A DNA stretch of 64,000 nt from Geobacter sp. AOG2 (GTDB lineage: Bacteria > Desulfobacterota > Desulfuromonadia > Geobacterales > Pseudopelobacteraceae): positions 2,236,158 to 2,300,157 of the forward strand of contig NZ_BLJA01000001.1 of the NCBI RefSeq assembly GCF_019972295.1, in the 5' to 3' direction. The translations under genes were made by a program, and so were the position numbers. The notes below the pieces were generated by a model. The model saw only the letters and a list, made by a program, of their open reading frames with translations. It was not told the origin of the DNA and made no database searches. Every line of letters starts with the position of its first letter. The first letter of the stretch is position 1. Of the stretch, positions 1 to 64,000 are shown one piece after another.

Positions 1-95
1 GTACAAACTATTGATAAAACAAGTGCTGAAAATAATACATTCACCGGCTGCTGTCAATCAATTCCACAAAAGAAACCAGAGATACATGCAAAGAT

Positions 96-129
96 GACAA
101 AAAACGCCCTCATGTTCAAAGAGGGCGTT
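96..129 (-). terminator. Rho-independent terminator of the receiver-protein gene
   Basis: Arms AACGCCCTC (103-111) and GAGGGCGTT (121-129) form a perfect 9-bp stem with a 9-base loop. Read on the minus strand it is followed by a run of T, about 36 bases past the stop codon of the gene at 165-584. Confidence 0.85.
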
Positions 130-164
130 CTTGTCTACAAAAAAGTGTATTCCGTTTGTCTCTG

Positions 165-584
165 TCAAACATCATCCAGCATGCCGTGTATCTTCACGAG
201 TAGTTCCTTCGGGCTGATCGGTTTGGACATGAATTCCGGGGCGTTTACACTCCCATCGCTGACCGTCTCGAGACCATTGGGGTAGCCGCTCACCAAGATA
301 GCCTTCAATCCGGGCTTAATTCTGCACATCATTTGATAGGCATAAAAGCCGTTCATCTTCGGCATGAGCACATCACTCACCAACAGATCAATCCGTGCGA
401 ATTCCTTCGTAAACAGTCCGCATGCTTCCAAACCGTCCGTAGCGGTAAGCACATTAAAACCATAATCCTCAAGGCACTCCTGCAACATCTGCCGGACCAT
501 AACCTCGTCATCAACTACCAGAATAGTTCTTTTATCCAGCAGGGTACCTTTCTCTCCATCTGTGGTCCGAAGTGACAGTGCCAT
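165..584 (-). CDS. Single-domain response regulator receiver protein
   Basis: A 139-residue protein that is almost entirely one CheY-like receiver domain. Visible are the acidic pair in ILVVDDE (D25/D26), the likely phosphoacceptor D71 in LLVSDVLMP, and the conserved lysine K121 in MSKPIS. There is no output domain, so it probably acts by protein-protein contact or as a phosphate relay. The ATG at 584 is chosen because GGAG lies about 7 bases upstream; an in-frame TTG five codons earlier is less likely. No kinase gene is adjacent. Its upstream region (600-880) holds three copies of a 19-bp palindrome, which may bear on its regulation. Confidence 0.85.
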   Translation of the reverse strand: MALSLRTTDGEKGTLLDKRTILVVDDEVMVRQMLQECLEDYGFNVLTATDGLEACGLFTKEFARIDLLVSDVLMPKMNGFYAYQMMCRIKPGLKAILVSGYPNGLETVSDGSVNAPEFMSKPISPKELLVKIHGMLDDV

Positions 585-736
585 TACTTTCTCCGTCAAG
601 CGAGGATGGGATGCTGCTTAACCACTTAGCATACCTATCAACTCCCGTGCCATCCCGCAAAAGACACATAGTATCAGGTCATTATGTATCAGCAGATATT
701 TGTGGCACGGCTCGGGCCGCTGTTAGACTATTAAAA

Positions 737-877
737 ATGGTAATTTTTTTAACATTTTCAGAATTATGAAATCATTACAGATAGATGTAAAATGTTAACA
801 TTTTTAACACAATCAGTAATTACCTTTAAATATCAACAGATTATCAGATCAATTAAAAGTGTAATTATTTTTAACAC
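737..877. promoter_or_regulatory. Cluster of three 19-bp palindromic sites (cluster A)
   Basis: Three imperfect versions of GTGTTAA-N5-TTAACAC lie at 737-755 (ATGGTAATTTTTTTAACAT), 792-810 (ATGTTAACATTTTTAACAC) and 859-877 (GTGTAATTATTTTTAACAC). Centres are 55 and 67 bases apart. The same 19-base design recurs three times at 56901-57064. The layout suggests binding sites for a dimeric protein. It resembles but does not match a Rex box, which has a 4-base spacer. The regulator is unknown. The nearest promoter would be that of the receiver gene at 165-584. Confidence 0.6.
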
Positions 878-892
878 TCTCTTCAAATGCCA

Positions 893-930
893 TAAAAAAA
901 CCGGAAAGTATGACACCTCCCGGTTCAAAA
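893..930 (-). terminator. Terminator after the amino acid ABC transporter operon
   Basis: On the minus strand AACCGGGA (918-925) pairs with TTTCCGGTT (899-907), followed by a run of seven T. It lies about 45 bases beyond the ATPase stop codon at 971. Confidence 0.8.
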
Positions 931-970
931 AAATCTGATATATCCGGCCACAACCGGTGACCATTATCTC

Positions 971-1747
971 TTACAGAAGCCTGTTGAGAAAACTGCGGAT
1001 GCGTTCGTTCTCCTGACCAACGCTGAAAAACTCCTGGGGGTTACCCTGCGCCAGAAAACGGCCCGATTCCATAAAAATGACCCGGTCGGCCAATTCCCGG
1101 GCAAACCCCATGTGGTGGGTAACGATGATCATGGTCATACCTTCGTCGGCCAAGGTATGGATGGTGTCGAAAACCTCCCCCACCAGTTCCGGGTCCAGAG
1201 CCGAGGTCGGCTCGTCGAACAGCATCAACTTGGGACGCATGGCCAAGGCACGGGCAATGGCCACACGCTGCTTCTGGCCCCCGGACAGAGTTGCGGGGAA
1301 CACGTCCTGCTTATCGGACAACCCCACCTTGGTTAGCATGTCGAGAGCTACCTGGCGGGCCTCCGTGAACGGCATCTTGCGGACGGTCAGCGGTCCCTCC
1401 ATGACATTACCCACGACGGTCATGTGAGGAAACAAGTAAAAATGCTGAAACACCATGCCAATCTCGGTCCGCAGAGCGCACACCGCCTGAGGGCGTTCCA
1501 GATGGCGGCGCCCATGGTGGGTGATGTACCCCACCTCACGTCCCTGGAAGCGAATAACCCCCTCATCGATCTCTTCCAGCAGGTTGATGGAACGCAACAG
1601 CGTGGACTTGCCAGACCCCGACGGCCCGATGATGACCAACTTCTCACCTGGAAAAACATCCAGATCGACCCGGTCTACCGCCGTCAGGTTTTTGAAACGC
1701 TTGGTTATTCCCGTAAGTCTGATCAACGGCTCCCTAACGGTGTTCAT
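971..1747 (-). CDS. Polar amino acid ABC transporter, ATP-binding protein
   Basis: A 258-residue ABC ATPase of the GlnQ/HisP type that powers amino acid import at the inner membrane. It shows Walker A GPSGSGKST (about residue 41), the signature LSGGQKQR, Walker B LMLFDEPTSALD and the switch histidine in VTHHM. The ATG at 1747 is preferred because it gives the usual family length and overlaps the end of the permease gene by 14 bases, which indicates translational coupling. It is the last gene of a binding protein-permease-ATPase operon closed by the hairpin at 893-930. The substrate cannot be read from the ATPase. Confidence 0.93.
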   Translation of the reverse strand: MNTVREPLIRLTGITKRFKNLTAVDRVDLDVFPGEKLVIIGPSGSGKSTLLRSINLLEEIDEGVIRFQGREVGYITHHGRRHLERPQAVCALRTEIGMVFQHFYLFPHMTVVGNVMEGPLTVRKMPFTEARQVALDMLTKVGLSDKQDVFPATLSGGQKQRVAIARALAMRPKLMLFDEPTSALDPELVGEVFDTIHTLADEGMTMIIVTHHMGFARELADRVIFMESGRFLAQGNPQEFFSVGQENERIRSFLNRLL

Positions 1748-2750
1748 AGATCCCCGCCCGGTATTCGATTTTTTCAAAGATAAATGTAAAGATGCTGGTC
1801 AGAAGGAGATAAATGGCCGCAGCCAGAGCTAGGGCAGTGATATTGAAATAGGTATTGAAAAGCTGGTCGGCCGAACGCATCAGCTCCACCATGGCGATGG
1901 TCGAAACCAGGGCCGTATCCTTTATGAGGGCGATGAACTCGTTGCCGACGGGAGGCATCAACCGCTTGTAGGTCTGAGGTATGATGACGCGCCTCATTGC
2001 TTGGCCATAAGTCATACCGATGGCCTTGGCCGCCTCCATCTGGCCGTGGTCGATACTCTGAATTGCGCCACGGATTATCTCTCCCAGGTAGGCCGAGTAG
2101 TTAAGGCCGAGGCCGATCACGGCAGCGGTTAGAGGAGGAAGGGTCACGCCGAAGGCCGGCAGGCCGTAATAAATGAAGAACAATTGGAGCAGGAGCGGCG
2201 TGCCGCGGAAGAACCAGATCACGAACCAGCACAAGGCGGACAGGGGCCGAAAGGTGCTGATGCGTCCCAGAGCGATCAGGAGTCCGCCCAAGGGCGAGAC
2301 CAGCATGGTGCAGAGCACCAGAAGCAAGGTCATGGTCGCGCCCTTGAGCAGTGCGGGCAGGAATTTGCGGCAATCTTCCAGGACTGAAAGCCAGCGAGGC
2401 TGCTGTTGCTTCCCGATGGCGGCAACCATGTTTTTCGCCTCGCTGTTGTCGGGGTACAGCGCCAAGACCTCCCGGCTGGCAGCCAGAGCCTTATCGGCCT
2501 CGTTCGAGGAGGCATAAATCCTGGCCATCTGCATGCGGCTGGCCACAAAGGCGCCGGCATCAGCCCCCTTGGCCGGAGCCGGGATCTGCCTGAGAAGTTC
2601 GATGGCTCCCGGCAGATCGCCCTGGGCCATCAACTCACCCGCCTGGCGGGAAAGGGTGTCGTTATCCAGCGCCAGGCAAGGACCGGCCAGGACCCACAAA
2701 AAAAGCAGGGCCGCAGCGGCCCTGCCGAAATGTATGTTGAAACGCGTCAT
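1734..2750 (-). CDS. Amino acid ABC transporter permease with N-terminal TPR-like extension
   Basis: Of 338 residues, roughly 120-338 form a HisM/GlnP-type permease with several membrane helices and the EAA loop EAAKAIGMTYGQAMRRV that docks the ATPase. The first 27 or so residues look like a signal sequence (LLFLWVLAGPCLA). Residues about 30-115 look like tetratricopeptide helices (GDLPGAIELLRQIP; ADKALAASREVLALYPDN). Permeases of this family usually run 215-240 residues, so the extension is an extra domain predicted to face the periplasm. It lies 5 bases downstream of the binding-protein gene. The TPR part may contact the binding protein; that is inference. Confidence 0.9.
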   Translation of the reverse strand: MTRFNIHFGRAAAALLFLWVLAGPCLALDNDTLSRQAGELMAQGDLPGAIELLRQIPAPAKGADAGAFVASRMQMARIYASSNEADKALAASREVLALYPDNSEAKNMVAAIGKQQQPRWLSVLEDCRKFLPALLKGATMTLLLVLCTMLVSPLGGLLIALGRISTFRPLSALCWFVIWFFRGTPLLLQLFFIYYGLPAFGVTLPPLTAAVIGLGLNYSAYLGEIIRGAIQSIDHGQMEAAKAIGMTYGQAMRRVIIPQTYKRLMPPVGNEFIALIKDTALVSTIAMVELMRSADQLFNTYFNITALALAAAIYLLLTSIFTFIFEKIEYRAGIYEHR

Positions 2751-2755
2751 ATACT

Positions 2756-3547
2756 TTAGAATTTCTTAGGATTAGTGATATCTTCCGCAAACCATTTCCG
2801 GGATATCTTGGCCAAAGAACCGTCCTTTACCATCTTATCCAAGGTTTGCTGTACCTTTTGCCGCAGGCTAATATCACCTTTGCGGAAGGCCACTCCAAAG
2901 GGTTCCTTGCTAATCATGCCGGGAAGTATCTTGAACTTGCCAGGGCGCTTGGCGATCATGTCGCGGCCGGTGACGTTATCCACCACCACCACGTCAATAC
3001 GACCTGCTTCCAGATCAAGCAGAGCCTTGGGATAATCTTCATATTCCTTCAGTTCCGTTGGGGCGGTGGGGAGTTTTTTGACCGCTTCCAGACCGGACGA
3101 ACCTTTCTGAGTGCCGGCCTTTACGCCCTTCAGGTCTTTCAACCCCTTGAAACGTTTATCCTTGAAATTGACTACTGCTATCTGGCCGTCCATGATGTAG
3201 GGCTTGGTGAAGGCTACTTCCTTGGCCCGTTCGGGCGTAATGGTCATGCCGTTCCAGATGCAGTCGAACTTCTTGGCGTCCAGGGAATGGATTACCCCTT
3301 CCCAGGCGGTGGGCTGCCATTCGATCTTGATGCCGAGACGCTTGCCCACCTCTTCTGCCGCGTCGATATCGAAACCGACCAGTTTGCCGTCTGCCTGGCG
3401 ATACCCCATGGGAGGAAAGGCGTCATCCAGACCGATAACCAGTTTACCGCTTTTTTTGACGTGTTCCCAGGAACCGTCGCCGGCAAAGGCGTAGGCAGCC
3501 ACAAGGGATAACAAAATACAGATACATAGAACAAGCGTCTTTTTCAT
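2756..3547 (-). CDS. Amino acid ABC transporter periplasmic binding protein
   Basis: A 263-residue family 3 solute-binding protein with a signal peptide (LVLCICILLSLVAAYAFA). It has the usual opening KLVIGLDDAFPPMGY and the motif GFDIDAAEEVGKRLG, followed by WNGMTITPERAKEVAFTKPY and the VVVDNV hinge region. It captures a polar amino acid for the permease and ATPase encoded just downstream. The ATG at 3547 is supported by GAGGAG 6 bases upstream and by the signal peptide that starts there. Glutamine, arginine or another polar amino acid are all possible substrates. Confidence 0.92.
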   Translation of the reverse strand: MKKTLVLCICILLSLVAAYAFAGDGSWEHVKKSGKLVIGLDDAFPPMGYRQADGKLVGFDIDAAEEVGKRLGIKIEWQPTAWEGVIHSLDAKKFDCIWNGMTITPERAKEVAFTKPYIMDGQIAVVNFKDKRFKGLKDLKGVKAGTQKGSSGLEAVKKLPTAPTELKEYEDYPKALLDLEAGRIDVVVVDNVTGRDMIAKRPGKFKILPGMISKEPFGVAFRKGDISLRQKVQQTLDKMVKDGSLAKISRKWFAEDITNPKKF

Positions 3548-3612
3548 GTTTATCTCCTCAAACAAGAATTTGACAAAGCGGGGCGGAATTATCACAGAAA
3601 TGGTTGGACCAG

Positions 3613-4938
3613 TCAAGGCAAGATATAATTTTCCAAATGTTCTTCCACCAATGTTTCCGTTCTCCGCCCTAGGACCCGACCCTCCTGGATGCATTCTACC
3701 CGAACGACAACCTCCCGGTTGACCATATCTTGGGGTGCAGGGTATTCCACCTGGATGTAGTTCCGACTCAACCCCCTGATGAGACCCGTCTCCGCATGCC
3801 ACGTTTGCCCAAGAACCGGCAACGTGCGTTCATTAAAGCGTTGCAGGAATGTGTTCTTTTTCACGTTGGCGGCCTCCCGTAGCCATTCTCCCCGTTCCCT
3901 GATGATATTGACGGCCACCTGACCGGGCATCCCGGCCGCCCTGGTACCACTCCTCCGGGAAAATGGAAACACGTGCAAATCGGAGAACGAGGTCTCCTCC
4001 ACCAACAACAGGGTTTCACGAAACTCCTCATCTGTTTCGCCGGGAAAGCCGGCAATGACATCAGCGCCGATAAAGGCGTCCGGCAGCGCGGCCGTGATCC
4101 TCGCCACCAAGTCCCGGAAGAACCGGGCCGTATAGTGTCGCCCCATACGGTGCAGCACTGCATCACTACCGCTCTGCAAAGGAAGGTGTAAATGGGGGCA
4201 GACGGCATCTGAGGCCGCCATAAACCCGAGCAGTTCGTCGCTTAGTTCGTTAGGCTCCACCGAACCGATCCGAAGTCGTGGTACGAGCCGTTCATCTGCA
4301 ATACGACGCACCAAGCCGGCCAACGACAGCCGGGGAGTCAGGTCAAGCCCATAGGCCCCCAGGTGAATACCGGTCAGCACCACCTCCCGGAAGCCGTTGT
4401 CGGCCAGATCCCGCACTCCCTTCAGCACGTCATCCAGTGGCACGCTACGGCTTCTGCCCCGGGCATAGGGGACGATGCAGTAAGCGCAGAAGGAGTTACA
4501 GCCGTTCTGAGCCTGGAGAAAGGCACGGGTATGCTCGGCAAAACTCGTAAGCTCCAGCGGTCCGGCCGTCTGTTCGTCGCCAATGTCCGAGACGCGACTT
4601 TCACCTGACTCCACCAGGTCGGCGATCTCCCGCTTTTCCCGATTACCCAGTACGCTGTCCACTTCGGGCATGCGTTCCAACTCGCCCGGCGTCACTTGGG
4701 CGTAACAACCGGTGGCAACCACCCGGGCCAGAGGATTCAGGCGACGGGCGCGACGGATCAGGCGGCGGGTCTCGGCGTCAGTGCGGGCCGTGACCGTGCA
4801 GGAGTTGACCACGTATATGTCAGCCGGCTCGGTGAAGGCGACTATGCGATAACCGGCCCTTTGGAACTGCTCGGACATGGCAGCGGATTCGAACTGATTA
4901 GTTTTACACCCCAGGGTTGCTATGGCGACACGTTTCAT
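3613..4938 (-). CDS. mtaB: tRNA (N6-threonylcarbamoyladenosine-A37) methylthiotransferase
   Basis: A 441-residue MtaB/MiaB-family enzyme that adds a methylthio group to t6A37 of tRNAs reading ANN codons. The N-terminal domain has the three cluster cysteines in LGCKTNQ, NSCTV and TGCYAQ. The radical-SAM core has CNSFCAYC (CxxxCxxC), and a TRAM-like tail closes the protein. LGCKTNQ and the overall arrangement favour MtaB over MiaB or RimO. The ATG at 4938 overlaps the upstream MATE stop codon (ATGA). The reading frame stays open far upstream, antisense to nothing but out of frame with the MATE gene, and that part is not coding. Confidence 0.92.
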   Translation of the reverse strand: MKRVAIATLGCKTNQFESAAMSEQFQRAGYRIVAFTEPADIYVVNSCTVTARTDAETRRLIRRARRLNPLARVVATGCYAQVTPGELERMPEVDSVLGNREKREIADLVESGESRVSDIGDEQTAGPLELTSFAEHTRAFLQAQNGCNSFCAYCIVPYARGRSRSVPLDDVLKGVRDLADNGFREVVLTGIHLGAYGLDLTPRLSLAGLVRRIADERLVPRLRIGSVEPNELSDELLGFMAASDAVCPHLHLPLQSGSDAVLHRMGRHYTARFFRDLVARITAALPDAFIGADVIAGFPGETDEEFRETLLLVEETSFSDLHVFPFSRRSGTRAAGMPGQVAVNIIRERGEWLREAANVKKNTFLQRFNERTLPVLGQTWHAETGLIRGLSRNYIQVEYPAPQDMVNREVVVRVECIQEGRVLGRRTETLVEEHLENYILP

Positions 4939-6290
4939 ATGGTTGGTACGTCCTTTTCCAATGCCTTCAAAATCCGGGTGACATAGACGACCACGATGCA
5001 GGCCGCCGACCAAGTCACCATGAAGATGCCCCACCAAATTCCCATGATGCCCCATCCCAGGATGGTTGTCAAAAACTGGAATACCAGAAAGGGAGCAGCA
5101 ATCTGCCGGTACAGCCCGATCCAGAGCGCAAAAGCCGGACGCTTGACACCCTGCATGGCCGAGATGCAGATGTAGAGCAGCACATAAGCCGGAAAAACAA
5201 AGGCTTCGATGCGCAAAAAGCGTACCCCGACAGCCACAACCGCTCCATCTTCGGTAAAAAAGCCCATCAATTGTCTGGTGAACGCCAAGGCCGCCACGGT
5301 GCCAGCGATGGCCAACATAAAGCCGTAACGCAGGGAGATTGTCAGTGCCCGACGAATCCGGTCGATGCGTTTTGCTCCGAAGTTCTGAGCACTCAGCGCC
5401 AGGGTGGAGATATTGAGTCCCATCACCGGCAACAGAGCGATCTGCTCGATACGGGTGGCAATGCCGTAGGCCGCCACCGCCTCCTGGCCAAATTTTGCCA
5501 CAAACCAGGTGATGATGAAGACCCCCAGGGTGACGGTCATCATGTTCATGGCCGCTGGATATCCCTGTCGGAAAAGTTCCCGGTAGTAACGCCAATGAGG
5601 GCGCAACTCTCCCAGGCGGAAATGCTCTACAACACCGGAACGTGCAAGACTTCTGAAGAGGTAGAAGTTGCCCAGGCACTGGATCGCGACCGTGGCCAGC
5701 GCCACGCCGGGCAGGCCGAAGGCAGGCACGCCCAGACCACCATACATGAACCAGGGGTCAAGAGCCAGATTGAGGAAAAAACTGGTGATCAAAAAGTTGC
5801 GGTAGGTGGTGGTATCGCCGTGGGAGTTGAGAATTGCGTTCATGACGAAATTAAGCAGAAAAAAGGTTGCCCCGGCGAAGATCACATTCATGTAGCCTAG
5901 CGCCAGAGAAAGGTACTCCCCCTGCGCGCCCATGAAACGAAAGATAGTCGGAGAACATGCCCAGCCCATTATGGTAAGGGCCACTGCGTGTAAAATGCCA
6001 AAAGAGAGTGCCTGGAGCACATAACAGCGGGCTTCGCCCTCCTCTCCCCTGCCCACGGCGTTACCAATCAGGGCCGTGGCGCCACTGGAGACGCCGGTGC
6101 CGACGGCCAACAGAATAAAGAACACAGGAAAGGAAAGCGACATGGCCGCTAAGGCGGTGGTGGAGAGTCGTCCACCGTACCATGTGTCCACCACGTTAAA
6201 CATGGTGTTGAAAAAAAAACCGGTCCCGGCTGGGATGGCCAAGCGGCGGATCAGCGCCGGTATGGGAGCGGTGGTCAGATCGTTATTCAT
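4935..6290 (-). CDS. MATE family multidrug/cation antiporter
   Basis: A 451-residue inner-membrane protein with about 12 hydrophobic helices. The N-terminal half includes FFFNTMFNVVDTWYGGRLST and SGATALIGNAVGRGEEGEA, and the second half repeats the pattern with NFGAKRIDRIRRAL, both typical of MATE exporters. These use Na+ or H+ gradients to expel cationic drugs or metabolites. The stop codon overlaps mtaB by 4 bases and the start lies 3 bases from the DUF748 gene, so the three are probably co-transcribed. The substrate is unknown. Confidence 0.9.
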   Translation of the reverse strand: MNNDLTTAPIPALIRRLAIPAGTGFFFNTMFNVVDTWYGGRLSTTALAAMSLSFPVFFILLAVGTGVSSGATALIGNAVGRGEEGEARCYVLQALSFGILHAVALTIMGWACSPTIFRFMGAQGEYLSLALGYMNVIFAGATFFLLNFVMNAILNSHGDTTTYRNFLITSFFLNLALDPWFMYGGLGVPAFGLPGVALATVAIQCLGNFYLFRSLARSGVVEHFRLGELRPHWRYYRELFRQGYPAAMNMMTVTLGVFIITWFVAKFGQEAVAAYGIATRIEQIALLPVMGLNISTLALSAQNFGAKRIDRIRRALTISLRYGFMLAIAGTVAALAFTRQLMGFFTEDGAVVAVGVRFLRIEAFVFPAYVLLYICISAMQGVKRPAFALWIGLYRQIAAPFLVFQFLTTILGWGIMGIWWGIFMVTWSAACIVVVYVTRILKALEKDVPTI

Positions 6291-6293
6291 AAA

Positions 6294-9200
6294 TTACTGG
6301 ACAATCGCATTCAACTCCACCCTGCTTCGTGACGTCGTATCCTTTTCCGGCGCCTTGAAAACGTCGTCGATCTTCTGGAATACTCGTTCAGGAGGTATGC
6401 CCCCCTTCCTGACCAGATCATTCATCACCGCCACCACCCGCTCATGGGCAAGGGTTTTCAGTTCCGGCTCCCCGATCACGGTGTTGGCAATGATCAGCTT
6501 CTTCATCTCATCAGGCGGCAGATCCTTGACCAAGCCCAAGATATTACGTGGCTTGGGGAATTTTTCCTTCTTGTAGACCGCAGCCAGGTATTTCGGATAT
6601 TCTGCCGGTAGAACCTGAATACTTTCCGCTTTTTCCCCCTCCTTCAACACACCCTGCTTGCTCAACGCCAGAAACTTTTCGTTCTTCATCTTGCGGTCGA
6701 GCAGTTCTCGACGATACGCCTCAGTGTCCTTCTCCCGATCCACATATCCCTTCAACTCCACCTTCAGAGCCGGCCGTTCCAACAGCGCCTTAGAGAGGGC
6801 ACTCAATTTCTGTTCTTCCTGGGCAGGAATGGTGCTGGTACCGGGGTTAAATTGAATGGCGCTCAAATCCTGGCCTCCACCGAACATGGAGGAAAGCAGC
6901 GAGAAGGGGGACGTCACCGCCTTGACCATCAGGTTTCTGATGACCTGGAATACCAGTTTCCAAACACTGAATTTGGGGTCGTCGGTGCGGCCGGTGACCG
7001 GCACGTCCAGGTGTATCTCACCCTTACGGTCCTTGAGCAGCGCCAAACCCAGCTTTACCGGCAGTTTGGTGGCCTTGTCACTCGCAACCTTATCGCCAAA
7101 GGTGAACTGATCGATGAAGATGTTGTTAGAGGCTTCGAGCTGTTTCTTGTCGATGTGGTATTTCAGGTCCAGGAAAAGCTTGCCCTTTTCCACCGAGTAG
7201 CCCAGATAGGTGCCCGAATAGGGGGTAACCGGCGAGAGTTCGATATCGCGAAAAGAGACCTTCAGGTCCACAAACAGGTCGTCCCGTAGCGGGTTGATCT
7301 GGCCGGTGATCTGGAGCGGCGAGTGGTTTTCCAAGTTGCCGCGCAGATCCACGTCGGCAAACTTGGACTCCTCGGAACTGAGGCCGCTAACCCGCCCCCC
7401 CAGGTTGTAAAAGGTGGTGGTAAAATGTTGCGGTAGATGATTATCGCTAAAGGACAGGGTACCGTCCTGGATCGTTATACTGCCAATCTGGATCTGTTTT
7501 TTGGCAGGAGGCGTCTGCTGTGGAGTGCTTGCGACCGGAGACACAGGCGGAGAATTGGTGGATATCGAACCTGAGGCAGCAGGTTCCTGCTTGGGCTTCT
7601 CCATCAGGTTCTGTAGGTTCAGGGTGCCGTCCTTGCGCACGATGATCCGGGAGTAGACGCCATTGAGGGCGATCTGGCGCAGGGACAGGCTGAACGGTTC
7701 GAGGTTGCCCCGAATATCGTCTAGTTGCAGGCTCTCCCATTTGAGCAGGTCTTCCTCGGCCACAGTATCTATGGCGTGGAAGCCCCTGATGCCGGCACTC
7801 CCCCTGAACGTACCGGTCGGCTTGCCGCCCTTGAGGGCGATGTCCACATTCATACTGGTGTCAGCGGTGCCGCCCAGGATGAAAACATTTATATTGGAGG
7901 GGAAATAGGCCTCAAAATCGCGTAGAGGCAACTGCCCCACGCTGACGCTCCCCTTGTAGCGGAAAGGAAACGGGGTAATCATGCCATTGGCCTTGAGCGG
8001 GGTGGCTCTGTTAAGGGTCGAGGAGAAACGTAGCGCTGCCGGCGTGAATTTGGGGCCGTTCAGGTTTGCCAGACTCATGCTGGTGTTGCGAAGCGTGAAG
8101 CGCGGTTTGTCCGGGATAGTTTTATCGGTGTAGGTGGTGGTAAGTCGGTCAATCCTAATCTTATTGATGCGGTAGGTGAACCCTTTTGAAAGTGACGGTC
8201 CCGTTACTGCTACTTTCTTCGCGGATGTAGCCTTCTTAGCAGGTTCCCTTTGGGACTTCCTCAACAGCGACAGGAGAGAAATAGTACCGTCCGCACCGCG
8301 GGAGAGGGAAATATTACCCTGGGCCAGCATGATGTCGTCCAGGTCAAGGCGGTTTGCCTTTTGGTGGTAAGCAGCCCCGCTCACTTCCAGACGTTTCAGG
8401 TCAAGCCCTTCCTTATCGCCGTAGCGTGTCGAGAGCCCACTGAGAGTTAGGTCCGCCCGACCCACGTCCAAGCCGTTCTCCGAGGAATAGGCCGCCTCAA
8501 CGGACAGGTCCAGACTTCCCTTGAGCGGCGCCGTCAGGTAGTGGGCCAGATAGGGCCACCCCTTTTGAAGCCTCAAGCCACTCAGATCTGCCGAAACAGT
8601 GGCCTTAAGCGGCGTAAGGCTGAAGGTACCGGCGACGTTGAAGTCGGCTTCGTTGTCCAGAAGCAGCGACATTTCGTAATCAGCCGACTTGCCAGGTTCG
8701 GTGGTGAAACCTTTCACCGTTGCATCGATCCCGGTGACGTCCCCCTTGAAACCTCCCTTGGGAAGGGCGTCGCTAACGTGGACTATACCCTCTTTAAAAT
8801 CGAATTCACCGATACGCACTAGTGGCCAAGGGTTTTTCTTTGTATCAGGCCCAGGCTGTTTGACTGCTTCCGCAACCGGCTCCTGCCCTGCCCCGGCCGG
8901 CTTCGGCAGTAATTGTTGGTACATCCACTGCCCTGCGGAGCTGCGGCCTGCGAACAGCTCAAAACCCTCAACAGTGACGGTATCCAGCAGAAAGCGCTGG
9001 GCAAATATTTCCAGATCAGATGCGCGTATCTGGAGTGATGGGAGCCTGAACAACGGCTGTCCTTCTCTCAGGTTTACGGCAATATTATCCAGTCGCACCA
9101 ACCCTTTGACAGACAGTTCCGGCTTTTTATCGGCCGATACGCGATAACTGACATCCGTGGCAATGGTCAGCTTGCCGGACGCCAGATCAGCCGGCGGCCT

Positions 9201-9908
9201 TACCGGAGCATAGGCTACATAACCGGGCAAGTCGAGCTGTTTCAGGTCGATGTGCACCGATGTTTCCATGGATTTGCTAAGTGGCTTCACCTTGCCGGAA
9301 AAACTGAAGGGCGCGCCGTTTACCTGAGCCGAGATAAGAGGGTCCGTGTATTTCTCCACCAAATAGGGTATGTTGCTGATAAACGGGACCGCCACCTTGA
9401 GGTTGCGGACAGTGTGCCTTCTCCCTCCATCCACAGCCCGATCGTCAAAATCCACGGAACCGCTGTCGAGAGTGATATTGTTGATGGAAAAATGGAATTC
9501 TCCCGTGGATTCCTTTTTAGGCTTTGCCTTCAGGCGCTCGATTATATCGCTGAAGCTGTATTCGTTGGCTGCCAGGCGGACAATGGAGACGGAAGGCGTA
9601 TCGATGGAGACATGCGAAAGGATCAAGGCGCGTCGGTAGATCGAGGCAGGGCTGAGTGAGGCGCGTAGGCGGCCGATGGAGATGAAGGGACCGCCTCCTT
9701 TCTCCATAATGGCAAAACCTGTGACCGTGACCGTAAGAGTAAAAGGATTGATGGCGACCTTCTCAATGCCGGCCTTCCTGCCGGTGGCTTCCTCCAGAGC
9801 CGCCACGGCCTGACTACGTACAATGAGCGGCAAAACGGCAATGATGAAGAGCAGGAGCGCAGCAAAGGCAGCGGCGATGATCAGGGCTGTTTTTTTGCGT
9901 TTTGACAT
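6294..9908 (-). CDS. Large DUF748 envelope protein (AsmA-like)
   Basis: A 1204-residue protein with one N-terminal membrane anchor (ALIIAAAFAALLLFIIAVLPL, about residues 8-28) followed by a long beta-rich stretch, which fits the DUF748/AsmA-like repeat-beta-groove architecture. A linker near residues 750-800 is rich in Pro, Ser and Gln. The last 200 residues (TIPAQEEQKLSALSKALLE; LKVELKGYVD) resemble the peptidoglycan-binding OmpA-like end seen in DUF748 proteins. Relatives span the periplasm and are linked to phospholipid movement or outer-membrane upkeep. That role is known for the wider family, not shown here. Confidence 0.82.
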   Translation of the reverse strand: MSKRKKTALIIAAAFAALLLFIIAVLPLIVRSQAVAALEEATGRKAGIEKVAINPFTLTVTVTGFAIMEKGGGPFISIGRLRASLSPASIYRRALILSHVSIDTPSVSIVRLAANEYSFSDIIERLKAKPKKESTGEFHFSINNITLDSGSVDFDDRAVDGGRRHTVRNLKVAVPFISNIPYLVEKYTDPLISAQVNGAPFSFSGKVKPLSKSMETSVHIDLKQLDLPGYVAYAPVRPPADLASGKLTIATDVSYRVSADKKPELSVKGLVRLDNIAVNLREGQPLFRLPSLQIRASDLEIFAQRFLLDTVTVEGFELFAGRSSAGQWMYQQLLPKPAGAGQEPVAEAVKQPGPDTKKNPWPLVRIGEFDFKEGIVHVSDALPKGGFKGDVTGIDATVKGFTTEPGKSADYEMSLLLDNEADFNVAGTFSLTPLKATVSADLSGLRLQKGWPYLAHYLTAPLKGSLDLSVEAAYSSENGLDVGRADLTLSGLSTRYGDKEGLDLKRLEVSGAAYHQKANRLDLDDIMLAQGNISLSRGADGTISLLSLLRKSQREPAKKATSAKKVAVTGPSLSKGFTYRINKIRIDRLTTTYTDKTIPDKPRFTLRNTSMSLANLNGPKFTPAALRFSSTLNRATPLKANGMITPFPFRYKGSVSVGQLPLRDFEAYFPSNINVFILGGTADTSMNVDIALKGGKPTGTFRGSAGIRGFHAIDTVAEEDLLKWESLQLDDIRGNLEPFSLSLRQIALNGVYSRIIVRKDGTLNLQNLMEKPKQEPAASGSISTNSPPVSPVASTPQQTPPAKKQIQIGSITIQDGTLSFSDNHLPQHFTTTFYNLGGRVSGLSSEESKFADVDLRGNLENHSPLQITGQINPLRDDLFVDLKVSFRDIELSPVTPYSGTYLGYSVEKGKLFLDLKYHIDKKQLEASNNIFIDQFTFGDKVASDKATKLPVKLGLALLKDRKGEIHLDVPVTGRTDDPKFSVWKLVFQVIRNLMVKAVTSPFSLLSSMFGGGQDLSAIQFNPGTSTIPAQEEQKLSALSKALLERPALKVELKGYVDREKDTEAYRRELLDRKMKNEKFLALSKQGVLKEGEKAESIQVLPAEYPKYLAAVYKKEKFPKPRNILGLVKDLPPDEMKKLIIANTVIGEPELKTLAHERVVAVMNDLVRKGGIPPERVFQKIDDVFKAPEKDTTSRSRVELNAIVQ

Positions 9909-10000
9909 GGCGGCCTCGCGGCAGTAGCGGATCGGTAAAGAGCTTTCTTGTCTATAAATAATATCACGGAAACATCACCGTCCTAGTCCTAAATCGTCAT

Positions 10001-10130
10001 TACCGCTACGGAGATACGGAGATACAAAGAGAAAGGCAAAAGACATTTGGGTACAAACAACCTTGAAGTCGTTGTCATTTACTTAGTTTTACTTCTAATT
10101 TTCTTTGTATCTCCGCGCCCCGGCGGCGGG
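10001..10130. repeat. Imperfect inverted repeat, copy 1 of a dispersed family
   Basis: The arm at 10017-10033 (CGGAGATACAAAGAGAA) pairs with 10099-10115 at 16 of 17 positions. Outer sequence again alternates GGAGATAC motifs. The same foldback design recurs at 10777, 27101 and 51013. It sits between the DUF748 gene and the ilvN terminator. Confidence 0.7.
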
Positions 10131-10193
10131 TTCGGATTTTTTCAAGAGCTTTGCAAGTGTCTTGCGTGGCTTGGCGGCAAATCGCTTGACAAA

Positions 10194-10225
10194 AATGGCC
10201 GCGCAGCGGTAACTGCGCGGCCATT
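10194..10225 (-). terminator. Terminator of the ilv operon
   Basis: Perfect 13-bp stem AATGGCCGCGCAG (10194-10206) with CTGCGCGGCCATT (10213-10225) and a 6-base loop. On the minus strand a T run follows. It lies 25 bases past the ilvN stop codon. Confidence 0.9.
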
Positions 10226-10250
10226 GATGATTATTCCGGTGGCTGTTGCC

Positions 10251-10742
10251 TTACCCCTTCCACCCCTTGGCGCCGCGCCCTATGGCCACGGCACCAGTAC
10301 GGACCAATTCTTTCAGCCCCAGTGGCCGGAGCAGTTCCAGGAGGGCATCCATCTTGACTGGATTTCCGGTGGCCTCGATGGTGTAGGATTTGGGTGTGAC
10401 ATCGATGATCTTGGCGCGGAAGATATCGACTATTCGTAGCACCTCAGCGCGATTCTCATCCTCGGCCGTGACCTTAACCAACACCATCTCGCGCTCGATG
10501 GCGCTGCCGTCGCTGAAATCAATCACCTTGAGAACATCGATCAGCTTGTTGAGTTGCTTGGTGATCTGTTCAAGAATCTGCTCGTCTCCACGGGTGACGA
10601 TGGTCATGCGCGACAACCCTTCCTCGTTGGTTGGGGCGACGGTCAGGGAGTCGATGTTGAAGCCGCGTCCCGAGAAAAGGCTTGCCACGCGGGAAAGAAC
10701 GCCGAATTCGTTTTCAACCAGCACTGAAATTGTATGTTGCAT
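10251..10742 (-). CDS. ilvN: Acetolactate synthase small (regulatory) subunit
   Basis: A 163-residue protein with an N-terminal ACT domain (HTISVLVENEFGVLSRVASL; RGFNIDSLTVAPT) and a C-terminal ALS small-subunit domain (FRAKIIDVTPKSYTIEATG). It binds valine and sets the activity of the catalytic subunit encoded by ilvB, about 215 bases upstream. The length is normal for IlvH/IlvN of this type. It ends at a strong terminator, so it closes the ilvD-ilvB-ilvN set. An inverted repeat (10777-10931) separates it from ilvB. Confidence 0.95.
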   Translation of the reverse strand: MQHTISVLVENEFGVLSRVASLFSGRGFNIDSLTVAPTNEEGLSRMTIVTRGDEQILEQITKQLNKLIDVLKVIDFSDGSAIEREMVLVKVTAEDENRAEVLRIVDIFRAKIIDVTPKSYTIEATGNPVKMDALLELLRPLGLKELVRTGAVAIGRGAKGWKG

Positions 10743-10776
10743 GGGGAAACCTCCATAAAGTCTTCAATCTAACGTC

Positions 10777-10931
10777 CGCCACAGAGACACGGAGACACAG
10801 GGGTACACAGAGAAAATCAAAAGAACAAACCAATCCGAAAGGGGTAGTACTATAAAGGCATAAAACTGACGGGGCTGTTCGGTTATCTTCTGTCTCCAGC
10901 CCTTCTCCGTATCTCTGCGTCTCTGTGGCAG
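10777..10931. repeat. Imperfect inverted repeat, copy 2 of a dispersed family
   Basis: The left arm CCACAGAGACACGGAGACAC (from about 10779) is mirrored by CTCCGTATCTCTGCGTCTCT at 10905-10924 followed by GTGGCAG. The whole ilvB-ilvN gap is this foldback. Transcription from ilvB into ilvN would have to pass through it. Confidence 0.75.
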
Positions 10932-10956
10932 ATTCAATCAGTTATGCGTTCATTAA

Positions 10957-12657
10957 TTACGCATTCAACACCATCTCATTCAGGGAAGCCCCGGCGGGAA
11001 CCATGGGCAGCACCTTTTCCTCCCGAGCGATCTTGAACTCCATGATCACCGGGCCTTTTTCCTCGAAGGCCTGCTTGATAACCGTCTCCACCTCACCCGG
11101 CTTGGAGGTGCTGAAGCCCTTGGCCCCATAGGCATCAGCCAGCTTGACGAAATCGATAGGAAGCTCCATGCAGGTCTGGGAATAACGCTTGTCGAAGAAT
11201 AGCTCCTGCCACTGGCGCACCATGCCGAGGAAATTGTTGTTCAGGATCACAATCTTGACCGGCAGACGGTTCTGCACCAGAGTGGCTATTTCCTGGATGT
11301 TCATCTGTACGCCGCCGTCACCACAGATGGCGATCACCTGGCGTTCAGGGAAGGCGGCTTGCGCCCCCATGGCGGCAGGCAGGCCGTACCCCATGGTGCC
11401 GAGCCCACCCGAGGAGAGCAGCGTACGCGGCTTGTTGAACTGGAAGAACTGGGCGGTCCACATCTGGTGCTGTCCCACGTCGGTGGCGATGATGGCGTCG
11501 TCGTCCGACAACTCCCGCAATTTTTGTATGACAAACTGTGGTTTGATGATGGTTGTGCTCTGCTTGTATCCAAGGGGATGTTTGGCCTTCCAGCCGGCGA
11601 TATCCTCATGCCAGGGAGCCAGCGCTGTTTTGAACCCAGTTGCTTTGTCTTTATGCTTGTCTGCCAGCTTGATCATCTTGGCCAAAACGTCTTTCACATC
11701 GCCCACGATCGGCAGGTCGACTCGCACATTTTTCTTGATGGAGGTCGGGTCCACATCAATATGGATGATCTTGGCGCTGGGGGCAAACGTGGCGATCTTG
11801 CCGGTTACCCGGTCATCGAAGCGCGCCCCCACGGCAATGATCAAGTCGCTGTTGGTCATGGCCATATTGGCGCAGTACGAACCGTGCATGCCCAGCATGC
11901 CGAGTGAGAGGGGGTCGTTTTCCGGGAACGAGCCGAGCCCCATCAGGGTAGTGGTCACTGGAATTGACAGTTTACGGGACAGATTGGTCAACTCGTCGGC
12001 GGCATTGCCAAGAACCACCCCGCCCCCGACATAGATCACCGGACGGTGTGACTCCAGCAGCATGTCCACCGCTTTTTCCACTTGGCGGGGATGCCCTGCC
12101 AAGGTCGGCTTGTAGCTGCGGATTTCCACCGTATCCGGGTAGACAAATTCGGTCTGGGCTATCTGCACGTCCTTGGGAAGGTCCACCAAGACCGGGCCGG
12201 GTCGGCCGGTGCGGGCGATGTAGAAGGCTTTCTTCATGATCATGGCCAGATCCTTCACATCCCGCACGAGAAAATTATGCTTGGTGCAGGAGCGGGTGAT
12301 ACCGATGATATCCACCTCCTGAAAGGCATCGTTGCCGATCAGCGCCGTCGGCACCTGGCCAGTGACGATTACCATGGGAATCGAGTCCATGTAAGCAGTG
12401 GCGATACCGGTCACGGTGTTGGTGGCGCCGGGCCCGGAGGTGGCGATGGCGACGCCAACCTTGCCGGTAGCGCGGGCGTAGCCGTCCGCCGCATGGGTGC
12501 CGGCTTGTTCGTGGCGCGGCAGAATGTGACGGATATCCTTAAAACCAAAGAGTTCGTTGTAGATGTTGATCACGGTACCTCCGGGATAACCGAAGACCGT
12601 GTCCACGCCTTCCTTTTTGAGACATTCCAGCAATATTCGTGCACCGTTCATTTTCAT
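10957..12657 (-). CDS. ilvB: Acetolactate synthase large (catalytic) subunit
   Basis: A 566-residue TPP- and FAD-dependent enzyme that condenses two pyruvates, or pyruvate with 2-oxobutyrate, as the first common step to Val, Leu and Ile. It carries the catalytic glutamate in LPRHEQAGTHAADGYAR, the GATN segment (SGPGATNTVTG) and the TPP motif GDGGVQMN...NNNFLGMV. The ATG at 12657 (MKMNGARILLE) has GAGGT upstream and gives the family length. A 24-codon ORF with a strong ribosome site lies 40 bases upstream and may control it. Confidence 0.95.
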   Translation of the reverse strand: MKMNGARILLECLKKEGVDTVFGYPGGTVINIYNELFGFKDIRHILPRHEQAGTHAADGYARATGKVGVAIATSGPGATNTVTGIATAYMDSIPMVIVTGQVPTALIGNDAFQEVDIIGITRSCTKHNFLVRDVKDLAMIMKKAFYIARTGRPGPVLVDLPKDVQIAQTEFVYPDTVEIRSYKPTLAGHPRQVEKAVDMLLESHRPVIYVGGGVVLGNAADELTNLSRKLSIPVTTTLMGLGSFPENDPLSLGMLGMHGSYCANMAMTNSDLIIAVGARFDDRVTGKIATFAPSAKIIHIDVDPTSIKKNVRVDLPIVGDVKDVLAKMIKLADKHKDKATGFKTALAPWHEDIAGWKAKHPLGYKQSTTIIKPQFVIQKLRELSDDDAIIATDVGQHQMWTAQFFQFNKPRTLLSSGGLGTMGYGLPAAMGAQAAFPERQVIAICGDGGVQMNIQEIATLVQNRLPVKIVILNNNFLGMVRQWQELFFDKRYSQTCMELPIDFVKLADAYGAKGFSTSKPGEVETVIKQAFEEKGPVIMEFKIAREEKVLPMVPAGASLNEMVLNA

Positions 12658-12697
12658 GGGTGATACCTCTGAATGTAATGGATGGTTGAAAGGGAAT

Positions 12698-12772
12698 CTA
12701 TTGTTTTCGCGCCGGCACTGAAGCATGGACATGTGGGGCGGAAACAACCGACTTATGCGTAAGCGTTTCCAT
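12698..12772 (-). CDS. Short ORF upstream of ilvB, possible leader peptide
   Basis: A 24-codon frame (begins METLTHKSVV, ends ARKQ) with an excellent ribosome site AAAGGAGG 5 bases before the ATG. It ends 40 bases before ilvB. It has four Val and one Leu but no Ile, so it is not a classic Ile/Leu/Val attenuator peptide. No terminator hairpin is seen between it and ilvB. The spacing and the ribosome site suggest it is translated. A regulatory role is inference. Confidence 0.45.
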   Translation of the reverse strand: METLTHKSVVSAPHVHASVPARKQ

Positions 12773-12856
12773 GGTTCCTCCTTTAAGCACATTCCGGTTT
12801 CAGGCACAGGTGCGTCAGCCTCCGGAAAGAATTGACAGATTTGTTAAAAAAACTGA

Positions 12857-12977
12857 GGTTGTTCAAAAATGGGCAGATCGTCGCCACCGGAGAATGCCCT
12901 CTCGTGCGGCGTAGCAGTGCTACGCCGCACGAGAGGGCGTTTGAGGATGGCGGCGAGATGGCTGTTTTTCAACAACC
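12857..12977. repeat. 121-bp palindromic foldback element
   Basis: The whole element is symmetric about position 917 of this kilobase (12917). The core is a perfect 43-base palindrome, with arms 12896-12916 and 12918-12938 around a single base. The outer arms, from GGTTGTT at 12857 to AACAACC at 12977, match imperfectly with a shared GTTGTT-N-AAAAA edge. It ends 2 bases from the ilvD stop codon. It is MITE- or REP-like in shape and may also act as a terminator or processing site between ilvD and ilvB. Confidence 0.8.
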
Positions 12978-12978
12978 G

Positions 12979-14640
12979 TCAATCGGCCGTGGTCACGGCG
13001 CCGGTATGGGCCGACGTTACCAACTTGGCGTAGCGCGCCAACCAGCCGGTCCTGATCTTGGCTTCCGGCGCCTTCCAGGCGGCCCGGCGGGTGGCCAGGG
13101 TGGCTTCGTCCACCAGCAGTTCCAGGCGACGGTTGGGGATGTCGAGCAGGATGCGGTCCCCTTCTTCCACCAAGGCAATCGGGCCTCCCTCGGCCGCTTC
13201 CGGCGAGATGTGACCGATGCAGGGACCGCGGGTGCCGCCGGAGAAACGACCGTCGGTTATCAGGGCCACCGAATCGCCAAGCCCCATGCCCATGATGGCC
13301 GCCGTGGGGGCCAGCATTTCGCGCATGCCGGGGCCGCCCTTGGGACCTTCATAGCGGATCACCACCACATCGCCCGAGACAATCTTTCCTTCCATGATGG
13401 CGGCCATGGCCTTTTCCTCGGCATCGAAGCAGCGGGCTGCCCCCTCGAACTTCATCATGGCGGCCGACACGCCCGACTGCTTGACCACTGCCCCTTTAGG
13501 GGCAAGGTTGCCGGAGAGGATGGCGATGCCACCCTCTTTTTTGATAGGATTGGAGAGTGGACGGATCACCTCTTCATCAACGTTGGCGATGCTCTCAGCC
13601 AACTGATGGGTGGTCAGGCCGAACAGAGTCGGCGCATCCTTGATCTTGTCGCCCAATTGTTTGAGCACGCCACTGACGCCACCGGCCACATCCAAGTCTT
13701 CCATGAAGTACTCCCCTGCCGGGTTCATGGAGGCCAGTTGCGGGGTATCCTTGGACAGGATGTCGAAGGTTTCCAGCGGCAGGTCCACACCCGCTTCCCG
13801 GGCGATGGCCAGAAGGTGTAGCACGGTATTGGACGAGCCCCCCAAGGCCAAATCGACCCGGATGGCGTTTTCGAAGGCCGCGCGAGTCAGAATGTCGCGG
13901 GGTTTGATATCGTTGCGCACCAGCTCGACAATCCTCTCGCCCGAGGCAAAGGCTATGCGCCGCTTCAAGGCCGAAACCGCCAGGGCGGTACCGCAACGCG
14001 GCAGGCTCATTCCCATGGTCTCGGTCAGGATAGCCATGGTGTTCGCGGTGAACAATCCCTGACAGGACCCCATGCCGGGGCAGGCGTTGTCCTCGCAGAC
14101 CTTGAGTTCCTTGTCGTCGATCACGCCAGCCTTGTAACGGGCCATGGCCTCAAAGGTGTCGGTGACAAAGGAGTATTTCCGACCACTCAGGCTGCGGCCG
14201 CTCATCATTGGACCGGCAGTAACGATAATGCAGGGAATGTTTAGCCGCGCGGCGGCCATCAGCATGCCGGGGGTGATCTTGTCGCAGTTGGTCAGCAGCA
14301 CCAAGCCATCTAGTCGGTGTGCTTCGGCCACCGATTCCACCATGTCAGCGATCAGTTCGCGGGTAGGGAGCGAATAGTGCATCCCCTTGTGCCCCATGGC
14401 GATCCCGTCGCAGACGCCAGGGATACCGAAGAAGAAAGCATAACCGCCCCCGGAGTGAACGCCCTTCTCGATGAAGCGCTCTAGGTCTCGCATGCCTGAG
14501 TGTCCCGGGATCAGGTCGGTAAAGCTGGTTGCCACGCCGATGAACGGCTTTTCAAAGGCGCTGTCGGGAACCCCGGTTCCCTTGAGGAGCGCTCGGTGCG
14601 GTGTTCGTTCGAGTCCCTGCTTGATGGTGTCGCTACGCAT
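12979..14640 (-). CDS. ilvD: Dihydroxy-acid dehydratase
   Basis: A 553-residue Fe-S dehydratase that makes the 2-oxo acid precursors of Val and Ile. Cluster cysteines are visible in [12 protein letters not shown] and [11 protein letters not shown], and the C-terminal half has [20 protein letters not shown]. Length and motifs are standard for IlvD/Edd. The ATG at 14640 directly follows the family start [10 protein letters not shown] good sigma-70 type promoter lies at 14712-14740. It is upstream of ilvB, separated by the foldback element and the short ORF. Confidence 0.96.
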
Positions 14641-15017
14641 GATGGTATTATCCTCGATGATTCAAATTTTCGTGATGCCAAACAGCCGATTGGCGCGGAT
14701 AAAGGACATAAAAGATAGTATATATGCGGACTGGTGTCAACCCGGAATGCCGAAGAGTTTATTGGAATTTATTTACGATCTCATGAACCGTCGATGTTGC
14801 ATTACACGACCGGAATGGTATACTACGCCTCACCACTCCTGCATACCGACGTCAAGGATTGCCCTATGATGGCAGCAGAAAGCGCTCCCGATTCTTCCCG
14901 AAAACCAACTGCCGCCGATCTGCGGCGCTCCTCCACGCGGCACCTCCAATATACTCTGATCAAGGACAAATACTCCATCACAGCCGGCACGGCCTGGCCT
15001 GATCCGGAATACAACCC
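14641..15017. other. Divergent intergenic region between ilvD and rarA
   Basis: No convincing gene is seen. The ilvD-proximal part contains the ilvD promoter. The rest (about 14745-15017) has no hairpin terminator, repeat or motif that I recognise, and must contain the rarA promoter. Confidence 0.5.
14712..14740 (-). promoter_or_regulatory. Sigma-70 type promoter of ilvD
   Basis: On the minus strand TTGACA (14735-14740) is followed after 17 bases by TATCTT (14712-14717). The -35 is a perfect consensus and the spacing is ideal. The inferred start lies about 65 bases before the ilvD ATG. Confidence 0.65.
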
Positions 15018-16352
15018 ATGAAGACACCGACACTTTGGGAATCCCCCGACGATAGTCCCAAAATTCAACCGATTCCGGCAAACGCCCCCTTAGCTGAACG
15101 CATGCGTCCCCGCAGTATGGCCGAATTTACCGGGCAGGAACACCTACTGGGCGAAGGGCGCATTCTGCGACGGATGATCGAAACCGACAACCTTTCCTCT
15201 TTGATCTTCTGGGGACCACCCGGCTGCGGCAAAACCACGCTGGCCCATGTCATAGCAAAGGAAACTAAATCCCACTTCATCTTCTTCTCCGCCATCCTTT
15301 CGGGTGTAAAGGAAATCCGCGAGATCTTCCGCGAAGCAGAGGGATATGCCGACCGCGGCGCCCGTACCATCCTCTTCGTGGATGAAATCCATCGTTTCAA
15401 CAAATCCCAGCAGGATGCCTTTCTCCCCTACGTGGAAAAAGGTGTCGTCACCATCATCGGCGCCACCACCGAAAACCCCTCTTTCGAGGTCATCGCACCG
15501 CTCATCTCCCGCTGCCGTGTCCTGACCTTGAATCAACTGGACGCGTCAACAGTCGGGACCATCCTGCGCCAAGCACTGAATGATATGGAACGAGGGCTCG
15601 GCCCTTTAGGCCTCACAGCCGACGATGACGCTCTCGTGTTCCTGGCCGACCAATGCGGCGGTGATGCCCGCATAGCCTTGAATACTCTGGAGGTGGCAGC
15701 GGGTATTACGACAGATAATGTCATAAAAATTGAAACCGTGCAGGAAGCTTTACAAAAAAAAGCCCTGCTGTACGATAAGGGTGGCGAAGAGCATTACAAC
15801 GTCATCTCGGCCTTTATTAAATCACTGCGTGGCAGCGATCCCGACGCGGCCCTCTACTGGCTGGCCCGCATGCTGGAGGCGGGAGAGGACCCACTCTTCA
15901 TCCTGCGGCGTATGATCGTCCTGGCCTCCGAGGACATCGGCAACGCAGATCCCCGAGCCTTGCAGGTAGCGGTCTCGGCCCTCCAGGCCTTCCAGTTCGT
16001 GGGGATGCCCGAGGGCCGCATCCCCTTGGGCCAGGCGGTCACCTACCTAGCCACGGCGCCGAAATCAAACGCCTCCTACGCCGGCATCAACGCCGCGTTA
16101 TCCGAGGTTAAAAAGAGCGGCGCCCTCCCCGTTCCTCTGCACATTCGCAACGCCCCAACCAAGTTGATGAAGGAACTGGGCTACCACAAAGGGTATCAGT
16201 ACGACCATGACTACGAGGAAGGGTACTCTGGGCAGGAATGCCTGCCGGAAAAGTTGGTCGGGCGAAAGTTCTATGAACCAAGGGGGCACGGTTATGAGAA
16301 AAATATCCTGGAGCGTATGGAGTGGCTACGCGCCCAAAAAAAGAAACCATAA
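15018..16352 (+). CDS. rarA: Replication-associated recombination protein A (AAA ATPase)
   Basis: A 444-residue RarA/MgsA clamp-loader-like ATPase that acts at stalled replication forks. The N-terminal region has the family signature PLAERMRPRSMAEFTGQEHL, Walker A GPPGCGKTT, Walker B ILFVDEIHRFNKSQQD, and sensor-1 GATTENPSFE. The C-terminal tetramerisation region contains GGEEHYNVISAFIKSLRGSDPDAALYWLARM, which is diagnostic. Length is normal. It is the first gene of a plus-strand series, with pfkA starting 54 bases after its end. Confidence 0.95.
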   Translation: MKTPTLWESPDDSPKIQPIPANAPLAERMRPRSMAEFTGQEHLLGEGRILRRMIETDNLSSLIFWGPPGCGKTTLAHVIAKETKSHFIFFSAILSGVKEIREIFREAEGYADRGARTILFVDEIHRFNKSQQDAFLPYVEKGVVTIIGATTENPSFEVIAPLISRCRVLTLNQLDASTVGTILRQALNDMERGLGPLGLTADDDALVFLADQCGGDARIALNTLEVAAGITTDNVIKIETVQEALQKKALLYDKGGEEHYNVISAFIKSLRGSDPDAALYWLARMLEAGEDPLFILRRMIVLASEDIGNADPRALQVAVSALQAFQFVGMPEGRIPLGQAVTYLATAPKSNASYAGINAALSEVKKSGALPVPLHIRNAPTKLMKELGYHKGYQYDHDYEEGYSGQECLPEKLVGRKFYEPRGHGYEKNILERMEWLRAQKKKP

Positions 16353-16406
16353 TAAGCGTTTCTCCGATCAACAGAGGGGTGAAGGACATCAAGGAGATAT
16401 CTGACC

Positions 16407-17369
16407 ATGAAACGACTCGCCATTCTTACCAGCGGTGGTGACTGCTCCGGTATGAACGCCGTAGTCCGTGCTGCGGCACGTACCGCCATCGCCAATGATG
16501 TAGAAATGATCGGCTACCGGAAAGGGTTTGCCGGGCTCTTGAAAAACGACTACCTGGTGTTGACGAGCAGGGCTGTTTCCGGGGTGCTCCAGCGGGGCGG
16601 AACATTCCTGCAGTCGGCCCGCTCTCAGGAGTTCCGCACCGAGGAGGGGCGCCGCAAGGCGCTGGACAACCTGTTGAAGGAAAAAGTCGAAGGACTTATA
16701 GTGATCGGCGGCGATGGTTCGCTCTGCGGCGCCCATGCTCTCGACATGCAAGGTTTCCCGGTGGTCGGCATCCCGGCCAGCATCGACAACGACATCCCGT
16801 ACACCGACATGGCACTGGGGGTGGACACGGCACTTAACAACATTCTCTACGCCGTGGACTGCATCAAGGATACCGCCAGCTCCCATGACCGGGCCTTCAT
16901 CGTGGAGGTTATGGGGCGCAACTCCGGCTACCTGGCCTCGACCTCGGCGATCGCCACCGGCGCGGAATTCGCCATCGTGCCCGAAGTGGAATTCGATCTG
17001 ACTGAAATGTGTCACCAGTTGCGGCGGCGTTACGAAGAGGGTCGCACCAATGCCCTGATCATCATGGCCGAGGGAGCTGGCCGCGCTCAAGAGATTGCCG
17101 ACAGCATCAAGGATTGTGCCGGCTTCGAGACCCGGGTGACCGTTTTGGGGCACTACCAGCGGGGCGGCGCACCTACGGTTTTTGACCGCCTGCTGGGAAG
17201 CCGCTTCGGCCTTAAGGCGGTAGAACTGTTGCTCTCCGGGACCAAGGGGGTTATGCTCGGCCTGTCGACTAACTCCCTGACCACCACGTTGCTGGAGATG
17301 GTCGTTAAGGGTGGGCAAAAAAAGCTGAACAACGAACTGGTGCACATGGCCGACATCCTGGGGATTTGA
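16407..17369 (+). CDS. pfkA: ATP-dependent 6-phosphofructokinase
   Basis: A 320-residue PfkA-type kinase that makes fructose 1,6-bisphosphate in glycolysis. Visible are the ATP loop LTSGGDCSGMNAVVRA, the GGDGS motif (Gly in the position that favours ATP over pyrophosphate), the catalytic region IPASIDNDIPYTD (family: PGTIDND, here with S in place of T) and EVMGRNSGYLA. Ribosome site AAGGAG lies 10 bases upstream of the ATG. corA follows after one base, so the two are coupled. The S-for-T change in the TIDND box is conservative. Confidence 0.93.
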   Translation: MKRLAILTSGGDCSGMNAVVRAAARTAIANDVEMIGYRKGFAGLLKNDYLVLTSRAVSGVLQRGGTFLQSARSQEFRTEEGRRKALDNLLKEKVEGLIVIGGDGSLCGAHALDMQGFPVVGIPASIDNDIPYTDMALGVDTALNNILYAVDCIKDTASSHDRAFIVEVMGRNSGYLASTSAIATGAEFAIVPEVEFDLTEMCHQLRRRYEEGRTNALIIMAEGAGRAQEIADSIKDCAGFETRVTVLGHYQRGGAPTVFDRLLGSRFGLKAVELLLSGTKGVMLGLSTNSLTTTLLEMVVKGGQKKLNNELVHMADILGI

Positions 17370-17370
17370 A

Positions 17371-18444
17371 ATGGCTCGCAAACACAGACTCTTCAGTGGG
17401 CAGTCCCGCAAGGCCGGCCTTCCTCCCGGTACGCTGGTCCACATCGGCACGGAGCGTAGCGGTGGCTCGGTCATCGACGTGACCGTTTATTCGCCGGACA
17501 GCGTCGAGGAGTTTCGCCCCGAGGGGTTCGACCAGTGCGTCCAGCCCTCCCCCGGACCGGCCGTAACCTGGATTAACCTGGAAGGACTCCAGGACGTGGA
17601 ACTGATCAGGCGTTTCGGTGAATGTTACAAGTTGCATCCCCTTGTGCTGGAAGATATCGTCAATACGACTCAACGTCCGAAAATCGAAGATTACGGCGAC
17701 TACCTCTTCATCGTCGCCCGCATGATTGGCTTCACGCCGGAACAGGGCATAGAAACCGAACAGGTCAGCATGATCATCGGACAGAACTACCTGCTGTCAT
17801 TCCAAGCGGGGACGGTCGGGGACACTTTCGAACCGGTACGGGAACGGATCCGTAGCGGTCGTGGCCGCATCAGGACCATGGGAGCTGATTACCTGGCTTA
17901 CGGCCTGATCGATGCCGTCGTTGACAATTATTTTACCGTTCTTGAGGGGATGGGAGAGATCGTGGAGGACCTTGAGGATGAGTTGGCCCAAGGGCCGAAC
18001 CAACAAATCCTCAAAAGGATCATCGCCCTCAAACGGGAGACCATCTTCATGCGCAAGGGAGTTTGGCCGTTGCGCGAGGTTACCGCAGCCTTGGAGCGGG
18101 GCGAATCGCCCCTGATCTGCGATACGTCGCGAGTTTTCTTCCGCGACACCTACGACCACACTATCCAGATCATTGACGGAGTGGAAACCTTTCGCGATCT
18201 CCTTTCCGGCATGCTCGACCTGTACCTGTCCAGCATGAGCAATCGCACCAACGAGATCATGAAGCTCTTGACCATTGTCGGCACGATCTTCCTGCCGTTG
18301 ACTTTCATCGTCGGCGTGTACGGCATGAACTTTAAATACATACCTGAGCTTGAATGGCATTACGGCTATTTCATCATCTGGGGGGCGATGCTGGCTATCG
18401 CCGCGGCAATGGCCATATATTTCAAAAGAAAACGGTGGTTATGA
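17371..18444 (+). CDS. corA: CorA family magnesium/cobalt transporter
   Basis: A 357-residue protein with a large cytoplasmic N-terminal domain and two C-terminal helices. The selectivity motif GMN is in VGVYGMNFKYIPELEW, followed by the acidic periplasmic loop and last helix (IIWGAMLAIAAAMAIYF). It forms a pentameric Mg2+ channel in the inner membrane. It starts one base after the pfkA stop codon. Mg2+ or Co2+ transport is the family function. Confidence 0.93.
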   Translation: MARKHRLFSGQSRKAGLPPGTLVHIGTERSGGSVIDVTVYSPDSVEEFRPEGFDQCVQPSPGPAVTWINLEGLQDVELIRRFGECYKLHPLVLEDIVNTTQRPKIEDYGDYLFIVARMIGFTPEQGIETEQVSMIIGQNYLLSFQAGTVGDTFEPVRERIRSGRGRIRTMGADYLAYGLIDAVVDNYFTVLEGMGEIVEDLEDELAQGPNQQILKRIIALKRETIFMRKGVWPLREVTAALERGESPLICDTSRVFFRDTYDHTIQIIDGVETFRDLLSGMLDLYLSSMSNRTNEIMKLLTIVGTIFLPLTFIVGVYGMNFKYIPELEWHYGYFIIWGAMLAIAAAMAIYFKRKRWL

Positions 18445-18475
18445 TCGGGATGTTGAAGAACTGCCGGAGGAAACC

Positions 18476-18823
18476 ATGACAAGACTCGTCCTGAAATGGG
18501 TATTGAACGCATTTGCCCTCTTTCTGGTTATGAAACTGATTCCGGGGATTCAGATTGACCGCTTTCAGGATCTGTTGGTGGGGGCACTGGTGATTGGATT
18601 ATTGAACGCGTTCCTGCGGCCGGTTATAATCCTGCTGACCCTGCCTGCAACCGTGCTGACCCTGGGGCTTTTTACCCTGGTCATCAATGGACTTATGTTT
18701 TATCTGGCCACTACGCTGGTCCACGGCTTCAGGGTCTCCGGTTTTGTCACCGCCTTTGTGGCGGCGCTGCTCTTTAGTCTGTTCAGTTTTTTCCTCAACA
18801 TGATCGTCCGCCGGGACGAATGA
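18476..18823 (+). CDS. Phage holin family 4 superfamily membrane protein
   Basis: A 115-residue, very hydrophobic protein with four predicted helices and the pattern GALVIGLLNAFLRPVIILLTLPATVLTLGLFTLVINGLMF, which is typical of the small YvlD-like membrane family (named holin family 4 in domain databases). Despite the name it is a normal chromosomal gene, with no phage genes nearby. The ATG at 18476 has GGAGG about 7 bases upstream. It lies 31 bases after corA. Function in the envelope is not known. Confidence 0.8.
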   Translation: MTRLVLKWVLNAFALFLVMKLIPGIQIDRFQDLLVGALVIGLLNAFLRPVIILLTLPATVLTLGLFTLVINGLMFYLATTLVHGFRVSGFVTAFVAALLFSLFSFFLNMIVRRDE

Positions 18824-18904
18824 TGCAAGCCGCCGCTTCTGCCGTTCAAGTATTGCACTGTTGGATCACGGCGAACGACAGCACGTAATGATTGTCCCGG
18901 AAGA

Positions 18905-19180
18905 CTAACCGTAAACCGAGAAACTGCTATGTGGGGAGTTCGGGTGTAAAAGCGCCTTCCTCTCCTCGTTGCTCACCGGCTGCGAGGTTTTCTTTGCAGG
19001 GGGCGCCCCCTCGGAAGAAGAGGAAAGAGTTACGACGTCTTCAGGCAGGCTCAGCAATTGCGGGGTGACCGTGGCGGTTTTCCTGCCCCCGGCCGTTTCA
19101 TTCATCGTCGGACGTTTCGCCTGTTGAGGAGAGACTACCCCCGGCGCTGATTCTATCACGTCAGATATTGAAGATTGCAT
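18905..19180 (-). CDS. Hypothetical Ser/Pro-rich 91-residue protein
   Basis: A short minus-strand frame between two plus-strand genes. The protein is polar, rich in Ser, Pro and Thr (VVTLSSSSEGAPPAKK) and probably disordered, with no membrane segment. The ATG has no strong ribosome site. I do not recognise a family. Its sequence PQLLSLPEDVVTLSS resembles short motifs in flagellar or secretion-associated proteins of relatives, but this is weak. Confidence 0.5.
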   Translation of the reverse strand: MQSSISDVIESAPGVVSPQQAKRPTMNETAGGRKTATVTPQLLSLPEDVVTLSSSSEGAPPAKKTSQPVSNEERKALLHPNSPHSSFSVYG

Positions 19181-19336
19181 AGCATAAACTCTTATTGTTA
19201 ATAATTTTTATTATATTATGCACCACGATGCAATGCAAGTGGACAAATTTGACGGGATTACATCACTGCCATTTTTTGCTATAGTGGTACCGCACATTAT
19301 CAACATGCTATATTTTAACCCGTAAGGCGGCCACAT

Positions 19337-19885
19337 ATGAATCTACGCATCCCCTTCAGGCAGATATTGCCCATGGGGGTCCTCGTCGTTTTGTCCGGTC
19401 TGACTGGCTGCGCGACGGTCGATCAGAAGATCGCCCTGAATCACGCACCAGCAGAGCATCCCCTTGGCAAACACAACGGAGAGATCGTCGCATCACGGCT
19501 CGACGTACCCGCATCGGATACCAAAAACAGCAGAGGCGAATGGACAAACGACGCTCTGCTGCCCGAATTGAAGCGTGCAGGCTATACCGCGACTTCGGCC
19601 CCATCCATCTCCTACGGCATTTTCCGGGGCATCCTCATTACCGACACCCGCGTTTACCTAGACGTCAACAAGAGCTTGGCCAGCGACCAGAGCAAGCATG
19701 AACTCAAGTTCAACGTCGATATGGTTCTGAACGGCACCAAAGCTAAAACTTTTACAGTGGTATCCCGAGACAATAGTACCCTGCTTACCGCCGCAAAGGA
19801 AATCAAAGAGAAAATCATGTTCAACTACCTGCAGGACGTCATGCAGCAGATCGTCCCCGACATCATCGCCCTGATCGAAAAATAG
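19337..19885 (+). CDS. Predicted lipoprotein of unknown function
   Basis: A 182-residue exported protein. The signal peptide ends in a lipobox LTGC (VVLSGLTGCATVDQK), so it is probably lipid-anchored. The mature part has ASRLDVPASDTKNSRGEWTND and an alternating beta pattern. It resembles the YajG-like lipoproteins, but I am not sure. The start is supported by AAGGCGG 7 bases upstream. Its stop codon TAG overlaps the GTG start of tilS by one base, so it is translationally coupled to tilS. Confidence 0.7.
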   Translation: MNLRIPFRQILPMGVLVVLSGLTGCATVDQKIALNHAPAEHPLGKHNGEIVASRLDVPASDTKNSRGEWTNDALLPELKRAGYTATSAPSISYGIFRGILITDTRVYLDVNKSLASDQSKHELKFNVDMVLNGTKAKTFTVVSRDNSTLLTAAKEIKEKIMFNYLQDVMQQIVPDIIALIEK

Positions 19886-21282
19886 TGATCACCATCGCCA
19901 CTACCCTCACCGCCCAGGTCGCTCGCAGCATCCGCGAGCACAGGCTCTTTGGATCGGACGACACCATCATCGTGGCCATTTCCGGTGGGGCCGATTCCAC
20001 TGCCTTGCTCGACCTGCTCTCCCGGCTACCCGGACTTTCGCCGCGGCTCGTGGCGGCCCATCTGAACCATTGTCTGCGCGGCCCGGAATCGGACCGGGAC
20101 GAGGAGTTTGTCCGCTCCCTCGCCACCCGCTATCGCATCCCCCTGGAATGCTGCCGGGTGGATGTGAAAGAGCTTGCCCTAAGAGAACGGCGCAATCTTG
20201 AAGATGCCGGCCGGCGGGCGCGCATTGCCTTCCTCGACGAGGTCCGCCACTCATGGCAGGCCACGGCGGTCGCTCTGGCACATCACGCCGACGATCAGGC
20301 CGAGACTGTCTTGATGCGCCTCCTCCGAGGTGCGGGACCGGGAGGACTTGCCGGCATGCCCTACCGGAACGGACGGGGCTTCGTCCGTCCCCTGCTGGGT
20401 ATCACCCGGGCCGAGTTGGTGGCCTACCTGACAGAGCGGGGCATGGCGTGGCGCGAAGACGCCAGTAACCGGGACATCGCCTTTCTGCGCAATCGTATCC
20501 GCCACGAGCTGCTGCCCCTGCTGGAGCAGTACAACCCTGCCATCCGGGAGCGCCTAGCCACAACCGCCGCCGTGCTGTCGGATGAGCACAATATCATTAA
20601 TCAGCTTACGAAGGAGATTGTGGATCGCGCCTGTACCTCTGACGGCGATGGATTTGCCTGCACGGTTACAACATTAATTGAGCAGCCGCCCGCACTGCGA
20701 CGAAGGGTTTTTCGCCATCTGTTAGAGCGGCTGGCCGGCAATCTGGACCACTTCTCAAACCGCCACATTTCGGCTATGGAACAGTTGTTGGAGTCTCCCC
20801 GCCCTCACGCAACGCTGAATCTGCCTCAGGGTATTACCGTCATGCGCGATTACGGCGCGTTCCTATTGCAGCGCACGTTAAGGTCTGCTCCGCTGGCCAT
20901 AGATAAATTGATGATCACGGGAACTGGGCACTATCCACTCCCCGGTGGCGCATCACTAACACTGACCCTTGTGCCCGCATCGACCGACATTACGCCTCTC
21001 CCGGCCAATGCCGCCCTTTTCGACCCAGACCGCGCCCCCTTCCCCTGGTATGTACGCACGTTCAAAAACGGCGACCGCCTTATGCCCTTCGGCATGAACG
21101 GCAGCAAAAAGGTCAAAGAGATTTTCATCGATACTAAGGTCTCCCGCTTCAAGCGCCTCAGTATCCCTCTCCTCTTCTGTGGTGAAACGCTGCTCTGGGT
21201 CTGCGGCCTGCGCGCTTCGCAGTTCGCCTGCATCGACAATACATCCACTCATGCAATCAAGGCGGTTTTCTCGGAGACATGA
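19885..21282 (+). CDS. tilS: tRNA(Ile)-lysidine synthase
   Basis: A 465-residue enzyme that converts C34 of tRNA-Ile(CAU) to lysidine with ATP, so that it reads AUA. The PP-loop motif SGGADS is near residue 35 (VAISGGADSTALLDLL), followed by AHLNHCLRG and ALAHHADDQAETVLMRLLRGAG, all diagnostic. The C-terminal substrate-binding domain includes FKNGDRLMPFGMNGSKKVKEIFID. GTG start. It lies upstream of ftsH, an arrangement common in many bacteria. Confidence 0.94.
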   Translation: MITIATTLTAQVARSIREHRLFGSDDTIIVAISGGADSTALLDLLSRLPGLSPRLVAAHLNHCLRGPESDRDEEFVRSLATRYRIPLECCRVDVKELALRERRNLEDAGRRARIAFLDEVRHSWQATAVALAHHADDQAETVLMRLLRGAGPGGLAGMPYRNGRGFVRPLLGITRAELVAYLTERGMAWREDASNRDIAFLRNRIRHELLPLLEQYNPAIRERLATTAAVLSDEHNIINQLTKEIVDRACTSDGDGFACTVTTLIEQPPALRRRVFRHLLERLAGNLDHFSNRHISAMEQLLESPRPHATLNLPQGITVMRDYGAFLLQRTLRSAPLAIDKLMITGTGHYPLPGGASLTLTLVPASTDITPLPANAALFDPDRAPFPWYVRTFKNGDRLMPFGMNGSKKVKEIFIDTKVSRFKRLSIPLLFCGETLLWVCGLRASQFACIDNTSTHAIKAVFSET

Positions 21283-21391
21283 CCGCATCCGTCAGGCATC
21301 CAATCGATTGAACTTGTCAATAAGAGCTCGATATGGTAATTAATTTCAATTTACGCAAAACAATTCATACATTTCAGTTACGGGGGTAACC

Positions 21392-23272
21392 GTGAACCAA
21401 TTTTATAAAAATCTTGCTCTCTGGCTCGTCATCAGCCTGATGATGATCCTGCTCTTCAATATGTTCAACAAGCCGCGCCCGACTGCGGATAAGATCAATT
21501 TCAGCGATTTTATCGCCCAGGTGGACGCTGGCAAGGTCACCTCTGTCACCATTCAGGGCAACGATATCACCGGCAAGTTCGAGGGTAAGGACGGTAAGGA
21601 GTTCCGCACCTACAAACCCTACTCCGACGCTGACCTGACTGAAAAACTTCTGGATAAAAAGGTCACCATCATCGCCAAGCCGGAAGAGGAGAAATTCTCC
21701 TGGTTCTCCATCTTTATCTCTTGGTTCCCCTTGCTTTTGCTGGTGGGCATCTGGATCTTTTTCATGCGTCAGATGCAGGTTGGCGGCGGTAAGGCCATGT
21801 CCTTCGGCAAAAGTCGTGCAAAACTCCTGACCGAGGCCCAAGGCAAAATCACCTTCGAAGATGTGGCCGGTATTGAGGAGGCCAAGGAAGAACTGAACGA
21901 GATCATCGCCTTCCTGAAAGACCCGAAAAAGTTCACCAAACTGGGCGGCAGAATCCCCAAAGGGGTACTCTTGATGGGACCTCCGGGCACCGGCAAGACC
22001 CTCCTGGCCAGGGCCATTGCCGGCGAGGCTGGTGTTCCTTTTTTCTCCATCTCCGGCTCTGATTTTGTGGAGATGTTTGTCGGTGTCGGCGCCAGCCGGG
22101 TGCGCGACCTGTTCCTGCAAGGCAAAAAAAGCGCTCCCTGTATCATCTTCATCGATGAGATAGACGCTGTAGGCCGCCACCGCGGAGCCGGCTTGGGCGG
22201 TGGCCACGACGAGCGCGAACAAACCCTCAACCAGTTGCTGGTGGAGATGGACGGTTTTGAATCCAACGAAGGTGTCATTCTGATCGCCGCCACCAACCGC
22301 CCCGATGTCCTCGACCCGGCTCTGCTGCGACCCGGCCGTTTTGACCGCCAGGTGGTGGTACCCCGCCCCGATGTCAAGGGACGCGAGATGATCCTCAAGG
22401 TGCATGCCAAGAAGGTACCGCTCTCACCCGATGTGGATCTGGCGGTCATCGCCCGCGGTACCCCCGGCTTCTCCGGGGCCGATCTGGCCAACGTGGTCAA
22501 CGAGGCGGCGCTTCTGGCAGCGCGCGTAGACAAGGCCGTCGTGGAATCCATCGATTTCGACAATGCCAAGGACAAGGTACTGATGGGCGTGGAGCGGCGC
22601 AGCATGGTAATCTCCGGCGAAGAGAAAAAGAGCACAGCCTACCACGAGGCCGGCCACACCCTTGTAGCAAAACTGGTTCCCGGCACAGATCCGGTCCACA
22701 AGGTTTCCATCATCCCCCGTGGCCGCGCTTTGGGCGTGACCATGCAGCTTCCTATCGAGGACAAACACAGCTATTCACGGGAAGCTCTCCTGGCCCGCAT
22801 CGCCGTGTTGATGGGTGGCCGTGCGGCCGAGGACCTCATCTTCAACACCTTTACTACCGGCGCGGGCAACGACATCGAACAGGCTACCGAAATGGCCCGC
22901 AAGATGGTCTGTGAATGGGGTATGAGTGATAAGATGGGTCCGCTTTCTTTCGGCAAGAAGGACGAACAGATCTTCCTGGGCCGGGATATGGCCTCCCACA
23001 AGAATTACAGCGAAGCCACCGCCGTAGAGATCGACACCGAGATCAAGCGCATCGTCGATGAAAGCTACGAACGTGCCCTGACACTGCTCAAGGAGAATAT
23101 CCACAACCTGCACAACCTCTCCGAATGCCTGATCGAGAAAGAGAACCTGACCGGTGCCGAAGTAGACGAGATTATTGCCGCCGGCACTCCTATCTACGGC
23201 CACGACGGCAAGCAGACCGCCGGCGAAGAAGCGGCGGCACAGGCACAGCAGCATACCGATCTCAAGGCTTGA
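21392..23272 (+). CDS. ftsH: ATP-dependent zinc metalloprotease FtsH
   Basis: A 626-residue membrane protease that degrades misassembled membrane proteins and some regulators. Two N-terminal helices (near residues 8-25 and 105-124) flank a periplasmic domain. The AAA domain has Walker A GPPGTGKT, Walker [11 protein letters not shown] and the pore motif region [19 protein letters not shown]. The protease domain has HEAGH zinc ligands ([13 protein letters not shown]) and the third ligand region. GTG start. Length is standard. folP starts one base after its stop codon. Confidence 0.97.
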
Positions 23273-23273
23273 G

Positions 23274-24476
23274 ATGAGCGCCTTCACGGCCAGACTGCTG
23301 ACTGTTGCCTCACGAGAGGACGCTGAACGGGAACTGGCAAGGATCGGGGCCGACCCGCGCGGCATCGGCATGATGTCTCCCAAGATGTTGACCCGTTGCG
23401 TACACCTGAGCAAGCTTCTCTGCCGCCAGGCCAATGTCCTCAAACAGGAAATGCTGGGCCTGGGAGGCGATGCAGCGGTTGCCCGGGGTACGGTGGCATG
23501 TAGCATTGACAGTACCGACGTCATCCTGATGGGTACGGAGAAGCAGCTTCAGCGATTGTGCGAGAAGCTCCTCCACCAGCCGTTTGGCCTTGCCGGTCTG
23601 GCGGAGGAACTGACTTCTTTCCTGGCAAGCCTCTCACCGGCACCGCAAATATGGAAAATCGCCCGTCGTGAGCTTGTGCTTGACCGCCCGCTTATTATGG
23701 GCATCCTCAACGTAACCCCTGACTCCTTTTCAGACGGCGGTAGTTTTCTCGATCCGCATAGTGCAGCGGAACATGCCTTGGAGATGGAGGCCGAAGGGGC
23801 CGACATCATCGACATCGGCGGGGAAAGCACCCGACCAGGGGCTCCCCAGGTCCCGGCGGCTGAAGAGCTGCGCCGGGTTGCACCGGTCATTGAACTGCTT
23901 TCAGGAAGACTTTCCTGCCCCGTTTCGGTGGATACCTGGAAGGGTGAGGTTGCCCAAGGAGCGCTTGTAGCCGGGGCCGAAATCATCAACGACATCAGCG
24001 GCTTCGGTTTTGATCCCGCCATGGCTCCGTTGGCGGCGCAGAGCGGCGCCGGCGTGGTTCTGATGCATACCCGCGGCACGCCCGACATGATGCAGTCCCA
24101 TACGGGCTACGGAGATTTAGTGGGCGAGGTCATTGCAGGGCTACGCTGTTCGTTGGACAGCGCCTTGTCAGCAGGGGTTGAACGCGAGCGAATCGTCATC
24201 GATCCGGGTATTGGTTTTGCCAAGGATACCGCTGGCAATCTGGAGATCCTACGAAGGCTGCGCGAGTTCACCAGCCTCGGCCTGCCGCTTTTAGTAGGGA
24301 CGTCTCGCAAGTCATTCATCGGAAAAATCCTGGGGCGGGAAACCGGGGAACGCTTGGCCGGCACTGCCGCAACGGTTGCCCTTGCCGTGGCCAACGGCGC
24401 TTCCATTCTGCGGGTGCACGACGTCCGCGCAATGCGTGATGCGGCCGACATGGCCCATGCTATCGCCACCAAGTAA
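23274..24476 (+). CDS. folP: Dihydropteroate synthase with N-terminal extension
   Basis: A 400-residue protein. The C-terminal 270 residues are a standard DHPS TIM barrel that joins p-aminobenzoate and hydroxymethyl-dihydropterin pyrophosphate. Motifs are MGILNVTPDSFSDGG, DIGGESTRPGA, NDISGFGFDP and the C-terminal GTSRKSFIGKILGRE. The first ~135 residues are an additional domain, not part of the usual 270-290 residue enzyme. It begins MSAFTARLLTVASREDAERE and I do not recognise its function. The start lies one base after ftsH. Confidence 0.9.
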   Translation: MSAFTARLLTVASREDAERELARIGADPRGIGMMSPKMLTRCVHLSKLLCRQANVLKQEMLGLGGDAAVARGTVACSIDSTDVILMGTEKQLQRLCEKLLHQPFGLAGLAEELTSFLASLSPAPQIWKIARRELVLDRPLIMGILNVTPDSFSDGGSFLDPHSAAEHALEMEAEGADIIDIGGESTRPGAPQVPAAEELRRVAPVIELLSGRLSCPVSVDTWKGEVAQGALVAGAEIINDISGFGFDPAMAPLAAQSGAGVVLMHTRGTPDMMQSHTGYGDLVGEVIAGLRCSLDSALSAGVERERIVIDPGIGFAKDTAGNLEILRRLREFTSLGLPLLVGTSRKSFIGKILGRETGERLAGTAATVALAVANGASILRVHDVRAMRDAADMAHAIATK

Positions 24477-24522
24477 TGACTGTAACTGCCGGTAGCAAAC
24501 CAGTCGCTTTCAGAGGGAAAGA

Positions 24523-25314
24523 ATGCCCGGATTGCTCGACAACAGCACCCTGCTTGACCTCTGCGACATCCTCATCGTGGCTGTCCTTGTTTACCATTTT
24601 TCTCTTGTTCTGAAAAAGGACGCGGCGGTCAGGCTGCTGATCTTTCTGCTGATATTTTTCGCCTGCTTCTACTTTGCGCTGCTTTCTGGCTTTTCTTCCA
24701 CCACTTGGCTGCTGCGCACCATATTTTCATCAGCCCTGATCATTCTGGCCATCATCTTTCAGGGGGACATCCGGCGGGCACTTCTATCCTTGGGGCGTCG
24801 CCCCGTAACCGCCAATACCCAGGATGAAACGACCGAGACCATCGAAGAGTTGACCAAGGCGGTCGGTGAGATGTCGAAGAAGCGGATCGGCGCGCTGATC
24901 GTCATTGTCCGCCGACTTCCCATAGACCACTTGGTTGAGGTTGGCACCGAGATTGACGCCAAGGTAACCAGCGAGCTCCTCAATTCGATCTTTCTTCCCT
25001 ACTCTCCGATCCATGACGGAGCGGTTATCATCCACAACGGAAAACTCACCAAGGCTGGCTGCCTGCTCCCCCTGTCCAAGAACCCCGATATTGCCAAAAG
25101 TTTCGGCACTCGTCATCGGGCAGCGTTGGGATTGTCAGAGTTGGTAGATGCTTTGGTCATGGTGGTTTCGGAAGAAACCGGTAATATTTCTCTTGTGCAT
25201 GACGGCAAGATTTATTACGACCTGGAACAAAACGAAATACGGCGCATGCTGAGGAAATCCCTGGATTTCAGACGCATTCAAAAAGTGGCCGCAGTTGGAG
25301 AGACAATACCATGA
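24523..25314 (+). CDS. cdaA: Diadenylate cyclase (c-di-AMP synthase)
   Basis: A 263-residue CdaA-type enzyme that makes c-di-AMP from two ATP. Three membrane helices fill the first ~80 residues. The DisA_N domain shows both catalytic motifs, DGAVII and [12 protein letters not shown]. CdaA is anchored in the inner membrane and is normally controlled by YbbR (CdaR) and GlmM, which are the next two genes. It overlaps ybbR by 4 bases (ATGA). Confidence 0.94.
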
Positions 25315-25721
25315 CCTTGACTCTCTCCGCCATCAAACGCCGCTGTACACGGAACGCAAGCCTCAAGATCTTAAGCCTTATGCTGGCGGTCTGTATCTGG
25401 AGCTTCACGTCGCTTTCTCGGGAAACACGCTACGAACTGGTCCTGCCCGTGGAATTGCGCAACACCCCGCCTGGATACCGGGTGACTCCGCCACTACCCG
25501 GCGAAGTGCATTTCACCTTGACCGGACCATCCCTTTTGATCGACGGGGCTCGGCGTTCCAATTCCCGGGTGATTCTCAGCCTGCGGGGCATAAAGCCTGG
25601 AAAGACCCTCTTTTCCCATCTGGAAACCTACCTGAAGCTGCCGGAGGGAATCAAGGTCACCCGTATCTCACCGGCCGAATTGGAAATCGAACTCGACAGG
25701 GAACAAGTAAATTCAGATTAA
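25311..25721 (+). CDS. YbbR-domain protein (CdaR-like), short form
   Basis: A 136-residue protein with an N-terminal membrane helix ([20 protein letters not shown]) and one YbbR domain ([27 protein letters not shown]). Larger Gram-positive CdaR proteins have several YbbR domains; short single-domain forms are common in Geobacter relatives. It likely sits in the membrane next to CdaA and adjusts its activity. It begins within the cdaA stop codon. Confidence 0.85.
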
Positions 25722-25735
25722 GGAGCCTCAAAAAC

Positions 25736-27094
25736 GTGAAAAAACTCTTCGGAACCGATGGTGTCCGCGGCGTTGCCAACGTCTACCCCATGACCTGCGA
25801 AATGGCTATGCAGTTGGGCCGGGCTGCGGCATACATCTTCAAAAGCGCTGGTAAGCGGAGACACCGCATCGTGATCGGCAAGGATACGCGCCTGTCGGGC
25901 TACATGCTTGAAAATGCGCTGGTGGCGGGCATCTGCTCCATGGGTGTAGATGTGCTCGTGGTGGGACCGCTCCCCACGCCGGGTATCGCCAATATCACCT
26001 CTTCCATGCGGGCCGACGCCGGAGTGGTCATCTCGGCGTCGCACAACGCCTTTCAGGACAACGGCATCAAGTTTTTCTCCGCCGACGGCTTCAAGCTGCC
26101 TGACGAGATCGAGTTGAAGATCGAAAACCTGATCGAAACGAACCATATTGATTCCCTGCGCCCAACCGCGACCGAGGTGGGCAAGGCTTTCCGTATCGAC
26201 GATGCCGCCGGCCGCTACATCGTGTTCCTCAAAAATACCTTTCCCCAGGAGATGGACCTGTCTGGACTAAAGATCGTTCTGGATTGCGCAAACGGCGCTG
26301 CCTACAAGGTTGCGCCGGCGGTCTTCGGAGAACTGGGAGCCGAGGTAATCCCCCTGGGGGTCAAGCCCAACGGCACCAATATCAACGCCGGGTGCGGCTC
26401 GCTTCATCCGGAGGTGATCAGTGCAGCCGTCAAGGAACACCAAGCCGACATCGGCATCGCTCTGGACGGCGACGCCGACAGGGTGATCGTCTGCGACGAA
26501 TTCGGCAACGAGGTGGATGGCGACCACATCATGGCGATCTGCGCCACGGACATGCTGCGCCGCAACATCCTGAAAAAAAACACCCTGGTAGCCACGGTCA
26601 TGAGCAACATGGGGTTGGACATCGCCGTCAGGAAGGCAGGCGGTACGGTGATCAAAACCGCCGTGGGGGACCGTTACGTGGTGGAGGAAATGCGCAAAGG
26701 TGGCTACAACCTCGGAGGTGAGCAGTCCGGACACATGATCTTCCTGGACCACAGCACCACCGGTGACGGAATCCTCTCGGCCCTCCAGCTCCTGGCGGTC
26801 ATGCGCCGTGAGGGGAAACCACTCTCCGAGCTGGCCAAACGGATGATCGCCCTGCCTCAGGTACTCGTCAACACAAGGGTTGCCGAAAAAAAAGACATCA
26901 CAACCATCCCCGAAATCGCCGCCAGAATCGACGACGTGGAGAAGAAGCTAGGGAGTGAAGGGCGCGTATTGATCCGCTATTCCGGCACGGAACCGCTTCT
27001 GCGGGTCATGATCGAAGGACAGGACAAGTATGAGATCACCACTTGGGCCAACGAGATCGTAGAGATGGTGAAGCTGCATATCGGGGGACACTAA
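25736..27094 (+). CDS. glmM: Phosphoglucosamine mutase
   Basis: A 452-residue enzyme that converts glucosamine 6-phosphate to the 1-phosphate for peptidoglycan and LPS. The phosphoserine loop is [13 protein letters not shown], the metal loop is [10 protein letters not shown], the substrate loop is [10 protein letters not shown], and the phosphate-binding end is [12 protein letters not shown]. The GTG at 25736 ([12 protein letters not shown]) is preceded by AAGGAG, and the frame stays open further upstream only by chance. It lies 15 bases after ybbR and completes the cdaA-ybbR-glmM block. Confidence 0.96.
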
Positions 27095-27100
27095 CCGATT

Positions 27101-27231
27101 CTGCCACGGGATCACAGAAACACGGAGAACGGCGAAAACTTTGGAGTAGGCCAGAATCTGTTTTTTTAGGTTTTTATCTGAATGTTTTTGTTATCTCCAG
27201 ATTTTTTTGTGCTCCTGTGGCTCCGTGGCAA
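27101..27231. repeat. Imperfect inverted repeat, copy 3 of a dispersed family
   Basis: The left arm begins CTGCCACGGGATCACAGAAA at 27101 and the right arm ends GGCTCCGTGGCA at 27230. The arms are clearly mirrored over about 25 bases but with several mismatches. It fills the gap between glmM and pdxJ. Confidence 0.65.
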
Positions 27232-27248
27232 ATATCAGGAGGTTTGAA

Positions 27249-27968
27249 GTGGCAAAGCTAGGACTAAACGTCGATCATGTTGCAACCGTGCGCCAAGCAC
27301 GAGGCGGGGTGGAACCCGATCCGGTGACGGCGGCCGCCATGGGAGAATTGGCCGGGGCCGAAGGGATTACCATCCATCTGCGGGAGGACCGGCGGCATAT
27401 CCAAGATCGGGACCTAGAGATTCTACGCCAGACCGTGAAGACCAAGCTGAATCTGGAGATGGCCGCCACCCAGGAAATGGTGCGCATCGCCCTGAGAGTG
27501 AAACCGGAGCAGGTCACTCTGGTGCCGGAAAAACGCCAGGAACTGACCACCGAAGGAGGCCTGGACGTCATCCTCAATCTCAAATCCGTCACCGACGCCG
27601 CCAAGCGCCTGCGCGACAGCGGTATCGTCGTCAGCCTTTTCGTCGACCCGAATCAGGAGCAGATCAAGGCCGCCAACAAGACCGGCGCCGATTACATCGA
27701 AATCCACACCGGCGCCTATGCCGAAGCTAAGGATTGGGCCCAGCAGGAGAAGGAATTGGAGGCCATCGACACGGCCATTAAGCTTGCCCGCAAGGTTGGC
27801 CTGGGGGTCAATGCCGGGCATGGGCTCAACTATGTCAACATCAAAGCGATTGCCGCACTGGGCGGTATCGAGGAATACAACATCGGCCACTCCATCATCG
27901 CCCGTGCCGTATTGGTCGGCCTCGACCAAGCCGTTCGCGACATGGTGGAGTTGATCAAATACGCATGA
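27249..27968 (+). CDS. pdxJ: Pyridoxine 5'-phosphate synthase
   Basis: A 239-residue TIM-barrel enzyme that makes pyridoxine 5'-phosphate in the DXP-dependent vitamin B6 pathway. It has [17 protein letters not shown] at the N-terminus, [16 protein letters not shown], and [11 protein letters not shown] near the end. The GTG at 27249 is chosen because AGGAGG lies 6 bases before it. Its stop codon overlaps acpS by 4 bases. PLP made by this pathway is a cofactor of the GcvP proteins encoded further on; that link is general. Confidence 0.95.
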
Positions 27969-28345
27969 TCTCTGGCATCGGCGTTGATACGGTGGACGTC
28001 GCCCGGTTCCGGCGTTTTCTGGATGAGGGGAATCAGGCGATTATCGTGCGGCTCTTCACCGGACCGGAACGCCACCGGTGTAGCGGCCGCAAGGATGCCG
28101 CCTCGTGCTACGCCGCCCGTTTCGCAGCCAAAGAGGCCTTTCTGAAGGCATTAGGCAGCGGTCTGCGCGACGGCATCTCCTGGCATGACATGGAGATCGT
28201 CAACAACGAGTCCGGCAAACCTGATTTGCGGATCACGGGGCGGGCTCAGGAGCTTTTCGAGGCCCGAGGCTTGGGCGCCATATTCCTCTCCCTGTCACAT
28301 GACGGCGGACAGGCTGTAGCCATGGTAGTCCTGGAGGCACCATGA
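27965..28345 (+). CDS. acpS: Holo-[acyl-carrier-protein] synthase
   Basis: A 126-residue phosphopantetheinyl transferase that loads the coenzyme A arm onto acyl carrier protein. The family opening [12 protein letters not shown] gives the Mg2+ aspartate, and the second motif is [14 protein letters not shown]. The length is standard. It overlaps pdxJ by 4 bases and the NAD(P)HX repair gene by 4 bases (ATGA), so the three are coupled. Confidence 0.94.
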
Positions 28346-29889
28346 AAGTCGTAACTGCTCAGACCATGCAGGAGTTGGACCGGCAAACCATTCGGGAGTT
28401 AGGCATTCCGGGGCTGGAGCTAATGGAACACGCGGGCCATGCCTGCATGGAAGCCATCTTCCATGAGTTTGGCTATAATGGGGGCAAACGGGCCTTTATC
28501 TTTGCAGGAAGGGGCAACAACGGCGGCGATGGTTATGTGATCGCTCGACTCCTTTGGCAAAGCGGCTGGCAGGTCCGGGTCTGTATCCTGGCGGAACGGG
28601 ACCGGATCGAGGGGGATGCGGCCATAAACTTGGAGCAGTTGCCGTCTGATGCCATCTCATACTGCACCGTTCCCGATCAACTTGCTGGGCTCTGTCAGCA
28701 AGAGATCCGTCAGGCGGACGTCATCGTGGACGCCCTACTGGGAACCGGCCTAAACAGCGAGGTAGGCGGCATCTACCGGGAGGCGGTGGGACTGATCAAC
28801 GCCTCCGGCCGCCCAGTGCTGGCGGTGGATATCCCTTCCGGCATCCACGGCAGTTCCGGCCGGGTGTTGGGCTGCGCGGTGCGGGCAACCGTAACAGTGA
28901 CCTTTGCCGCCGCCAAATTGGGACATATTCTGTATCCTGGCGCCGAATACACCGGACGTCTGGTGGTGGCCGATATTGGCATCCCGGCAGAACTTATTGA
29001 GCAGGCTTCCGGCTGCGAATTTATCACCTCCGACAACATTCGACCCTTGCTGCGTCCCCGCGACCGGCAGGCCCACAAGGGACACTTCGGCCACTGCCTG
29101 ATCGTTGCCGGGTCCCGCGGCAAGACCGGTGCCGCCGCACTTTCCGCAAACAGCGCCGTGCGAACCGGCTCCGGCCTGGTGACCCTTGTGGTTCCGGAAA
29201 GCCTCAACCCGATCCTGGAAATCAAGACCACAGAGGCCATGACCGTACCCCTGGCTGACGCCGGCAGCGGCTATCTGTCAGACGGCGCATTCCAAAAAAT
29301 TGCAGGGCTTCTCCCCGGCAGGGACGCCTTGGCCATCGGCCCCGGTCTGGGTCAGGAGCCCACTACCGTTGCCCTGGTACAAAGCCTGGTGAGAATGGCA
29401 GACCTCCCCCTGGTGATCGATGCTGACGGCCTGAACGCCGTGTCACAGAGCACAGACTGCCTTTTGAACAAAAAGAGCTCCTCAGTGGTACTTACCCCTC
29501 ACCCGGGAGAGATGGCCCGACTGTTGGGAACCACTATCGCCGACGTGGAACACGACCGCATAGCCACAGCTCGCAGGTTCGCCGCCGCCTTCGGCGTACA
29601 CCTGATCCTGAAAGGCTCCCGTACCGTCATCGCCGCGCCTGACGGCAGCGTGGCCATCAACGGCAGCGGCAATCCGGGCATGGCTAGCGGCGGCATGGGG
29701 GACGTGCTGACCGGCATCATCGTCTCGCTCCTGGGCCAGGGGCGTAGTGCCTGGGATGCCTGCCGCTTGGGGGTCTTCATCCACGGTTACGCCGCCGACC
29801 TTGTAGCCCAGGACAAGGGAGAGATCGGCATGAACGCCGGCGATGTGCAGGAAAAGATCCCCTATGTCTACCAAAAACTGATAACATAA
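28342..29889 (+). CDS. nnrD: Bifunctional NAD(P)H-hydrate epimerase / ADP-dependent NAD(P)H-hydrate dehydratase
   Basis: A 515-residue fusion that repairs hydrated NADH and NADPH. The N-terminal ~215 residues are the YjeF_N epimerase (NnrE) with [18 protein letters not shown]. The C-terminal ~290 residues are the ribokinase-like dehydratase (NnrD) with [31 protein letters not shown] and the nucleotide motif [15 protein letters not shown]. Length matches the bifunctional form. It overlaps acpS by 4 bases. Confidence 0.94.
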
Positions 29890-29907
29890 CCTCAAGGAGA
29901 ATACCGT

Positions 29908-30360
29908 ATGCAGACCGTAGCCGATATCATGACCACAGAGGTCGTCACCGTTAAAAAAGAGACCAACTTGCGGGAACTGGCCGGGATATTCGAGACCCGC
30001 CATTTCGGCAGCCTGCCGGTGGTGGACGACGCCGGTAACCTGACCGGCATCGTTACCGCCTCCGATCTGATCGAACAGGGTCGCAACCTGCACATCCCCA
30101 CGGTCATCTCCATCTTCGACTGGGTGATCCCCCTGCAAGGAGAACGAACCCTGGAACGCGAACTGCACAAGATGACTGCCCAAACAGTAGGTGAACTCTG
30201 TTCCAGCGACGTGGTGACCATAGCCTCCGGCGATCCGGTCAGTACGGCGGCAGATGTCATGAGTGACCGCAAGCTGCACGCGCTGCCGGTGGTCGAAGGA
30301 CGAAAGCTGGTGGGAATCGTCTCCCGTATTGACATTATCCGCAATCTGGTCCCCAAGTGA
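29908..30360 (+). CDS. Tandem CBS-domain protein
   Basis: A 150-residue protein consisting of two CBS motifs that form one Bateman module. The first has VADIMTTEVVTVKKETNLRELAGIF and LPVVDDAGNLTGIVTASDLI, and the second has ASGDPVSTAADVMSDRKLHALPVVEG. Such modules bind adenosine nucleotides and act as sensors. No effector domain is attached. It starts 18 bases after nnrD, has AAGGAG near its start, and its stop codon overlaps the GTG of tsaE. Confidence 0.88.
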   Translation: MQTVADIMTTEVVTVKKETNLRELAGIFETRHFGSLPVVDDAGNLTGIVTASDLIEQGRNLHIPTVISIFDWVIPLQGERTLERELHKMTAQTVGELCSSDVVTIASGDPVSTAADVMSDRKLHALPVVEGRKLVGIVSRIDIIRNLVPK

Positions 30361-30854
30361 CCAAAGGAGAGTTCCTCACCAACTCGCCGGAGGAAACCGA
30401 GGGGCTCGGCCGGTACGTGGGTGCGTTATTGGAACGGGGCGCTTTCCTGGCGCTACGGGGCGAATTGGGAGGAGGAAAAACCTGCTTCACACGAGGCGTG
30501 GTCCAGGCGGTTGCTCCGGAAAGCGCTCACTTGGTTGCCAGTCCCACCTTTGCTATCATGAATCATTATCCCGGCCGGTTGCCGGTCTATCATTTCGATT
30601 TCTACCGCCTGAGGGATGAGGACGATATCGCAGACCTAGGGTTCTTGGAGTATCTGCATGGTGAGGGTGTCTGCATCGTGGAATGGTCCGAGCGCCTGGA
30701 AAGGCTGCTTCCCGTCGATCATTTGCGGATTACCTTCCATTACACCGGCGACGAGCAACGCGGAATCACCATCGAAGCGCAGGGGTCCGGCCCGGAAATT
30801 CTGTTGTCACGCTTGATAAAGCGTATACAGAAGGATAAAATTTCTTTGACCTGA
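30357..30854 (+). CDS. tsaE: tRNA threonylcarbamoyladenosine biosynthesis ATPase
   Basis: A 165-residue YjeE/TsaE ATPase that supports TsaB/TsaD in forming t6A37 on tRNA. It shows Walker A GELGGGKTCFTRGV, the motif SPTFAIMNHYPG, the HFDFYRL segment and IVEWSERL. GTG start inside the stop codon of the CBS gene. mtaB elsewhere in the window acts on the product of this pathway. Confidence 0.93.
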   Translation: MTKGEFLTNSPEETEGLGRYVGALLERGAFLALRGELGGGKTCFTRGVVQAVAPESAHLVASPTFAIMNHYPGRLPVYHFDFYRLRDEDDIADLGFLEYLHGEGVCIVEWSERLERLLPVDHLRITFHYTGDEQRGITIEAQGSGPEILLSRLIKRIQKDKISLT

Positions 30855-30874
30855 GCGCCGATAATCTGTTATAG
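30846..30874 (+). promoter_or_regulatory. Likely sigma-70 promoter of lysC
   Basis: TTGACC (30846-30851), a 17-base spacer, and TTATAG (30869-30874). It overlaps the end of tsaE and places transcription start about 45 bases before the lysC ATG. Confidence 0.55.
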
Positions 30875-30925
30875 AGCTTTACCTTCGGCTATTCTTTGCC
30901 ACCATATCTTGTGAAGGAGCGATGT

Positions 30926-32140
30926 ATGGCACTTGTAGTCCAGAAATACGGCGGTACATCGGTTGGCACCGCCGACCGCATCAAAAACGTCGCCAAACGG
31001 ATCATCAAGACCTATGAAGCCGGCAATGACGTGATTGTCGTCGTATCCGCCATGTCGGGAGAAACCAACAAGTTGGTCGCCCTGGCCAACGAGATGAGTG
31101 AAATCCCCGATGGGCGCGAATATGACGTGGTGGTCGCCACCGGCGAGCAGGTCACCATCGGCCTTTTGGCCATGCACCTCAAGTCCCTTGGCTACAAAGC
31201 GCGCTCCTATCAGGGGTGGCAGGTTCCGATCATCACCGACAGCATAGCCACCAAGGCCCGCATAGAAAGCATCGACGACAAAAACATCCGTGCCGACCTG
31301 AAAGACGGGGCCATCGTGATCGTGGCCGGTTTCCAGGGGATTGATGCGGCAGGTAACGTCACCACCTTGGGACGCGGCGGTTCGGACACCTCGGCCGTGG
31401 CTATCGCGGCGGCCCTCAAGGCCGACGTTTGCGAGATATATACCGATGTGGACGGTGTTTACACCACCGATCCAAATATCTGCAAGGAAGCCCGCAAGGT
31501 CGAGAAGATTTCCTATGACGAGATGCTCGAACTGGCAAGCCTGGGCGCCAAGGTTCTTCAAATCCGTTCGGTGGAATTCGCCAAAAAATACAACGTGGAC
31601 GTGCACGTCCGCTCCAGTCTTAATGAAAACACCGGTACCATGGTTACCAGGGAGGATAAGGAAATGGAAGGTATTCTCGTATCAGGGGTAGCGTACGACA
31701 AGAATGAAGCCAAGATTGCCGTCATGGGAGTACCGGACAAACCGGGCATCGCCGCCAAAATTCTCACGCCGCTCTCCGATGCGGCCATCTCGGTGGATAT
31801 GATAGTCCAGAACGTCAGCCAGGCCGGTATGACCGACTTCACCTTTACCGTGACCAAGGCCGACCTGAAACAGGCCCTGTTGATCACCAATGAGGTAGCC
31901 AAGACAATTCAGGCCAAGGAAGTCCTCTCGGACGAAAACATCAGCAAGGTATCAATTGTCGGCCTCGGCATGCGCAGCCATGCCGGCGTCGCCACCCAGA
32001 TGTTCGCCGCCCTGGCCTCCAACGGCATCAATATTCAGATGATCTCCACATCGGAAATAAAGATTTCGGTCGTGGTCGACGAAAAATACACCGAGTTGGC
32101 TGTCCGCATACTGCACGAGACCTTTGGCCTGGAAAGCTGA
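30926..32140 (+). CDS. lysC: Aspartate kinase
   Basis: A 404-residue aspartokinase that phosphorylates aspartate for Lys, Thr, Met and diaminopimelate. The N-terminal motif is [10 protein letters not shown]. The kinase core has [16 protein letters not shown] and [11 protein letters not shown]. The C-terminus has two ACT domains ([17 protein letters not shown] and [19 protein letters not shown]), which usually give feedback control by Lys and/or Thr. The ATG at 30926 begins [10 protein letters not shown] with GAAGGAGCG upstream. It has its own promoter and terminator. Confidence 0.95.
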
Positions 32141-32166
32141 TTTTTCTTCCCGATCCAGCAATACAG

Positions 32167-32202
32167 AAGCGCCCCGCCAGCAATCCGGTGGGGCGCTTTT
32201 GT
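32167..32202 (+). terminator. Terminator after lysC
   Basis: AAGCGCCCCGCC (32167-32178) pairs with GGTGGGGCGCTT (32187-32198) with one G-T wobble and an 8-base loop, followed by TTTTG. It begins 27 bases after lysC. Confidence 0.88.
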
Positions 32203-32225
32203 ATTATCCGAACCTACCGCGGTCT

Positions 32226-32255
32226 TTGCGGTTGTCCAGCCCCTTTGTTTATACT
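32226..32255 (+). promoter_or_regulatory. Possible promoter of mobA
   Basis: TTGCGG (32226-32231), an 18-base spacer, and TATACT (32250-32255), a near-consensus -10. It lies 24 bases before the mobA ATG, immediately after the lysC terminator. Confidence 0.5.
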
Positions 32256-32278
32256 AAACTGGCCATCAGGAGAACACA

Positions 32279-32908
32279 ATGGACGGATCATCCCGAGGGC
32301 AAAAAAACATTGGAAGGATTCACGGCATAACTGCCGTGATCCTGGCTGGCGGTACATCCAGCCGCATGGGCAGCAACAAGGCGCTGTTGACCGTGGGCGG
32401 CCTCCCCTTGGTTGAAAAGATTTACCGCACCCTGGCCCAACTCTTTCGCGAGGTGATCCTGGTTACCAACTCGCCTGAAGAATACGGCTTTCTCCCCTGC
32501 CCCATGGTAAAAGACAGGTATCCCGGTGCCGGTCCCTTGGCCGGACTGCATGCCGGTCTGATAGCCAGTCGTGAGGACCGGGTCTTTATAACAGCATGCG
32601 ACACACCTTTCCTCAGTCCTGACGTGATAGGGATGATTTGCTCGGTTGACGGGGAATATGACGCCGTAGTGCCGGTTGGCCCGAGCGGAAAGGAACCGTT
32701 GCAGGCCCTGTACGGGCGGTGCTGCTTGGCAATGGTGGAACAAGCCCTTGAGCAGGGCGACGGGAAACTGCTGAACTTGCTGGATCGCGTGAGGACCAGG
32801 TTGGTCACGCCGGAGGAGTTGGCTTCCATCCCAAATGTGGAGCTGTCGTTTTGCAACGTGAATGCGCCTGACGAATTTGCTGCTCTTATAAAAAATCTGC
32901 AGCCATGA
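32279..32908 (+). CDS. mobA: Molybdenum cofactor guanylyltransferase
   Basis: A 209-residue nucleotidyltransferase that adds GMP to molybdopterin for bis-MGD enzymes such as formate dehydrogenases and nitrate reductases. It has the MobA motif ILAGGTSSRMGSNKALL, the LPCPMVKDRYPGAGPLAGLHAGL segment and FITACDTPFLSP. AGGAG lies 5 bases before the ATG. Relatives of MobA that bind CTP (MocA) are less likely because of the RMGxNKAL loop. Confidence 0.9.
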   Translation: MDGSSRGQKNIGRIHGITAVILAGGTSSRMGSNKALLTVGGLPLVEKIYRTLAQLFREVILVTNSPEEYGFLPCPMVKDRYPGAGPLAGLHAGLIASREDRVFITACDTPFLSPDVIGMICSVDGEYDAVVPVGPSGKEPLQALYGRCCLAMVEQALEQGDGKLLNLLDRVRTRLVTPEELASIPNVELSFCNVNAPDEFAALIKNLQP

Positions 32909-32956
32909 ACTTCATGCCCTGTTTGGCTCCCGACCGGGCGCCTAGTAGCCGCTGCC

Positions 32957-33307
32957 TCAACAGTTGGCTATATTATTGATTTCATAACCGTTGGTCTGGA
33001 AGGCAAGCTTGAGCGCACTACGCTGCTCCGGCGTCATGTCTTCGAGAATGGCCAGCAACCGCTTTTTGACCTTGTTGGGAGAACATATCCCCTCGTGAAG
33101 CTCCTTTTGCAACGCCTCCGGGAGGCGTGAGTCATTCAAAATCCGGTTTATATCCCCGGATTCGCAGAGCACCTTCTTCAGTGCCTCGCCATTGCTGGTG
33201 ACATAAAAATGTTTGGCATCCTTGTAGACCAGAAAATTGGCGCTCTCGCATCCTGCCGCAAGACACGTCAAAACCGCAATGACACCAATCAGAACGGGCC
33301 TATTCAT
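32957..33307 (-). CDS. Small predicted lipoprotein
   Basis: A 116-residue exported protein with a lipobox in LTCLAAGCES, then a mature helical region (LPEALQKELHEGICSPNKVKKRLLAILEDMTPEQRSALKLAF). Three cysteines remain in the mature part. It lies 2 bases after the thioredoxin-like gene, so they are probably co-expressed and the cysteines may be its substrate; this is inference. The ATG at 33307 is chosen for the signal peptide and the GAGG ribosome site. Confidence 0.7.
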   Translation of the reverse strand: MNRPVLIGVIAVLTCLAAGCESANFLVYKDAKHFYVTSNGEALKKVLCESGDINRILNDSRLPEALQKELHEGICSPNKVKKRLLAILEDMTPEQRSALKLAFQTNGYEINNIANC

Positions 33308-33309
33308 GG

Positions 33310-33834
33310 CTACCTCCCCTTCAAAAGATTTTGCACCTTGGCCCTGATCTGGGGCGAATTCCAATCCAGTTGCCCGATAAATTTGTCTCGGACTACGCCG
33401 GAACGGTCGACCAGTATACTGATAGGCTGACCGAAAAGACCATACATATCAAAATAGACGTTTTTTTCACCATCCAGCAGAACGGGGTACTCGATCTTCA
33501 ACTGGTTTGCCAACTCCCGCACAGGTCTGTCGGAAGAATCGATGGCAATGCCGAGTATAACCAGGCCGTTTGCCTTCATTTCACGATAAAGTGCATTCAA
33601 AGCGGGTATCTCGGCTACGCACGGTGGGCATGTGGTAGACCAGAAGTTCAAAATGACGGCATTTCCTTTTGCCTTGAATTCCTCCAGGGTCACCTTGTGG
33701 CCATGCAGATCTTGCAGGCTAAAGTCGGGAGCCTTGTCATTGACCCTTGCCGCCTGCGCAGTAACACCTGACAGCAAGTAAAAACCTATGGAAAGGCACA
33801 GGGTAATTGCTTTCAAGCGCAAACCGATATTCAT
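33310..33834 (-). CDS. TlpA-like thiol-disulfide oxidoreductase
   Basis: A 174-residue periplasmic thioredoxin-fold protein. A signal peptide (LCLSIGFYLLSGVTAQA) is followed by the AhpC/TSA-like opening KAPDFSLQDLHGHKVTLEEF. The redox motif CPPC is in NFWSTTCPPCVAEIPALN, and the cis-Pro loop is in LFGQPISILVDRSG. It resembles ResA/TlpA reductases used in cytochrome c maturation or in reducing exported proteins. The ATG at 33834 is preferred over an upstream frame start because it begins MNIGLRLK, a typical signal start. Confidence 0.87.
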   Translation of the reverse strand: MNIGLRLKAITLCLSIGFYLLSGVTAQAARVNDKAPDFSLQDLHGHKVTLEEFKAKGNAVILNFWSTTCPPCVAEIPALNALYREMKANGLVILGIAIDSSDRPVRELANQLKIEYPVLLDGEKNVYFDMYGLFGQPISILVDRSGVVRDKFIGQLDWNSPQIRAKVQNLLKGR

Positions 33835-33925
33835 GGGCGCACCCCACAATCAATAGATTACGTAATACAGATACATATATACTTTAATTCAATATCAGAA
33901 TGCCAGATATTTTGTGGCTGGGAGT

Positions 33926-34435
33926 TCAGGAGGCTGAAGCGTTGCGTCGGCGACGGCGCAGTTCGGCGAAGAAGGAGCTGAGCAGACTGGAGCATTCACC
34001 TTCCAGCACGCGCGGCACCAGTTCAACCCGATGATTGAGACGAGGGTCGTTTGAGAGGTCGTAAAGGGTGCCGGCTGCCCCGCCCTTGGGATCATGGCAA
34101 CCAAAGACCACGGTGGGTATGCGGGCAAGGATGATCGCCCCCATACACATGAGGCAGGGCTCAAGCGTGACATAAAGTGTCGTATTGAGAAGCCGCCAGG
34201 AGTTGAGTTTCCTGGCGGCTTTTTTGATGGCGATCAACTCGGCGTGGGCTGCGGGATCCTGAGTGGTTTCACGCAGGTTATGGCCGCGGGCAATGATCTT
34301 ACCGCCACGAACGATCACGCAGCCGATGGGGACCTCGTCCTTGGCGCGAGCCTTGGCCGCTTGGGCGATCGCCTTGGTCATCCAGTAATCATGATCATAT
34401 TTCACGGTGTTTTTACATCCTGTCCGGGGTTTCAC
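33926..34435 (-). CDS. tadA: tRNA-specific adenosine deaminase
   Basis: A 169-residue zinc deaminase that converts A34 to inosine in tRNA-Arg(ACG). It has HAELIAIKKAA (zinc histidine and proton-shuttle glutamate) and the PCLMCMGAI cysteine pair. The sequence DHDYWMTKAIAQAAKA is the usual N-terminus. The true start may be the GTG ten codons downstream (at 34405), because the family begins near DHxYW. Confidence 0.93.
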   Translation of the reverse strand: MKPRTGCKNTVKYDHDYWMTKAIAQAAKARAKDEVPIGCVIVRGGKIIARGHNLRETTQDPAAHAELIAIKKAARKLNSWRLLNTTLYVTLEPCLMCMGAIILARIPTVVFGCHDPKGGAAGTLYDLSNDPRLNHRVELVPRVLEGECSSLLSSFFAELRRRRRNASAS

Positions 34436-34770
34436 ATGGTTTGCCTATGAGAAAACATAGCGAAAATGAAGTACGATTGTCCATCAAATTTCCAACGGTT
34501 TGACAATATCACGGAAGTGCGAACCGGGCCAACAGATACCACCATATGGGTAGCACGCCACAAGGGCTAAAAACTGCTCAGTTCATGGGAAGCGTATAAT
34601 TATCCCTTGACCGATACGCGTAAACTATACTAGCTTCCGCAAGCGGCCCAGGTTGCTGAGTCATTATGCAACACCGCAGACGGCTCTCCGTACTGTTTTC
34701 AGCATCAGCAACGTGCAAAATATGGTAAGCAGTGGATATCCCTGATTAACAAACTTCTGGGTGGTGCCGA
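34436..34770. other. Intergenic region with no recognised feature
   Basis: No convincing gene, RNA or repeat is seen here on either strand. It is upstream of tadA (minus) and of a short plus-strand frame. It is slightly richer in A+T than the neighbours. Short -10-like runs (TATAAT near 34598, TATACT near 34627) occur but have no matching -35. Confidence 0.4.
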
Positions 34771-34980
34771 ATGAAGTTGCACGACAGAGTTATTCCTGAA
34801 TTACGTAAAGAACTGAGAGCGGCCATGGGAGACCATGGCCGATTGAGCAAGCTTCACTCTCTTGTCACTCAAAAGATCAACAATTTGGAAACATTTGGTG
34901 AAAAAAAGGAAAACCTCATCAGATTCAGGAAGGAAATCAGGGATGCCCTTAACTGTTGCGTCCCGCGACCAAGGTTCTAG
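34771..34980 (+). CDS. Possible small helical protein
   Basis: A 69-residue frame, highly charged and probably helical (RKELRAAMGDHGRLSKLHSLVTQKINNLETF). The only ribosome site is a weak GGTGG. No family is recognised. It is included because its composition is protein-like, but it may be noncoding or a remnant. Confidence 0.35.
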   Translation: MKLHDRVIPELRKELRAAMGDHGRLSKLHSLVTQKINNLETFGEKKENLIRFRKEIRDALNCCVPRPRF

Positions 34981-35062
34981 TCTCCTCTGCAATCAGTCCG
35001 TCCTGACCGAAACGTCTGCAATACTCCCGGAACCGTTCCAGTATCAAACGCCCCCTATCCAT

Positions 35063-35911
35063 CTATCCTTTCCCCATCATGCCACGAATAGCAATCGGCA
35101 AGTCGGCCGGCAGGACCACCATCTTGGCATTGGGCGAGGCAGCCAGTTTTTGCAGCATGTTGACGTAGCGGTCCCCCAGCAGGAACACGGCAGGCAGATC
35201 CCGGTCCTTGATGGCCTCGCTGATATCGGTAATTGCCTTGGCCGATGCCTCGGCCAGCCTGACCTGGGCCTCGGCCTCACGCTTGGCGGCTTCCAGGCGG
35301 CCTTCAGCCTCGCGTATGGTGGCCTCACGTTTACCCTCGGCCTCCAGGATGGTCGCCTGCTTGAAACGGTCGGCGCTGGCCTGCTGTTCCATGGCCCGCT
35401 GCATGGATTCAGACGGCTTAATATCCTGAATCTCCACCGACTGGACATAAATCCCCCAAGTTGCCACCTCCTTGGAGATGGCATCCTGCAGTTTGGCCTT
35501 GATGTGTTCCCGCTCCGACAGGGCGCTGTTCAGGTCCATCTGGCCTATGATGGCTCGTAGAGAGGTCATGACCAGATTCTGGATGGCATACTCGTAATTT
35601 TGGATCTCATACACGGCGCGGGTCGGGTCGGTAACCTTGATGAAGGCAATGGCATTGGTGATGATGACTGCATTGTCCCTAGTAATCACCTCTTGGGCGC
35701 CAACAGAAAGTACATCCCCCTTGGTTGAAACACGGTAAGCCACGATATCTATATACGGAATGATAAAATTGAGCCCCGGCTTGAGCGTCGAGTGGTATTT
35801 GCCCAATCGCTCCACAACCCACTCCTGGCCCTGGGGAACCGTCTTGACCCCGGCAAACAGCGTTGCGGCGACCACCACAAACAGAACGCCAAACACAATA
35901 ATTCCAGCCAT
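35063..35911 (-). CDS. SPFH-domain slipin/stomatin-like protein
   Basis: A 282-residue membrane-anchored protein with an N-terminal helix (GIIVFGVLFVVVAATLFAGV) and the SPFH/band-7 domain (VERLGKYHSTLKPGLNFIIPYID; GQMDLNSALSEREHI). A charged helical region (EAEGKREATIREAEGRLEAAKREAEAQVR) follows, typical of oligomerising slipins. The final residues are hydrophobic. It is paired with an NfeD protein 11 bases upstream, the classic partner of slipins in bacteria. It probably organises membrane microdomains. Confidence 0.92.
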   Translation of the reverse strand: MAGIIVFGVLFVVVAATLFAGVKTVPQGQEWVVERLGKYHSTLKPGLNFIIPYIDIVAYRVSTKGDVLSVGAQEVITRDNAVIITNAIAFIKVTDPTRAVYEIQNYEYAIQNLVMTSLRAIIGQMDLNSALSEREHIKAKLQDAISKEVATWGIYVQSVEIQDIKPSESMQRAMEQQASADRFKQATILEAEGKREATIREAEGRLEAAKREAEAQVRLAEASAKAITDISEAIKDRDLPAVFLLGDRYVNMLQKLAASPNAKMVVLPADLPIAIRGMMGKG

Positions 35912-35922
35912 ATCACTCCCCC

Positions 35923-36372
35923 CTAGATCTTGATCACCTTAAGAATCTGCCCTTCAATATCAATGACACGGACCGAGTCCCCCACCTCCAGCGCCTCATC
36001 GGCATAGCATCCCCATTCGTCGGCGCCCAAGACGGCAATGCGGAACCGAACCGTACCCCGCCCGTAACTGTCCACGGTCCCACGGATGATAATGCCTGTT
36101 TCCCCCACAACCCCTTCTTTCGATTGCCCGGCATGGGTCCTGTTGGCCTTGGGCTTCAAGTATTTGAACCACATCACTGTGAAACTGATGGACGACACGG
36201 TCCAGAGAAACAACTGCCCGGCCAGGGAGAATTCAGGCCAGAGCCCTTTCAGCCCGCCGACCACCAAAGCCCCCAGGCCGAACCAGATAATCGTAAAGGA
36301 AGGCACTATCAGTTCCAGACCGATCAGGCAAAAACCGGCAATTATCCAGTACCACCATTCAACCTGCATCAT
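35923..36372 (-). CDS. NfeD-like membrane protein
   Basis: A 149-residue protein with two or three N-terminal helices (WYWIIAGFCLIGLELIVPSFTIIWFGLGALVVGG) and a C-terminal OB-fold (GVVGETGIIIRGTVDSYGRGTVRFRIAVLGADEWGCYA). This is the NfeD short form, which lacks the ClpP-like protease part. It is co-transcribed with the downstream slipin gene and probably stabilises it. Confidence 0.9.
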   Translation of the reverse strand: MMQVEWWYWIIAGFCLIGLELIVPSFTIIWFGLGALVVGGLKGLWPEFSLAGQLFLWTVSSISFTVMWFKYLKPKANRTHAGQSKEGVVGETGIIIRGTVDSYGRGTVRFRIAVLGADEWGCYADEALEVGDSVRVIDIEGQILKVIKI

Positions 36373-36518
36373 ACGACCTCTTTCGCCAGTGTCATCATCA
36401 AACGTAATGCAATAATCCAGAAAAGTATAACAGAAATATTGCTACCGATCAGCCATTCGCCTTTTTTGTTGCACTTTAGATGCACATATTGCAATAATGG
36501 TGACCAAGGAGACTCATT

Positions 36519-36704
36519 ATGGATGTCAATACGATTGCAGGAGCAGCGTTGTTGGCGAAAGCCGGCCAGACGCAACAGACACTGTCGACGGCCATGGTAA
36601 AACAGGCCGCGAACCAGCAGAACATGATGGCCAGCCTGCTGGCCCAGAATGTTCAACAGGCTCCCCAGCCTGACAGTTCCTACAACTTTTCTACCTACGC
36701 CTGA
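36519..36704 (+). CDS. YjfB-family putative motility protein
   Basis: A 61-residue protein whose sequence AGAALLAKAGQTQQTLSTAMVKQAANQQNMMASLLAQN fits the YjfB family, which is found near flagellar or motility genes. A good ribosome site (AAGGAG) lies 7 bases before the ATG. No flagellar genes are adjacent, so its role is only inferred from the family. Confidence 0.75.
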   Translation: MDVNTIAGAALLAKAGQTQQTLSTAMVKQAANQQNMMASLLAQNVQQAPQPDSSYNFSTYA

Positions 36705-36779
36705 TACGATGCCTCGATAGGGTATCCACGCCTCTCTTCCGTACGGGAGTGAATAAGCACTGATTTGTAATCTCTTTAC

Positions 36780-37181
36780 TCACGTGTGATCATCCGGCAA
36801 CGAAACTACCATCAAGGCAGGAATCAGAGACGGAGCCAACGCCTCCATATGCTCCCTGCCAAGGTGAATCAGGGCTTCCCGCGCCCTGTCGGCAGCGGCA
36901 ATGAAAGCCGCTACATCCACCCACTGGCAAACCGCCGGAACCCTCCTCAGGTAGTCCGTCCCACCCTCCAAAAGCGTGACCGCACCGCCAAAATTGCCGT
37001 TTCTCCAATGGTGCAGAGCCACTGCCACTTGAAGGACACCTTGGTAGAAATCGCGTACCTCGCCCCCCTCCCCAACCCAGAGTTCTTCCAAGGTTTCGTG
37101 ACACTCATACCATTCACGGGTATTGAATTGCCGTACCGCCTCAAGCAATTGCCTCGGCGGAGATTCTTCGCAGAATCGCAT
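36780..37181 (-). CDS. DUF309 domain protein
   Basis: A 133-residue helical protein. The motif EWYECHETLEELWVGEGGEVRDFYQGVLQVAVALHHWRNGNFGGA is the DUF309 signature (FNxxxYxEcHExLExxW). The family is widespread and its biochemical function is not known. It is a single gene with the convergent YjfB-like gene downstream. Confidence 0.88.
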   Translation of the reverse strand: MRFCEESPPRQLLEAVRQFNTREWYECHETLEELWVGEGGEVRDFYQGVLQVAVALHHWRNGNFGGAVTLLEGGTDYLRRVPAVCQWVDVAAFIAAADRAREALIHLGREHMEALAPSLIPALMVVSLPDDHT

Positions 37182-37227
37182 ATGTCGTGCCTCACTTCTT
37201 GTATTGGCCGGCCGCCTCCCCGGCAGT

Positions 37228-37265
37228 CAAAAGCGGTCGTTCACCTTAGCTAACGACCGCTTTTG
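37228..37265 (-). terminator. Terminator of the envelope-protein cluster
   Basis: Perfect 14-bp stem CAAAAGCGGTCGTT (37228-37241) with AACGACCGCTTTTG (37252-37265), 10-base loop. It has T runs on both strands, so it could serve both directions. It lies 22 bases past the stop of the lipoprotein gene. Confidence 0.88.
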
Positions 37266-37286
37266 AGCCTTCGAGTTGTGCGTGTC

Positions 37287-38132
37287 TCAGTTCATCATGC
37301 CGCCGGTACTGGTCCCGGTCATTCCCCCCATCATACCACCCCTGAAGGCGGTCGACATATTTTGGTACGGCTGTCCGGCGCCCATCATCGGCATATTTTG
37401 CAGAGTTGAGGTCATCGTACCCATGAGAGTCGTCATGGCCGCTTGGGAATTCGCACCCTTGATAGACGATATATTGCTGAAGATCATCCCCATCATGCTG
37501 CGGTAGCGATTGACATCAACGGTAATAGAGGTTCCGTTTGTCCTCATCACCTGAGCCATCTCTCCCCCCATCAGGCTCGCCATATTTTGTGCCGCGACGT
37601 GCATGGTGGTGTTATTGGCAAGCATATAGTCTTCCAGCATATTCGTCCCGGCCGTCATGCCGAGCTTGGTCTGTAGGGCGACCATGGCCTGCTGCATGGA
37701 TGCATATATCCCGGTTTCCATCATTTCCCGCAGTTGGGAAGACATCGGGCTGATGAAGTTGCTGCTGACCGTGCCGCTCGTGGCTGATGCGGGCATACTG
37801 AGGACATAACTGTTTGTTACCGGCAGCCCGGTGTCCTTGTCCATGGTCTGTCCCATAATTGCCAGCGCCACAATGGGGTACTTGCCCACATCCGCAGGAT
37901 CGACTGTCAAGGTATAGGCGCCGTTTGCGTCAGTGACGGTTGACGGTTCCCCTGTGTCCAACTGGTAGTTGCCGTTCTTGTCGAGGAACACGGTGGCGTC
38001 GACGAGATAGCCATCAGCCACTTTTCCGCTTATGGAGGTTGTGCCTGTCGTTGGAGTAGTCCCGCCTCCGCCGCACCCAGCAATAAGTCCGACGGTAATC
38101 ATAGCTGCTGCCGTTATAGTTTTTTTCATCAT
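37287..38132 (-). CDS. Met-rich lipoprotein with an Ig-like/carboxypeptidase-regulatory N-terminal domain
   Basis: A 281-residue lipoprotein: the lipobox is LIAGC (residues near 20), then a Gly/Thr linker. Residues about 35-120 look like a beta-sandwich with an EF-hand-like loop DKNGNYQLDTGEPSTVTDANG. The second half is rich in Met, Gln and Ser, ending in GMMGGMTGTSTGGMMN. Its Met-rich end resembles those of the two small secreted proteins upstream, which suggests a shared role, perhaps metal (Cu/Ag) handling. That is inference. AAAGG lies before the ATG pair at 38132 and 38129. Confidence 0.75.
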   Translation of the reverse strand: MMKKTITAAAMITVGLIAGCGGGGTTPTTGTTSISGKVADGYLVDATVFLDKNGNYQLDTGEPSTVTDANGAYTLTVDPADVGKYPIVALAIMGQTMDKDTGLPVTNSYVLSMPASATSGTVSSNFISPMSSQLREMMETGIYASMQQAMVALQTKLGMTAGTNMLEDYMLANNTTMHVAAQNMASLMGGEMAQVMRTNGTSITVDVNRYRSMMGMIFSNISSIKGANSQAAMTTLMGTMTSTLQNMPMMGAGQPYQNMSTAFRGGMMGGMTGTSTGGMMN

Positions 38133-38166
38133 GGTTTTTTCCTTTAATCGCATCTGTAAGCAAAGT

Positions 38167-39030
38167 TTAGAATTCGTAAAAGACGGCGAGTCCCATGCCG
38201 TAATCGGGACTGGCGGTCGTGATCCCCTTGGCCAGATAGCCATCGATGCCGGTATGTTTCGCGAACTGGTACTTGACTCTGAGCCGCGCCTCCAACTGGG
38301 ACGATGCTCCGTTGACGGTAGGGGTGGTCCCTTTGAGCAACACCATCGGACGCAACCGCTCGGTGAATTGATAACCGGCCCCGACGTAGTAGTTAAGATA
38401 ATTCCTGACGGCAAGGACCGACGATTTCCCCTGGATAACGTACCCCGCCTCGCCGTCCGCAAACCAACTGCCGAACCATTTGGTCAGTTCCACGGCAAAG
38501 CCTTCATCAAACTCCCCGGTCCCAAGAAATTTGCTCTTGTCAGCGGTAGGAATTTTCACATAGAAGTTTGGGCGGATAGCCGGCACATACTTTTCCTCGG
38601 TGTACAAGACATACCCCGCCTTGAGTTTCATGTCGCCGAGCCCGGAATGGGAATTGTTGACGCTCCCCGCCGATGCGGAAGTCATGGAGCCGGAGGAACC
38701 CATGCCATTCGTTGCTGCCAAAACCGATTGCGAGCCCATGGATTGCCCCTGCATTCCCATGTATTGCCCAGCGACCACCGCGCTGCTGCTCTGATAAACA
38801 AAGGGAATTTCCAGCGAAAAATCGAGCCGGTCGGTCGGATAGACAGCCGCCGTGAACGGCATGTATATGGAGTCTGTCCTGATTCCGGTTCCGTATTTAC
38901 CCGAGGCAAACTCAAAGCCAAGGCCAACGGAATATGCAGGCTCGCCGGCAGACGCCCATGCTGGAAGTGCGAAGAGGGTCATGACTGCAAGAAGACAAAA
39001 AAACCTTCCCGATCCGATAGATTGTTGCAT
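38167..39030 (-). CDS. Outer-membrane channel-like protein (phenol MetA pathway/transporter family)
   Basis: A 287-residue exported beta-rich protein. The signal peptide ends near ALPAWASA. Alternating aromatic beta strands, the final residue F (YGMGLAVFYEF), and RLDFSLEIPFVYQSS indicate an outer-membrane barrel resembling the MetA-pathway transporter family. A Met/Gln-rich loop (GQYMGMQGQSMGSQS) stands out and matches the Met-rich style of its neighbours. It is 36 bases upstream of the lipoprotein gene in the same strand. Confidence 0.75.
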   Translation of the reverse strand: MQQSIGSGRFFCLLAVMTLFALPAWASAGEPAYSVGLGFEFASGKYGTGIRTDSIYMPFTAAVYPTDRLDFSLEIPFVYQSSSAVVAGQYMGMQGQSMGSQSVLAATNGMGSSGSMTSASAGSVNNSHSGLGDMKLKAGYVLYTEEKYVPAIRPNFYVKIPTADKSKFLGTGEFDEGFAVELTKWFGSWFADGEAGYVIQGKSSVLAVRNYLNYYVGAGYQFTERLRPMVLLKGTTPTVNGASSQLEARLRVKYQFAKHTGIDGYLAKGITTASPDYGMGLAVFYEF

Positions 39031-39083
39031 TGTTAGCTCCTTCTTGAAGATGACCGGCTTCGCGGACAACGAAACGGCAAACT

Positions 39084-39593
39084 TCAGCGCCTCATCATCC
39101 CGCCACCGCCGCGCATCATGCCGCCACCCTGCATCATGCCGCCCGCATTCCACCCGGACCAGGCGGCCCTCCCCTGATCGTTCCGCAATGCCGCTTCAGA
39201 GCCGGTTGTCTTGTTGGTGAGCTTTTGCACCATCAGATAGGTTTTCCCGTCCTTACCCTGGGCCTTGGAGCCCTTGGCGGTGATGTCGTCGTTGGGGTGG
39301 AGCGGAATTTCCTTCTTCTCCCAAAAGGATTTGGGCCCAAGGTTGAGGCTGATGGTCTCCCCTCCGGCCTTTACGTCCACAAAAATGTGCTCTTTTTCAC
39401 CGGTCTGGGGAGAAGATACCACGCGCCCCCGTACGGTCGTCACCGTGTTGACATCGTACCCCTTGGCGAAGTCCAAACCGCTCTTCCCCACGTCATCGCT
39501 GCCGAAGCCGAAACCGGCAAACGCGGAACCGATCAGCAGGCTGTTCAAAACGATTGCCAACGTCACGACGGAGAAAAAACGGTCTTTGGTCAT
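39084..39593 (-). CDS. Secreted protein with OB-like domain and Gly/Met-rich tail
   Basis: A 169-residue protein. A signal peptide (VVTLAIVLNSLLIGSAFA) is followed by a beta-domain (TVRGRVVSSPQTGEKEHIFVDVKAGGETISLNLGP) like small OB-fold domains, then a tail of repeated GGMMQ/GGGMMR. The tail is unlike ordinary structured domains and may bind metal or interact with the other Met-rich proteins. It lies between the outer-membrane protein and the 114-residue protein. Confidence 0.7.
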   Translation of the reverse strand: MTKDRFFSVVTLAIVLNSLLIGSAFAGFGFGSDDVGKSGLDFAKGYDVNTVTTVRGRVVSSPQTGEKEHIFVDVKAGGETISLNLGPKSFWEKKEIPLHPNDDITAKGSKAQGKDGKTYLMVQKLTNKTTGSEAALRNDQGRAAWSGWNAGGMMQGGGMMRGGGGMMRR

Positions 39594-39615
39594 ACAGAAC
39601 TACTCCCGATTCGCG

Positions 39616-39960
39616 CTACTTGGTGGTTGTGGTTTTGGGCGTCTTCGCGGTTGCCATACCGCTGCCGCTCCCGCTCATCTGACCGGACGGCATGGTGGCG
39701 GTAGTGCCAACGCCGCCCTGCATCCCCCCCTGGGCCCCTGTTCCATTCATGGCCAAATGCTGCGGCCCCGCGCCGCTCATCGCCCCCTGATGCATGTCCG
39801 CCCCGCTGGTCCCCTGCATGCCTGAAGACATCTGATGCCCCCCGCCCATGCTTCCTCCCATTTGGCCGCCACCCATCCCGCCGCCGAAAGCGAATGCCTG
39901 GACGGCAAGCACGAGAGCGGCGATTGCCGCCACTGTTGAGATTGTTCCGATCTTTTTCAT
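39616..39960 (-). CDS. Gly/Met/His-rich secreted protein
   Basis: A 114-residue low-complexity protein. The signal peptide is MKKIGTISTVAAIAALVLAVQAFA. The mature part is about a quarter Gly, with many Met, Gln and Ser and a few His (GGGHQMSSGMQ, GADMHQGAMSG). No fold is expected. It is the first gene after the sigma-54 regulator gene and sits behind a candidate promoter at 40006-40020 and a palindrome at 40096-40111. The Met and His content suggests Cu or Ag binding. The ATG at 39960 is supported by GGAGG. Confidence 0.7.
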   Translation of the reverse strand: MKKIGTISTVAAIAALVLAVQAFAFGGGMGGGQMGGSMGGGHQMSSGMQGTSGADMHQGAMSGAGPQHLAMNGTGAQGGMQGGVGTTATMPSGQMSGSGSGMATAKTPKTTTTK

Positions 39961-40005
39961 TTGTGGATACCTCCGTGGAATATGGTGCTTCTGTCCAGAC
40001 ATATT

Positions 40006-40020
40006 TCACGGCGTGTGCCA
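40006..40020 (-). promoter_or_regulatory. Degenerate sigma-54-like promoter candidate
   Basis: On the minus strand TGGCAC (40015-40020) gives a good -24 element. At the correct distance the -12 element reads GTGA where TTGC is expected, so the GC is lost (GA). The position, about 35 bases before the Met-rich gene ATG, and the NtrC-type regulator gene just upstream make it plausible but not firm. Confidence 0.3.
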
Positions 40021-40095
40021 AAACGACAAACAATCGTAACATTATAATATTATTAGTTTTATTATATATTCACAAAAACCAAATAAGAATAATTT

Positions 40096-40132
40096 GTGCA
40101 AATAATTGCACCACATGGGAAGAATATTGCAC
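40096..40132. promoter_or_regulatory. Candidate enhancer sites for the adjacent sigma-54 regulator
   Basis: GTGCAAATAATTGCAC (40096-40111) is a perfect 6-4-6 palindrome. A further half-site ATTGCAC occurs at 40126-40132. They lie just beyond the regulator stop codon and about 85 bases upstream of the candidate -24 element, a usual distance for an NtrC-type enhancer. Confidence 0.5.
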
Positions 40133-40152
40133 AACTCCAGTGACCAGTGCGG

Positions 40153-41493
40153 TCAGTCGAGCAGGCCGAACTCCTTCAGTTTATATTGCAGGGTTCGGCG
40201 CGACATCCTCAATTCCACCGCAGCCAGGCGGCGATTGCCGCCGTGCTGTTCCAGCGCTTTGACGATCAGGTCGCGTTCTACCACCTTCAGTTTGTCCCTG
40301 CCGGCAGTGGCGGGCTCGGATAAACCCACGAGAGCGTCGGGGAGATTGGTTGCCCGGACCATATCCTGGGCAAGGATGACGGCGCGCTCCACGACGTTTT
40401 GCAACTCGCGGATATTGCCCGGCCAAGCATATGCCTTCATGGCCTTGAGCGCCTCCGGTTCGATGCCCTTGAGCTTCTTACCGACCTGACGACAAAAACG
40501 CTGGATAAAGTACTCTGTCAGCAGCGGGATGATATCCCGCCGTTCCCGGAGCGGCGGCAGATTGACCGGGAAGACGTTGAGGCGGTAGAAGAGGTCCTCT
40601 CGAAAACGCTTCTCGGACACCTCTTCGGCGAGGTCACGGTTGGTTGCCGCAATCACCCGTACGTCGGCTCTGATTTCCTTGCCGCCGCCAACCCGCTCGA
40701 ACACCCGTTCCTGAAGAACCCGTAGCAGCTTGGCCTGGAGCGCAACCGGCATTTCACCGATTTCATCCAGAAAAATGGTCCCTCCCTTGGCCAATTCGAA
40801 CTTGCCCAGCCGCGCCTGGATAGCCCCGGTAAAGGCCCCCTTTTCGTGGCCGAAAAGCTCGCTTTCCAGCAGATTTTCCGGGATGGCCGCGCAGTTGAGT
40901 GGGACAAAACCGCCGTTGCCCCGAGGGCTGAGCAGATGGATGATCCTGGCCACCAACTCCTTGCCGGTGCCGCTTTCGCCGTAGATAAGCACATTGGCCG
41001 TGGTACCGGCCACGTTCTGGACCAGTTTCCGGATCGGCTGCATAGCCGATCCGGCAAAGATGAGGTCTTCCGGCGGCAGCCCGCCCGCCTCGGATTCCTT
41101 GAGCGCAAGATAGTCCCGCGATCGTTGCAGCCCCTCAAGAGCCCGGTCCACAATCTTCAGCAGGGTATCCGAGTCTTCCAGCGGTTTGGTGAGAAAGTCG
41201 AAGGCCCCATCCTTCATGGCGCCGACCGCCTCCTCCACCGTGCCGAACGCGGTCAGAAAGATAAACCGTGGAGGGTTGGCATCCCGTATGGTTTCCCGGA
41301 ACAGCTCAAGACCACTCTTACCCGGCATCTTCAGATCCGAGATCACCAGATCGAACTGTTTGTTCCTTATTAATTGCGCCCCGGATAGTCCGTCGCCGGC
41401 GGTGAGCACATCATGCCCTTCGTCCTCCAGAACGGTCTGCAAAAAGCTTCTGAAGGTTTCATCGTCCTCAACAAGCAGAATACGCCCTTTCAT
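40153..41493 (-). CDS. Sigma-54-dependent response regulator (NtrC family)
   Basis: A 446-residue regulator: receiver domain (D in LVISDLKMPG; K in DFLTKPL), AAA+ domain with Walker A GESGTGKE, the sigma-54 contact loop GAFTGA (HEKGAFTGAIQAR) and Walker B GGTIFLDEIGEMP, then a Fis-type HTH (GNRRLAAVELRMSRRTLQYKLKEFG). It activates sigma-54 promoters after phosphorylation by the kinase encoded 5' of it, whose stop codon overlaps the start by 4 bases. The likely target is the envelope cluster immediately downstream. Confidence 0.95.
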   Translation of the reverse strand: MKGRILLVEDDETFRSFLQTVLEDEGHDVLTAGDGLSGAQLIRNKQFDLVISDLKMPGKSGLELFRETIRDANPPRFIFLTAFGTVEEAVGAMKDGAFDFLTKPLEDSDTLLKIVDRALEGLQRSRDYLALKESEAGGLPPEDLIFAGSAMQPIRKLVQNVAGTTANVLIYGESGTGKELVARIIHLLSPRGNGGFVPLNCAAIPENLLESELFGHEKGAFTGAIQARLGKFELAKGGTIFLDEIGEMPVALQAKLLRVLQERVFERVGGGKEIRADVRVIAATNRDLAEEVSEKRFREDLFYRLNVFPVNLPPLRERRDIIPLLTEYFIQRFCRQVGKKLKGIEPEALKAMKAYAWPGNIRELQNVVERAVILAQDMVRATNLPDALVGLSEPATAGRDKLKVVERDLIVKALEQHGGNRRLAAVELRMSRRTLQYKLKEFGLLD

Positions 41494-42725
41494 GGTTTAT
41501 CTCCTGTCCGTATCCCCGGCAGCATTATGGTTACCGTTGTCCCGGGGCTTGAACTTTCGATTGCTATCGACCCACGGTGTTCTTCGACGATCTTCTTGCA
41601 GAGCGCCAGCCCCAACCCCGTACCTCTGGCCTTGGTGGTGAAGAACGGCGTGAAGATCCTGGCAATGTTTTCCGGGCTGATACCGTGTCCGGTATCGTTG
41701 ATGGTGATAATTACCTGTGGACCGGCGGCGTGAACCGTTACACGGAGTTCTCCTCCGTCGGGCATTGCCTGCACACCGTTTTTGACAATATTGAGCAGTA
41801 CCTGGCCGAGCCTATCCCGCTTGCCGGTAACCACCAGGTCGGGGGGGCAGTCAACGACAAGTGCGACATGGGCCTGCTCGGCCTCGGGCCGCATCAGATC
41901 GACGCTATGTTCCACAAGCTGGGCAAGGACGCAAGGCTCCGCCTCACCCCCATCGTTTCTGGCAAAGGCAAGCAGATCCGTCACAAGAGATTCAAGGCGG
42001 CGGGCCTCGCCCACAATCCGGCGGGCGGACTCCTTCGTCCGGGAGTCGTCGGGCCGTTTTTCAATGAGTTGAGCAAATCCCTTGATCCCTGCCAGGGGGT
42101 TGCGTATCTCATGGGCCAGCATGGCGCCCATCTCTCCCATTTTGGCCAGACTTTCACGTTGGGCCATCTCTTCTCTGTGCATCTCTTCCCGCCGGGAATA
42201 CCGATAGATGATAAAAGCCAGGAACCACCCGACCGCAACAAGAATAAAGAGGACCATCATGGTAAGCCGCGCATGCCTGATAACCGCGTCGGCGCGGTAG
42301 GTGTGGAGTACCAGAAGCAGCCCAAGGGTTTCTTTGGGTGTGTGGATGTGGCCTAAAAACTCATACGCGGCTTCTCCCGTCGCAAGTTTCACACGGGTCC
42401 CGGACATGGTCTCGGCGAACAACCGTTGCAACGTGTCGTTGTTCTGTAACCGGGTGCCGATCAACTCCTGATTGGAGTGGAATCGGTAAACGCCATTCTT
42501 GTCGACGAGGGCGAAATAGGCCAAATCCGGGGCGTGAAACGTTGCCAGGGATTGGAGGGAGGGGTCATGAAGCACACTGTTTTCAATGGCGGCATGAAGC
42601 GAATGGGCAAGTCCGAAAAGATTATCCTCAGCGATGGGGCGCGCGTCGCGGTAATTGCTCGTGGCGAACCAGAGGATGAACAGGGAGATCCCAATCCCGC
42701 ATACCAATCGTATCAGTTTGAGCAT
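41490..42725 (-). CDS. Membrane histidine kinase partner of the NtrC-type regulator
   Basis: A 411-residue sensor kinase. Two membrane helices (residues 2-20 and about 155-175) flank a periplasmic sensor with YFALVDKNGVYRFHSNQELIG. The cytoplasmic part has the H-box AHEIRNPLAGIKGFAQL, the N-box IVKNGVQAMPDGG (NIVKNG) and G boxes DTGHGISPENI and GTGLGLALC. The ATG at 42725 begins MLKLIRLVCGIG, a helix start. It overlaps the regulator by 4 bases. The stimulus is not known; the Met-rich neighbours suggest a metal. Confidence 0.92.
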   Translation of the reverse strand: MLKLIRLVCGIGISLFILWFATSNYRDARPIAEDNLFGLAHSLHAAIENSVLHDPSLQSLATFHAPDLAYFALVDKNGVYRFHSNQELIGTRLQNNDTLQRLFAETMSGTRVKLATGEAAYEFLGHIHTPKETLGLLLVLHTYRADAVIRHARLTMMVLFILVAVGWFLAFIIYRYSRREEMHREEMAQRESLAKMGEMGAMLAHEIRNPLAGIKGFAQLIEKRPDDSRTKESARRIVGEARRLESLVTDLLAFARNDGGEAEPCVLAQLVEHSVDLMRPEAEQAHVALVVDCPPDLVVTGKRDRLGQVLLNIVKNGVQAMPDGGELRVTVHAAGPQVIITINDTGHGISPENIARIFTPFFTTKARGTGLGLALCKKIVEEHRGSIAIESSSPGTTVTIMLPGIRTGDKP

Positions 42726-42844
42726 AATGCGACTTTCGTTGCCACGAGATTGCGAGGGAAACGGCACATGAAAAGTCTAACACAATTTTCCGGATCGGTA
42801 TCGGGATGAAACGACATATTTCATGTTCGTGCTGTGTGTTCGCC

Positions 42845-43771
42845 TCAACGCTTCCACATATTGAGCATCGCCATGATCGGCAGCATGGCGTATGCTCCCT
42901 GTACGACCGCTTCGAGCGGATTGGCAACCGGCATGACCGTAATCCCGGTTGCCGCCTGAATCCTTTCCCGCATGCCTGCCAAAAGGGCGCCTCCTCCCGT
43001 CAGGGTAATGCCGTTTTCGATGATCTCGCTTCCCGTGGAGTGCGGTATCTCCCGGAGAAACCCCGTTATCAGGCCGAGGATCGCGGCCGCCACCGGCTCA
43101 AAGGCCTCCCGTGCTTCAACGAGACTGATCGGCTGCAGTACCGGGCTATCCTCCCCCGATGCCCCGAGTGCCTGCGTGGAAACCGCCGGGGAGCCGCAGA
43201 GCGCCGCGCGCACCAGCAACTCTGCCTGACGGGGGGAGATTCGCACGTTCCGTCTCCGGAACGCCGCATCCCGTACCGCCTTCCGGAGCGCGCCGCACCC
43301 TCCCCGCAGCGCTGCCGTGTCAACGACCTTGCCGGAGGTGATGACGGCGCAGTCCGTTACCCCTTCACCGATATCGACAACCATCCGGGCATAGGGCGAC
43401 ACAATGTCAACCCCAGCCCCAACGGCTGCGGCGAGGGGCTCCGGGACAACAACGACGGCCGCTGCGCCGCCCCGGGAAACACCCTCGATAAGAGCGTTGC
43501 GCTCCCAAGCATTTGCATCGGTCGGTGCGCACGCCACGGCGCGCGGCCGGATCATCCCGAAGATCCTCATTTTGGAAATGAGCGGTTCAAGAAGCGCCAC
43601 CACCGCGTCCCCGTTCACCACGACACCGGATGACAACGCCGGGGCGTTTCCTGCCATGGAGGAACGGGTTATAACCCCATGGCCCTTGCTGACGATACGG
43701 GTCGTAGCTGTGCCCAGGTCTATGGCTATATCAGGTCGCCACGGGGAGAGTCCGCCCCAATGCTTGGCCAT
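42845..43771 (-). CDS. MreB-like actin-family protein
   Basis: A 308-residue protein of the MreB/actin ATPase fold. It has phosphate-1 (IAIDLGTATTRIVSKG), phosphate-2 (VVDIGEGVTDCAVI), the connector VPEPLAAAVGAG and the adenosine motif TLTGGGALLAGM. It is shorter than canonical MreB (about 335-345) and diverges in the middle, so I regard it as a paralogue rather than the main cell-shape protein. No mreC, mreD or pbp2 lies nearby. The ATG at 43771 follows AGGAG. Confidence 0.82.
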   Translation of the reverse strand: MAKHWGGLSPWRPDIAIDLGTATTRIVSKGHGVITRSSMAGNAPALSSGVVVNGDAVVALLEPLISKMRIFGMIRPRAVACAPTDANAWERNALIEGVSRGGAAAVVVVPEPLAAAVGAGVDIVSPYARMVVDIGEGVTDCAVITSGKVVDTAALRGGCGALRKAVRDAAFRRRNVRISPRQAELLVRAALCGSPAVSTQALGASGEDSPVLQPISLVEAREAFEPVAAAILGLITGFLREIPHSTGSEIIENGITLTGGGALLAGMRERIQAATGITVMPVANPLEAVVQGAYAMLPIMAMLNMWKR

Positions 43772-43795
43772 ATCGGTTCTCCTGATCAAAAGTTT

Positions 43796-44728
43796 TCACG
43801 GCATTGAGGGCGCGGCCTCTTGCGGCTTGGCCCGTCCCGACCTGCGCTCCAGTTCCAGCACTATGGGACTTGCGATAAAGACGGACGAGTAGGTTGCGAT
43901 GACGACACCGGCCACCAGGGCCAGGGCGAAATCGTGGATGACCTCTCCGCCGAAAAGAAAGAGCGACAGTGCCGCCATAAACGTGGTCAACGAGGTGATC
44001 ACCGTCCGGGACAGGACTTCGTTGATGCTCCTGTTGAACACAACCGCCATGGGTTCCGACAGATTCCTGTTGAGATTTTCCCTGATCCGGTCGAACACCA
44101 CCACCGTGTCGGTCAGAGAGTATCCTGCAATCGTAAGGACCGCCGTGATGAACAGGAGATTGATCTCCTTGTCCATGACGTAGAACAGGGCGATCATCGC
44201 CAGCACGTCATGGAGCGTGGAGACGACGGCGCCACAGCCGAACTTGAAATCAAAACGCCAGGCTATGTACATGATGATGCCGAGCATGGACACCCCCACC
44301 GCTATCATGGTGTCCTTTTTGAGCTTGTCCCCGATGGAAGGCCCGATCTCCGTGGAACTCTCCACCACGAAATCGTTCCCCGGGAATCCATTTTTGAAGA
44401 CCTCGTTGATGGTATTAGCGTTGTTCCCCGCCATCAGACTGGCTTTTCCTATCTTGATAAGGAGTTTGTTTCCGTCCTGAATCTCCTGCAAGTTGGCCTC
44501 ACTGAGGTTGTTCCGGGCAAGGAGTTCTCGGGCCTTTTCCAGGGAAACCGGCTGGGCGAAATTGAGCTGCACTGATGTGCCCCCGGAAAAGTCGATGCCC
44601 ATATTGGCGGCGTTTCTGGTGATTTGGACAATGCCGATCATGCCCACTATAGCGATGATGCCCGATATGATGAAGGTGATGTTTCTCTTTCCGATAAAGT
44701 CGATGGCGGTTTTATTGATAAGTTGCAC
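43796..44728 (-). CDS. secF: Protein translocase subunit SecF, without adjacent secD
   Basis: A 310-residue inner-membrane protein with six helices. It has the SecF opening IDFIGKRNITFIISG, the periplasmic ANMGIDFSGGTSVQLNF segment and the core DTVVVFDRIRENLNRN. SecF normally works with SecD to pull exported proteins across the membrane, but secD is not here. The GTG at 44728 is chosen because AGGAGG lies 6 bases before it. It is 24 bases upstream of the MreB-like gene. It may be a second SecF or work with a distant SecD. Confidence 0.9.
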   Translation of the reverse strand: MQLINKTAIDFIGKRNITFIISGIIAIVGMIGIVQITRNAANMGIDFSGGTSVQLNFAQPVSLEKARELLARNNLSEANLQEIQDGNKLLIKIGKASLMAGNNANTINEVFKNGFPGNDFVVESSTEIGPSIGDKLKKDTMIAVGVSMLGIIMYIAWRFDFKFGCGAVVSTLHDVLAMIALFYVMDKEINLLFITAVLTIAGYSLTDTVVVFDRIRENLNRNLSEPMAVVFNRSINEVLSRTVITSLTTFMAALSLFLFGGEVIHDFALALVAGVVIATYSSVFIASPIVLELERRSGRAKPQEAAPSMP

Positions 44729-44914
44729 CGTTTCCTCCTGGAAGCGTGTTTTGGTGATGTAAAAGACGATGTTCCGCAGGCGGCACCAAAAGACGATGGC
44801 CGACGCCGGACGCAGTCTTGGATACAGAGACGCGCAAAAACCGTGTGCGGAAAAATCTTTTCCCACGCATACGGATTGCGATGGTGCCAAAGATGGTGCA
44901 GGGGGACGACGGCG

Positions 44915-45265
44915 TTACGCGGGCGGTGCCCTGGCAGGGACGGCTGGGAGTGCGGCCGAGATAACAACCTGGGGGTCATGCAGGGAAGGCGAGATGTGGG
45001 CGACAGGGATTCCGGGCCGGGAGGCCGTGCCGGAAAGATCCGCAAATGGGGCATTTTTCCCGATCTTGCCGTGGGAGGATTGCAACAGGGTTTTGACAAC
45101 AGCGCTGGTGGCTGGCTTGGCTTTTTGCGGGCTTGAGAGCTTCGGTTCCCGTGGATTGGCAAGGTGGGGTACGCTTATCCCCTGGAGAATAAAGAAAAAC
45201 GCGGCCACCATGACAAACGGCAGCAGATAGTTCCTGCGGGTGGAATATGTCTCCAATAAGCGCAT
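44915..45265 (-). CDS. Small predicted membrane protein of unknown function
   Basis: A 116-residue protein with one N-terminal helix (YLLPFVMVAAFFFILQGISV) followed by a Pro/Ala-rich periplasmic tail (PARAPPA at the end). No domain is recognised. It is the first gene of a minus-strand set with secF and the MreB-like gene, separated from secF by about 185 bases. An overlapping frame on the same strand is Pro/Ser-rich and probably not real. Confidence 0.5.
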   Translation of the reverse strand: MRLLETYSTRRNYLLPFVMVAAFFFILQGISVPHLANPREPKLSSPQKAKPATSAVVKTLLQSSHGKIGKNAPFADLSGTASRPGIPVAHISPSLHDPQVVISAALPAVPARAPPA

Positions 45266-45367
45266 GGATAAAACCTATACAAAATCGGTGCCGCGCGCAA
45301 GTGATATCGGTTTTTACCGTGCCGTATCAGCATGTTGCCATGCAGCGTTCGGCAGGTACGACCGCGA

Positions 45368-46051
45368 TCATTTTTTTAGCTTGCCCCGGCAGAGCGAGAG
45401 GATCTCCGCCTGCTGCTGCGGGGTCATCACATCGAAGCGAACTCCGATACCGGGAATCTCGCTGGTCATCCCCCATTCCCGTTTCCAACATACAGTGGCC
45501 GTAATAGGTGATTGGTCGCTCAAGGCAACAAGACGTATCCATACGGTGGATAGAGGAGTGATCTCATCGTTGACACAGAACAGAAAACAGCCGCCCGGCG
45601 AAAAATCGATGCAGACGGTGCGCTCGGGGGTCGCCATATTCGGGGAACGTGACAACACGGCATTCAGATTAAGGAGGACCCTGCTGCAAATGGGAGCAAC
45701 CTTTGGGTGTTGTTCACAGCAGTATCGGAGGTGTTCCTCAGGGGTATGGGCTCCCTCTTGGGCATCCCAGGAAATCAACATACGGATCTTTTGGGTTTTG
45801 GCGGTAACGTTGAGGCGTGCGTTGGGCAAGGCGTGCAGCGCATCGTCCACCAGACTTTTTTCATATCGGGAGGCCTTTACGATGAGTGGCATGTCAAGAA
45901 AAATGGCATTATAGGGCTGCCGGGCGGCCTGATTCGCCACGTCGCGTAGCGAGGACACCGTATGGCAGATCGCACGCTCTTTTTTAACAAACGCCTCATA
46001 AATGAGACGCCGTTCTTCATCGGCAACGGCCAGGAGTATTTGGGGCTGCAT
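45368..46051 (-). CDS. PilZ-domain protein with N-terminal domain
   Basis: A 227-residue protein. Residues about 1-65 resemble a degenerate receiver-like fold (ILLAVADEERRLIYEAF; NAIFLDMPLIV). The C-terminal half has PilZ motifs: ERTVCIDFSPGGCFLF (family D/NxSxxG) and TVCWKREWG. The usual RxxxR arginines are hard to place, so c-di-GMP binding is uncertain. GAGGAG lies upstream of the ATG. It is between the small membrane-protein gene and lipA. It may be a target of the c-di-GMP enzyme at 52945. Confidence 0.7.
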   Translation of the reverse strand: MQPQILLAVADEERRLIYEAFVKKERAICHTVSSLRDVANQAARQPYNAIFLDMPLIVKASRYEKSLVDDALHALPNARLNVTAKTQKIRMLISWDAQEGAHTPEEHLRYCCEQHPKVAPICSRVLLNLNAVLSRSPNMATPERTVCIDFSPGGCFLFCVNDEITPLSTVWIRLVALSDQSPITATVCWKREWGMTSEIPGIGVRFDVMTPQQQAEILSLCRGKLKK

Positions 46052-46068
46052 CCGTCATCTCCTCGTGA

Positions 46069-46929
46069 TTATTCTGTTCCGGTATCCGCCAGGTATTGTC
46101 CTGCATGGTAGGAACTACGCACATAGGGGCCGCTCTCCACATGGATGAATCCCATATCACGGGCAATTTCCCGAAAACCCTCGAAAACCTCAGGCCGGAC
46201 ATACTCCTGCACCGGGTAATGGTTACGGCTGGGGGCCAGATACTGGCCGATGCTGAGATAGACGCAGCCTACCCCGCGCAGGTCGCCTAGCACCTGCACG
46301 ACCTCGTCTTCCGCCTCGCCCATCCCTAACATGATGCCCGACTTGACCGGGATTTCAGGCGCCAATTCCCGGCAGGTGCGAAGCACATCCAGCGAACGGC
46401 CATATTCGGCACCGCTACGGATATGGTACAGGCGCGGCACAGTCTCTACGTTATGGGCGACAATATCCGGCCCTGCGGCTATAACGGTTGCGAGATTTTG
46501 GCGGTCCCCCTGAAAATCCGGGATCAACGGCTCAATGCGCGTCATGGGCGAGGCGGTGCGAATGGCGGTTATAGTGGCAGCGTAGATGGAACCCCCACCG
46601 TCCGGCAAGTCGTCCCGCGTCGGGCTGGTGATCACTACGTGGGCAAGCCCCAAGCGGACAACCGCCTCGGCAACTCTGGCCGGTTCACCATTGTCCACCG
46701 GCCCTGGCCGCGTCTTGTCAATGTTGCAGAAGGAACAGTGCCGGGTACAGTGCCTTCCCAGGATCAGAAACGTGGCCTGGCCACAGCGGAAACATTCCGA
46801 GATATTGGGGCAGAGCGCTTGTTGGCAGACAGTGTTCAGGCGCAACTCTCCCAAGAGTGTCCTCATCCCGGCCTGTTCTTGCGGGTTGACGCGCTTTTGC
46901 AGCCACTCGGGTTTCCTCACGATTCTCAC
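46069..46929 (-). CDS. lipA: Lipoyl synthase
   Basis: A 286-residue radical-SAM enzyme that inserts two sulfurs into protein-bound octanoate. It has the auxiliary cluster motif CQQALCPNISEC (Cx4Cx5C) and the SAM cluster CTRHCSFC (CxxxCxxC), plus the final RSSYHAG with its conserved serine. The GTG at 46929 overlaps the stop codon of the upstream lipM-like gene, giving the family start VRIVRKPEW; an ATG 8 codons earlier is possible. It completes the glycine cleavage/lipoate gene set. Confidence 0.95.
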   Translation of the reverse strand: MRIVRKPEWLQKRVNPQEQAGMRTLLGELRLNTVCQQALCPNISECFRCGQATFLILGRHCTRHCSFCNIDKTRPGPVDNGEPARVAEAVVRLGLAHVVITSPTRDDLPDGGGSIYAATITAIRTASPMTRIEPLIPDFQGDRQNLATVIAAGPDIVAHNVETVPRLYHIRSGAEYGRSLDVLRTCRELAPEIPVKSGIMLGMGEAEDEVVQVLGDLRGVGCVYLSIGQYLAPSRNHYPVQEYVRPEVFEGFREIARDMGFIHVESGPYVRSSYHAGQYLADTGTE

Positions 46930-47744
46930 GATTCCACCCCTTCCAGATTCCATCGGTCCGTAGCATAGCGTCCCACCAGCAACTCCCCGACCAGAGAGCG
47001 TTCCTGCTCCGTGAGCGGTTGGGGCAACAAATTCACCGCGAGATTTTTGCAAAAGGCATCGAGAAGCTTCCGTCTCACCAGACCGTAATCCACAGGAATG
47101 CCGCATTGTTCCAAGCTGGTGGCGTCATCGGCCTGAAAGGTATTTCGATCCTTCATGAATGACAGCCCCGTAGCAGCCCGGTTCACCAATGGCAGCGATC
47201 CGTGTTGGAAGATGATCTTCTTCTGTCGGCGCTGGGCATTGCCGCCGATCTTTCTGCCCCGCACCAGAATGTCGAAACTCTCCTTGCCCGCAAAACAGAA
47301 GGCGGTCCGTTCCCCCAGATGCACGTCGGGGGATACGGCATCCAGGGCGTAGGAGGCCTCAAGCCCCAGATCGCGGTACAAGGTGATCAGAAATCCGGTC
47401 AACACACGGAAAGAATCCTTGATGGAAGAAGTGGCAGGTATCTGCTCCGGCGAACAGACCAAAGCATAGGTCACTTCGTCGGCGTGGTAGATCGCGCCGC
47501 CGCCGGTAAAGCGGCGCACGATAGGTACCCCTTCGAGCCGGCAGCGCTCAAGGTCCAATACCTCGGCCGCCTTCTGGAATCGCCCCAGAGACAGGGCTGA
47601 CGGTTGCCAGCCATACAGGCGCAGTACCGGCTGAGATCCGATCGGATCGAAAGAACGCAAAAGCGCCTCATCGATGGCCATGTTTTCCGGACCGGGACGC
47701 GGTACGTCCTCGATGAGGCGCCAAGTTGCCGCTGTGTCAGCCAT
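46926..47744 (-). CDS. lipM: Octanoyltransferase, LipM-like (BPL/LplA/LipB family)
   Basis: A 272-residue biotin/lipoate-ligase-fold protein. The motifs RRFTGGGAIYHADEVTYA and SFDILVRGRKIGGNAQRRQKKIIFQHGSL are those of LplA-like transferases. A cysteine at residue 150 (AFCFAGKESF), followed by the lysine loop GRKIGGNAQ, fits the LipM octanoyltransferase of Firmicutes, which uses a cysteine acyl intermediate. It passes octanoate from acyl carrier protein to GcvH, the substrate for LipA, whose gene overlaps its end. A lipoate ligase is the alternative. Confidence 0.85.
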   Translation of the reverse strand: MADTAATWRLIEDVPRPGPENMAIDEALLRSFDPIGSQPVLRLYGWQPSALSLGRFQKAAEVLDLERCRLEGVPIVRRFTGGGAIYHADEVTYALVCSPEQIPATSSIKDSFRVLTGFLITLYRDLGLEASYALDAVSPDVHLGERTAFCFAGKESFDILVRGRKIGGNAQRRQKKIIFQHGSLPLVNRAATGLSFMKDRNTFQADDATSLEQCGIPVDYGLVRRKLLDAFCKNLAVNLLPQPLTEQERSLVGELLVGRYATDRWNLEGVES

Positions 47745-47765
47745 CAGTGCCCGTACCGTTTCGTC

Positions 47766-49208
47766 TTACCCCTGGCAACAGACATTCTGCTCCCTGGCCG
47801 CCTTGGTCTCGTCCAGCCGCGAGACCGGCATGGTTAATGGCGCGTTCAAGAGCACCCGGGGATCACTCTCGGTGGCCTCGGCAGCCTCAATCATAACCTG
47901 GATAAAGGCGTCCATGGCAGCCTTGCTCTCAGTTTCGGTTGGCTCGATCATGATCGCTTCCTTGACGATCAGAGGGAAGTAGACCGTAGGAGGGTGATAC
48001 CCCCGGTCAATCAGAAACTTGGCGATATCTATGGCATGCACGCCGTGGGCCAGTTGCCGGGAGGCCGAGAACACGCACTCGTGCATGCAGGTCTGATCGT
48101 AAGGGAGATCATAGTAGGGTTTCAGGCGTTCCTTGATGTAGTTAGCGTTGAGCACGGCCTGCTCGGATACCTGGATCAACCCCTCGCGTCCCAACATGAT
48201 GATGTAGGCGTAAGCCCTGACCATAATGCCGAAGTTACCGTAAAAGTTGGCTGCTCGACCAATGGAACCGGGACTTGAGGTTTTAAGCGCAAAGGTTCCC
48301 TCGTCATCCATGACGATACGCGGCTGGGGCAAAAACGAGATCAAATCCTTCTTGACACCCACGGGGCCCGCGCCGGGACCGCCGCCGCCATGAGGCGTAC
48401 CGAAAGTTTTGTGAAGGTTGACGTGCACCACGTCAAAGCCTACGTCGCCCGGCTTGACCTTGCCCATGATAGCGTTCAGGTTGGCGCCGTCATAATACAT
48501 CAGCGCATCAAAAGAGTGGGCGATATCACTGATTTCCTTGATATGTGGATTGAACAGCCCCAGAGTGTTGGGGCAGGTCATCATCACCGCCGCCACCTCA
48601 TCGTTCATGGCCTGCCTGAACAGCTCCATGTCCATGTCACCGTAAGGCGCGGTCGGCACGGTGATGATCTCGTAGCCGGCGATGGCGGCGGAGGCCGGGT
48701 TGGTGCCGTGGGACGAATCAGGCACCACCACATATTTCTTCCTGTTGCCCTTGGCACGGTGGTAGGCGGAGATCAGCAGAATACCGGTCATCTCGCCATG
48801 AGCCCCAGCCAAGGGTTGAGTGGTGACCTCATCCATGCCGGTGATGTCGGCCAGCATCTGCCCCAGGTCGTAGAGCATCCCCAGGTTCCCCTGGCAAAAC
48901 TCTTCCCCCCCGGGCAAAAGAGCTGTCATGGGGTGGAAAGAGGCAAACAGGGTCGCAGAGTTCTCCAGCACTTTGGCATTGTACTTCATGGTACAGGAGC
49001 CGAGGGGGTAGAAATTGGTATCCACCGAAAAGTTGCGACGAGACAGGCGGGTGAAGTGTCGCACCAGATCCAGCTCCGACACCTCGGCCAAGCCGGCCGG
49101 CTCCTTACGTAGCAGCCCTTCCGGCAGAGCGAGAGCCGAAGGCACGTCCGAGGCCGGTAGTTTTACGCCTCTACGGCCGGGAACGGATTGTTCGTAGATA
49201 AGTTCCAT
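47766..49208 (-). CDS. gcvPB: Glycine dehydrogenase (decarboxylating) subunit 2
   Basis: A 480-residue PLP enzyme, the second half of split glycine decarboxylase (P protein). The PLP lysine is in VNLHKTFGTPHGGGGPGAGPVG, and the cofactor loop DSSHGTNPASAAIAGY is clear. With GcvPA it forms the P protein that decarboxylates glycine and passes the aminomethyl group to lipoyl-GcvH. It starts 32 bases after gcvPA. The lipM-like gene starts 21 bases after its end. Confidence 0.96.
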   Translation of the reverse strand: MELIYEQSVPGRRGVKLPASDVPSALALPEGLLRKEPAGLAEVSELDLVRHFTRLSRRNFSVDTNFYPLGSCTMKYNAKVLENSATLFASFHPMTALLPGGEEFCQGNLGMLYDLGQMLADITGMDEVTTQPLAGAHGEMTGILLISAYHRAKGNRKKYVVVPDSSHGTNPASAAIAGYEIITVPTAPYGDMDMELFRQAMNDEVAAVMMTCPNTLGLFNPHIKEISDIAHSFDALMYYDGANLNAIMGKVKPGDVGFDVVHVNLHKTFGTPHGGGGPGAGPVGVKKDLISFLPQPRIVMDDEGTFALKTSSPGSIGRAANFYGNFGIMVRAYAYIIMLGREGLIQVSEQAVLNANYIKERLKPYYDLPYDQTCMHECVFSASRQLAHGVHAIDIAKFLIDRGYHPPTVYFPLIVKEAIMIEPTETESKAAMDAFIQVMIEAAEATESDPRVLLNAPLTMPVSRLDETKAAREQNVCCQG

Positions 49209-49240
49209 AAGATTGTCTCTCCAAGATCAGAAATACCCTA

Positions 49241-50581
49241 TTACAGCTCAGCCCGCAGCACATCGGCCAACCGGTCGATCTCTTTTTTCGTTCTCTTCTC
49301 GGTGACCGTCACCACCAGGGCGTTGGCTGAATCCTCATAGTAATCCCCCAACGGCACACCGACGGCAATGCCTTGTCTTAGCAATTCCGTCACAACCGGT
49401 GCGGCTGGCTTGGGCAGGAATACCGTAAACTCATTAAAGGTCGGCGCCGATTGCAGCACCGCCACACCTGGAATTGTGGAAAGGCACGCCTTGGCGTACT
49501 CGGCCTTGTCACGGTTGAGGCGGGCCAGTTCGGCCAGACCTTCCCTACCCACGGACGACAGGAAGATCAGGCCGCGCAGGGCGCACAGTCCCTGATTGCT
49601 ACAGATATTGGAGGTGGCCTTGTGACGTTTGATGTGCTGTTCGCGGGCCTGGAGGGTCAACACGAAGCCGCGCTTGCCGTTCTTGTCAACGGTTTCGCCG
49701 ACGATGCGGCCCGGCATGTTGCGAATAAAAGCTTTTTTTGCAGCGATAAAGCCGAAGGAGGGGCCGCCGAAGGAGAGCGGGTTACCCAGGCTCTGGCCGT
49801 CCCCCACGGCGATATCGACCCCCATCTCGCCAGGAGACATGATAAGGCCTAGTGAGACCGGATAGACAGAAGCCACCAGCAGGGCTCCCACGGCGTGGAC
49901 CTGGGCCGCCAGAGGGCTCATGTCCTCGATGCAGCCGAAGAAGTTGGGATTCTGCACCAGCACGGCCGCAACCCGCTCATCCAGGCAGGCGGCCAGAGCG
50001 ACGTGGTTCAGAAGGCCGTCCAGGGGAGCGATCTCCACCACCTCCACATCCTGATTGTAGAGGTAGGTCTTGAGCACCTGCCGCGAGAAGGGATTGACGC
50101 AGCCATCCACCACGATCCGGTTGCGACCGGTCACCCTCAGGGCCATCATGGCGGCCTCGGCGCAGGCGGTGGCGCCGTCGTAGAGCGAAGCGTTGGACAC
50201 ATCCAGTCCGGTCAGGCGACAGATTGCTGTTTGGTATTCGAACAAGGCCTGCAAGGTCCCCTGTGAGCATTCCGGCTGATAGGGGGTGTAGGCGGTGTAG
50301 AACTCGGCCCGGCCCGAAAGATGATCGACCACGGCAGGGATGATATGGTCGTAAAAACCGCCCCCAATGAAATTGACCATGGCGGCGCTATTGTCGGAGG
50401 CAATGGCTTGCATCCGGGTAAAGGTCTCGAATTCGGACATGCCGGAGGGGATATTGAAGGTCTTGGCACGCAATTCAGACGGGATCGGGGCAAACAGCTC
50501 CTCGACGCTGGAAACGCCGACAACCGAGAGCATTTCCTTGATCTCTTCCGGTGTATGGGGGCAGTAATGGCTGTCGTTCAT
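49241..50581 (-). CDS. gcvPA: Glycine dehydrogenase (decarboxylating) subunit 1
   Basis: A 446-residue subunit of the split P protein. Typical segments are [25 protein letters not shown] at the N-terminus, [18 protein letters not shown] and [23 protein letters not shown]. The split GcvPA/GcvPB form is usual in Firmicutes, Thermotoga and Geobacter relatives. It lies 23 bases after gcvH. Confidence 0.96.
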
Positions 50582-50604
50582 GAATAAACTCTCCTGGAAA
50601 AAAG

Positions 50605-50976
50605 CTACACCGTTTTCAGATAGTCGTCGTACTGTTCCCGGGTCATCAGATTCTTCAACTCCGCCTCGTCGGCGATCTCCACCCAGGCCAGCCAGCCGGC
50701 GTCTTCCGCACTTTCGTTGACGATCTCCGGGGCATCGTTCAAGGCTTCATTGATCTTGACCACCTTGCCGGAAATCGGCGAATAGATATCGCTGGCCGCC
50801 TTGACCGATTCAATGGCCCCCAGCATATCGAACTGCTTGACTACCTTGCCCATGGCGGGCAGTTCAACAAAGGTGATGTCTCCCAGTTCATGGGCGGCGT
50901 GTTCGCTGATGCCGACCGCGCCGATCCCGTCCTTTACCTTGACCCATTCGTGTTCTTTGGTAAAATAGATGCTCAT
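50605..50976 (-). CDS. gcvH: Glycine cleavage system H protein
   Basis: A 123-residue lipoyl carrier. The lysine that takes the lipoyl group is in [14 protein letters not shown]. The N-terminus is [14 protein letters not shown], with AAAGGAGG 8 bases upstream, so the ATG at 50976 is the start although the frame is open further upstream. It shuttles the aminomethyl group between the P, T and L proteins. It also is the likely first target of the LipM-like enzyme. The 5' side holds repeat copy 4. Confidence 0.96.
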
Positions 50977-51012
50977 GTCGGTACGACCTCCTTTAAGATA
51001 AAAAATCTGCAA

Positions 51013-51136
51013 AATCCACCGCAGAAACAGAGAAAAAACTTGGAACACAGCAAACAAACAACTCTTGATAATAGCTTTACCCAAAAATGTTATTTTTCTT
51101 TTCTTCTGTGCAGTGTCTCCGCGTCTCTGTGGCAAA
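51013..51136. repeat. Imperfect inverted repeat, copy 4 of a dispersed family
   Basis: The left arm runs through CCACCGCAGAAACAGAGAAA (from 51017), and the right arm through GTGTCTCCGCGTCTCTGTGG (51113-51132). It fills most of the gap between gcvT and gcvH. The right arm is nearly the same as the right arm of copy 2. Confidence 0.7.
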
Positions 51137-51161
51137 TTATGTCCTAAACTCTGCCTAAACT

Positions 51162-52253
51162 TTACGACCTGAGCGACCCGCCCCGGTAGAAGGGAAGCTC
51201 GCAGATCGTGGCTTCCATGCTGACCCGTTCATGAATGATGGTAAGCGGCGTACCGACCGTGGCCAGGTCCGGCTTGACGAACCCCAGGCCGACGCCACGA
51301 CCAAGCATGGGGGAAAAGACCCCACTGGTCACCGTACCGACGTTCTCACCGCCGAAACACAATTCGTAATGATGGCGCGGTGAGCGGCGACTGTTCACCT
51401 CAAAGGCCACCTTTCTGCGGGCCACGCCTTCTTCCTTCTGGCGCAGCAGGGACGCCTTGCCGACAAAGTCCCTGGTCAGGTCCACAAACCCCTCCAACCC
51501 GGCCTCCATTGGCGTGGTCGCCTCGTCGATGTCGCTGCCATAGAGCGAATAGCCCACCTCAAGGCGCAGCACGTCCCGGGCTCCCAACCCGGCGGGTCTG
51601 ACCCGTTCATCTTTCAGCAGCAGGTCCCACAACTCGCCCACCTTGTCCGAAGGGATGAATATCTCATAACCAAGTTCGCCGGTATAACCGGTGCGGCTGA
51701 TAATGGCCTCCACACCCAGAAGGTTCAAGGTGATGAACCTGAAGTAAGGGATGGCGGCGATTTCTGTGCCAAAGGCCGCTACCATGACATCGCGGGAGAG
51801 CGGCCCCTGAACATCCAGTTTCCCGGTACCGGCGGAGATATCGGTGAAGATTCCCCCCTTCAATCTGTCGTTTATGACGACAAAATCATTAGTGGCGGTG
51901 GCCGCATTGACTACGATCATAGCCTTGTCGTCAGCCATACGAAAAACAATAAGATCGTCAATGATGCCACCGTCTGCGTTGAGCAGGAAGCCGTAACGCG
52001 AACGGCCTACCGGAATTGTCGTAACCGAAAAGGTAAATACCTCATTCAGGCCGCCGGCCACAAAATCCCCCTCAAAGAGAAATTCTCCCATGTGGCAGAT
52101 ATCGAAGAGCGCCGCCTTGGCACGACACCATGCATGTTCGGCAATGATCCCTTCATACTGGATCGGCATGTTCCAACCACCGAAGGGCGCCATCAGCGCC
52201 TTGAGTGCCTCGTGCCGCCCGCAAAGCGGCGTTACTCTGAGCTGTTCATCCAT
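51162..52253 (-). CDS. gcvT: Glycine cleavage system T protein (aminomethyltransferase)
   Basis: A 363-residue folate enzyme that releases ammonia from aminomethyl-lipoyl-GcvH and makes methylene-THF. It has the N-terminal MPIQYEGIIAEH segment, the DICHMGEF motif, ISRTGYTGELGYEIFI and GLGARDVLRLEVGYSLYG, all diagnostic. The ATG at 52253 (MDEQLRVTPLCGRH) has GGGAGAG upstream. It leads the gcvT-gcvH-gcvPA-gcvPB-lipM-lipA series. No glycine riboswitch motif is seen in its 5' leader. Confidence 0.95.
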   Translation of the reverse strand: MDEQLRVTPLCGRHEALKALMAPFGGWNMPIQYEGIIAEHAWCRAKAALFDICHMGEFLFEGDFVAGGLNEVFTFSVTTIPVGRSRYGFLLNADGGIIDDLIVFRMADDKAMIVVNAATATNDFVVINDRLKGGIFTDISAGTGKLDVQGPLSRDVMVAAFGTEIAAIPYFRFITLNLLGVEAIISRTGYTGELGYEIFIPSDKVGELWDLLLKDERVRPAGLGARDVLRLEVGYSLYGSDIDEATTPMEAGLEGFVDLTRDFVGKASLLRQKEEGVARRKVAFEVNSRRSPRHHYELCFGGENVGTVTSGVFSPMLGRGVGLGFVKPDLATVGTPLTIIHERVSMEATICELPFYRGGSLRS

Positions 52254-52275
52254 GATTCGTCTCTCCCGGTATCTC

Positions 52276-52364
52276 AAGAAGTGGCGCAGGGCAAGCCCCT
52301 ATCGGCTTCTCTATTTTTTCCGCATGGTAGAGGAATTGCGGCGTATACGCAACTCGAAAAATAG
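52276..52364 (-). promoter_or_regulatory. Structured leader upstream of gcvT, unidentified
   Basis: Two foldbacks are present. One runs 52276-52310 (AGAAG...CTTCT with inner GGGC/GCCC). The other spans 52311-52364 with outer CTATTTTTT/AAAAATAG arms and an inner GAATTGCG/CGCAACTC. They lie directly before the gcvT start. I see no known riboswitch core. They could be the end of an upstream transcript or a regulatory leader. Confidence 0.3.
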
Positions 52365-52435
52365 AAAAATGAGATGCCCGATAACAACTGTTTTATTTGA
52401 TAAAATCAGGAATTATGCATAGAAATTTGCTGACA

Positions 52436-52453
52436 CGCCCCCGAATGGGGGCG
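52436..52453. repeat. Short perfect GC hairpin
   Basis: CGCCCCC (52436-52442) and GGGGGCG (52447-52453) around a GAAT loop. No T run follows, so it is not a standard terminator. It lies between gcvT and the two-component fragments. Confidence 0.6.
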
Positions 52454-52555
52454 CGAATTCCATTCAAAACCGTGAGTTCGCGCCGTGAGGCCCTTTTCTG
52501 CACGCTCCCTCTGCACACTGCTTCGTTATTCAAAAACAACACAAATGAAATGAAT

Positions 52556-52687
52556 ATCCCGGCACCGGCATTGGTCTTGCACTCAATAACAAATATTGCT
52601 TATGGAATTACTGGTGGAGAAATTCGGTTCGAATCCGAGCAGGATACAGGATCAGACACCCTTTTCAGCCTGTCGTCAGATGAATAG
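52556..52687 (+). pseudogene. Remnant of a histidine kinase C-terminus
   Basis: A frame ending in GGEIRFESEQDTGSDTLFSL is the usual end of a sensor-kinase ATPase domain. The part before it (ALVLHSITNIAYGI) aligns with the G-box helix but lacks GLGL, and no H, N or D boxes precede it. This is a decayed fragment, probably of the same locus as the next fragment. Confidence 0.55.
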
Positions 52688-52727
52688 ACAGATCCTGTTT
52701 TTCGCCAGTTGACGAGTTTTAGGAGGT

Positions 52728-52934
52728 TCATGCATGGTGTTCCCTTGCTTCAAAGCAGCAGGAATTCTGTTGGTCGAGGACAATCCCTCCGATGTCAGTC
52801 TGTTGATGGAACCACCAAAGGGCTTAAAACCATTCAACAACATCAATATGGTCGAAGCCGGCAGCCGGGCCGTTACCTTCCTATGTTGCAGAAGGGTAGA
52901 TACCCCGGCGGCACTGAAGCTTACCGAAATGTGA
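52728..52934 (+). pseudogene. Frameshifted and truncated response regulator
   Basis: A strong ribosome site AGGAGG precedes ATG at 52728, but the frame that carries receiver motifs (GILLVEDNPSDVSLLME; NNINMVEAGSRAVTFL) starts only after a shift of about one base, near 52765. It ends before the phosphoacceptor aspartate. It looks like a Rcp1-type receiver broken by frameshift and truncation. A short functional protein is unlikely. The intact REC-GGDEF-EAL gene follows directly. Confidence 0.55.
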
Positions 52935-52944
52935 GTTCATTGCC

Positions 52945-54654
52945 ATGCCCTACGCCGAAATAATCAGAGTGCTCTTGATTGAAGATAATCCCGCCGACGT
53001 GCGACTACTGAGAGCATGTTTCTCGGAACTAACGGATGTGCTCTTTCTAGTCCACGATGCCGGCAGCATTGCATCTGCGGTGCGCCTCGTCTCGGAGAAG
53101 CACTTCGACATCATCCTCCTCGATCTCTCGCTGCCCGACAGCATCGGCCTTGAAACGCTACGCCACATGCACACCCAGGCCCCCGATATCCCTATCATCG
53201 TCCTGACCGACATAGCCGACGACGCCCTGGCCCTCACCGCCATGCGGCACGGCGCCCAGGATTATCTGCTCAAGGGACAGTTCGACATCAATCTGCTCAG
53301 CCGAGCCATCCGTTACACTATCGAACGTAAGCGGGCCGAGGCGGAGATCAAAAAGCTGGCCTACTACGATACCCTGACCGGGCTCCCCAACCGGGTTCTA
53401 TTCGGTGACCGGCTCAAACAGGCTATTGCCATGACAGAACGAGACAAAAAGGGCTTGGCGCTTCTGTACCTTGACCTTGACCAGTTCAAACGCGTAAATG
53501 ACACCTTGGGGCACGCCTACGGCGACCGCCTGCTAAAGATTTGTGCCGACCGTATCCAGGGGTGCCTGCGTAGCTCCGACACCGTTGCCCGCATTGGCGG
53601 CGACGAGTTCGTCATCATCCTGCCTCTGCTTTCAGGAGGTGACGATGTTTCCAGGGTTGCGGACAAGATCCTTGAAAACCTCAATAAGTCGGTTCAATTC
53701 GAGAACCACACCATTTACACCAGTGCCAGCATCGGTATCGCGCTGCACCCCGAAAATGGTGCAACGGTTGACGAACTGCTGAAAAACGCCGACATTGCCA
53801 TGTATCAGGCCAAGGAGAAGGGCCGGAACAACTATCAGTTCTATTCCGAAAAGATGAATGAGCAGGCGCTTGCACGGCAGGTGATTGAGTCAAGCCTGCG
53901 TCAGGCCGTGGCACGAAATGAGTTTTTCCTGGTATACCAACCGCTTTTCGACATCGCAAGCCGCACGATCATCGGATTTGAAGCCCTGATCCGCTGGCGG
54001 CACCCACAACACGGGGACATGCTTCCGCCCCAATTCATCGACGTCGCCGAAGAAACCGGCATGATTATCGCCATCGGCGAGTGGGTCCTGCGGACAGCGT
54101 GCCGTCAGGCCCGGCAATGGCAAAACGGTGGTTCGGACCGCTTGCGCATATCTGTCAACGTCTCGGCTGGCCAATTTAAACACGACAGGTTCCTTGACAT
54201 CGTCGAAGCGGCCCTGAAGGAATCCAGCCTGCCACCCGGTTGCCTTGAGCTTGACCTAACCGAGAGCACTATCATGGAACGGGGTGAAAGGAACATCCAC
54301 GTTCTGACGAAACTCAAGGAAATGGGGGTTTCCCTGGCCATTGACGACTTCGGCACCGGCTATTCTTCCCTCTCGTACCTCAAGCACTTTCCCATCGACC
54401 GGGTCAAGATCGACGGAGCCTTTGTGCGGGATATCGCCCCCGACGGTGAAAATGCGGCCATCGCCGAGGCGATCATCTTTATGGCCCACTCCCTCAAGCT
54501 CAACGTGGTGGCCGAAGGGGTCGAGCAGGAGAAACAGTATTCGTTCCTTCACAGCCGCAACTGCGATGAACTGCAAGGGTTCCTGATGAGCCGACCCTTG
54601 CTGCCGGAAGACATCGCGCCGCTCCTGCGCACCTATACCATCTTAACGCATTAG
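52945..54654 (+). CDS. REC-GGDEF-EAL c-di-GMP turnover protein
   Basis: A 569-residue protein: receiver domain (VLLIEDNPADVRLL; D in IILLDLSLPD), GGDEF domain (RIGGDEFVIIL with an intact inhibitory site RSSD five residues upstream), and EAL domain (EALIRW, LTESTIM, IDDFGTGYSSLSYLK, AEGVEQEKQ). Both catalytic sets look intact, so it could make and break c-di-GMP. Phosphorylation of the receiver would set the balance. It starts just after the two-component fragments, which may have been its original partners. Confidence 0.92.
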   Translation: MPYAEIIRVLLIEDNPADVRLLRACFSELTDVLFLVHDAGSIASAVRLVSEKHFDIILLDLSLPDSIGLETLRHMHTQAPDIPIIVLTDIADDALALTAMRHGAQDYLLKGQFDINLLSRAIRYTIERKRAEAEIKKLAYYDTLTGLPNRVLFGDRLKQAIAMTERDKKGLALLYLDLDQFKRVNDTLGHAYGDRLLKICADRIQGCLRSSDTVARIGGDEFVIILPLLSGGDDVSRVADKILENLNKSVQFENHTIYTSASIGIALHPENGATVDELLKNADIAMYQAKEKGRNNYQFYSEKMNEQALARQVIESSLRQAVARNEFFLVYQPLFDIASRTIIGFEALIRWRHPQHGDMLPPQFIDVAEETGMIIAIGEWVLRTACRQARQWQNGGSDRLRISVNVSAGQFKHDRFLDIVEAALKESSLPPGCLELDLTESTIMERGERNIHVLTKLKEMGVSLAIDDFGTGYSSLSYLKHFPIDRVKIDGAFVRDIAPDGENAAIAEAIIFMAHSLKLNVVAEGVEQEKQYSFLHSRNCDELQGFLMSRPLLPEDIAPLLRTYTILTH

Positions 54655-54658
54655 TGCG

Positions 54659-54685
54659 TTTCCGTCCGGAGCTTCCGGATGGAAA
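54659..54685. terminator. Hairpin between the convergent c-di-GMP and aroF genes
   Basis: TTTCCGTCCGGA (54659-54670) pairs with TCCGGATGGAAA (54674-54685) with one wobble and a 3-base loop. A smaller AACGCA/TGCGTT stem lies just before it at 54645-54660. No long T run follows, so a bidirectional or weak terminator is likely. Confidence 0.6.
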
Positions 54686-54741
54686 CTAGTTATAACGCCG
54701 TGGCGCCCCGTGCGTTTTTTTGCCGATGGGACGCCACCTCT

Positions 54742-55761
54742 CTACAGCGACCTTCCCGCCGCCTCGGCGAACAACCGCAACCTGTCCATCATCACCTGAA
54801 ATTTGGCCGGTTTCAGCGATTGTGGCCCGTCGCTGGAGGCATGCTCCGGGTCGGGATGGACTTCCACGATCAGGCCATCGGCTCCGCACGCCACCGCGGC
54901 GTAGCACATGGGGGCGACATAGTGATGATTGCCGGTACCGTGGGAGGGATCTACCACCACCGGCAGATGGGTCTTTTCCTTGAGCACCGGCACGGCCGAC
55001 AGGTCAAGGGTATTGCGGGTGGCAGTCTCGAAGGTGCGGATGCCACGCTCGCAGAGGATCACCGACTGGTTACCCTCGCTCATGACATACTCGGCGCTCA
55101 TGAGGAACTCCTGGATCGTCATTGACATCCCGCGTTTCAGCAGGACCGGCCTGCCGAGCTGGCCGACCTTTTTCAGAAGGGCAAAATTCTGGGAATTTCG
55201 GGCACCTATTTGGAGGATGTCCGAGTACTCCGCCACCAGTTCGGCGGTTTCAGGGTTGATCACCTCGGTGACGAACGGCAATCCGGTCAGTGCCCGGGCC
55301 TTGGCCAACAACTTGAGCCCTTCCTCCTCCAACCCCTGGAACGAATAAGGCGACGTGCGCGGCTTGAAGGCTCCACCCCGCAGAATGTGGGCTCCCGCCC
55401 TCTTTACCGCCTCAGCCGTTTCAACGATCTGCTTTTCGTTTTCTACAGAACAGGGACCGGCCATCATAATCACCCGCCCCCCACCGATTGCCACCTCGTC
55501 GTTGATGCGCACGACACTCGACTCCTTTTTGACCTCCTTGGAGGCCAGTTTGTAAGGTTGCAGGATAGGCACAACGTTTTCAACGCCGTGCAGCGATTCG
55601 AGGGATTGCAGCACCGCCTTGCCGCGCTCGTCCCCCACCGCGCCGATGACATCCCTGGTCGAGCCGTGGATCACATGGGGTTTGTAGCCCAATTCCTTGA
55701 TGCGCTTCAACACCTCGTCCTTGTCCTTCTTTACTGCGCCTGCTTTCATTACAATGATCAT
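54742..55761 (-). CDS. aroF: 3-deoxy-7-phosphoheptulonate synthase (DAHP synthase, type I beta)
   Basis: A 339-residue enzyme that joins PEP and erythrose 4-phosphate as the first shikimate-pathway step. The N-terminal ~70 residues are the FL/ACT-like regulatory domain ([20 protein letters not shown]). The barrel has [34 protein letters not shown] and [12 protein letters not shown]. The ATG at 55761 is preferred (AGGAACAGGGG upstream), as an in-frame start 8 codons earlier lies inside the hairpin region. The leader at 55787-55983 codes for a Phe/Tyr-rich peptide and terminator-like hairpins, so attenuation is likely. Confidence 0.95.
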
Positions 55762-55786
55762 CCCCTGTTCCTTTCCCACAAGCAAA

Positions 55787-55812
55787 AGGGCCGAAGGTTT
55801 CCCCCCGGCCCT
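55787..55812 (-). terminator. Second leader hairpin just before aroF
   Basis: AGGGCCG (55787-55793) pairs with CGGCCCT (55806-55812). On the minus strand TTTGC follows. It lies 26 bases before the aroF ATG, downstream of the main attenuator hairpin. Its role is not clear. Confidence 0.5.
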
Positions 55813-55830
55813 GTCCGCATCTCATGCGTA

Positions 55831-55866
55831 AATAAAAAGCCGGGGGACTGTCTGTCCACCCGGCTT
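55831..55866 (-). terminator. Attenuator terminator of aroF
   Basis: On the minus strand AAGCCGGG (55859-55866) pairs with CCCGGCTT (55837-55844), and a T run (TTTTTATTT) follows. It lies 30 bases past the leader peptide stop and about 70 before aroF. A competing stem, GGTGTAA at the leader stop codon with TTACACACC, lies just upstream. Confidence 0.75.
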
Positions 55867-55896
55867 GTGGTGTGTAATGGTTTCGCTTCCTTGCGC

Positions 55897-55983
55897 TTAC
55901 ACCTTTGCCTGGGCAGACGGCCTGAAATAAAAGCCGTACCAAAAGAAAAAGTAAAAAGCGCTAAAGAAACGATTCAAATTCAT
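55897..55983 (-). CDS. Phe/Tyr-rich leader peptide of aroF
   Basis: A 28-codon frame with eight Phe, three Tyr and one Trp, clustered in FFSAFYFFFWYGFYF (residues 6-20). It ends in TAA 30 bases before the terminator hairpin of aroF. This is the layout of an amino acid attenuator such as pheL: ribosome stalling at Phe/Tyr codons would affect which hairpin forms. The ATG at 55983 has no clear ribosome site; an in-frame ATG three codons earlier is possible. Confidence 0.8.
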   Translation of the reverse strand: MNLNRFFSAFYFFFWYGFYFRPSAQAKV

Positions 55984-56016
55984 GATCGGCATCAAATCAT
56001 AGCCGCACAGGGTTTG

Positions 56017-56040
56017 TCAAGGCAAATTTTTTTGCCTTGA
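56017..56040. promoter_or_regulatory. 24-bp perfect palindrome overlapping a TTGACA upstream of the aroF leader
   Basis: TCAAGGCAAA (56017-56026), TTTT, TTTGCCTTGA (56031-56040). On the minus strand TTGACA overlaps the inner edge of the palindrome (56014-56019), so it may be an operator on the aroF promoter. No well-spaced -10 element is evident. Confidence 0.45.
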
Positions 56041-56268
56041 CCGGCACCCCTGACTCCTGTGGGGAAGTCCACACATTTTGCTGCAACTGCCCCAAAAAGA
56101 TCTTCTGTCTTGCCGTGGGAGCTCCATTACCTCACGCTCCGTAGACTATACATGCCCTCCTTCTCGCTCGATTGGGCATCCGTGGCCATCGGTTGCGATC
56201 ACGGGGGCAATCTCTTGGCTGTTTTTCCCCGTATACCATGGCCACGTAAGCACAACTCAGACGGCGGT
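56041..56268. other. Intergenic region with no recognised feature
   Basis: No convincing frame. It lies between the aroF leader and the Cys-rich small-protein gene. An overlapping plus-strand frame to 56616 lacks family resemblance and a ribosome site. Confidence 0.4.
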
Positions 56269-56508
56269 TCAGCCCACACATTGGAACGGCACCTCCAAGG
56301 GGGAACTCGGATCGGTACCCGTTATTTCGATGGTGACCTGAAGTGGGGAACTTCTTTTGCCGGCAGGGCAAAGGAGGGAAATGGTATGAAAGCCGGCATT
56401 GCACAGCTTGGTCAAAGGCCTGCCGGAATCGTCTTTGTTGGGCCCAAGATCAGCGCCATCAAGGATTACGTTACCGTTCAGCGGGCAGGGGCAGCGGAAA
56501 AACTCCAT
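56269..56508 (-). CDS. Small Cys-containing protein of unknown function
   Basis: A 79-residue frame with protein-like composition and codon use. TGGAGG lies 5 bases before the ATG, which is strong support. It has five cysteines (CPCP near residue 6; LC, LLC and QC later) and ends SPLEVPFQCVG. No signal peptide and no known family. A stop codon lies just upstream of the start. Confidence 0.6.
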   Translation of the reverse strand: MEFFRCPCPLNGNVILDGADLGPNKDDSGRPLTKLCNAGFHTISLLCPAGKRSSPLQVTIEITGTDPSSPLEVPFQCVG

Positions 56509-57069
56509 GAAAAGCCTCCAAAATGTGCTGGATTACACCGGGCGGTGCTGAAACAATCCTCACACCCGCCTCCCGGCGCAGACCACCGGTCATACAATCA
56601 ACTTCCATGCCCATAGCCCAGCATGCCGTTCAAAGCATTCTCGATAGTTTCGGGAGGCCATCTGTGGAGCAACAGTGGACTACCTGACCGCATTCCGTGC
56701 ATCGGCGGCCAACAATGGTAAATATCAGGGAATTGCAACGGGCTGGACAATTCAGGCTGCTTTGCGTTGGCTGGATCGAAATCACAACGGCCGGCAGGGG
56801 GGTGACAATAAAAATTGCTCGACATTGGGCTTACCCAAAATTCCAGTTGGACATATATTGTGAACGGCGAATTTTGTGATAACCAAGGAGAGACATGAAA
56901 ATGTTAATTTTTTTAACACAAGAACAAAATTACGTTACAACTAATTGAATTTAAATTATAAAAATACAAACCTGAAAAGTGTTAATTTTTTTAACACTAT
57001 AACAACAAATTGATTAATTTCATAGTGTTATACCACTTAAGCAGAGTGTTAATAAAATTAACACCTGCT
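56509..57069. other. Gene-free region, partly AT-rich
   Basis: No convincing gene. 56509-56880 has average base composition and only poor frames. 56895-57065 is AT-rich and holds the three palindromes of cluster B. A good ribosome site (AAGGAG) and ATG at 56895 open a frame of only 17 codons, which runs into the first palindrome. This looks like the start of a lost gene, or a chance match. Confidence 0.5.
56901..57064. promoter_or_regulatory. Cluster of three 19-bp palindromic sites (cluster B)
   Basis: ATGTTAATTTTTTTAACAC (56901-56919), GTGTTAATTTTTTTAACAC (56979-56997) and GTGTTAATAAAATTAACAC (57046-57064). The second and third are perfect in both 7-base arms. Centres are 78 and 67 bases apart. 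They match the three sites of cluster A at 737-877. The last ends 5 bases before the end of the maturase gene (57070). No gene starts nearby, so a simple promoter operator role is not obvious. Confidence 0.65.
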
Positions 57070-58365
57070 TTATGCCGCCGACTTTCCCATGGCCAAATCC
57101 TGACGAACGAGTTGCTCCAAGGCTTCGTCCAGGTAAGCGCGGCGACAGTCAACCCCTTCCATAGCCCCGGTTTTCAACAAACGGAAAAAGCGGCAACCGC
57201 CGAAACAGAGCGGCAAGTAGGCGCATTCAAGGCATTCGTCGTTTTTCCAGAGATCCAGATTATGGGACGCGGCGTAATCCCCCACCCCGTCGGCTAGGGA
57301 GCCGACCCGCAACTCTTCACGCCCCATGAAAGCGGGGCATTTGTACAGCGAACCGTCGTAACCCACCACCAGGTCGTGCTCGAACTCGATCATGCAGGCG
57401 GCCGACCGGAGTTTTGGGACCGGAAAGCCCCGCGTGATGGCCTCTTGTCGCAGGAACAGACTGGCCTCGATCACCCATGGTTCATCGGTTGAGGCGCAGG
57501 CGGAATTCAGGTCGCTCGACACGCTGCCGTCAGCTTTGGGCATGACCGGCGCAAACCCTATTGCTTTCAGTGCCGCCGGGGAGATCCCCTCGGCTACCAG
57601 ATAATCCAGCATCTCCGGGAAACGTCGAAAATTATCTCTGGTATAGTTCCCCCCCAAGTCCACCGGCACCAAGTCATGGACCGCCTTGACATTGGCAACG
57701 ATGGTGTCGAAGCTCCCCTTGCCGGAGACAAAGGGGCGCTGTTGGTCATGGATGTCCTTGGGGCCGTCCAGAGTCGCTCTGACGGCGGCCAGTCCTAATG
57801 GTAGAAGGTCCTGAACAACCTGTCGGGTCAAAAGAGTGGCATTTGTGATGATGTTGAACGTAAAGGTGACCCCCAACTCCCGGGCCGCCTCGACAAGATG
57901 GCCGGCGATACGCTTCAAAAGCGGCAAAGCCATCAGAGCCTCGCCCCCGTAAAAATCCACGGTAACATTCCGACCTATGGCCATCTGTTCTTTGAGGCGT
58001 AGTATCAGCAATTCGGCAGTGTGGTCGTCCATCACGAACCGTCCCCGGAAGGGGTCTTCGAAGCAATAACCGCAAGCCAGGTTGCATTCCAGGGTCAGGG
58101 TGACCAAGGCAGCAAAGCGACGGCTTGTGCTGCCGATGGTCTCGAATGTTGCCCGTACCTCCTCCCGCTCCAGAGCCCGGTCCGGCACCAACACCCCCAG
58201 GCGCACCAGAGTGTCGCGCTCCTTCTCCGTCAATCCGTTCGTACGGGCTCTCTCCAAGAGCCCCTCGGACAGCTCCAGCACTGCACAGCGCCGGGTAGCC
58301 ACGGCCAGGACCCGGCCCTGCTTGTCGAGACAGGGATAGATCTTCAGGTAGCTCGTCAATTCCAT
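57070..58365 (-). CDS. Radical-SAM/SPASM peptide maturase, geopeptide type
   Basis: A 431-residue enzyme. The SAM cluster cysteines are C94, C98 and C101 in CNLACGYCFEDPF. The C-terminal SPASM region has at least seven cysteines (CMIEFEHD, KCPAF, CLECAYLPLCFGGC, DCRR) for auxiliary iron-sulfur clusters. The first ~80 residues (MELTSYLKIYPCLDKQGRV) probably recognise the peptide. Such enzymes modify short ribosomal peptides, here most likely the 33-residue peptide encoded 58 bases upstream. I recognise it as like the geopeptide maturases of Geobacter from memory only. A ribosome site GGAGG lies 11 bases before the ATG. Confidence 0.85.
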   Translation of the reverse strand: MELTSYLKIYPCLDKQGRVLAVATRRCAVLELSEGLLERARTNGLTEKERDTLVRLGVLVPDRALEREEVRATFETIGSTSRRFAALVTLTLECNLACGYCFEDPFRGRFVMDDHTAELLILRLKEQMAIGRNVTVDFYGGEALMALPLLKRIAGHLVEAARELGVTFTFNIITNATLLTRQVVQDLLPLGLAAVRATLDGPKDIHDQQRPFVSGKGSFDTIVANVKAVHDLVPVDLGGNYTRDNFRRFPEMLDYLVAEGISPAALKAIGFAPVMPKADGSVSSDLNSACASTDEPWVIEASLFLRQEAITRGFPVPKLRSAACMIEFEHDLVVGYDGSLYKCPAFMGREELRVGSLADGVGDYAASHNLDLWKNDECLECAYLPLCFGGCRFFRLLKTGAMEGVDCRRAYLDEALEQLVRQDLAMGKSAA

Positions 58366-58392
58366 CAGTCGGTTCCCTCCGCGAAAACCTGC

Positions 58393-58412
58393 GGGGAGGG
58401 TCGCCCCTCCCC
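58393..58412 (-). promoter_or_regulatory. Hairpin between the peptide and maturase genes
   Basis: GGGGAGGG (58393-58400), a 4-base loop, and CCCTCCCC (58405-58412) form a perfect 8-bp GC stem. It has no T run on the minus strand. It may act as a leaky terminator or RNA stabiliser giving more peptide than enzyme, which is the usual need in such systems. Confidence 0.6.
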
Positions 58413-58423
58413 CAAGGAAACAT

Positions 58424-58525
58424 CTAGTTCAGCTTTGCCATGCTACCAGTTGCACAACAAGCGTTTACGACACCTGCAACGTGTCCTTCCTCCAACACCA
58501 CCAACTCCTCATTGACTTCACGCAT
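58424..58525 (-). CDS. Small precursor peptide (geopeptide-type RiPP)
   Basis: A 33-residue peptide. It begins MREVNEELVVLEEG, a charged leader-like part, and ends in VVNACCATGSMAKLN with two adjacent cysteines, which are the likely modification site. An excellent ribosome site (GAGGTGAGG) lies 4-8 bases before the ATG. The maturase gene is 58 bases downstream on the same strand. It is far too short for standard gene finders. The thioether or other bond is not known. Confidence 0.8.
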   Translation of the reverse strand: MREVNEELVVLEEGHVAGVVNACCATGSMAKLN

Positions 58526-58674
58526 TTGCCTCACCTCTCTTTCATTTTAGTGTGTTGCAACATCGCACGGCTGGCTTTTTGCACATAATTGAATCCTACC
58601 AAACCTTCAGAGAAACAGTCGCCGACATTGCCAGAAGCCGTTTTCCCTTCCCATGGCAATGCAAGGAGCAATCC
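58526..58674. other. Divergent intergenic region between the peptide and TonB receptor genes
   Basis: About 150 bases hold both divergent promoters. On the plus strand CACGGCTGGCTTTTTGCACA (58566-58585) has GG and GC 10 bases apart and a good TTTGCA -12 box, so it may be a sigma-54 promoter for the receptor operon, although the -24 box is poor. No clear sigma-70 promoter is seen for the peptide gene. Confidence 0.35.
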
Positions 58675-60606
58675 ATGAACAACTGTCAGGATACCAATAG
58701 GGTTCCCTACCTGCTGGACATTCGGTCGTTATTTCTGCTACTATCCCGCGCACGGAATCCTATCATGCCGCTCATCAAACCTCAACATACCATCAGCACC
58801 TTTTTAGTGGCCCTTTGCCTGGCTCTCGGCATCCTCGCCTGTCCGGCATGGGGGGAAGAGGCCGACGAGACTCTGGGGCTCTTCAGCGCCTGGCAGGAGG
58901 AGGCATCCACCGCCTCCCGCGCCCCCAAGCCGCTCTCCCAGACCGCCGAAAACGTCACCGTGGTCACGGCCCCGGAGATCGAGGCCATAAACGCCCACAC
59001 CCTGGCCGACGTGCTGGACACCATCCCCGGCATCCAGATCCAGCACAACGGTGGTCCGGGAATCACGGCCTACACATTCATCCAAAGCACCGACTTCATC
59101 CATACCCAGGTGTATGTGGACGGGGTTTCAATCACCAACGTTTCCAGCGGTTTTTCCGATGTATCACTGATCCCGGCCAACATCATCGAGCGGGTCGAGA
59201 TCGTCAAGGGGGCCGCCTCCTCGGCCTGGGGCCAGGCCTTGGGTGGAGTGATCAACGTCATCACCAAATCTCCCGAACGGGGCCGGACCATCAGCGGCAC
59301 GGCTACCGCCTCCATCGGCGAGCGGACCACGACCGATGACAGTCTGGAACTGAGCGGCGCCAGGGGCAGGCTCGGGTACTACCTGTCCGGCAGCCTTCTG
59401 GACTCCAAAGGCGTGCTCCCCAATACCCGGATCGATTCCAACCGCGCCTATGCCAAGTTGGCCTACGACCTCCCCAATCACGGACAACTCTGGGGCACCT
59501 ATTTCTACACCCATGCCGACATGGGGGATCTGCACGCCCCCGCCCCCGCCTATGACCTGGATGAAAAACCGGACAAACTTTTCATGCTGGGCTCGCTCGG
59601 AGTGCGCTACCCCCTGGGGGACCGGCTGGAGTTGGAGGTGAGCGGCCACCACTCCTTTAACAGAACCAACAACTCCTACTTTAACATCAGCGATGGCGCC
59701 ATCTGGTCCTGGCAAACAAGCTTGCCGACGTCAATCGTAAAGGAGCAGGTAAGCGGCGCCAGCGCCAAGCTGGTCTGGCGAGGGGAAAACAACCTGCTGG
59801 TGGCCGGTAGCGATTACAACCATCTTGAACTGTTCAACAACTCATCCGACGGCAGCACCGTTAGCCCTTTTACCAGACGGGTTGACCGCTGGGGCATCTA
59901 CCTGAACGATACCGTCACTGTTGGCCCCGTAAGCGTGACTCCCGGCGTCCGTTTTGATCACACCCAGACCGCCGGCGACCAATTCAGTCCCTCCATCGGT
60001 GCCACCTGGCAGCTGACAGGCGCTACGCTGTTGCGCGCCTACACGGCCCGCGGCTACGGACTCCCCGTGCTGGGACTGACCGATTCCCCGTCGGTGAAGA
60101 TCTGGACCACCCAGGTCGGGGCCGAGAGTAGCGCAATACCGTACATCTGGGCAAAAGGGACCCTGTTCCGTAACCAAACTTGGGGTAATACCGTTGAACA
60201 GCACATGGCTCTGGGAACGGAGTTGGAAATACGTACCATCCCGGTTTGGAACACCTCGCTGGGAACCGGCTACACCTTTACCGACACCACCCGCACCAGT
60301 GACGGCAATGAAGTCAACAATTACGCCCGCCACACCGTGCAGGTGGCTCTGCGCTACAACGATAAAACCTACCGGGGCGTGCTGACCGGTCGCCATATAT
60401 TCTGGAACTCCGATCCGTCGGAAAACGGCCACTACGGCGGCCTGCTTTGGGACCTGCACCTGGGTGCGACGCTGCTCAAGCGGGAAAACAGCTCGCTTGA
60501 GGTTTTCTTCTCCGCCCATAACCTGTTCAACGGCGCTCAGTACTATTTCGATCAGATACCAAACCCGGGCCGCTGGTTCGAGGGTGGCATGAGGGTGCGC
60601 TTTTGA
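58675..60606 (+). CDS. TonB-dependent outer-membrane receptor
   Basis: A 643-residue receptor. The plug domain has NVTVVTAPEIEAINAHTLADVLDTIPGIQI, VDGVSITN and IERVEIVKGAASSAWGQALGGVINVITK; the barrel follows and ends in F (GGMRVRF). The signal peptide is near TFLVALCLALGILACPAWG. The ATG at 58675 is chosen for AAGGAG 6 bases upstream; starting at 58765 would put the signal peptide at the N-terminus and is also reasonable. It is the first gene of a receptor-binding protein-kinase set. The substrate (siderophore, vitamin B12 or other) cannot be told. Confidence 0.9.
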   Translation: MNNCQDTNRVPYLLDIRSLFLLLSRARNPIMPLIKPQHTISTFLVALCLALGILACPAWGEEADETLGLFSAWQEEASTASRAPKPLSQTAENVTVVTAPEIEAINAHTLADVLDTIPGIQIQHNGGPGITAYTFIQSTDFIHTQVYVDGVSITNVSSGFSDVSLIPANIIERVEIVKGAASSAWGQALGGVINVITKSPERGRTISGTATASIGERTTTDDSLELSGARGRLGYYLSGSLLDSKGVLPNTRIDSNRAYAKLAYDLPNHGQLWGTYFYTHADMGDLHAPAPAYDLDEKPDKLFMLGSLGVRYPLGDRLELEVSGHHSFNRTNNSYFNISDGAIWSWQTSLPTSIVKEQVSGASAKLVWRGENNLLVAGSDYNHLELFNNSSDGSTVSPFTRRVDRWGIYLNDTVTVGPVSVTPGVRFDHTQTAGDQFSPSIGATWQLTGATLLRAYTARGYGLPVLGLTDSPSVKIWTTQVGAESSAIPYIWAKGTLFRNQTWGNTVEQHMALGTELEIRTIPVWNTSLGTGYTFTDTTRTSDGNEVNNYARHTVQVALRYNDKTYRGVLTGRHIFWNSDPSENGHYGGLLWDLHLGATLLKRENSSLEVFFSAHNLFNGAQYYFDQIPNPGRWFEGGMRVRF

Positions 60607-61481
60607 GGATTCTGGCCGCCTTCATATTCTCCTGCGCTCTGCTGTTCCCCCTTGTGGCCGATGCCTACGACGTACTGGTGCTGCAAAGCCGCCGAGATCC
60701 AGCCTTCGACGAGGCCCTCTCCGGATTCCGAACCGGTCGCAATCTTTCGGAACGGCTAATAGTACTTGCCGATTATGTCGACGTGGACATCACCCGGATC
60801 GTTCGAGAAGACCAGCCTGCCCTGGTTCTGGCGCTGGGCGATAAAGCCCTGGAAGCGACCCGCAAACTGCGGCAAACTCCGGTTGTCGCCCTGATCTCTC
60901 TCGGCATCCACAATCGACACACATCTCACTCCAACCTGACCGGCATCGACATGTTTGCAGCGCCGGAACGTTACCTAACCCTGTTCCAGGGGATGAGAAA
61001 ACATCGCATCGGATTGATCTTCCATCCCGCCAAAAGCGGCTGGTACGTGCAGCAGGCACGTCAGATTGCACAACGGATGGGGATAGAATTGGTGCTACGC
61101 GAGGTTTCGGTCCCGCGGGACACCTTGTTCCACCTCTCGTCCCTTGCCGGCAAGGTCGATGCGCTGTGGATGCTTCCCGACTCCACCGCAGTCACGCGCG
61201 AAACGGTTGAGGCCTATTTCCGGTTTTCCCAGGAGCATAACGTGCCGGTGGTGTCCTTTGCCAGTGCCTATCTGGGCCTGGGGGCGGCGGCGGTTCTGGA
61301 GATCGACCGCACCGAACTGGGCAGGCAGGCGGGCGACATGAGCTCGGCTATTCTCAAAGGCGCTGAAGCATCGGACATCCCCCTTGCCTACCCGCACAGG
61401 GTTCTGCTCAAGACCAACCCGAGCGTGCTCAAACATCTGGGAATAACAGCAGAACAAGCTATCATGAATCCACGGGAATGA
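60603..61481 (+). CDS. ABC-type substrate-binding protein (ABC_sub_bind family)
   Basis: A 292-residue periplasmic protein with a signal peptide (AAFIFSCALLFPLVADA). It has the ABC_sub_bind pattern: VLVLQSRRDPAFDEALSGFR, LVLALGDKALEATRKL, TPVVALISLGI, KVDALWMLPDSTAVTRETVE and the C-terminal SYPHRV-like LAYPHRVLLKTNPSVLKHLGI. No permease or ATPase lies next to it. The TTG start overlaps the receptor stop codon. It may present a ligand to the histidine kinase encoded next. Confidence 0.85.
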   Translation: MRILAAFIFSCALLFPLVADAYDVLVLQSRRDPAFDEALSGFRTGRNLSERLIVLADYVDVDITRIVREDQPALVLALGDKALEATRKLRQTPVVALISLGIHNRHTSHSNLTGIDMFAAPERYLTLFQGMRKHRIGLIFHPAKSGWYVQQARQIAQRMGIELVLREVSVPRDTLFHLSSLAGKVDALWMLPDSTAVTRETVEAYFRFSQEHNVPVVSFASAYLGLGAAAVLEIDRTELGRQAGDMSSAILKGAEASDIPLAYPHRVLLKTNPSVLKHLGITAEQAIMNPRE

Positions 61482-63088
61482 TCGTGTCGCCCGCCGCCAG
61501 ATTCAAAAATTTCCGCGCCAGCTTCCAATTCAAGCTTTTTGCTATCTTTACCCTGTTGACCGCCCTCATGTCCGTCCTGTTCGGTTCCGCGTATATTTTT
61601 ACCGAAATTCGCGAACAACGCATCTACGCAGGCAACCGGTGTCAACTGATGGCAACGCATCTGGCCGATGCGATCCGCTTGCCCTTGTTCGCCGAAAACA
61701 GTGACATGCTCCTACAGATCATTCAGGAAACCTCCCATACCTCCGACTTTCACGGCGTGACAATTCGTACCAATGACGGCAGGGTTCTAGCTGAGATACG
61801 CAAGCCCGTTTCCCGCAGCGACTCGGAATTGCTGAGCAAAACCGTGGAGGTGCGCAGTACCCCTCTGGGTTCATCCCCCGAGTCGGCGATCACCGGCAGT
61901 AATGAGCCGGTGGGGGCCTTGATCGGTACCGTGCGCCTCGACCTGGATACGACCGAACTGAGGGCGCGGACCCGACGTCTGATCATGGTGGCATCCGCCA
62001 CAGCTTTCCTCTTCTGGATCACGGTCTCATCCCTCTGCTATCTTGCACTCCGTCAGGTAACCCGTTCCTTCAATGCCCTCATGCGCGGTCTGGAGTCCAT
62101 GCAGGCAGGAAACTACGCCATCAGGATCGCCCCCGTCAGCAACGACGAACCGGGTCGGGCAGCCGTCGCCATCACGCTACTGGCAGCCTCTCTCCGGCAT
62201 CGGGAAGAGGAAAACCATCGGTTGCAACAACAGTTGGTCGACGCCATGCGTCTTGAAGTCCAGAAGGAAAAGAAGCAGATCATGGCAAAGCTGATTCAGA
62301 CCAACCGCATGACCTCCTTGGGACTCCTTGCCTCCAGCATGGCCCATGAAATCAACACGCCCAACGGCGCCATCAAACTTGCAGGACAGCAGGTTGCCAA
62401 AACATGGAAAAGCGCGATCCCCATACTTGAACGGGTTGCGGAGGAGGAAGGGGATTTCGTCCTTGGCGGAGCGGTATTCAGTCTGGTGCGGGATGAGGTG
62501 ACCAAGGCCACGGAGGTCATTGCCCGATGTTCGGAACGGATTGAAAAAGTTGTCCAGGATATGAGGGACTACAACATCGGCGGACGGGGCGATGCCAGAG
62601 ACCGTGTGAACCTCAACCAGGTGGTAATTGACGCACTTACCATTATCCGTGCCCATGGGCGCCACGGCACTATTGCGATTCAGAATGATCCGTATCCCGA
62701 TCTGCCTGCGGTAACCGGCAACCGTTATCAGCTTGAACAGGTGGTTATCAACCTGATTCTGAACAGCATACAGGCCATGCCGGAATTGGGCAGCGGGATC
62801 ATAACGATTGCATCAGGCTATAACAGTGCAGCTGAAGAGGTTTTCCTTACCGTAAAGGATAATGGAAAGGGGATTCAACCGGAGATCATGAGCCGCCTCA
62901 TGGAGCCGTTTTTCTCTACCCGCATGGAAAGCGGCGGCAGCGGCCTTGGTCTGTACATATCAAACTTTATCGTGACCGAACATCACGGCCGACTGATATT
63001 TGAATCGAAGCCCGGCGAAGGTACTACCGTCAGTATAACTATTCCCATTGAACAGGGCACCTGCGACACGCCCGCACACCAGAGCTAG
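61478..63088 (+). CDS. Membrane histidine kinase with HAMP domain
   Basis: A 536-residue sensor kinase. Helices near residues 15-40 and 165-190 flank a periplasmic sensor. Then comes HAMP, a coiled linker (EEENHRLQQQLVDAM), the H-box MAHEINTPNGAIKLAGQQ (histidine with EINTP), the N-box NLILNSIQAMPELG and G boxes DNGKGIQPEI and GGSGLGLYISNF. ATGA overlap with the binding-protein gene. It probably signals to the regulator at 63108, which converges with it 19 bases away. Confidence 0.9.
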   Translation: MIVSPAARFKNFRASFQFKLFAIFTLLTALMSVLFGSAYIFTEIREQRIYAGNRCQLMATHLADAIRLPLFAENSDMLLQIIQETSHTSDFHGVTIRTNDGRVLAEIRKPVSRSDSELLSKTVEVRSTPLGSSPESAITGSNEPVGALIGTVRLDLDTTELRARTRRLIMVASATAFLFWITVSSLCYLALRQVTRSFNALMRGLESMQAGNYAIRIAPVSNDEPGRAAVAITLLAASLRHREEENHRLQQQLVDAMRLEVQKEKKQIMAKLIQTNRMTSLGLLASSMAHEINTPNGAIKLAGQQVAKTWKSAIPILERVAEEEGDFVLGGAVFSLVRDEVTKATEVIARCSERIEKVVQDMRDYNIGGRGDARDRVNLNQVVIDALTIIRAHGRHGTIAIQNDPYPDLPAVTGNRYQLEQVVINLILNSIQAMPELGSGIITIASGYNSAAEEVFLTVKDNGKGIQPEIMSRLMEPFFSTRMESGGSGLGLYISNFIVTEHHGRLIFESKPGEGTTVSITIPIEQGTCDTPAHQS

Positions 63089-63107
63089 ACCCGCCAGCAC
63101 CTTCAAA

Positions 63108-64000
63108 TCATTTTTCCAGTTCGGTGAGTTTTTTCTGCACCGTCTGTCGGCACACGCCGAGCAGGTCGGCCGCCGGTCCCTTCTTGCCCCCCGTAACCTT
63201 CAAGGCCTCTTCGAACATCAATTTCTCGATTTGCCCCATGGAAGGAAATGAAGGGAAAACCACATGCAGGCTGAACTGGCTGTTTGCAGCCTTGGCCCCT
63301 GCATCGATCATGGTTCTGGCCCTGATCACCATATCCGGGAAATCGCTCTGTACCAAGAGCCCGGTTTTATTGACCACAACGGCGCTGCTGACCTTATTGA
63401 TGAGTTCGCGGACGTTACCGGGATAATCATAGTCTTCCAGCAGCCAGCGTAATTCGGTCGCGATCCTGGGCGGTTTTTTCCCCACGCTCTTCGCCGCCGC
63501 GTTGATATAATGGTTAACCAGCGGCAAAATATCCTCCCGCCGCTCCCGCAAGGGAGGTATATGCAGCCTGTGGTAACAAATCCGGTGATAGAGGTCTTCC
63601 CGAAACTGATTCTCGGCAACCAGCTTTTTGAAGTCCCGATTGGATGCCACGATGACCCGTGCGTCACTTTTCAGTAAAACATCCGAACCCAACCGATAAT
63701 ATTCGTTTTCCTGCAGGAGCCGCAGCAACTTTATCTGGGATTCAGGTGACAGATCTCCAATCTCGTCCAGGAATAGCGTTCCTCCCTGGGCCTTGGCAAT
63801 CAACCCCTGCCGCAGCTCGCTCGCTCCGGTGAAAGAACCTTTTTTATGGCCGAAGAGTGTATCCTCAAACATATGCGCATCGAGCCCCGCAACATTCAGG
63901 GGGATAAAATTGCCCTGCAGGCCGCTGGCTTTGTGGATGGCGCGGGCGATCAACTCTTTGCCGACTCCGGTTTCGCCGGTGATCAGGACCGGGTAACGGG
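63108..64000 (-). CDS. Sigma-54-dependent regulator, 5' end outside the window
   Basis: The visible C-terminal ~297 residues begin in the AAA+ domain. Walker A (ITGETGVGKE) is at about 63965. The GAFTGA loop is here GSFTGA (HKKGSFTGASELRQG), Walker B is GGTLFLDEIGDLSPES, and the arginine finger region is FREDLYHRI. The Fis-type HTH is KGPAADLLGVCRQTVQKKLTEL. The GSFTGA variant is seen in other active members. It continues upstream beyond position 64000, where a receiver domain would be expected. It converges with the kinase gene. Confidence 0.93.
   Translation of the reverse strand, partial: RYPVLITGETGVGKELIARAIHKASGLQGNFIPLNVAGLDAHMFEDTLFGHKKGSFTGASELRQGLIAKAQGGTLFLDEIGDLSPESQIKLLRLLQENEYYRLGSDVLLKSDARVIVASNRDFKKLVAENQFREDLYHRICYHRLHIPPLRERREDILPLVNHYINAAAKSVGKKPPRIATELRWLLEDYDYPGNVRELINKVSSAVVVNKTGLLVQSDFPDMVIRARTMIDAGAKAANSQFSLHVVFPSFPSMGQIEKLMFEEALKVTGGKKGPAADLLGVCRQTVQKKLTELEK

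Follow-up and report, generated by a model that had tools for sequence, protein, structure and literature searches.

Gram-positive bacteria are well known to signal with modified peptides; little is known of such signalling behind an outer membrane. In 2020, Chen et al. reportedly linked SCIFF-derived thioether RiPPs (ribosomally made, post-translationally modified peptides) to quorum sensing in Clostridia; we know of no TonB-dependent receptor (TBDR) or periplasmic substrate-binding protein (SBP) in that signalling, nor, to our knowledge, is a route from a TonB-dependent receptor through a periplasmic binding protein to a histidine kinase known for any RiPP. NCBIfam pairs the radical-SAM enzymes of TIGR04280 with short peptides named 'geopeptides'. 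The ranthipeptide enzyme CteB carries an RRE and belongs to a family that makes thioethers, according to an excerpt of the source (PMC8326336). Methanobactin, as an excerpt of another source describes, is re-imported by MbnT and bound in the periplasm by MbnE, which is related to OppA and AppA (PMC7558416), and it is the nearest working parallel to the system described below.

Within the window, the whole 64,000-nucleotide stretch of Geobacter sp. AOG2 DNA that was analysed, a preliminary description had placed a 33-codon gene for a peptide with adjacent cysteines next to a gene for a radical-SAM/SPASM enzyme, and both were located as claimed (Table 1). Its proposal that these are a RiPP precursor and the corresponding maturase is now strongly supported by the TIGR04280 match of the enzyme (643 bits), by its invariant cysteines and by a peptide profile. 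The two almost certainly form a pair, and the pair is a divergent geopeptide system, of a family already named in NCBIfam, so that its kind is a known one. Like the geopeptide system (TIGR04280/TIGR04229), the locus encodes a maturase that scores over the family cut-off and a short CC precursor just upstream; unlike it, the precursor is missed by TIGR04229. The NCBIfam description lines consulted name no receptor, SBP or kinase partner.

Table 1. Coordinates of the genes at the locus and of MFS genes found at four distant loci (positions without a locus handle are those of the window).
Feature	Position	Strand	Remarks
Geopeptide-like RiPP precursor gene	58424-58525	-	33 codons from ATG; 36 from upstream GTG
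Radical-SAM/SPASM peptide maturase (TIGR04280)	57070-58365	-	431 aa; putative RRE-like N-terminal domain
TonB-dependent outer-membrane receptor (TBDR)	58765-60606	+	Plug PF07715, 74.8 bits; divergent from peptide gene
Periplasmic substrate-binding protein (SBP)	60603-61481	+	PF04392, TrpX/CD0873-like
Histidine kinase	61478-63088	+	HATPase_c 88.5 bits; HisKA 20.3 bits, under its 26.9 cut-off
NtrC-type sigma-54 response regulator	63108-64000, past window end	-	477 aa; whole in L113:11108-12541
MFS gene	L090:11296-11859		23 bp from maturase
MFS gene	L251:7199-7759		101 bp from maturase
MFS gene	L255:7015-8352	-	24 bp from maturase
MFS gene	L110:9164-9763		Between receptor and peptide

The peptide gene lies upstream of the maturase gene and is separated from it by 58 bp. 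On the other side, the receptor and SBP genes overlap by 4 bp, with the receptor stop over the SBP start as read in the letters, and the SBP and kinase genes likewise overlap by 4 bp (ORF coordinates and letters). The response-regulator gene is convergent with that of the kinase, and the two proteins presumably work as a pair. The top PDB matches of the receptor, which cover its plug, were BtuB and the colicin I receptor, and it scored 854 bits against a profile of its own family in which the window sequence itself is included. For the SBP, the best PDB matches were CD0873 and proteins of the TrpX type.

The maturase scored 643.3 bits against TIGR04280 (cut-off 400), covering positions 1-426 of the 428 in the model, and is present as a single copy in the window's genome. 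Its top named relative in the scan was the maturase of Oryzomonas japonica (82% identity), and enzymes over the cut-off were found in 45 of 57 genomes (the window's own and 56 relatives) and in 31 of the 395 genomes of a phylum-wide draw. The cysteines pointed out in the preliminary description (C94, C98 and C101, plus at least seven towards the C-terminus) are invariant in the sequences of 29 relatives, the first three making up the CX3CX2C radical-SAM motif and the others being C290, C324, C343, C378, C381, C387, C391 and C407. The spacing from C324 to C407 (C324-x13-G-x4-C343 ... C378-x2-C381-x5-C387-x3-C391 ... C407) is that of the SPASM motif. When a predicted model of the maturase (pLDDT 84) was compared with known structures, CteB was the best Foldseek match and aligned over residues 4-427 with the RRE-like part included (Z 22.9), as did TigE over residues 1-427 (Z 21.2); anSME (Z 24.1) and ChlB (Z 23.6) scored slightly above CteB, but only from about residue 80 onward. 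The N-terminal elements of the model (E7-11, E18-23, E28-33, H34-42, H47-55 and H63-71), three strands and three helices that align with CteB, are those of a predicted RRE-like domain. Unlike the SCIFF/ranthipeptide enzymes (CteB, PapB) that it resembles in this alignment, the window maturase fell far under the SCIFF and PapB cut-offs (96.9 of 425 bits for TIGR03974 and 118.7 of 340 for NF047865); the SCIFF precursor has six cysteines compared with two in the window precursor, and the window system has a receptor set.

The precursor itself (MREVNEELVVLEEGHVAGVVNACCATGSMAKLN) is preceded, 5' of its ATG, by AGAGAGGTGAGG, and comprises a leader (MREVNEELVVLEEG), a linker (HVAGVVNA), the two cysteines and a tail (ATGSMAKLN). 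Against a wider peptide profile, made from 53 peptides encoded upstream of TIGR04280 enzymes, it scored 39.8 bits (E 2e-11) with its genus left out, the runner-up among 1724 window segments reaching 6.7 bits, and it still scored 33.1 bits when a wider group was removed from the profile seed. Genome-wide, it was the sole strong match to a 12-row model that included the window peptide (52.8 bits, with the next at 14.2). Comparison with two relatives of the same genus gave 9 synonymous and 5-6 non-synonymous codon differences; the precursor ORF is not due to chance. The geopeptide model TIGR04229 (30-bit cut-off) gave no match to the window precursor, whether as the 33-aa form at E up to 1 or as the 36-aa form at E up to 10, and its cut-off was reached by 5 of the 17 relatives' peptides that were tried, all encoded upstream of TIGR04280 enzymes. 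The window precursor is thus not filed under TIGR04229, its homology being drawn from the wider profile.

The CC peptide family was also sought in relatives, where the frame was conserved and 119 distinct peptides were obtained, all on a constant plan in which a leader ending in V/I-L-D/E-x-G is followed by a linker, two cysteines and a tail. The cysteines were adjacent in 116 of the 119 and arranged as CxC in three (CTC in L033 and L177, CIC in L115), in a collection selected by a profile that itself favours CC. The tails ranged from Ser/Thr/Arg-rich to strongly hydrophobic, with 6-13 residues after the two cysteines and 7-10 in 108 of the 116 CC peptides. The peptide was found at 70 of the 80 named-genome loci surveyed (the best 80 of 522); among the ten others, four were cut within 189 bp and the real misses were L079, L082, L097 and L105. 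Two Nitrospirota maturase loci, L108 and L109, were under the peptide threshold, yet hold an unusual Lys-rich CC frame. A sigma-54 promoter score of at least 10 was obtained upstream of 10 of 70 peptides, compared with 6 expected, a slight excess at most, one of the ten (L100) coming from a mis-cut region. A single maturase was occasionally accompanied by two peptides, one on each side of it at L092, in tandem at L265 and about 2 kb from each other at L066. Beside the CxC peptide of L115, a receptor was present and no maturase was nearby.

As the preliminary description had noted, neither an exporter nor a protease gene is adjacent, and it had been suggested from this that the peptide may stay in the cell. 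That implication is not borne out, as a TBDR and an SBP do adjoin the pair. The idea of a retained peptide is not supported, given that the neighbours conserved best are the outer-membrane receptor, the SBP and two-component proteins and that MFS efflux-type genes occur in four distant loci. In a survey of 80 named-genome loci (the best 80 of 522, 74 of them with the maturase called as an ORF), the most frequent neighbour clusters were the TBDR (62 loci), the PF04392 SBP (52) and two-component proteins (49), and the next, an ABC ATPase, was found at 8 loci and at a median distance of about 7 kb. Six-frame profile searches within 7 kb raised these counts to 68 of the best 80 of 522 loci for the receptor and 63 for the SBP, and where at least 6.5 kb was available on each side (38 loci among the same best 80 of 522), receptor, SBP and peptide were each present at 37. 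As only three TBDR plugs and three PF04392 proteins are encoded in the window's genome, one of each at this locus, the adjacency of receptor and SBP is not explained by abundance. Gene order varied: the receptor gene was divergent in most Geobacterales loci, three Nitrospirota loci (L103, L104 and L107) had receptor, maturase, SBP and kinase genes in that order and in one direction, and in a tandem subgroup the maturase gene was flanked by two SBP genes.

The association was also seen in a test set of 26 maturase loci from 13 families outside the window's order, taken from the phylum-wide draw, of which 25 were new and one (L244) was a duplicate of L077, with an identical peptide and a contig of equal length (9761). 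A receptor was found at 23 of the 26, within 0.8 kb at 21 and at 1.9 and 2.3 kb at two, and the three misses had merely 0.8-1.8 kb of contig upstream. An SBP was found at 21 of the 26 and a peptide above 11 bits also at 21, while CC peptides were readable at L250 and L267 but scored 8.0 and 7.7 bits. Among 67 maturase matches, eight had no receptor within 8 kb, several of them on cut contigs; the regions of L082 and L219 were long enough for these to be real exceptions. The kinase is frequent, yet linked less strictly than receptor and SBP: by motif it was found at 26 of 35 loci (22 upstream compared with 5 downstream), and it lay directly behind the SBP gene in 21 of 63. The two-component neighbour cluster joins kinases, hybrid kinases and response regulators, so its 33 of 38 loci is not a count of kinases; the window's response regulator scored 316 bits with this cluster, and HATPase_c was present in all 10 of the two-component neighbours chosen for scanning.

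Covariation was used to ask which parts of the peptide follow which partner, the distances of leader, linker and tail being compared with those of maturase, TBDR and SBP, with recA as the species control. From 61 regions, 54 modules with maturase, peptide and receptor were obtained, and six were dropped for having no SBP or recA or for being short, leaving a main set of 48 modules from 38 genomes. With simple alignment distances and Mantel-type tests, which can be too liberal for related sequences, the leader followed the maturase when TBDR, SBP and recA were given (partial r 0.42, p 0.001; 48 modules), as expected if the maturase reads the leader. The tie of the leader to the receptor was weak (r 0.17, p 0.01) and was lost within maturase clades (p 0.76 for the receptor, 0.87 for the SBP). 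The linker followed the maturase (r 0.39) and was weakly tied to the receptor (r 0.18, p 0.003) and the SBP (r 0.15). Given maturase and recA, the tail followed the TBDR (r 0.32, p 0.001) and the SBP (r 0.29, p 0.002), and both ties persisted within maturase clades (p 0.002 and p 0.012, respectively); the former is as expected if the receptor reads the tail. A tie of tail to maturase was also present (r 0.26), and recA contributed nothing to the tail (r 0.01). After removal of six divergent modules of tandem architecture, the tail still followed the TBDR (0.195, p 0.001) and no longer significantly the SBP (r 0.09, p 0.13). A first set of 56 named-genome modules, analysed with no species control and sharing many genomes with the recA set, so that the two are not independent, gave 0.26 each for tail with TBDR and tail with SBP given the maturase (p 0.002, also within clades). 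In that set, the leader followed the maturase given the SBP (0.43) and not significantly given the TBDR (p 0.12), and the tie between leader and receptor was significant within maturase clades (p 0.014). Tail hydrophobicity was tried as the covarying property and rejected: it was significant overall, with p 0.66 (SBP) and 0.94 (TBDR) within maturase clades.

What was observed is the pairing of the two genes, the conservation of the receptor set and two covariations, leader with maturase and tail with receptor; the chemistry, the export, the identity of the ligand and its contact with the receptor, and the direction of signalling are inferred. The chances appear even that the locus encodes a RiPP together with a receptor for it, and that the product is exported, re-enters through that receptor, is captured by the SBP and is reported by the kinase. 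The TIGR04280 maturase would bind the leader, through the ...ELVVLEEG stretch, with its RRE-like N-terminal domain, and the two-cysteine core would then be modified, most likely with a thioether or other cross-link on one or both cysteines; judged only by fold and family neighbourhood, a cysteine-based cross-link has about as much speaking for it as against it. The product would be trimmed and then exported by proteins encoded elsewhere. Outside the cell it would be recognised by the adjacent TonB-dependent receptor and pulled into the periplasm, where the ABC_sub_bind protein would capture it and the histidine kinase, once informed, would act through the sigma-54 response regulator. That the receptor set acts on the peptide product is probable and, if it does, signalling is likewise favoured over feeding, because the SBP has no adjacent permease or ATPase and its gene overlaps that of the kinase. 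Like the thioether RiPPs of Clostridia, the product would be a radical-SAM peptide proposed as a signal, but in a different phylum and cell envelope. More tentatively, and with somewhat more against than for it, geopeptides as a whole may be radical-SAM-modified pheromones of diderms (Geobacterales, other families of the same phylum and Nitrospirota) that act from TBDR through SBP to kinase, with tails that diversify together with their own receptors and with receiver-only strains. Literature searches found no paper that uses 'geopeptide' or 'TIGR04280' and none on the system by title or start of abstract; as far as these searches go, the five-gene unit and the covariation of tail and receptor are new. 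Because peptide, maturase, receptor, SBP and kinase are encoded in one compact unit, the role of geopeptides can be tested directly, and the division between a leader that tracks the maturase and a tail that tracks the receptor too shows which residues to mutate first. The hosts are metal-reducing bacteria of wide interest for their social behaviour and electron transfer.

The same genes could serve a metal-binding carrier similar to methanobactin, which would be secreted, would bind metal through the two thiols or derivatives of them and would come back through the receptor to be held by the SBP, the kinase regulating this uptake. Methanobactin too is a RiPP that is re-imported by a TonB-dependent receptor and has a periplasmic binding protein, and the receptor and SBP found here parallel the MbnT and MbnE of the excerpt (PMC7558416), but the SBP is of the TrpX/CD0873 class and not OppA-like, as that source describes MbnE to be. 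The window system further differs from methanobactin in its radical-SAM maturase, the overlap of SBP and kinase genes and the lack of any sign of metal handling at the locus. In favour of a carrier, each of the 119 distinct peptides has two cysteines, as CC or CxC (they were selected by the profile that favours CC), and the plug of the receptor is nearest to BtuB and siderophore receptors. Against it, the tails after the cysteines differ widely, some being rich in Ser/Thr/Arg and others strongly hydrophobic, unlike what a fixed metal site would show, and the module has no recurrent gene for a permease, an ATPase or metal handling, the ABC ATPase cluster being confined to 8 loci at a median of about 7 kb. 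A carrier function is considered unlikely. It would be more surprising still if the peptide served only as a scaffold for a small cofactor or metabolite, excised from it as PQQ is from PqqA and then retrieved by the receptor. The short precursor, the single maturase and an SBP fold of the small-ligand (aromatic amino acid) class would suit such a product, yet the neighbour clusters hold no recurrent enzyme for additional processing, and since the length of the tail is kept (7-10 residues in 108 of 116 CC peptides) and the tail covaries with the receptor, the tail itself seems to be recognised. A scaffold is considered very improbable.

It was also considered that receptor, SBP and kinase might respond to an unrelated ligand from outside and turn on a peptide that works within the cell, the linkage being regulatory. 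Receptor sets do exist apart from the maturase: among 83 receptor hits (at least 359 bits, 57 genomes; the fragment in G054 was left out of the distance count), 21 had no maturase within 8 kb, some at contig ends and others whole, and because of such sets the receptor may have another ligand. At locus L114 of genome G004, which belongs to the window's genus, the peptide leader has become fused to the last maturase codons through a deletion, with the receptor, SBP and kinase genes retained and the aroF neighbour 93% identical. G004 is a candidate for a natural receiver-only strain, in a draft genome where a misassembly is possible, and this deletion with retention of the other genes would suit a regulatory linkage, as would the lack of an exporter gene at the window locus. 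However, the tail covaries with the receptor even when maturase and species are controlled for, and MFS efflux-type genes occur in four distant modules, both of which argue against a peptide confined to the cell and render a purely regulatory linkage rather doubtful.

Against the preferred reading, that of an exported RiPP with its own receptor, no exporter or leader peptidase gene was seen in the window or as a recurring member of the neighbour clusters. Also against it stand the receptor sets that lack a maturase, the maturases that lack a receptor, the weakening of the tie between tail and SBP once the tandem modules are removed, the ties of tail to maturase and of leader and linker to receptor, and the looser linkage of the kinase. 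The MFS efflux-type genes of the four distant modules (L090, L110, L251 and L255) were picked by eye, from the downstream genes at 40 distant loci and one neighbour cluster, and then scanned. Only that of L255 is full-length, and its matches include, under the cut-off, the enterobactin exporter EntS; the other three are half-length (187-200 aa). At L109, a MacB/FtsX-type permease, an ABC ATPase and a thioredoxin-like protein are instead encoded upstream of the receptor.

Two further observations were made in the region downstream of the maturase gene. Three AT-rich inverted repeats of the form (G)TGTTAAT...ATTAACA(C) were spotted by eye at 56898-57068, the last of them directly behind the maturase stop, and could possibly be terminators or regulator sites. 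A short ORF at 55897-55995 (- strand), ending in ...MNLNRFFSAFYFFFWYGFYFRPSAQAKV and highly rich in Phe and Tyr, lies upstream of a DAHP synthase gene (54742-55785, - strand) and looks like an attenuation leader peptide for this gene of the aromatic pathway; the same peptide, with one change, is also readable in the letters of L114.
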